Positions 1-64,000 of a stretch of DNA of 64,000 nt are shown here, piece by piece. The DNA comes from Sabellastarte sp. h YS-2021 (lineage: Eukaryota > Annelida > Polychaeta > Sabellida > Sabellidae). The stretch spans positions 93,532,537-93,596,536 of the forward strand of contig OZ024936.1 of NCBI GenBank assembly GCA_964017235.1, written 5' to 3'. Below the pieces are notes generated by a model that saw only the letters and a program-made list of their open reading frames with translations, ran no database searches and was not told the origin of the DNA. Numbering within the stretch: the stretch's first letter is position 1; the number at the start of each line of letters is the position of its first letter. The translations under genes were made by a program, and so were the position numbers.

Positions 1-3000
1 AAACACAAATTTCCTTCTATCTCCTTAACCGTGCGAGATAGAGCGATTTCGTCAAAATTTTCCACCCACAGGGTATCTGAGCATTGTACTCTTGGTAATT
101 TAAAAAAAATTTTCCCCTCCCCAAAAATGGCGGCCATTTTAAATTTTCGAATTTTTGCCAAAAATGGCAAAACACAAATTTGCTTCTATCTCCTTAACCG
201 TGCGAGATAGAGCGATTTCGTCGAAATTTTCGACCCACAGGGTATCTGAAGAGTGTACTCTTTGCAATTTTCAAAAAATTTTCCCCTCCCCAAAAATGGC
301 GGCCATTTTGAATTTTCGAATTTTTGCCAAAAATGGCAAAACACTAATTTGCTTCTATCTCCTTAACCGTGCGAGATAGAGCGATTTCGTGGACATTTTC
401 GACCCACAGGGTATCTAAGGAATGTAATATTTGCAATTTTCAAAAAATTTTCCCGTGCTTCTATCTCCTTAACCGTGCGAGATAGAGTGATTTCGTTGAA
501 ATTTTCGACCCACAGGGTATCTAAGGAATGCAATCTTTGCAATTTTCAAAAAATTTTCCTCTCCCCAAAATTAGCGGCCATTTTGAATTTTCGAATTTTT
601 GCCGAAAATGGCAAAACACAAATTTCCTTCTATCTCCTTAACCGTGCCAGATAGAGCGATTTCGTCAAAATTTTCGACCCACAGGGTATCTGAGCATTGT
701 ACTCTTGGTAATTTTTAAAAAATTTTCCCCTCCCCAAAAATGGCGGCCATTTTGAATTTTCGAATTTTTGCCAAAAATGGCAAAACACAAATTTGCTTCT
801 ATCTCCTTAACCGTGCGAGATAGAGCGATTTCGTCGAAATTTTCGACCCACAGGGTATCTAAGAAATGCAATCTTTGCAATTTTCCCAAAATTTTCCCCT
901 CCCCCAAAAATGGCGGCCATTTTGAATTTTCGAATTTTTGCCAAGAATGGCAAAACACAAATTTCCTTCTATCTCCTTAACCGTGCGAGATAGAGCGATT
1001 TCGTCGAAATTTTCGACCCACAGGGTACCTAAGGAATACAATCTTTGCAATTTTCCCAAAATTTTTCCCTCCCCCAAAAATGGCGGCCATTTTGAATTTT
1101 CGAATTTTTGCCCAAAATGGCAAAACACAAATTTGCTTCTATCTCCTTAACCGTGCGAGATAGAGCGATTTCGTCAAAATTTTCCACCCACAGGGTATCT
1201 GAGCATTGTACTCTTGGTAATTTAAAAAAAATTTTCCCCTCCCCAAAAATGGCGGCCATTTTAAATTTTCGAATTTTTGCCAAAAATGGCAAAACACAAA
1301 TTTGCTTCTATCTCCTTAACCGTGCGAGATAGAGCGATTTCGTGGACATTTTCGACCCACAGGGTATCTAAGGAATGTAATATTTGCAATTTTCAAAAAA
1401 TTTTCCCCTCCCCAAAAATGGCGGCCATTTTGAATTTTCGAATTTTTGCCAAAAATGGCAAAACACTAATTTGCTTCTATCTCCTTAACCGTGCGAGATA
1501 GAGTGATTTCGTCGAAATTTTCGACCCACAGGGTATCTAAGGAATGCAATCTTTGCAATTTTCAAAAAATTTTCCCCTCCCCAAAATTAGCGGCCATTTT
1601 GAATTTTCGAATTTTTGCCAAAAATGGCAAAACACAAATTTCCTTCTATCTCCTTAACCGTGCCAGATAGAGCGATTTCGTCAAAATTTTCGACCCACAG
1701 GGTATCTAAGCATTGTACTCTTGGTAATTTTTAAAAAATTTTCCCCTCCCCAAAAATGGCGGCCATTTTGAATTTTCGAATTTTTGCCAAAAATGGCAAA
1801 ACACAAATTTCCTTCTATCTCCTTAACCGTGCCAGATAGAGCGATTTCGTCAAAATTTTCGACCCACAGGGTATCTAAGGAATGCAATCTTTGCAATTTT
1901 CACAAAATTTTCCCCTCCCCCAAAAATGGCGGCCATTTTGAATTTGCGAATTTTTGCCAAAAATGGCAAAACACAAATTTGCTTCTATCTCCTTAACCGT
2001 GCGAGATAGAGCGATTTCGTCAAAATTTTCGACCCACAGGGTATCTGAGCATTGTACTCTTGGTAATTTAAAAAAAATTTTCCCCTCCCCAAAAATGGCG
2101 GCCATTTTGAATTTTCGAATTTTTGCCAAAAATGGCAAAACACAAATTTGCTTCTATCTCCTTAACCGTGCGAGATAGAGCGATTTCGTCGAAATTTTCG
2201 ACCCACAGGGTATCTAAGGAGTGCAATCTTTGCAATTTTCCCAAAATTTTCCTCTCCCCCAAAAATGGCGGCCATTTTGAATTTTCGAATTTTTGCCAAG
2301 AATGGCAAAACACAAATTTCCTTCTATCTCCTTAACCGTGCGAGATAGAGCGATTTCGTCGAAATTTTCGACCCACCGGGTACCTAAGGAATGCAATCTT
2401 TGCAATTTTCCCAAAATTTTTCCCTCCCCCAAAAATGGCGGCCATTTTGAATTTTCGAATTTTTGCCCAAAATGGCAAAACACAAATTTGCTTCTATCTC
2501 CTTAACCGTGCGAGATAGAGCGATTTCGTCAAAATTTTCGACCCACAGGGTATCTGACGAGTGTACTCTTGGTAATTTAAAAAAAATTTTCCCCTCCCCA
2601 AAAATGGCGGCCATTTTGAATTTTCGAATTTTTGCCAAAAATGGCAAAACACTAATTTGCTTCTATCTCCTTAACCGTGCGAGATAGAGCGATTTCGTGG
2701 ACATTTTCGACCCACAGGGTATCTAAGGAATGTAATATTTGCAATTTTCAAAAAATTTTCCCCTCCCCAAAAATGGCGGCCATTTTGAATTTTCGAATTT
2801 TTGCCAAAAATGGCAAAACACTAATTTGCTTCTATCTCCTTAACCGTGCGAGATAGAGTGATTTCGTCGAAATTTTCGACCCACAGGGTATCTAAGGAAT
2901 GCAATCTTTGCAATTTTCAAAAAATTTTCCCCTCCCCAAAATTAGCGGCCATTTTGAATTTTCGAATTTTTGCCAAAAATGGCAAAACACAAATTTCCTT

Positions 3001-4224
3001 CTATCTCCTTAACCGTGCCAGATAGAGCGATTTCGTCAAAATTTTCGACCCACAGGGTATCTAAGCATTGTACTCTTGGTAATTTTTAAAAAATTTTCCC
3101 CTCCCCAAAAATGGCGGCCATTTTGAATTTTCGAATTTTTGCCAAAAATGGCAAAACACAAATTTCCTTCTATCTCCTTAACCGTGCCAGATAGAGCGAT
3201 TTCGTCAAAATTTTCGACCCACAGGGTATCTAAGGAATGCAATCTTTGCAATTTTCCCAAAATTTTCCCCTCCCCCAAAAATGGCGGCCATTTTGAATTT
3301 TCGAATTTTTGCCAAAAATGGCAAAACACAAATTTGCTTCTATCTCCTTAACCGTGCGAGATAGAGCGATTTCGTCAAAATTTTCGACCCACGGGGTATC
3401 TGAGCATTGTACTCTTGGTAATTTAAAAAAAATTTTCCCCTCCCCAAAAATGGCGGCCATTTTGAATTTTCGAATTTTTGCCAAAAATGGCAAAACACTT
3501 TGCTTCTATCTCCTTAACCGTGCGAGATAGAGCGATTTCGTCAAAATATTCGACGCACAGGGTATCTAAGCAATGCAATCTTTGCAATTTTCAAAAAATT
3601 TTCCCCTCCCCAAAAATGGCGGCCATTTTGAATTTTCGAAGTTTTGCCAAAAATGGCAAAACACAAATTTCCTTCTATCTCCTTAACCATGCGAGATAGA
3701 GCGATTTCGTCAAAATTTTCGACCCACAGGTATTTGAGCATTGTATTCTTGGCAATTTAAAAAAAAATTTCCCCTCCCCTAAAATGGCGGCCATTTTGAA
3801 TTTTCAAATTTTTGCCAAAAATGGCAAAACACAAATTTGCTTCTATCTCCTTAACCATGCGAGATAGAGCGATTTCGTCGAAATTTTTCAACCCACAGGG
3901 TATCTAAGGAATGTAATCTTTGCAATTTTCAAAAAATTTTCCCCTCCCCAAAAATGGCAGCCATTTTGAATTTTCGAATTTTTGCCCAAAATGGAAAAAC
4001 ACAAACTGGCCTTAACCGTGCAAAATAGAGTTATTTTGTTGAAATTTTCGACCCATAGGGTATCTAAGAAATGTACTCTTGGCAATTTTCAAAAAAATTT
4101 CCTTTTCCCAAAAATGGCGGCCATTTTGAATTTTCAAATTTTTGCCAAAAATAGAAAAACAGGAATTTGCTTCTATCTTCTTAACCGTGCAAGATAGAGT
4201 GATTTCGTTAAAATTTTCAACCCA
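1..4224. repeat. Tandem satellite array, ~169-bp monomer with ~1355-bp higher-order period
   Basis: About 25 head-to-tail copies of an AT-rich monomer of 169-170 bp fill the left edge and run off the window. Each monomer has a GGCGGCCATTTT block, a run of C after AAATTTTC, and the phrase CCGTGCGAGATAGAG. Diagnostic variants recur every 1355 bp (eight monomers): the monomers at 768, 938, 1108, 1784 and 1954 are matched by those at 2123, 2293, 2463, 3139 and 3309. One monomer near 440-475 has lost roughly 100 bp. Monomers after about 3700 are clearly more diverged, as expected at an array edge. The short open frames of 60-97 codons on both strands repeat with the monomer and are not genes. Confidence 0.96.
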
Positions 4225-5282
4225 ACCAATGCAAAAAGGCATGAAGCTGAAATAATTTACATCTACACTAACAAATATTTAAGCATCATTGATATATTTT
4301 ACAAATGAAACAGGGTCTTGTAAGACTACTGTACAATTTGGGCAAAAGGTTCATGGGTGGACATTACACATGATAATGTGTGTTCTTCTATGCTATCCTG
4401 TTTCTATTCGCATCTACTATCAACAGGGCGGCCTATTTCTAGTTTTTAAATTTCTTTCACACTTTCAATGATATATTATAAAAAGCTATAAAAGGTTAGC
4501 TACCTGTTGTAACACCACAGTATATAAACCTTCTTAGCTCTTTGAAAAAGCTTACATCACCTTAGTTTTTCGGCTTCCCCGATCTTTCTCCATGGCTGCT
4601 TTATTTCTGGTCAATTGAATATGGATCTCTCTGCTTTTCTTTATCGGGCACTCTTAAGATAGAGCTTAAGCACTGTAAAATTAGAGTTAGTTTTTATTAA
4701 CTTATGTGCAAGGTAGAGCTGAAAGAAGAGACCAAAATTGCGGCCGAATATTCGTTACATATTTTCTGATATTTTCCGGAAATTCGTTTTATAGTTTTAG
4801 TGTGTTCCAAAATTTAGATAAAATCATGGACATTTAGGTTTTCAGTCAACCACTGGAAGAAAAACAAGTAAGTTCACATTTCGCTCTATTATTTAGTAAA
4901 ACATTAGACAAAATGAGTGTTATTTGCAATATTTACATATACCAAGCCTAATTTCCATATTCATACCGAATGTTTGTTTGCTTATGATGAAAGTCGAATC
5001 CGGAAAATACAGACCGGAAAACGAATAATGCGAATATCCCTTTGAGCTCTAGTGCAAGGTGGATATAGAGCTGGTTGTCATATAAGGCAGAGACATTGGA
5101 TGGGTGAGATAGCGCTCTGAGTCTGGCTGTAAAGTGAGATATTATGTGGGGTTTTAATACCAACTATACAATACCCTGCTAATTCACATGGTAATTTAAG
5201 CAAATGAATTAGGTTCTGCTTTGCCTGGTGTGTTGTAAATCTTTTTGTTGTACAGGTAACATATTCTGTAATATTTTGCCAG
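4225..5282 (+). other. Intron sequence upstream of first visible SMARCC exon
   Basis: This is AT-rich sequence between the end of the satellite and the splice acceptor at 5281-5282. I see no exon, RNA gene or clear mobile element. No sequence matching the preceding part of SMARCC (the chromo/BRCT-like N-terminal module) is visible, so those exons must lie left of the window. Confidence 0.6.
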
Positions 5283-35231
<29,949 letters not shown>

Positions 35232-36000
35232 CAACAGATTGGATCAACAGTGAAATGAACAAAAATGACTGAAAATAAAAAGAAAACGGTAAAAGTAAAG
35301 GAGCAGACATTAACTAAGCCAGTGCTTCGATTCACAGTCAGCAGATAGTTATCAGGAAATTTATGTCAGTGAATTACCTAAATAAACAGATCATCTTACG
35401 CTTCATAATGTTGAAATATTTTCTTAAATGTACCACACAAAAGAGTAAAATTCACCTTTACCATATATGGAAGTACAAATTCCTCCATGTAGTGTATTCA
35501 GAACTAGTCGACAGTCAAAAATGGTGAACCTGGCTATTATTTAGTTCTTAAAAAAAAGTGCAGTCTTTGAGTTGATTTGTCACAAGATTTATATAGCATA
35601 TTTAAAGAGAAATACGTATTTGTACCCAAACCTGGTAAAGATGAGCGATGTGGTCGAATACGTGAATGAACCCCTACATGTGTTGTCATGTCAAATGCAT
35701 TTATTTTGTCAAACTAACATGACTTTCTTGTACCTCGTGGCATTTCCCTTGTCCAAAGAGCTTACGAGCTTTGAACATAAATTGCAAATATGTTAGCCAT
35801 GAAGCTAATTATTTCCAAAACAAAGTACTAAGCAATGAAACTAATGCTTATGTAATGTACAACAAAGATTAATGTAAATTAATCACAAAACTGACATGAA
35901 ATTCAGTTTCTTTGGATAATTGAGATGCCACTGGTGTGAGCTCATGGTTTTTATGGACATTGTAATTCTATTTATTTTTGAAAGAAATAAATGTGTATAG
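35232..36000 (+). promoter_or_regulatory. SMARCC 3' UTR with candidate poly(A) signals
   Basis: AATAAA occurs at 35274-35279, 35381-35386 and 35986-35991. The last is followed by a GT-rich stretch (TGTGTATAGTGG), the usual downstream element. I cannot tell which is used. The sequence is AT-rich with no significant frame. Confidence 0.5.
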
Positions 36001-37559
36001 TGGATAGGATTTAATTGTTTTACTTGCTGTTGCCAAGTGTTTATCAGTCCCCCCCAACTCCAACCCCACCCCCACCCCCCACCCCACCTACACGCACATA
36101 CACATTTTATATTCCCACATAACTGTCTACATATCATCTACATATAATCAGGGCTGTGATGGGTGCATAAAATTCACCTCGAGTAACCATCGTCGTACAC
36201 TCGACTCATGTTGAGTACCCTTTCTTTAAAAGAAAATGCTTTAAAATCAAGTCATTCAATAAAATATCATATTGCATCGTTGCATATAAATACCATATCC
36301 TTTGTTTAATTTGGCTTTATTCCAGTTGTTTGTATATTGTGAAAAACAGGAACTCCTTTGAAAATCGTCAGTATATTGAAATAAATAGCCATTTCTGAAT
36401 GGTGAAACATGTTGTGCTCGAAAACAAAGAAGAAAGAATGCAGTTGTCTTTGCAACGGAGGTCGTAGATTCTTTACTGGGGGTGGAGCGCCACCCTGGTA
36501 CAGTAACAGGTCTCCCTCCACAAGAACGATCCTGGCAGTTATTATTTTGCTTCCCAGCAGGTACAGCGAATTTCCTGCTTCTCAGACACAGTTTGCTATG
36601 TCTTCCTGTAGATTGGGACATAGTACCTGCCTTTGCTGTAAATTTGGATGAAGATCCAACAGACAAACTTATGTGGCAGTATGTGTTCTGCTTGTCCTTT
36701 CAGCCCTGTTGAAGAGTTGCATTAAGCCTACCAGACAATGAAATCTTCACTTTCTATGGCCATGTCTCCAATGGAAGGAATACTGTGGTATTTGAGTTTA
36801 TTCTTCTGCAAACTCAACGAAGATCAAACAGTGGTTAAGAACTGGAATCTTTGTGGAGTGTCACAACTATTCTCTCGCCTCATCTTATTCTGGAGCTGGC
36901 TAGATGGAATATGGTGTTGAAGTCCTTGCTTCCAACCTTTAGAAGTGTCTTTTGCACAGTATATACAGGACAGGGGCTATGTCCAGTAATTATTTGTCCT
37001 GCTACCCTCTGATACATACAAGGAAACATTGAGACCCAAGACTAGCAGTAATTTTACAGATCTTTGTGCAATCTACAAAGTATCGTCAGTTCACTCTTTC
37101 TAGAATGCCAGGAGAGGTGAATACAGAAGAACGTGGCTACATATATATGCAAATCACCATGAAAGCTGTTTTTTGCAGTTTTACTGGCAGGTATGGGAGA
37201 TTTTATCGCCATCCCAGAGTTGTACGAATCTTGAGTTGGGATTGTCGAATTATTCCCCAATCGAATTCACCAATGTCTGTACTACCCACAATGCAAAGCG
37301 ATGATGTAAGACAGGAAAACATGGCCAACTAATGGAATACTTCTGGCAAATGCTTCAAAGGAGAGGAATTTATCCACTCAAGAATTGCAGAACTCCAGTA
37401 TGGCAGTTTATTTCTTGTAAAGAACTCGGCTAATGACGACCTATGATACAGTGTTCTGAATTACTACCAGCTACGAATTCAACAGTCAACGACCACGGTT
37501 CGTTCCCCATGCCAAGTACTATACCTGCTTGTCGCATCTTTCTTCTATGTACCTTTTCA
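36001..37559. other. Intergenic; C-rich tract and unassigned sequence
   Basis: A C-rich tract spans about 36047-36095. The rest carries small open frames (36256-36712, 37066-37332) in which I recognise no motif. The part after about 37380 may be decayed 5' sequence of DIRS copy 1. Confidence 0.4.
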
Positions 37560-38296
37560 CAAGATTCTCAACATCTACTTCAGTTTAATTGATACGGTCA
37601 AACCTATCAGTTCAAAGCACTGAAATTCGGGTTAGCGACCGCCCCTCTACAGTATTAAGCGAGTAGTAAAGAGGCAAAACTCATTCTTCAGTCTCACGGA
37701 ATAGGAGTTCACCCACACCTGGACAACTGGTTGTTAAGAGTATATAAAGACACCAATATCTGGTCCACACCAAAGAATTCATCCAACTGTTAACTCTCGG
37801 ATTCATAGTTAATTTTGAAAAAGATTCAAGCTCGAGTCCACATTCAGATCAACTCCCTACGTTACCACACTGGTTTGGTACAAGGAAACCTTTTATCACA
37901 AATAAATTAAGTACCAGGGAATCTTGCAGGACATGGAGATTTCATCACAGATAACACCAAGTCCCTATTAGGTGTACTAGCATCTTTAGAAAGGACTATA
38001 CCAATGGGTGGTTACATATGCGTCCTCCTTCACTGGTATCTGAAACAACTGGTAATATCCCCAGTCACGAGTTCTGAGGGTTCCTATTTCAATCCTGAAA
38101 AAGCATCTTCAGTGGTGGAAAATTATAACAAAATGGGAAATAGGTTGTCCTTTCTTGGCACATTAACACTGTACCCTTACTTTCACAGATGCATATAACC
38201 AGGGTTGGTGATCCCATCTAAAAGCTTGCCAGTCAGTGGCATTTGGACAGTTCAAGAGAATATTTTATTTTTATTTTTGTCTGACAACTAAAGGCA

Positions 38297-39449
38297 GTGT
38301 GTCTAGCCCAAAGAGGCTTTCAGGACAAAGTTCCAAACAAAAGAATTCTGATAGCATCAGACAATGCTGTTGTATTCGGTTATCTGAACAAACAAGGGGG
38401 GAGCGTGTACCTCCTAGTTGGCGCATCTTGGCCTACTGCAATCCTTGAAATATACTCAAAAGAGAGACATATTCTTGGTTGCTTAAATGTCATAGTCAAC
38501 ATCATCTCAAGAAGGGATAAAGGTTTGGCACATCCTGGCCTACTGCAATCCTTGAAATATATTCATACGAGACAGATATATTCTGGGTTGCTTAAATGTC
38601 ATAGCCAACTACCTCTCCAGAAGAGACAAAAAGTAATCCATACAGAATGGTTCTTACTCCCTTAAAGGTTCAAGATAATGTGCAAGTTAGGCACAAATCT
38701 ACAATAGGCATTATATGCAGGGTTGCAGCATCTTGGCCTACTGCGATCCTTGAAATGTTCTCATATGAGCCATATATATTCAGGGTTGTCTAAATCATAG
38801 TAGTCAGCCTCTCCAGAAATGACAAGATAATATAGACAGGGTGGTCCCTTTATCTTAAAATGTTCCATGTAATTTGCATAATAGTTTGTCAAAGACCAAT
38901 GGTAGAGTTGTTTGCCACCAATATGAATCACAACCTTCTACTCGGTTTATTGCCAGTCCCTGAGGCAGATGCTCTGAACATAGATGCATTGAACATCTTG
39001 TTGGAGGGTCTGGACTGCTATGCCGTTTGTCCTGTAGCACTCATTCCAAAAAAGTTATTCAGCAAGTGAACACCTCCAGGTGCAAAATGATTGCAGTGGC
39101 CCCAGGGTGGCCCATGATGCACTGGTTTTGGGATCTGGTGAATCAATCAACCAAACCTCTATTACAGCTACTTCACTGGTCTCAGAGACAGCCATTCAGT
39201 CAGAAATACCATCAGAATCTGTTGCATTGGTACCTTCATGCTCAGCACCTTAACACCACTCACAATCACTTGAACCATTCTCTGAACAGGTGGCAGAGAG
39301 ATTTAGGGCATCTCAAAGACCCTCCTCTAGAAAATTATTTGAGTCAGGATGGGCCTCTCATATGGCAGATTTTTGATGCTCTTACTATCAAAAATCTGAA
39401 ACCTTCCAATATTGCTGCCTTGGCAGCACCCAGAGCTGATCATTTATGA
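38297..39449 (+). pseudogene. DIRS copy 1 RNase H and linker remnants
   Basis: Three open pieces (38297-38665, 38860-39069, 39027-39449) cover the RNase H active-site region and the segment after it. ASDNAVV carries the third catalytic Asp. DPLFATNMNH-like and GWPMMHWFWDL match the copy 3 post-RNase H block. Parts of the first piece appear duplicated: CATCTTGGCCTACTGCAATC-like phrases recur at about 38427, 38535 and 38728. Confidence 0.75.
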
Positions 39450-40891
39450 CTATTTGGCCAGGAGTTGAGCAAAAGCCTGGGTCTGAATAGGCATATTGCA
39501 AGTTTTATAGAGATAAGCCCACTGCTAACAGAGGTGTAGCATCAAGGGATTTCCCTTTGCTTCTGTTGATTTTCACAAAGGCTCCTTATTAACCTTTAAA
39601 GGAGGTCAGTCAAAAGTTTGACTTGCAAGACTGTTCCAATGGCTTTGGCATCTGGCAAAAACAAGGTGAAGTATATTCTGGGACTTTGGCTCCTTCAGAC
39701 ACAAGCCTCATTGGAAAGATGTTACAGTTTCTCCTTCCTCCTGTCTATTCAGCAAAGATCTATTAGCCTCAGTTGGTCCAGATTTGCTCAGACCAGTAGT
39801 CATTTCCAGCTCTAAATCATTTCCTGAACTCCAATTGCCTGGACGCATGATTCATTGTCCTTTTAAGAGCACTTAGACACTTATTCGACAGGACTAATGC
39901 TTGGGGAAAAAAGGAAAGTCTACTTCTCCTGCCTTTTAGCAAGCATCAGTTGGCTTCTGGTGGCCCAAATGGCTCAAACTAGTGGTCATTTTGGCTCACA
40001 AACCATTCTTGAGCTCACATATGACTGATGATGTGACACTCTGCTCTCTTACAGTACTTAGTTACTATCAAGACAGTACTAGTACTTGAAGGAGGGGAAG
40101 AATCTCTTGCTCATATCTTTTAAGGAAGGCTTGATGGAGATATCTTGACTTCTGCTTTCTCTTCCTGGATCAAACTGGCTGCATGATTAGATTGCCAGTC
40201 CTTAATTCTGATTCTGAGAATCTATACATTGAGGCATATATTAGATCCGTGGCTGCCTCTTTAGTCTTCAAGACTTAACTGGGGTCTTAACTGAACAGAT
40301 ATCAGACTCTTGTTACTGGAAGACCCACAATTCTTTACTACATCCTACTTGAAGATGTAGCTTGGCAATTCCATGACCAGTCCATGAACAAACTGGGTCT
40401 TGTGGATTCAGCTCAGTATGTAGTCAATTTTGTGTATTCATACATGTTATTGATATGACTCACATATTAATGATCTCTCCAATTATACAAGTGTTGTCTC
40501 ACTGACATATATGTCTTTCTTATCTTACACATGGCCCCATATCTGCAGTTTATGCAGTTCAGTTTGCCTGCTTGGAGATATTCTCATTGTCAGATGATGA
40601 CATCTTGATTGGGGAGACTTGCAGACATCTCCGGCCAATGCCGGGTGATGGTTAATACTGCTATATGATTTGTTGTAAAATTGCCTACAACAGCAGCAAC
40701 AATGATCATGGATCTCTTGTTGAGGTTAGCAAATTACTTATCTGTGATGAACAAGTAATATATAACCTAAGATGTGGTGTAGGGAAGCTTATCTTATCCT
40801 CTTATCAAGTGCTTTATTTGGTGACCCCTTGTCTTACAATCATCTAACAGTGTGGCCAAAGCAAATACCCTCCACCTGTTATGGTTGTATT

Positions 40892-40998
40892 CAAGCACTT
40901 GTGAGGATAAGGTAAGGCTATTTTACGAAATAAAATGTAACAAGTTTTATTGTAATTTAACTTTTTTAAAGTTAAATACTTCCCTTATTCTCACAAGG
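40892..40998. repeat. Internal complementary region of DIRS copy 1
   Basis: GCACTTGTGAGGATAAGG begins it and CCTTATTCTCACAAGG ends it. The second half is the inverse of the right end at 41191-41266 (CATTTGTGAGGGTAGGG), as expected for DIRS elements, whose internal region joins both termini. Confidence 0.75.
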
Positions 40999-41266
40999 AT
41001 AAACCCACCCTATGTCCCCGCATAATTTGTTTTCTGGGGACCAAAAATAAAATTAAGAGCTCTCAACAGTTGTCTGTCGACGAGTACTACTCAAGCGCGG
41101 ACATGCGCAGACAAGGGGGTCACCTGCCGACAAGAAAATTTCTTTTTAAAAATACTTGTCGGTCGATACGTTTTGCTCCACATAACCAAACAAGCATTTG
41201 TGAGGGTAGGGTAAGTATTTAACTTATAAAAAGTTAAATTGCAATAAAATTTGTTACAATTTGTTC

Positions 41267-42060
41267 TATATTTGCCTCAAATGTATAAAACTACAATTGA
41301 TTCACACACTAAAATGATGTAGTTCATTTTAAGGAATAAATAGACAGGAAAGATTTTAAATCTGAAACTACATGCCAGTAATGCTCTAATGCCTGCTAGG
41401 TCATGTGACTCCATTTGTACATGAAAATGGTTGAATACAGGTATTCAAAGCTGACATATGCACTCGATCAGACCCCATTGACCGTCTCGTCTATCAACCC
41501 TCCTGTAGCCTCCTGTCACCCCGAGTTATCGTACTTCTAATTCATGGTTAGAAGTACTACTCTCCTCCAGCTGGTGAAATACCCCATGTGTTGAAAGCAC
41601 TTTAGGTCAGTCAATGAATTGCATTGGAACAGTCTATAATAAAGCAATGAATTTGATTGACGTATTAGTTAAAACCAAACTCTTTCAACTGTTTGGGAAC
41701 TCATCTCGAACCCCTACCTGTACTGGAAACATTGACAGATATGTGCATCTGTAAGTGTGTTATACAGATTTCTCTAAAACTACTGCATTTGCACACTATT
41801 TGTAACTTACTTGTTCTAACGGATTTTTATGCTCTCAGGACTGAATGTTAACTTCTTTCAGTAGATGGCACTTGCCCTGACATGAAATCTACTTGCCCGT
41901 ATTTTGTTGTTCTAGACGTTTTAAGCATGTGAGATGAATAATAGCATTTAAATAGGATTTTTTGAATGATATCTTGCTAGTCATTTACAATGTCATGTAA
42001 CTAGGGCCCATTGCCTAAGATCCAAGATTAAGAAGAGGTCAAAGTGGGGTAAAATATATA
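41267..42060. other. Spacer, no recognised feature
   Basis: Unremarkable AT-rich sequence between DIRS copy 1 and Helitron-like element B. Confidence 0.4.
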
Positions 42061-42650
42061 ATTAAGCGTCCCTGAAAAGAGCGCTTATTTGGTTTTGTGT
42101 CAGTTTCCTCACCGCCGCCGCCACATTATGGTCTCCCTTGAATATCTCCGTTATTATTGGAAGCTTTCTAACCATATTTGGCAGTTATATACCTTAGGCG
42201 TGGGAAAATTTTTCCACATGCTTAAATTTGATTTTTATCAAGGTCACATGATCAAAAAATAGTTTTTTCGGGAGCAATCTGATGAAAATTGACTGATTTA
42301 TGAGTGATTTTCTCACAGGTACCAATCAGAAAGCTTAAAATTCTATTATCTTTTTAACTATGCATTTAGAGCCATAAAATGTATTCGGAGGTAGTAGGAA
42401 ACCATATGTGGAGAGTCTGGAAAGCAAGTCAAATTTTCCCCCCCAACCCCCCTGTAGGTGTCAAACTGGGGTCATAAAATAGCCAATTTCGTCTTTTTCC
42501 CTTATATCTCCTTTATTCTTGCTTCTAGAGCTTTAGAATGTATTAAGAGGTATTGGGAAACCATATCTGAAGAGTCTAGATAGCCAGACAGATTAACCCC
42601 CAGACCCTCCCTTATGCATAAAACTGGGGTAATAAAATAGCCAATTTAAA
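42061..42650 (+). mobile_element. Helitron-like element B, 5' segment
   Basis: It begins ATTAAGCGTCCCTGAAAAG and follows element A (GCCGCCGCC, TGGTCTCCCTTGAATATCTC, GGCGTGGGAAAATTTTTC) into the tandem core. It is broken in the phrase AAAATAGCCAATTT by DIRS copy 2. It continues at 46881-47535 and 53817-55288. Confidence 0.8.
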
Positions 42651-42892
42651 AAACCATCCTTAAAGAGTGCATAATGCCCTCACTGGCTGACCGGTCCCAT
42701 TGTGCACTCGCCTTTTGGCGCATCGTATTTCCTATCTAGACAGCGTGACGTTATAGCATCTTTTTTGCTTGGCGTATGCATTGTGTACAAGGAGTTTTTT
42801 AGTGAGAACATTTTTTATAACTGTCATCTTTATTCTTCAGAGTGTGCCTTTTATTGCTATACCATCTTATGTGGGGGTAACTATATACCATT

Positions 42893-44907
42893 TTGACATT
42901 GGATTCATATCAAATCATGTCTTCTCCCAGCCAGAAGCATGGAAGTTGCGGACACATCATGGCTACTTCCGACAGCCATAGTTTCCGCGCACGCTGCAGA
43001 GAGAAGGGTAAGGGCTCAGATCCCTGTATTTCAAATAATGATTGTAACTCTTGTAACTCACTCACTGAGGACCAATGTTTGCAGTTGTCCATGCCTTCTT
43101 ACAGACTGAAGAAGGAAAAACGTGATCTTAAAAAATCCAGTGAACCCCCCAAACAGGACTCCTCCAGTTCCTCTCTCATAGATCCGTCCTCTGTGATGGG
43201 GTAGTGGGAGTGGTGAACGACCAGGGGATTTTGCAGTCCCCTTGTTCGAGTTCAGGTAAGAAGAAAAAGACTAATCCTTCTGAGAAAGTAAAAGCTTCAT
43301 CTTCTAAGTCTTCAAAAGCTCACAGATCCTCACCAGATACTAGGATCGAGGAGTTAGACCAGAAATGGTCAGAAAGATTTAATAGACTAGAAGCTCTTCT
43401 ATTGGCAAAGTCTTTGGATAGGCAGGAACCAACCTTTACTTCAGTAAAAGTTACTCCCGCACACTCCCCTTCTGCTGAGTCGGCTATCTCCACTAAGCCA
43501 TTCATCAGGCCTCAAGCTTCAGATTCGTCGGTTACCGACCTCGCCCCTCAAAGACAGGCTACCGACCAATCACATGAACCAGACTCTCTTCAACATGTTT
43601 CAGATTTGCCTGGTAGTTTTCAGACTGCTTCCAAGTCGACAGGCAAATCGACCAAGGGAAAGGTGTCGACCGACGTTCAGATCTAGCTGGCACTGATTCT
43701 CCTCTATTTCAGCAAGTGCCCCGCATGTCGTCATCGGCTCCGGCAAGAAGACAAAGCACTTCCTTAATGGACACCGACTCTGAATCTGAAATCTCTGATC
43801 GCCCCCCAGTAGACTTATTTGTGGAGGAAGGGGAACTTTCAAATCAGGAACATGAGATTTCTGCTACTGACCCAGATCTCTCCCTCTCAGAGGAACAGAA
43901 CTATCGTGAAACAATGAGTGGACCCACATCCCAGAGATTGACTCAACGACTTCCAAGTCTGAAGATAACCCTCTTGCGGGTCCTAAGTCTCAGCCAACAG
44001 GGAAAGTCTCCGTTAGCATGCCCACGGATGAATGGCTTTGCAGCAAGATGGGAAAACTTAACCTCAGGGGGGTACTCATCGCGAAATTCAGAGGCTGGAG
44101 GGCTCCTCAAAGACCAGTTCGTGCGCCCTCCCCAAGTCACAGTCGAAATGGTATCACTTTGTACTGAACCAGAAGAACTCTGATCAAGAACCTGGCAAGA
44201 CAGTGACTACTTGGAGCAGGGACGCATCCAAAATAAACAGTACCTACAGTCGTATAGCCAAAGCAGCAGGCATTGCCTCAACCCCACCGGCCTCACGCCA
44301 GATTTCTCAGGACAATTTGAGACGGTGGGAAAAGTCAGTCTGCAAAGCGTCTACCTTTTGCAATCAAGCGGCTGCTTTCAACAGATGCCTTTACAAGGTG
44401 CAGGATAGTATGCAGTCCCACTTGAAGGTCATTAAGTCAGAACTGAGTAAGGGAAAGTCTTCAGGAAAGGTCTCACATTCTGCTGATAAGCTGCAGTTCC
44501 TATTGAACTTCAATTCAAGCATTACGCAGTCGATGGCCAAGACCCTTCAACATTTAACTGACTTTGTTTTTGTTACTGTTGCTAACACCACATTGGCAAG
44601 GCGGGACTCATATCTTTCTCATCTCAAGATGGGTATCAAGCCTGACACCTTGACTGCCTTACATACGGGCCCTCTCCACGTTCTGACCTTGTTTCCAGAT
44701 GCAGCCCTGAAACAGGCAGAGCAGGATATCGCGAACTTTGACAGTAAGGGTCAGGTCCACTCAGGAAAGAAGGGTCGCTTCCACCCATATGAAGGCCATG
44801 ACAAACAGGCAGACTACAGGAAAGACGACCGACCTGCCTGGAAGAACATTGGAAACAGGTCTCGGAATAAGAAGAGTAAAGGCAAAGCCTCTTATGACAC
44901 CTCGTGA
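42893..44907 (+). pseudogene. DIRS copy 2 gag-like region, frameshifted
   Basis: Four open pieces in different frames (42893-43204, 43204-43686, 43716-44183, 44203-44907) follow the copy 3 gag-like protein. Near the N-terminus, Cys residues are spaced like those in copy 3 (DPCISNNDCNSCNSLTEDQC). A Ser/Lys-rich middle comes next, then a helical region with CNQAAAFNRCLYKVQDSM, and a basic end. At least three frameshifts make it non-functional as read. Confidence 0.75.
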
Positions 44908-45021
44908 CCAGCCAAGGGCCAGCAGTCCTATAAATGACAATTACTTTGTAAACAGTTTACGGGACGGACTGCTGGCTGGGAGCAAGACTCTAACACAAGA
45001 AAAGACAATAAATGTTGTAAA

Positions 45022-45537
45022 TTGTCATGTTGTAACAGATGTACCTTCTGTGCCCAGGCACTCCCAAAAGAGAGAGCTAAGTCCCGGGGCAGCAGATTGT
45101 CAATTGAAAAGAAATCACAAATTAAAATAGGTGAAAAGTGTTTCTTGTGTCACTCAATTGTCTTGTGTCCAACCTGTAAACAATGCCCAAAATGTTGTAC
45201 AAAAACTACCTTAGGGGCCATACTTCAAAACCTTTGGCAAACTTGGCTGGATCTGGGTGCCGGTCCGAAAAGTAGTTCAAACATTGAGAGAAGACTACTC
45301 TCGCCCCTTTCGGACCCGGCCAAATCTGACAAGATATCCCACTGTCGTAAGATGTTATGTACATCCTCACAGGAACAGCTACCTGTTGGAGGCATTACAT
45401 CAGCTGATCGACAAAAATGCAGTGGAGCTAGTATGGAACCAAACATCTCTAGGGTTTTTCAACCGACTATTTTTGGTCCCAGGAGGGTCGGAGGGGAATC
45501 CCCTCTTGGAACTTATCCCTGGTCTTACACCAGCTGA
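45022..45537 (+). CDS. Cys-rich frame overlapping RT start in DIRS copy 2
   Basis: A 171-codon frame contains CFLCHSIVLCPTCKQCPKCC, eight cysteines in CxxC-like spacing that suggest a zinc-binding knuckle. Downstream it overlaps the RT frame (45257-45553, with LGFFNRLFLVPGG) in another register, the same kind of overlap as between recombinase and RT frames in copy 3. Whether it is translated is unknown. Confidence 0.45.
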   Translation: MSCCNRCTFCAQALPKERAKSRGSRLSIEKKSQIKIGEKCFLCHSIVLCPTCKQCPKCCTKTTLGAILQNLWQTWLDLGAGPKSSSNIERRLLSPLSDPAKSDKISHCRKMLCTSSQEQLPVGGITSADRQKCSGASMEPNISRVFQPTIFGPRRVGGESPLGTYPWSYTS

Positions 45538-45572
45538 CAAAGGCTCCTTTTAAACCAATCAAGGAAGCTTCC

Positions 45573-46220
45573 TTGAAGCATTTGACCTTCAAGACAGTTT
45601 TCCTCTTAGCCCTTGGCTCAGGCAAACGTAGAAGTGAGATTCATGCTTGGCAGAATAAAAATATCAGACACCAATCTGATTGGTCAAAGGTGTCACTGTA
45701 CCCATCACCCAGCTTTCTGTCAAAGAATCAGCTCGCCAAAGAGAGTCCAGAAAGTGTGGCCCCAGTGATTATTCCTGCACTGGCCCCAACGCTGGATAGG
45801 TCCCTCAAGTATGACAGGTCGCTCTGCCCAAACAGGGCTTTGCGCTATTTGGACAGGACCTCAGACATCAGGCAAAATAAAGAGTTGGGCTTTCTTTCCT
45901 TTAAGAAAGGTTTCGACAAAGACATCTCGCCTGCCACTATCACCTCGTGGATCAAATAGACTGTGATCCTATGTTAAGAGCTCTCTGATCAGGAGGCCCA
46001 CACCTTACATCAAGTCAAAGCCCATGATGTCAGGGCCTTCGCCACTTCTAAGGCTTTCCAGTCGGGAGTCTCTCCCTGGAATAAATTTTGTCAGCCTGCC
46101 ACTGGAAATCAAAATACCTTCACACAATTTTATCTGAAGGATGTTGCCTGGGCTGACTCAGAGCTCTACCACCAGGGCCCAGTAGTGGCTGCTCAGCAGA
46201 TCCACCAACAGCCCAAGATT
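45573..46220 (+). pseudogene. DIRS copy 2 tyrosine recombinase remnant
   Basis: It contains LTFKTVFLLALGSGKRRSEI (first catalytic Arg box) and later, after a stop at 45957-45959, HDVRAFATSKAF (H-x-x-R) and NTFTQFYLKDVAW (with the nucleophile Tyr). The core-binding domain is absent because the internal deletion joins RT sequence to LTKAPF. One stop and one shift are needed to read it through. Confidence 0.85.
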
Positions 46221-46556
46221 TAGAGGATATCTGTACATATGTAAATAGTTGTACGTTGTATATTTTGTATATATATTTAAGAAGCATAAAAAAACCTGAT
46301 GTGCTTCCTTTGGGAGGTTTATTTCTATGGGACTGAACTCATCCCTCTCTTCCCCTACCTCAGAGCAGGTCTGTAAAAAATGGGGGGGGGAGGTTAGTCA
46401 GTTTGGACCGGTTATCCGGTTTCTGGTAGCCAACTATAGCCTTAAGGGTTTCCTGACCTCATGTTCGACCCAGGCTTAGATGAAATAGTTGTTAGTTCCT
46501 TTTCTGAGTTCATTCAAGCCCCCAGTAACTTACCCGCCGACCAAGTGGTAGTTATT

Positions 46557-46670
46557 CAGCAATTGTCCATTGGATAGGATGTATTAACGCAATAAAATTG
46601 CAAATTTAATAAGTAAATTAAATTTTTATAAGTTAATACCCTATCCAATGGACACACAAGACCCTCTCAC
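46557..46670. repeat. Internal complementary region of DIRS copy 2
   Basis: AATTGTCCATTGGATAGG at the left and CCTATCCAATGGACA at the right are inverted. Between them, AACGCAATAAAATTGCAAATTTAA joins the two termini in circular order. The right half is the inverse of the right end at about 46818-46880. Confidence 0.85.
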
Positions 46671-46880
46671 CGACCCCGCTATCAGCTTACTAGGGGCCTA
46701 ATAGGTTTAGACAATGAAAAAGATGCTATGACGTCACGCTGTCTAGATAGGAAGAAAGTACGATGCGCCACCTGGCTTTTTCTATCGTTTGGCGGGCTGG
46801 TCTGCGCCGACCGGATAAGCAATTGTCCATTGGATAGGGTATTAACTTATAAACATTTAATTTACTTATTAAATTTGCAA

Positions 46881-46996
46881 TTTTGTGTTTTTGCCTTATA
46901 TCTCCTTTATTCTTGCTTTTACAGCTTTAGAATGTATTAAAAGGTATTGGGAAACCATATGTGAGAGTCTAGATAGCTGGTCAGATTTACCCCTGC

Positions 46997-47031
<35 letters not shown>

Positions 47032-47535
47032 TTATGGGTCAAACTGGGGTCATAAAATAGCCGATTTTGTGTTTTGCCTTATATCTCTTTTATTCTTGCT
47101 TTTAGAGTTTTAGAATGTATTAAGAGGTATTGGGAAACCTTATGTGAAGAGTCTAGATAGCCGGTCAGATATACCCTGGGATCCCCCCTTATGGGTCAAA
47201 CTAGGGTCATAAAATAGCCGATTTTGTGTTTTGGCCTTTTATCTCCTTTATTCTTGCTTTTACAGTTTTAATATGTATTAAGATGTATCGGGAAACCTTA
47301 TGTGAAGAGTCTAGATAGCCGGTCAGGTTTACCCCCTGACCCCCATTATGGATCAAACTGGATTCATCAAATAGCCGATTTTGTGTTTTTGCCTTATATC
47401 TATTTTATTCTTGCTTTCAGAGATTTACAATGTATTAAGAGGTATTGGGAAACCTTACATGATGCATCTAGATAGCTGATCAGATTTACCCCCTGCGCCC
47501 CCCTACGGGTCAAATTGCAGTCATAAAATAGCCGA
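46881..47535 (+). mobile_element. Helitron-like element B, middle segment
   Basis: Four tandem units with TTGCCTTATATCTC and TCTAGATAGC(C/T)GGTCAG lie between DIRS copies 2 and 3. One unit has a 34-C run (46998-47031) where its neighbours have 5-7 C. Confidence 0.85.
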
Positions 47536-47552
47536 TTTTATTGCGCTACAAT

Positions 47553-47696
47553 AGCTTACCATGTGGGACTGAATGCTTTACTGGTTGCCGCGAGGCACAG
47601 ACGACCAACGCTCGAGAAAAACAAGCATGCAGTTGGTTCGGCCTCATAGGTTGTCGTGACGTCATCACTTCCTGTGTATCAGCCTCCTTTTCGTTG
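47553..47696. repeat. Left inverted terminal repeat of DIRS copy 3
   Basis: It starts AGCTTACCATGTGGGACTGA and ends CCTCCTTTTCGTTG. It matches the reverse complement of 53630-53773 at 143 of 144 positions and contains a palindromic CRE-like TGACGTCA at 47657-47664. Confidence 0.95.
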
Positions 47697-47931
47697 GTTT
47701 TCAAAGCTGTTTTCTATTATATCTCTGGATATATTGTTTGTCATTCGTCCATAATTCGGCTTTTCCTTTATTTAGCAGTATAGAATCTTATACCCAATTT
47801 TCAGCACTTCCGGTGCTGTATTTTGTCAGTTTTTTAACGTCTTCTTTTTTCGCGTGTTGTGTGCTCGCCACTACACTAGTACTGCTCGAATCTTCGGTTC
47901 GGAGTATTTTCATATTTTATTGCATTAAAAC

Positions 47932-50022
47932 ATGGCCACCGCCCACCAGTCTTCTAAAGATAAACCCAGATCCAGCAAATGCAATAATTTCTGTCAGCCA
48001 TTCGACAGTCATGGCTATTGCCCTTCCTGCAGAGATGCAGGGAAGGGCGATGATCTGTGTGTTACAAAAGCTGGTACTTGTCAAATCTGTGCGTCTTTCA
48101 CAGACGAACAGTCCACTAAAATTGCTAATAGAAGACGATACAAGAAAAAACATCCCACTTCTCAGGCATCGGACAAAGATCGGGACGAGGTTCTTGGCGA
48201 TTCTTTTGAATCGTTTTCTGGATCGCAAGCCGAACTTGAAGCTGCGGCCGATCATTTGTTTACTTCACCTCCACGTCCCAGACCCTTATCTTTCGATCCT
48301 TTGCCTCTTACTACACCAGGGCGTACTGTTCCTCCCACTCCCAGTACAGCCTTACATCATAAAGTCCATTCTTCTGTAGAAAAGTCTTTGGACCACAAAT
48401 TTGATCAGAAATTCGGTGTTTTTCAGGCCAACATCTATGATGCCCTTAAATCTATGCGTGAAGATTTCCTAAAATCTCAACAAGGGCTGGCTGATAAGAT
48501 CGCCTCTTCGGCTGTTCGCACCGAACCTCAGACCTCTGTCAGTGCTTCTGAACCCATGGATATTGAATATGGCCCTTCTCTTCCTCCTCGCCTTCAGGCC
48601 GAGCAAGGTTCGGACGTTCGTCTTAGCTCTTCCGAACAGACACAGTCTGTTCGCCCCAAGACGTCCTCTCACAAGGTTAGCCATGCTCCAATCTCAGGTT
48701 CGGGATCTGATTCCGATCATGATCGCCCTTCATATTCTAGACCTAAAAAGCACTCTGACAAGTCTAAACATAAGTCAAGGTCCGCATATTTGCCCTCATC
48801 GTCTGGGGAGGATCAGTCCCCTAGACGTAAACACAGGTCTCCCAAGCCCCAGAGAATGGCCTCTGATGATCAGGAACATCCTCAAATTGACCTTGACCCG
48901 CCCTACTATAGGGATGTGGCTCTGGCTGACATCCCAAATCAATATGCGGAGGAGGTAGATACTTTTCGACGTATCCTCAAATTACCTGATCCGAGGGATT
49001 CAGTCCCCAGACCTGCTACTGCTATCATAGGTATCGATGACGAGGTGGCCGTCCAAGAGCTGAGACCTACGGGTCCATCAGCTATGTTGCCCCTCAACTC
49101 TGGTATAAGAGATGCCTTTGACAAATTCAACAATGACCTTATGGCTGCAAACCTGGCAGAGGGCAAATACCCAAAGCCCCCCCCTTCCACTTCTAAGTGG
49201 TACAAGGTTGGACAACCTTGTTTTTCGGAGAAACTCCAAGACTTAAATGCAGACTTTGCCAAGATCTGTATATCTCCTAAACCTTCGGGGGCCCCTTTAG
49301 GCAAGGTCCCACTCTCTGTCCTCAAGGACTTAGAACAACAGGCAAGGTACAATCTAACCACTTTGAATTTCACGACCACTTTTGCCAAGACATCCTCCTC
49401 CTGTAACTCTACCATGAGGAGGTGTCGTTATGGACTAAAAGAAACCTTCAAGAAGGTCAAGTCCCAGGTCAGGAAAGGTGCCGACCCTGAAAAAGCAGTA
49501 AAACGTGGTTATGATGAGGCCTATGACTACTTTGATCCCTGGGAGAAGACCCTCACTATTCAACATAAGGCCATAACCTGCCTGAGCAAATCCCTTGCCC
49601 ATATTTTACAAAGGGAACTTTATACAATGGCAACTTCCGGCTTGCTTAGACGCGAAGCCGAAATGTCCCATCTGCAGCCACAATTAGGGGAAACCAGACG
49701 TCAAGAGCTCAGGAATTCCTCTCTCTGGACTCGTTCCCTGTTCAACTCCCAGTCAGTGAAGGAAGGCGAGGACTTCCTTCTCAAAAAAGGCACCTCAAAA
49801 GATGCTCAGGGTTTCGGACCCTACCAAAATAAGCCCTTTCGTGGTTCCCACCACAATAAGAGAAGAGGCTCCTACAGGAAACGCCCCTTTGGGGGCAATT
49901 CCTCCCAAAGCAGCAACTATTCGTTTCCCTCTTCTAGAGGAAAACCAAACTTCAGAGGCTCCAGGGGTCGCTTTCGACCCCACAACAAAGGAAAAGGGCG
50001 TGGAAACCCCTCTTCCCAATGA
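47932..50022 (+). CDS. DIRS copy 3 gag-like protein (696 aa)
   Basis: It presumably packages the element RNA. Near the N-terminus there is a Cys/His cluster: CNNFCQPFDSHGYCPSC, then CVTKAGTCQIC (residues about 17-60). The middle is Ser/Pro/Lys-rich and disordered. From about residue 330 to 600 the protein looks folded and helical and is shared with copies 2 and 4 (for example REAEMSHLQ near 575). The C-terminus is Arg/Gly-rich (RGSRGRFRPHNKGKGRG), as in nucleic-acid-binding gag tails. AAAACATGG gives a good start context. The UGA stop (50020-50022) is followed by an open frame in the same register. Confidence 0.88.
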   Translation: MATAHQSSKDKPRSSKCNNFCQPFDSHGYCPSCRDAGKGDDLCVTKAGTCQICASFTDEQSTKIANRRRYKKKHPTSQASDKDRDEVLGDSFESFSGSQAELEAAADHLFTSPPRPRPLSFDPLPLTTPGRTVPPTPSTALHHKVHSSVEKSLDHKFDQKFGVFQANIYDALKSMREDFLKSQQGLADKIASSAVRTEPQTSVSASEPMDIEYGPSLPPRLQAEQGSDVRLSSSEQTQSVRPKTSSHKVSHAPISGSGSDSDHDRPSYSRPKKHSDKSKHKSRSAYLPSSSGEDQSPRRKHRSPKPQRMASDDQEHPQIDLDPPYYRDVALADIPNQYAEEVDTFRRILKLPDPRDSVPRPATAIIGIDDEVAVQELRPTGPSAMLPLNSGIRDAFDKFNNDLMAANLAEGKYPKPPPSTSKWYKVGQPCFSEKLQDLNADFAKICISPKPSGAPLGKVPLSVLKDLEQQARYNLTTLNFTTTFAKTSSSCNSTMRRCRYGLKETFKKVKSQVRKGADPEKAVKRGYDEAYDYFDPWEKTLTIQHKAITCLSKSLAHILQRELYTMATSGLLRREAEMSHLQPQLGETRRQELRNSSLWTRSLFNSQSVKEGEDFLLKKGTSKDAQGFGPYQNKPFRGSHHNKRRGSYRKRPFGGNSSQSSNYSFPSSRGKPNFRGSRGRFRPHNKGKGRGNPSSQ

Positions 50023-52078
50023 CTCCTATCAAGCCTCAGTCAATCCACCAGTAGGAGGTCGCCTCCGTTCTTTCAGGAGAGACTGGCACGCAAACAATTG
50101 CTCAGCCAACGTGTTAAATATCATCACCAATGGCTACGTTCTGCCATTCCTCTCAAGGCCAAACTTGATAAGATTTCCTCTGATTGTGTCAGAGTACAAG
50201 GCCCCTCAAAAAGACCAAGCCTTGGCCGATTGCATCCAGTCTCTCCTGTTAAAGAACGCTATCGAAAGGGTGGAAAATGTAAAATCTCTCGGGTTTTACA
50301 GTCGCCTCTTTCTTGTACCCAAGCCTCACCAAAGGTGGAGGCCAGTAATAGACCTAAGCAGGCTCAACACTTTTCTACACGTAGAAAAGTTCAAAATGGA
50401 AACGCCAGAGTCCATCAGGACTTCTCTGATTCCGGGGGAATGGGTAGCGTCAATAGACCTGTCGGACGCTTACCTCCACATCCCCATCCATCCAAACTCA
50501 AGGAAGTATCTAAGATTTTGCCACAGGTCACAGGTGTTCCAGTTCACCTCGCTCCCATTCGGACTAGCCACAGCCCCCCAGGTATTCACCATGGTCGTCA
50601 AAGAAGTGAAGCTCATGGCCCTCAGCAGAGGACTCAGACTTCATCAATACCTGGACGACTGGCTGATCAGGTCTCAGTCCCAGGAGGAAGCATTAGTGGA
50701 CACTCGGACAGTGGTAGATCTCACCCAGTCCTTGGGATGGATCTTAAACCAAGAGAAATCAGAACTGAAACCAACTCAGGTGTTCTCGTTCGTGGGCTAC
50801 GAATACCACCTAGATTCAGCCCTTGTAAAACCCACTCAAGGGAGATGGCTCAAACTTCAGGATTTGATCCTACGACTCAAGTCGAAACATGTTTTGACTG
50901 CAAGATGTTTGATGTCTCTAATTGGGTTGCTAGCCTCAACGGAGAAGATGGTCCCGGAGGGACGCCTTCACATGAGACCGTTTCAGTTTCACCTGAAAGA
51001 GGACTGGAAATTTCCTCAGTCGCTGGACAGCCTCCTTCCCTGGACAGAAGTCATTTCTGCTCATCTGGACTGGTGGCAGAATCCTGCAAAGGTGATGATA
51101 GGCGCCGACCTTCATCCCAAAGACCACAGTATCCAACTCTTTACAGACGCCTCAAACGAAGGCTGGGGCGCTCACTTAGAACAAAGTTCTACAAAAGGGC
51201 TGTGGTCACCTCAGGAAAAAGGACTTCACATAAATGTCCTAGAATTGAAAGCTGTCTTTCTGGCTTTGAGACACTTCAAAGACCAGTGTCAGGACCAAAC
51301 AGTGCTAGTTGCCACGGACAACTCAACTGTGGTAGCTTACATAAACAAACAAGGGGGAACACACTCGGCGGAGATGTGCGCACTCCTGTGGAGACTCATG
51401 ACCTGGTGCCACCACTATCACATAATCTTGAAAGCCAGACACATTCCAGGGTGCCTGAATGTGATGGCCGACCTACTTTCCAGGTCGAACCAGGTTCAGT
51501 CGACCGAATGGTCACTCCATCCACAGGTGTTCAAACAGATCTGCCGAAAGTGGTTCACTCCCCACGTGGACCTTTTTGCCACTCATCTGAACCACAAGCT
51601 CCCTCTGTACGTGTCTCCTATCCCAGACCCCCAGGCCTGGGACATAGATGCTCTAAACATAGACTGGACGGGTCTCACTGCTTATGCTTACCCTCCAACG
51701 GCTCTCCTTTACAGGGTGATCCAAAAAATCAGGCAATGCACCTGCCTGATCATTCTAATAGCCCCAGGCTGGCCAGGGATGCCCTGGTTCTGGGACCTAG
51801 TGCAGCTCTCAACAGAGATCCCTCTACAACTCCCGGTGTCGACAACTCTCCTCAAGCAGTCCCACAACTTTGTGTTCCACAGCTCCCCGCAGCACCTCAA
51901 CCTCCACGCCTGGTCTCTAGGAGTGGACAACTCCAAGAACAAGGCTTCTCTGTGGAAGTGGCAGAGAGAATTGCTGCACCTCAGCGGTCTTCAACAAGGA
52001 ACATCTACAAATCAAAGTGGGCCCTATTTGAAAAATGGTGCAGAGATAATTCGGTGGATTTCTCCTCACCATCTGTGA
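49802..52078 (+). CDS. DIRS copy 3 reverse transcriptase-RNase H
   Basis: It copies the element RNA into DNA. RT motifs in order: RLFLVPKPHQRWRPVIDLSR, SIDLSDAYLHIPI (motif A, about residue 216), LPFGLATAPQVF (motif B), YLDDWL (catalytic pair, about 282). RNase H follows: LFTDASNEGWGAHL (about 446), LELKAVFLAL (Glu), ATDNSTVVAYINKQGG (Asp, about 503), RHIPGCLNVMADLLSR (His/Asp, about 547). All expected catalytic residues are present. The first ~75 codons overlap the gag-like frame, so the true start is uncertain; frameshifting or internal initiation is possible. Confidence 0.95.
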   Translation: MLRVSDPTKISPFVVPTTIREEAPTGNAPLGAIPPKAATIRFPLLEENQTSEAPGVAFDPTTKEKGVETPLPNDSYQASVNPPVGGRLRSFRRDWHANNCSANVLNIITNGYVLPFLSRPNLIRFPLIVSEYKAPQKDQALADCIQSLLLKNAIERVENVKSLGFYSRLFLVPKPHQRWRPVIDLSRLNTFLHVEKFKMETPESIRTSLIPGEWVASIDLSDAYLHIPIHPNSRKYLRFCHRSQVFQFTSLPFGLATAPQVFTMVVKEVKLMALSRGLRLHQYLDDWLIRSQSQEEALVDTRTVVDLTQSLGWILNQEKSELKPTQVFSFVGYEYHLDSALVKPTQGRWLKLQDLILRLKSKHVLTARCLMSLIGLLASTEKMVPEGRLHMRPFQFHLKEDWKFPQSLDSLLPWTEVISAHLDWWQNPAKVMIGADLHPKDHSIQLFTDASNEGWGAHLEQSSTKGLWSPQEKGLHINVLELKAVFLALRHFKDQCQDQTVLVATDNSTVVAYINKQGGTHSAEMCALLWRLMTWCHHYHIILKARHIPGCLNVMADLLSRSNQVQSTEWSLHPQVFKQICRKWFTPHVDLFATHLNHKLPLYVSPIPDPQAWDIDALNIDWTGLTAYAYPPTALLYRVIQKIRQCTCLIILIAPGWPGMPWFWDLVQLSTEIPLQLPVSTTLLKQSHNFVFHSSPQHLNLHAWSLGVDNSKNKASLWKWQRELLHLSGLQQGTSTNQSGPYLKNGAEIIRWISPHHL

Positions 52079-52995
52079 AGCAAATCTCAGATTTCTTTAT
52101 GTATCTGTACCAAGACCTAAACAGGCGCCCCTCTACCATTGATGGTTACAGGACAGCTATTGTTGACACTCTAGGCCCTACGGCCCAGCATATTGCCCAT
52201 AATGAGGACCTTCACAGGTTGCTCTCCAGTTTTCACAGGGATCGCCCCAAGAGTTCCAGAAACCTTCCTCAGTGGAACCTATCTGTTGTCCTCAATGAGC
52301 TCACAAAAGCGCCCTTTGAGCCTATGAAAGACACAGACCTCAAACATCTCACTCTCAAGACTGCTTTCTTGCTAGCTCTGGCCTCCGGCAAACGCCGCAG
52401 TGAAATCCACGCCTGGGTCGCCAACAAAGTATCTAATCTAGGCCAATGGGAAAAGGTAGCCTTGTTCCCTTCATCCGATTTTATAGCCAAAAACCAGCTA
52501 GCAAGAGAAGGTTCTCAAAGTGTGTCTCCGGTGACTATTCCTGCCTTGACTACCATTGTAGATAGACAATTCAAAGAAGACAGGACCTTGTGTCCTGTAC
52601 GGGCTTTGAGGTACTATCTGGACCGAACCAAGGACCTGAGAGGGTCCCGGTCCCTTCTTTTCATCTCCTTCAAGAAAGGACATACCTCAGATATCAGACC
52701 CGCTACTCTCTCTTCATGGTTGAAACAAACCATTCTACTTTGTTATAAGCAAGCAGACCAGCAAGCCTTGGACTTAGTCCAAGTTAAAGCGCATGACATT
52801 AGGGCCTTCGCAGCCTCTAAGGCTTTTTACGGTGGGGTATCGGTGGACCAGATCATGCAAGCGTGTCACTGGAAAGCTCACAACACGTTTACCAATTTTT
52901 ACCTAAAAGACCTTACTTGGTCGGACAACGACAACAACATGTATCTGGGACCAGTAGTAGCGGCTCAACAGGTCCTAGACCCTTCTCCTCAGTGA
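50098..52995 (+). CDS. DIRS copy 3 tyrosine recombinase with long N-terminal overlap frame
   Basis: The C-terminal ~330 residues (from about 634) are a tyrosine recombinase. A SAM-like core-binding part (NIYKSKWALFEKWC, STIDGYRTAI) is followed by the catalytic domain: GKRRSEIHAW (Arg I, about 763), HDIRAFAASKAF (H-x-x-R, about 897), NTFTNFYLKD (nucleophile Tyr, about 934). This enzyme integrates the circular DNA. The N-terminal ~630 residues lie in a different register on top of RT-RNase H and read as Ser/Pro/Arg-rich disordered sequence. The given start codon is TTG, so the real start is unknown. The frame is open back to 50023, directly after the gag stop and in the same register. Confidence 0.9.
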   Translation: MLSQRVKYHHQWLRSAIPLKAKLDKISSDCVRVQGPSKRPSLGRLHPVSPVKERYRKGGKCKISRVLQSPLSCTQASPKVEASNRPKQAQHFSTRRKVQNGNARVHQDFSDSGGMGSVNRPVGRLPPHPHPSKLKEVSKILPQVTGVPVHLAPIRTSHSPPGIHHGRQRSEAHGPQQRTQTSSIPGRLADQVSVPGGSISGHSDSGRSHPVLGMDLKPREIRTETNSGVLVRGLRIPPRFSPCKTHSREMAQTSGFDPTTQVETCFDCKMFDVSNWVASLNGEDGPGGTPSHETVSVSPERGLEISSVAGQPPSLDRSHFCSSGLVAESCKGDDRRRPSSQRPQYPTLYRRLKRRLGRSLRTKFYKRAVVTSGKRTSHKCPRIESCLSGFETLQRPVSGPNSASCHGQLNCGSLHKQTRGNTLGGDVRTPVETHDLVPPLSHNLESQTHSRVPECDGRPTFQVEPGSVDRMVTPSTGVQTDLPKVVHSPRGPFCHSSEPQAPSVRVSYPRPPGLGHRCSKHRLDGSHCLCLPSNGSPLQGDPKNQAMHLPDHSNSPRLARDALVLGPSAALNRDPSTTPGVDNSPQAVPQLCVPQLPAAPQPPRLVSRSGQLQEQGFSVEVAERIAAPQRSSTRNIYKSKWALFEKWCRDNSVDFSSPSVKQISDFFMYLYQDLNRRPSTIDGYRTAIVDTLGPTAQHIAHNEDLHRLLSSFHRDRPKSSRNLPQWNLSVVLNELTKAPFEPMKDTDLKHLTLKTAFLLALASGKRRSEIHAWVANKVSNLGQWEKVALFPSSDFIAKNQLAREGSQSVSPVTIPALTTIVDRQFKEDRTLCPVRALRYYLDRTKDLRGSRSLLFISFKKGHTSDIRPATLSSWLKQTILLCYKQADQQALDLVQVKAHDIRAFAASKAFYGGVSVDQIMQACHWKAHNTFTNFYLKDLTWSDNDNNMYLGPVVAAQQVLDPSPQ

Positions 52996-53468
52996 TGTCT
53001 TCTTCGGAAACTTAAGGGGGGGGGCACGTCCGCTACAGCTAATCCTCAGGAGTCTCCCCAGGTCTAGGTATAAGCTACCTCATCAGGGTGTTACAGGTAA
53101 GGTCACACACATATTAACTTTACGTTAACTTTAACTTCTTGGGACCATAAGGTTGTCTTATAAATAAGGTTGCAAATAGCAATTCTCGAACCTTGACCTC
53201 ATTCTGACGTCATAGCCCTTTGGGGTTCTTCCTATCTGTGTACTCCGGGTACACAATCCTCCTTCCAAACACCCTACAGTGTACGACACTGTGTATTCTC
53301 ATCAGGTTTTTGGCTCTTTACAAGTCCGACCTTCAGGATTGGGACTCTGTAAATGGGACTCAGACTGGAAATTTTTTGGAACTATTTTTTATTACTCTCA
53401 ATTCGAGAAAAACAACATTCAGACCTTCCAGTCTCAGCTGTAATCCCGCCACCGGGCGGTTGAATTCA

Positions 53469-53571
53469 GCATTCAGTCCCACATGGTAAGCTATTGTAGC
53501 GCAATAAAATTGAAAATTTTAATTACTTAAATGTAGCTTTTATAAGCTACAAGCTTACCATGTGGGACTGA
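53469..53571. repeat. Internal complementary region of DIRS copy 3
   Basis: GCATTCAGTCCCACATGG at the left is the inverse of the left terminus, and CTTACCATGTGGGACTGA at the right is the inverse of the right terminus. Between them, GTAGCGCAATAAAATTGAAA joins the two outer ends. This is the template region for joining ends during circle formation in DIRS elements. Confidence 0.95.
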
Positions 53572-53629
53572 GAAGAGTCCCACCCTACCTCCCCGCTGTA
53601 TTACAGCTGAGGGGACATGGGTTTAATCT

Positions 53630-53773
53630 CAACGAAAAGGAGGCTGATACACAGGAAGTGATGACGTCACGACAACCTATGAGGCCGAACCAACTGCATG
53701 CTTGTTTTTCTCGAGCGTTGGTTGTCTGTGCCTCGCGGCAACCAGTAAAGCATTCAGTCCCACATGGTAAGCT
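53630..53773. repeat. Right inverted terminal repeat of DIRS copy 3
   Basis: It is the inverse of the left repeat, with CRE-like TGACGTCA at 53662-53669. The one difference is G/A in CACAGAC(G/A)ACCAAC. Outside it, TGTAGCTTATAAAAGCTACA forms a near-palindrome containing TATAAA. Confidence 0.95.
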
Positions 53774-53816
53774 TGTAGCTTATAAAAGCTACATTTAAGT
53801 AATTAAAATTTTCAAA

Positions 53817-55288
53817 TTTGTGTTTTTGCCTTATATCTACTTGTCTTGCTTCTACAGATTTCGAATGTATTAAGAGGTATTGGGAACCTTATGTTAAGAG
53901 TCTAGATAGCAACCACATTTACCCCCTGACGCCCCCCCCCCCCCCCCCCCCCCCCCTATGGGTCAAACTGAGCTCATAAAATAGCCGATTTACAGTTTTT
54001 GCCTCACATGTCCTTTGGATTTTTGCTTTTACAGCTTTAGAATGTATTAACAGGTAGTTGGAATTCATGGAGAATCTAGGTAGCTGGTCAAATTAGCCAT
54101 CTGACCCCTCTTATGTGTCAAACTGAGGTAATAAAATATCAAGTTTTCTGTTTTTGCCTCATATCTTCATATATTGCCTCAGAGTCTTAATAGCTTATCA
54201 CAGTGGGGTCATAGATTGCAATTTCTACTTTCATATTTCAATATTAATGATGTCATTATCTTAATGTTATTTTCATATCTTAGTGCAAAGGGTGTAGCTT
54301 TTTGAAATTGCACTCACGATTTATACATACTATTAAAGCAGGCAAAATACATTCCTATTTTGTTGTCATTATCTAAAATTATGATATGCATCAAATTATA
54401 CTTGTTTTATTGTAAAAAACTGGGTCCAAATATTTACAGACTTATTTCAGTGCAGCAGTTTGATAATGACACATTTATAAATTCCCATTTTCAGCTCATT
54501 ATCACTTCTGACTTCCACTCATCTGCGGTAAACTAATAACTCAGGAATGTAAACATATTCATTATTGGATTCCCTCTTTACTATGTCCCTTATTTATACA
54601 TCAAATCTACATATCACTGACACTTTCAACAGAGCATAGATAAAGATAACATCCTACTCCTTGTATGAGAATTTCTTCATGCATAGACTAAAACAGGGGG
54701 AGAGTTGGGGGAGATACATTAACTATTGATTTTATCCCTTATCAGCATATACCCAGTAGACTAATTCTCTGGGACTAATCAAAAACTGGCAGTTATATCT
54801 AAATAGAAATGAGCATTATTTAAAAGATATAAATAGGCTTGTGGGAACATTGACCTTTTATTTACTCATTGGGATAGATGTGTTCACAGCATTGTGTCAT
54901 AAACTTCTTGCCTTTCGTAAGGCTCAGATTTTACGGTGCCTTTTTCTAAAATGTAAATAGATATCTGGCATTTATAAAGCACTGTTACTCTTTAATTAAG
55001 TAGTTGTATGGTGTAATGTGCAACCTATTATAAGTATTGATGCTTTATGCTTTCTGAGCCAGAGCATTTATTCAATTAACTTTTCGCAATTTATAACAAT
55101 AGAAAACAAAATAAAGCTTAAATTTTTCCTTCATGTTAATGCATAAACTTCCACACTGTCTGCTTAACTTTCACTTCTTCTCTCACTGCTGCATGTTTTT
55201 ATTTTCAAAAACCTTTTTCTACTGTATATTATATTGCAGTGAACCTTTTTGGGACACTTAGTTTTTGTTAGCAAAAACATTTTTCTAG
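53817..55288 (+). mobile_element. Helitron-like element B, 3' segment
   Basis: It resumes at GTGTTTTTGCCTTATATCTAC and holds two more core units, one with a 25-C run (53932-53956). About 1 kb of unrelated-looking AT-rich sequence follows, then the terminal hairpin GTTTTTG-TTAG-CAAAAAC (55261-55278), ten bases, and CTAG (55285-55288) followed by T. The extra 1 kb is absent from element A and may be another insertion. Confidence 0.7.
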
Positions 55289-55762
55289 TTCATTTACACG
55301 AAAGACATGTTAATGTTTATGTACAATCACATATTTATAGATAATGGAGATAATAGAGATAATTTGATAATTTATGGCCACCTTAACTAGAGTTAAGATG
55401 ATAGGGTTAAGTTGAAGTTAAGTAATGTGGAGTGGACTTAAGGTCACCCTAGATTCAGAAATGAGTTTTGAGACAGTAGGTTTGGGTGGCCTTAAGGTAA
55501 GAGTCTCTGAATTATTTTAAATTTAAGGTCGTAATATTACATGATAACTGTTTTTTACAAGTAAAAGACTTAGTAAAAAGTTATTGTCCATAAAGTCCCA
55601 ACACAAGTAACAATAGGATAAGGGCAACTGAATAATTAATGACCATATATTGCTCAACACCGGTGCATTATGACACCGCATTTATCACTGTCTACATATG
55701 TGATACAGAATTTATCAATGGAAAAACTATGACGCAAAAGTATTTATGAAATAATAGTTTTT
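55289..55762. other. Spacer, no recognised feature
   Basis: AT-rich spacer with AACTTAAGGTCACC-like phrases near 55440 resembling the foldback at 20744-21293. No gene recognised. Confidence 0.4.
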
Positions 55763-58560
55763 ATTGTGCTGCAATAGCTTACCATATGGAACTGAATGCT
55801 TACTTGGATGGCTGCAGAGATCCGGTCAATGTCCAAGAAAAATAGATGTATAATAGTGGCCCAATGCCTTCTGTACTGAAGGTGAACCCCATATTGAAGT
55901 ACCGTGAGATCCTCTTCTCATAGGCCTCGATATGTACAGATGTGTTTTATTGCAAGGAAAGAAGTTTAATATTTTATATGAATATACTTGTCATTGGACA
56001 CTCAAACTACATCAGCTTCTTCATTTTATGGTATAGAATGTTAATTTTGTGACAATTCTCAGAACAGTTAATTATATTCACATTTTAAATTGTGAAGTAA
56101 AGAGTGGACGACATAGACGTGTAGCTTATATACAGGACCTAAGCCTGTCGAAATAATATAAAATATTTTAAGGGTTTAACCTGTCTGCTACATTTTTGAC
56201 CATTTACAGGGTTAAATTATGAAATAAACACAAAACCAAGTCCTTCGAATCCTCTGGAAACCTGTTTGGTGATGTCCTTGTCTATAGAGCAAGTGCTGGG
56301 AGACCTTTGCGTCGGCGTGACAAACAATAAAAGTCATCACTTTTTGTGAATTTTATGAAAGCTTAAATATAAATTTGATATATACGTGAAAAGAGGTAAT
56401 ATTTAGAATATTTTACATATTAGGCCCTTGTAAAAAAGACAAAAAACTTGTAATGCACAATTGCAAGGCAGTTGACAAACATGCCATCTCATTCTCACAG
56501 TATTTGGCCTTGTCTCCCCAATGTTTGTTCGCAACAAATAATGGTCTCTTTTAACTTATCTGTTGAAGCAAATAATCTCTGCAGTTGTACAGAGGTTTAT
56601 CCTCTTCCCAACTCACTGGTGGATCAGATCACTAAGTCGGATCCTTAACCTGACAAAGCCAGCAGTCTGACTTGAATCCAAAGCTCGGATCTTAAATGCA
56701 CATTAATTGGCCGAGTGCTTCTTTTTCAAGAGATTCGCATTTAGTGGATCACACTGAATTGGGTACGAATACCATCAAGTCTTGGGTACAAACCTGAAAA
56801 CTCAAGATCCAGAGTGACACTGTGGAAATTGAATTATAGGGCCTCCGCTTCCACCTAACTTTAAAAAGTGAGGGCAAGTCTTGGTGTCTTAGATTCTGAC
56901 TCAGATCATAACTGTCACTCAAAAAATGTGCAAAATAAAAGGAGACACAAGTTTCTTAAATATGTGTCTTCCACTCACCTTCAAAGGGTGAGTCTTCATA
57001 GGCCCATAAGCCTATGACCTCAAACAAAAGAACTGAGTATAAATAAAGTGGCTCAAAAATGGGCACTCAGACCTAAAGGTCCTTCAGTCATGCTTCCAGT
57101 TAGTCCTACCTTAAAAGAGGCCCTAGACAAATATATTAAACCACATTCCCTTCTGCAAAGTGGTACATATTGGAGATAATAGGCAACAGTTCAACACAAA
57201 TCTGGCTAGTATCTGTGTCTCTCCCTAACCCCCTGGAACGCCTAAGGTCCCTATGCATGTAGTCAAAGGGTTTGAGCACCAGGCAAGGCACAATCTCTGT
57301 ACCCTTAACCTTTCAGCTGCCTTCACCCAGGTCATTTCTGACTGCAACCTGGTTATGGAAACTAAAGACAGTATCAAGACTACTGCCAACGGGTAGAAGC
57401 TCAGAGTCAAAAGGGTGCCAATAAAAAAGGCAGCCAGAAATGGTTATGAAAAGACCTGTGTTTATCTAGATGTCCTGAATAAGAGGAGCCTTATTCAACA
57501 GAGCCTTAGCCTGTCAAGTAAGGCCTTAGCCCACATTCTCCACAGAAAGATGCATGCTATGGGTTTTTCAGCGTTCATTCGGAATGAGGCTGAAATGACC
57601 CATCTCCAATCTCATCTAGGAGATACCAGAACTTTAAGAGCCTGGGAGTTCTCCATTCTGTCCCTCTCCTTCATTCTTCTGTTCACAAAAAAATGGTTAA
57701 GGAGTGCAGAGTTCCTCCTCTAAAGGCACCCCTAAAACCAGCTATTTTGTGGTCCCCACCACACATATAGAGGCTCCTATAAGAAACACCCTAGGGGTGT
57801 CTATTCACTCCAAGCAGTAATCTTATTTTTTCAGGCAGGGGGAAATCGAGTAACAGGTTGTTTCTGACCTCAGCCAAGGGTAAGAGGGCATTGGATACCT
57901 CTTCTCCCAATGACTCCTTAGCCTTACTCAGTCCAATAGTAGGAGGTTGCCTCTGCTCTTTCAGAAAAGACTGGAAAAAATGCTCAAACCAAATTAACTA
58001 GAGTTCCCCAAATTCACTCAGGATACAAGGCCAATCAAAAGATCTATCTCTGGCCTCTTGTATCCAATCTCTTCAGTCAAAGAACATTTTAGAAAGGGTG
58101 GAAATTGTAAAATCCCTCGGGTTTTGCAGTCGCCTGTTTCTAGTCCCCAAGCCTCACCAAGGTGGAGAACAGTGATAAGACCTTGCAGGCTCAACACCTT
58201 TCTATTGGTAGAAAGGTTCAAATGGAAACCCCAGAGTCCGTCAAGGCCTCTCTGATTCCAGGGGAATGGGTGTTGTCCATAGACGCCTACCTTCACATCC
58301 CCATCCACCCAACCTAGGAAGAAACGGTTTTTCCACGGTTTTTCTGAAGTGTTCTAGTTGACCTGCCTCCCCTTTGAACTAGCCGTGGCCCCACAAATCT
58401 TTACAATGATTGAACAATCTTGTACAATGAATGAATCCTTTACAAGGAAGTGAAGCTGATGGCCTGCACAAGGGGAGTCAGACTTCAATACCTGGAGATC
58501 AAAACAAAACGTCAGCTGACTCAGCACGTTCAAAAATCTGTCTGCAAGTTGATGTAAAAT
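55763..58560 (+). mobile_element. DIRS-like copy 4, decayed and 3'-truncated
   Basis: The left end GCTGCAATAGCTTACCATAT with GAACTGAATGCTTAC corresponds to the copy 3 left terminus, so it belongs to the same subfamily. Gag-like matches begin at about 57060 (LRP-GPSVMLP). RT similarity covers about 57900-58500 up to the region of motif C. RNase H, recombinase and right terminus are missing. Confidence 0.82.
57415..58500 (+). pseudogene. DIRS copy 4 gag C-terminus and RT N-terminus remnants
   Basis: The piece 57415-57723 has SSKALAHILHRKMHAMGFSA and RNEAEMTHLQSHLGDTR, matching LAHILQRELYTM and REAEMSHLQPQLGETR of copy 3. Around 58058-58255 the frame first follows the recombinase-register overlap of copy 3 (KGGNCKIPRVLQSPVSS) and then RT (RLNTFLLVERFK). 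Several stops and shifts are present. Confidence 0.8.
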
Positions 58561-61302
58561 ATCATGAGTACTTTTAAAATTAATGTCTCTTTAAATATTG
58601 TTGCTTTTTGGGGATGGTTCTGTGTTTTTTGGTATCTAACTGCACAAACTAAAGTATGCCAAAAATAGTCTTACAAACCCTGTTTTATGTTTGATTTGAA
58701 CTTCTAGAAAGTACAAAAGTTGGTACCACACACCATATACTTCATACAAATGAACAAGGATTTTTACAATAAATTACCTTGTTGTGAAACTTGATTCACA
58801 ATTGTAATAGCTGTTTTATGTTCATCGAAGTTTGTGTCTATAAAATAAACTTTCAAATGTAAATCATTAATATTCAAAGTCATTGTGGCAATCGTTGAAA
58901 ATATCCTGTATAAATATCCTGTAAAATGGAATGTTACTAGCAACAGCTTGCAGAATAGACAAAAAATGTTAGTAATAATCATTAAACAATCCCCATCAAA
59001 CTTTTTCACAATTTTCACAAAATATTAAGACCTATCAGTGTATGTTGTCTAATGATCAGCATAACTTAGTTTCAGCTGGGTCCACTGAACACCACACAGC
59101 TTGTGGGCTCATAAAATCTTTGTCAAGATATTATCTGTTCCATGGAGGGCCATTTTGCAATGGCACAATATGATTTAAATCTGAGGACAGTTGAAAAAAA
59201 TTGAATAGGCAACCCAAGATTTGAAACCCTGACCTCCAGCATGTCAATTTGCCAAGATTCATACCCTGTCTAACGAAGTGGAGGGGTTGATTTGAACCCA
59301 AAGTCCAGGTGTATATTCTGCTGCAAAATCTTACTGGCAAATGTCCAACTGGGTGTTCCTCTGCAGTTATTCAACTGGGGATAGTTTACTGGAGAACTCC
59401 TTTGGGAGATTCCCAGTGGATTCACACATACAAAAATATGATTTGCATAGTGCAACCTACACTCAGCTCGGTCAATTAAATTTTACACATTTTCTAATGA
59501 ATTTGCTGTAACTTCTGTATTTGTTATGTACGATACTTTGCATATCTGAGAGGTTATGTTGGGAATTGAAATGGTGTTCCTACAGAGTTTCTTCTATAAG
59601 TGAAGTCTATGTTTAACTAAGCCTTTTAGATGACTCTTTCATGAAATCATACTTTCAAATCAGGTCACCTTGGCATACCCTCAAGGTTAAAAGTCAATTC
59701 AAGCATGAAAAGAATGAACTTTTTCCTAAACTTAGCATATTTTTCAGCAGCAAATGGCTTACTCAAAGCCCCCAAGCAAGGTATAACACTTATTTGTATC
59801 TTGTTCAGTGTTTTTTAGAGATTGCCAAATCTGTTTCCTTTCTGGTGACATCACTCATAATGTTCATGACCCTTAATTTCATTAACTCTCATCTCATGCA
59901 TGTTCGCAGTCACCTTGTTCTACCTTTTCATCCAATTAGATCATTTTGTCCTGTCATACCACATGACATTACCACTCCTCGTCCAATCACATTCCGTAGT
60001 TCTGCATGCTTCTTCGCAATGTCTTGTGAAAAATGAGGAAGATATAAATTATCTAACGCAACACATATAAAGTAAAAAAAAAGTAAAGGACCATGAATAA
60101 TAATAATTTTTAAAAATGCTACTTATGAAATATGAGCTAGTCACACAATTAGCTTTCTTGCAATTTTTAAATATAAATATATCCGATTGCCTCTTACCTT
60201 ACACCATCGCCTACTGGCCAACTCCACCTCCCAAACCCAAGTTTTAGGATACAACATATGTTGGGATAGCGCTGGTGTGCTACATCTAGCTAACAGATCA
60301 TGGAACCAGTTCTTATGGTTGATGTTAGACAATCCAACCCTACTCTGTTGGAATACCAGATCGTTTGCACAAAATCCCTCCTGCCCAATTATTGTTCAGT
60401 CAAATTGCACAACTTTTTCAAGCAAATTGATTCCAATTTAAGTTGGTATTTAGAATGATAAAGTGCTTCAAATATTTCAAATTTACAAATACAAATATTT
60501 ATGTATGCATAGAAAATAAGAGGTCACGGAGTTCTGTGGGGTTTCCCATCAACATTTTTAAGCATAACATCTCTCTCAGGCTTCTGCTGCTTCTGATTAC
60601 TTTTGTGCTGTTACTTTTGTCTCTGGCCTTCTATTCATTTTGCATTGCTCTAAATCATTATTTGCCTTTCTGATTGCTCTGCAGCTAGTGCGTATAGACT
60701 GCAATTTTGGTTTTGCTGTGAATATAAATGTGGTTTAAAGATAATTTATTTTAAATGAAAGCATATATGTATCTGAAGACCAATTAATTTAAATTGTCAC
60801 ACCTGTACAACTCACAAATGTTTATGTATGCATGGGAAATATGGGGTCGCAGACTTCCATGGGGTTGCTTAACACTAATGTTTTGTTGCTTATTTATAGA
60901 AAGGAACCCCGCAGAAGCAGCATACACACGAAAGAAAAAAATGAGATTTACAAAGTTTTTAATGTCTATTAGTGCACAGAAGGTGTAAAATATAGACAAT
61001 AACAACAACATTTACAAATTTGTTCAACTGCCCAGGGCGTGCTGAAGGGCACGTCACTGATGGTCCAGAAATTACTGTGGCTGCTCCTCTTATCAAGAGG
61101 GCCTCTGATGATATAAAGCAGTTTTACCCTATACCCAGCCTCAGTTTCATATGAAAACTGGGTGGTGTGGTCGCTAAGCAACTGTTAGAACATATTCATA
61201 ACTTAACCCATATAAGGCCAAAACGATTACTTTATAGAGGGAGCTCTTCTGTCCGTAAGAAAATGAAATTTATTTACCCCTTTCAAAAGGTGAACTTACT
61301 GC
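58561..61302. other. Intergenic, no recognised gene
   Basis: AT-rich sequence. Open frames at 59641-60036 and 60187-60441 show no motifs. A ~70-bp segment with TATGTATGCAT and GGGGT(T)T(C/G)C occurs twice (about 60495 and 60820) as a diverged duplication. Confidence 0.4.
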
Positions 61303-62580
61303 CTTGATATTGCTCAAATTTTCTGCTGCCTTTGACACCATTGACCATTCCACTCTCCTCAGTTGCCTTCAGACTTGTGTTGGAGTTGGGAGGTTTCTGT
61401 TTTTAAAATGATTCTCTTCATACTTAACTGAGACTTATCAGTCGTTAAAGTTAGTTCTTATTTGTCTGATTTTTAAAACTTTATGTTTGGTATTATCCAA
61501 GAATCTGTTTTGGGCCTGTTGTTGTTTTCATTGTACAAAATTCTCATAGTTTGGTGATTGATAAACACAAAGGTAGAAGTTTCATTTTTATGCAGATGAT
61601 GCTCAAGTTCTTGTGTACTTATCCCACAAGAATACATCTGCTGTCTATGAACAGTTGAACAAGTGAATTGATGATGTAATAGAATGGATGTCAACCAGTA
61701 AACTCAAATTAATTCCTGACAAGACTGTGTTATAATCTTTTGCTCAGACTGAGGGAAAGTTAAAAACATATTTCCTGATTGATATCTGGACTAGTCCTCT
61801 CTGCCCAGTTGAGTCAGTCAAGAACGTGGGCGTATGGTTTGACTCTGATTTCTCCTTGCATAAACATATTCAGAGTGTCTTATAAGTTGTTTTGTGCAGC
61901 TAAATTGATTCAAACGTGCCAGGTGGTTTCTAACTTATAATGCTTCTATACTTGTGGCCCATACCCTTGTCAGTAGTCAGTTCGGTTAGTGCTATTCACG
62001 TTTCAGGATTCTCTCCAAGTTCAAACTACATAAATTGCATTGCATACAAACTAGTGCAGCTATGATTGCATTGGCTTCCTGTTGAACATTGCTCAATGTT
62101 TAAAACAGCCTCAATTCTTGCAAGTTTCGTCACACTGGTTTTCATAAGTATTTCTCGCCATATCTTCCTTCTTACAGTGGTTCCTATAGTACAAGGCACA
62201 GCCAGAGTGGTGGCAATGTCCTTGTTGTTCCAATGTTCTACCTTTCTGTGCTGTTCCAATGTCATAAAACTTTCTACTCAAAAGCTTGTCAAACAGCTCG
62301 GATATTGCTTTGCTTTTGATGCTCCCAGTCTTAGGAATGCTGTTCCTGGTATAGTCCCATTTATAGCCTCTTTCAGAAGGCAGCTTAAAATCTACATGTA
62401 CACTAAGGTATACCCAACTTAGTGTTACTTTTCAACTGACATTCTCTTTGGTGCTTGACCTCTTAACCTGTTCCTGGATACTGAAATTGGTTGACTGTCT
62501 TAGTGCTGTTTCACCTTAGAGTCCCCTTTCATAAAGGGGAGATTAAGTACTATAAAAGTCCAATTAGAATTAGAATTAAA
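61303..62580 (+). pseudogene. Decayed CR1/L2-type LINE, 5'-truncated
   Basis: RT fragments run in order: FSAAFDTIDHSTLLSCLQ (about 61320), FYADDAQVLVY (about 61590), STSKLKLIPDKTVL (about 61690), KNVGVWFDSDFSLHKHI, LHWLPVEHCSMFKTA (about 62070) and FRRQLKIYMYTK (about 62375). It ends in CTATAAAAGTCC followed by AATTAGAATTAGAATT, a short-unit tail as in this LINE group. Stops and shifts are frequent. Confidence 0.85.
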
Positions 62581-64000
62581 ATCAAACACAGTAGATAAGT
62601 GTTTAAGTGTTTTTCTCTAACTTTATATCTCCTTTACACACAAATAATGCTTGTGATCACTTTCACTGTAACACCTGGATGACAGACCCCAGGTATACAT
62701 GGGAAGTATATTGAGTTTGAACCACGGTAAACTTTTACTACTTGTGGACTAAATCTTCTGCATTGTTGTGGTCAGGTATTATAGTGATAGTGTAGTGGGA
62801 AGGAAAGAATTATTGATTGATTCTTCTGTGTCTTGAACTCACAGCCTTCTGATTACACACAGAAATAAACACAAGTCTAGCTCTTTAACCAGCTGTACTA
62901 AAGGGGAATCACGGAAGCCCAGGTATTAATAGAACTGATATACATGAGGATATTACAGGTATATGTAACTAGAAAGCACTCCTAGTATACAGACCTGAGC
63001 GAAGATAGCATGGTATCCCTTTATTATAATTTCATCGAAATACTGCTTTTTTATTTTAAATCTCATAAATGGATAACATTTACAATGCAATTGGAAATGG
63101 AAATATGAAGGACAGTTTTGAAGAGAAATTCTGAAGCATTTAAAACTCAGTAGAGATCGGATGTTTGTACATTTGTAATAAAAGTACGATCTGGAACTTA
63201 CCAAATTTAATTACTTTTTTCTGGTCAGGCAATAACTACATAAATATGTTCAGGGATCTGTTTTGGAATAATCATAAGCAAAGGTAACCACACAAAGAAA
63301 TGCACCCAAATTAACAGCTAGGGAAAAACTTTAGATTTCTCTGATAAATAAGCATTAAAACCATTACTGTAGGAACTAGGCTAGGTTTTTGTAGATAAAT
63401 TTCATGAGCAGATACTTTCACTGAATTCATCATGCTTATTTATTGATTGGATAGGTACTCGCTTTGTAATATCAATAGTATATAGGTGGGAGGTGGTTGT
63501 CGGAGCAAGGGGGATGAGTTATAAAAGATACAAGCAATAACAACTCTACATGAAGCTAGATTGCAACCTGTCATCTTGTTCACGATGAAAAGACCAGTCT
63601 CTAATAAACCAGTCAATAATGCTGATGGTGTTATTGTTAACATTGTTAACCTGGAACAAAGTAGTGACAATAATGATGAGAGTGCTGCAAATAATACAGG
63701 AGTAGGTGTATATGATAAGGTATATAACTGTAAATATTTATTCTCTTTGTCCATTTTTTGTTAATGTAATGTAAATGTTAAGCATTTTTATGCCATGTTT
63801 CTTCACTTAGTAGGCAAGTGTTAATTTGCACAAGATTTCATACATAAAGGCTGAACTAGTTCAGTCATTCTAAAGTACTGTTTATATCTTCCTGACTGTG
63901 ACCCTGTGTGCCAAATTTGAAGTTCCTATAGGTTTGGAAGCAAAATCGGGATCTTCAGCAAGGTCGGGAATGATTTGAAATGTGATCAATAGGTTTTGCA
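62581..64000. other. Intergenic, no recognised gene
   Basis: AT-rich to the window end. The 67-codon frame at 63561-63764 (an Asn-rich stretch followed by GTATAT) could be an exon but has no family features. Confidence 0.35.

Follow-up and report, generated by a model that had tools for sequence, protein, structure and literature searches.

Introduction

Overlap between ORFs is frequent and extensive in DIRS elements in general (PMC6681497). Among 28 DIRS1-like elements, half possess a long overlap between the tyrosine recombinase (YR) ORF and pol, with the catalytic YR located in the non-overlapping 3' end; XtDIRS2, XtDIRS3, AcDIRS2 and TnDIRS1a are examples, and vertebrates are among the hosts (Piednoel et al. 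2011, PMC3266345). In Xenopus DIRS-like families, the three ORFs overlap to several degrees, chiefly ORF2 with ORF3 (PMC9210276). A first-pass annotation of the DNA studied here named DIRS-1 of Dictyostelium as the precedent for overlapping frames. An overlap is indeed reported for that element, but long YR/pol overlaps have been published well beyond it, vertebrates included (PMC3266345). In the portions of this literature consulted, extensive YR/pol overlap in DIRS is described without an explanation.

A different arrangement joins Gag to a downstream enzyme through a stop codon. Gammaretroviruses use readthrough of the Gag stop, a UAG followed by a pseudoknot, and CARYYA- or UGA-C-dependent readthrough occurs in viruses and vertebrate genes (PMC3542737, PMC4132726). 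CARYYA, a type I readthrough signal, mostly accompanies UAG and acts on UGA too (PMC3542737); placed after UGA in an OPRL1 reporter, it gave about 15% readthrough in HEK-293T cells (PMC4132726).

Results

The window, that is, the whole 64,000-nucleotide stretch of Sabellastarte DNA analysed, contains a complete DIRS1-like element of a family termed A at 47535..53815 on the forward strand, its outer limits being defined by the sequences that pair with internal complementary regions. Its ends (47535-47577 on the left and 53754-53815 on the right) match 53468-53510 and 53510-53571 exactly in reverse complement. These internal complementary regions of 43 and 62 nt (53468..53571, reverse strand) define a circular junction at 53510. 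The left inverted terminal repeat (ITR) of 144 nt (47553..47696, forward strand) is 99% complementary to the right one (53630..53773, reverse strand), so that the element possesses both the ITRs and the internal complementary regions with a circular junction that characterize DIRS1-like elements. Beside the left ITR, at 47698, other copies carry extra bases absent from the window copy. These total 980; the alignments of 35 of the 39 copies extend this far, giving about 28 each.

Three forward-strand ORFs follow. The gag ORF (47932..50022) starts with an ATG at 47932 and runs for 696 codons to a UGA stop. The RT ORF (49760..52078) lies in the +1 frame relative to gag, comprises 772 codons from stop to stop, and contains the RT and RNase H expected of a DIRS1-like element (Pfam RVT_1, PF00078, E=4.7e-18; RT_RNaseH, PF17917, E=4.3e-07). 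No Pfam MT match was found after RNase H (PCIF1_WW, E=0.039, fell below the cut-off); a C-terminal block is present there, which we take to be MT-like. The YR register is open from stop to stop over 50023..52995 (990 codons) and overlaps the RT ORF at 50023-52078, a stretch of 684 RT codons. Clear YR-register constraint begins at about 51900, where the tyrosine recombinase proper (51900..52995) is placed. Its Pfam match to Phage_integrase (PF00589) is weak (E=0.046, below the gathering score); HxxR and a downstream H and Y were found by eye and are presumed to be the tyrosine recombinase motif. The preceding part of the register (50023..51900, forward strand) is a stop-free linker without detectable overall amino-acid constraint, the reading of which is rich in Ser, Pro and Arg (12.9%, 10.9% and 9.4%). 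The window element is an otherwise typical DIRS1-like retrotransposon.

The surroundings and the genome were also surveyed. A tandem satellite of about 169 bp occupies positions 1-4300 of the window, with 22-24 overlapping 300-nt matches per family, and an ORF at 17518-17862 reads like what we take to be a SMARCC-type (BAF155/170) exon, suggesting an animal host gene nearby. A LINE-type RT open frame of 369 codons, recognized by eye on the reverse strand at 18650-19756, served as a codon control. The DIRS-like RT active-site motif YLDDW gave 20,559 matches in the 1.79 Gb genome as opposed to 15 in the reversed control, indicating that the genome is heavily loaded with such RTs.

Searching the genome with the overlap recovered at least 41 matches. 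Forty were full-length (the window element and 39 others, all at about 100% identity after rounding) and one was partial. Each of the 39 near-identical copies has between 11 and 56 aligned bases that differ from the window element; as the copies were picked by similarity in the overlap, substitution densities among them are biased. In the single-coded part of gag, changes common to at least two copies comprised 18 synonymous, 4 nonsynonymous and 1 stop. Of the 39 copies, 30 carry a coding-sequence indel, and in 23 this lies within a single C-run of gag (49176-49185). This run is an indel hot spot at which 23 of the 39 copies differ from the window, many by one base; one-base indels there would shift the gag frame, and sequencing error, decay and slippage are all possible sources.

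More distant copies were used for divergence tests. L048 and L049 represent a second family (B), with RT identities to the window element of 55% for L048 and 51-63% for the pieces of L049; third-base identity between A and B is 0.35-0.51 at identical residues, which is near saturation. L048 carries a single RT stop within the overlap stretch, and in L049 indels move the two frames in step. Two further family B copies are the decayed copy 2 in the window and L052, which sits directly upstream of L049. L051, likewise decayed, represents a subfamily 87% identical in RT and has one RT stop within its overlap and two YR-register stops; L050, also decayed and more distant, was left out of the tests. 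Copy 4 (57018..58497, forward strand) is a decayed relative of family A in which the junction at the gag UGA, here located at 57911, is retained. Scans of viral_contigs and genome_contigs confirmed no relatives beyond this genome.

The first-pass annotation had observed that the YR register stays open through the RT frame, and this is correct: there are 0 stops in the 684 RT codons of the overlap (50023-52078), compared with 59 in the third frame and 36, 36 and 33 in the antisense frames. Its claim that such openness exceeds chance also stands, although not the random-codon figure attached to it, because a proper null keeps the RT protein. When RT codons were permuted among synonyms with the protein kept, 20,000 shuffles gave a mean of 25.6 YR-register stops (sd 3.9) and a minimum of 10, so the synonymous shuffling that the annotation had proposed as a check produced no equally open frame. 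A null with the codon usage of the single-coded gag and YR parts gave a mean of 39.4 and a minimum of 21 (n=20,000). Five segments of the overlap were each depleted of stops (P from under 0.001 to 0.035). The first 139 codons of the register, which precede its first Met, contain 0 stops against 6.8 expected (P=0.0003).

The same avoidance was visible at single bases. Between 50024 and 51900 of the family A element, T occupies the RT third base at 0 of the 106 sites where a YR stop would result and at 106 of 393 sites elsewhere. Corresponding values for L048 are 0/86 and 89/310. At the YR-stop contexts of L049, T was present at 0/24, 0/29 and 1/46 in the three pieces tested, and L051 has it at 3/117, one apparently being the gag stop itself. 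Five controls behaved differently. T at stop-making contexts (elsewhere in brackets) amounted to 49/143 (160/343) in gag of A, 14/61 (69/189) in YR of A, 14/43 (46/143) in YR of copy 2, 16/66 (57/153) in gag of copy 2 and 25/79 (84/238) in the unrelated LINE. T was not excluded in any of them, and a mild deficit was seen in three (P = 0.012, 0.061 and 0.063).

Looking for stops in other copies was the other check proposed, and the relatives remained open. The YR register of L048 contains 0 stops against 20.3 expected, and the four pieces of L049 contain 0 against about 20 expected in all, while single-coded controls at similar divergence gave 14 stops against 14.6 expected and 11 against 12.7. 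Between A and L051, 147 RT-synonymous changes created 2 YR stops where 9.97 were expected (P=0.0002). When changes in 50023-51900 were taken singly, 4 of 238 would give a YR stop against 8.0 expected (P=0.09), a weaker result than that of the RT-synonymous test. Among the near-identical copies, 4 of 39 have overlap stops in the YR register, 4 of 39 in RT, and 32 in neither. Copy 4 had been cited for matching sequence in the YR register. The match exists (41% to A over residues 1-117, in the copy at 57.0-58.5 kb), but with a YR-register stop 27 codons past the gag stop and a broken RT this decayed fragment adds little on openness.

Genome-wide, TAYCTTGAYGAYTGGYTN was found 55 times (25+30) and TAYYTNGAYGAYTGGYTN 20,559 times. 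The rarity of CTT in YLDDW (55 of 20,559) fits stop avoidance and serves as supporting evidence only. GAT before GA, which makes a YR stop, was counted by eye in about 8 of about 100 motif places listed; these cases are perhaps CpG decay. Cumulatively, these results leave hardly any doubt that stops are selected against in the YR register.

We then compared amino-acid constraint in the two frames. The first-pass annotation had read some 685 codons as dual coding, which was for the most part not borne out. YR-register amino acids of A and L048 are no more similar than expected over 505 codons (z = 0.60). Between A and L051, changes at 50023-51900 include 48 YR-synonymous ones against 67.5 expected and 150 RT-synonymous ones against 65 expected, and the mean BLOSUM effect of the 147 RT-synonymous changes in the YR register is as by chance (P=0.21). 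Twelve overlap changes are common to at least two of the 40 family A copies; 10 are RT-synonymous and 2 are not. Each of the 12 alters the YR register, without creating a stop in it. From 50023 to about 51900, YR-register amino acids are thus under little or no constraint beyond what RT forces. The situation is reversed at 51900-52078, where 7 of 11 changes between A and L051 are YR-synonymous (2.8 expected, P=0.007) and 2 of 11 are RT-synonymous (2.6 expected). The YR register is also clearly constrained between A and L049 at 51899-52049 (z=5.18). Constraint passes from RT to YR near 51900; the frames take turns, and a linker followed by a hand-over replaces the dual-coding picture. An overlapping frame of 600 codons can be kept open by selection and still not be a dual-coding protein.

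A feature absent from the first-pass annotation is that gag and YR share a phase. Positions 47932-52995 form one frame, with codon starts at coordinates of 1 modulo 3, and the UGA at 50020..50022, in the context CCCAA UGA CUC CU, is the sole stop between gag and YR. This UGA is kept in copy 4, in L051 and in 39 of 39 near-identical copies, the last being weak evidence on account of their near-identity; CAA UGA CUC CU surrounds the stop in copy 4 and L051. A single RT-synonymous substitution, AAT to AAC, would abolish this UGA. Family B has an equivalent. In copy 2 a UGA at 44935..44937 (forward strand), read as AAA UGA CAA UUA, lies between gag and a Cys-rich reading (44938..45205, forward strand) in the same frame, and in L052 gag ends with AAA UGA CAA UCA and the same frame runs on into the Cys-rich segment. 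A single in-phase stop separates gag from the next ORF in family A and in L052; the decayed copy 2 has an additional in-frame TGA ten codons upstream of its UGA, at a position occupied by CGA in L052. Both family B contexts read, CAAUUA and CAAUCA, fit CARYYA (2/2 copies), whereas UGA CUC of family A matches neither CARYYA nor the type II contexts CUA and CGG.

The Cys-rich segment has the pattern CxxCx5CxxCxxCxxCC, common to L048 and L049, and is possibly zinc-binding; Pfam gave no match up to E = 1 for the copy 2 Cys-rich ORF, the L048 YR reading or the gag N-terminus. In family B the segment after the UGA is constrained in the YR register (BLOSUM P=0.005; synonymous count P=0.08) and not in RT (P=0.36), in an alignment with small indels, while further downstream RT becomes constrained (P=0.006). 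No Met occurs from the UGA to the Cys-rich segment in copy 2 or in L052/L049.

Two other candidate features were considered. Downstream RNA folds are only mildly stable in A (z=-2.06 and -2.04) and not stable in B (-0.23 for copy 2 and +1.01 for L052, the folded stretch of which begins about 10 nt past its UGA), so a downstream RNA structure was not supported as a signal common to both families. A YR start at the register's first AUG (residue 140 in A) is disfavoured: stop avoidance extends upstream of that position, and the Met is Val in L051 and L049, although it is kept in L048. Upstream of the UGA, in the gag/RT overlap, openness of the RT frame is not significant, with 0.55 and 0.21 stops expected.

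Discussion

Stop avoidance that reaches back to the UGA, ahead of the first Met, points to ribosomes entering at or before this codon, and we consider it quite probable that YR is reached in this manner. As for the nature of the entry, UGA readthrough appears the better candidate when set against splicing and non-AUG initiation, a preference held with some reserve. More likely than not, YR is made as a Gag-linker-YR fusion via readthrough of the gag UGA, which we favour as the best explanation of the features described. Most ribosomes would terminate at the UGA to give Gag. Some would pass it in frame, cross the stop-free stretch of about 630 codons as a long disordered linker, and end in the recombinase, and the resulting fusion would carry the recombinase into Gag particles. 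In other retroelements, integrase is brought into particles by Gag-Pol. RT would arise by a different mechanism, either a +1 shift or initiation at a start of its own; slippage by +1 at the UGA would bring ribosomes directly into RT.

The family B segment counts for readthrough, as it is constrained in-frame without a prior Met. Counting against readthrough are the YR-register stops in decayed copies (two in L051 and at least one in copy 4), the non-CARYYA context of family A, the weak folds and the second TGA of copy 2. The shared gag/YR phase was seen in two families of one genome with few independent junction copies, and common descent alone could explain it.

Splicing of an upstream start to an acceptor near the end of gag, with the YR ORF as one long open exon, would likewise need an open frame from about 50023 onward, and it accounts for the lack of a consistently conserved first AUG. 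It leaves unaccounted for the phase shared by gag and YR across a UGA in both families, as well as the CARYYA that follows the family B UGA, and we hold it to be unlikely. Translation of YR alone, by reinitiation or non-AUG initiation just past the gag stop, agrees with an open frame and a stop avoidance that both begin directly after the UGA; it is a doubtful reading given that family A offers no AUG for 139 codons and two family B copies offer none between the UGA and the Cys-rich segment.

True dual coding, with the Ser/Pro/Arg-rich reading as a conserved functional domain, draws on signals that are weak or local. YR constraint rises between A and L049 at 51299-51449 (z=2.39) and 51824-51974 (z=2.05), and between L048 and L049 in one of four pieces (z=3.38). 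Just after the UGA, A and copy 4 give a BLOSUM P of 0.02, and 11 of the 147 RT-synonymous changes between A and L051 are also YR-synonymous (7.0 expected, P=0.07). There may thus be short constrained patches within the linker. As the main reading of 50023-51900, however, dual coding was rejected and is very improbable, because constraint was not found in both frames: the A-L048 comparison and the BLOSUM effects between A and L051 are both at chance level, and the changes shared among family A copies, mostly silent in RT, all alter the YR register. An open frame arising by accident from RT composition can be dismissed: T is likewise somewhat rare in the pooled controls when AA or AG follows (0.25 and 0.19, compared with 0.38-0.41 for other starts), but before GA it reaches 0.43 there and 0/40 and 0/30 in the A and L048 overlaps, no shuffle ever reached 0 stops, and L048 keeps its frame open near third-position saturation.

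Readthrough of the gag UGA could also be one branch of a three-way switch in DIRS, in which stopping would yield Gag, slippage by +1 at the UGA or close to it would yield Gag-RT, and readthrough would yield Gag-linker-YR, so that both enzymes would be packaged as Gag fusions. We offer this extension tentatively, as a possibility that we would not presently expect to hold. If it were true, the long YR/pol overlap would be a corridor passively held open, with stop absence selected and sequence not. Within the element itself, what is selected is the absence of stops and, on the whole, not the amino acids, and the gag UGA is indicated as one testable candidate site through which the recombinase would be expressed.

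The long YR/pol overlap is already published, and any novelty would lie in the readthrough reading. We recognized no report of a gag-UGA-YR arrangement in the consulted portions of the openly available DIRS literature on readthrough, shared frames, frameshifting and dual coding. The window element resembles the DIRS1-like elements of PMC3266345 in its size class (about 6.2 kb), its gag, RT/RH and YR genes, its ITRs and internal complementary regions, its catalytic YR placed in the non-overlapping 3' end and its long overlap. It differs in what is described: the consulted parts of that study state the overlaps and do not describe second-frame selection, a shared gag/YR frame or YR translation. 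For the Xenopus DIRS-like families, ORF overlap is likewise described without frame or translation analysis in the text consulted (PMC9210276). In DIRS-1 of Dictyostelium the RT/RH/MT ORF overlaps the YR ORF, as here, whereas the phase between gag and YR is not stated in the sections consulted (PMC5633606).

With the Gag-stop readthrough systems, the locus shares a lone in-phase stop that separates Gag from an essential enzyme, and the family B context fits CARYYA. It differs in that the enzyme is a recombinase lying past a linker nested in another gene, and in that readthrough is here a proposal drawn from sequence. If readthrough does operate, the DIRS recombinase would use a Gag-fusion strategy, parallel to that of integrase in LTR retroelements.
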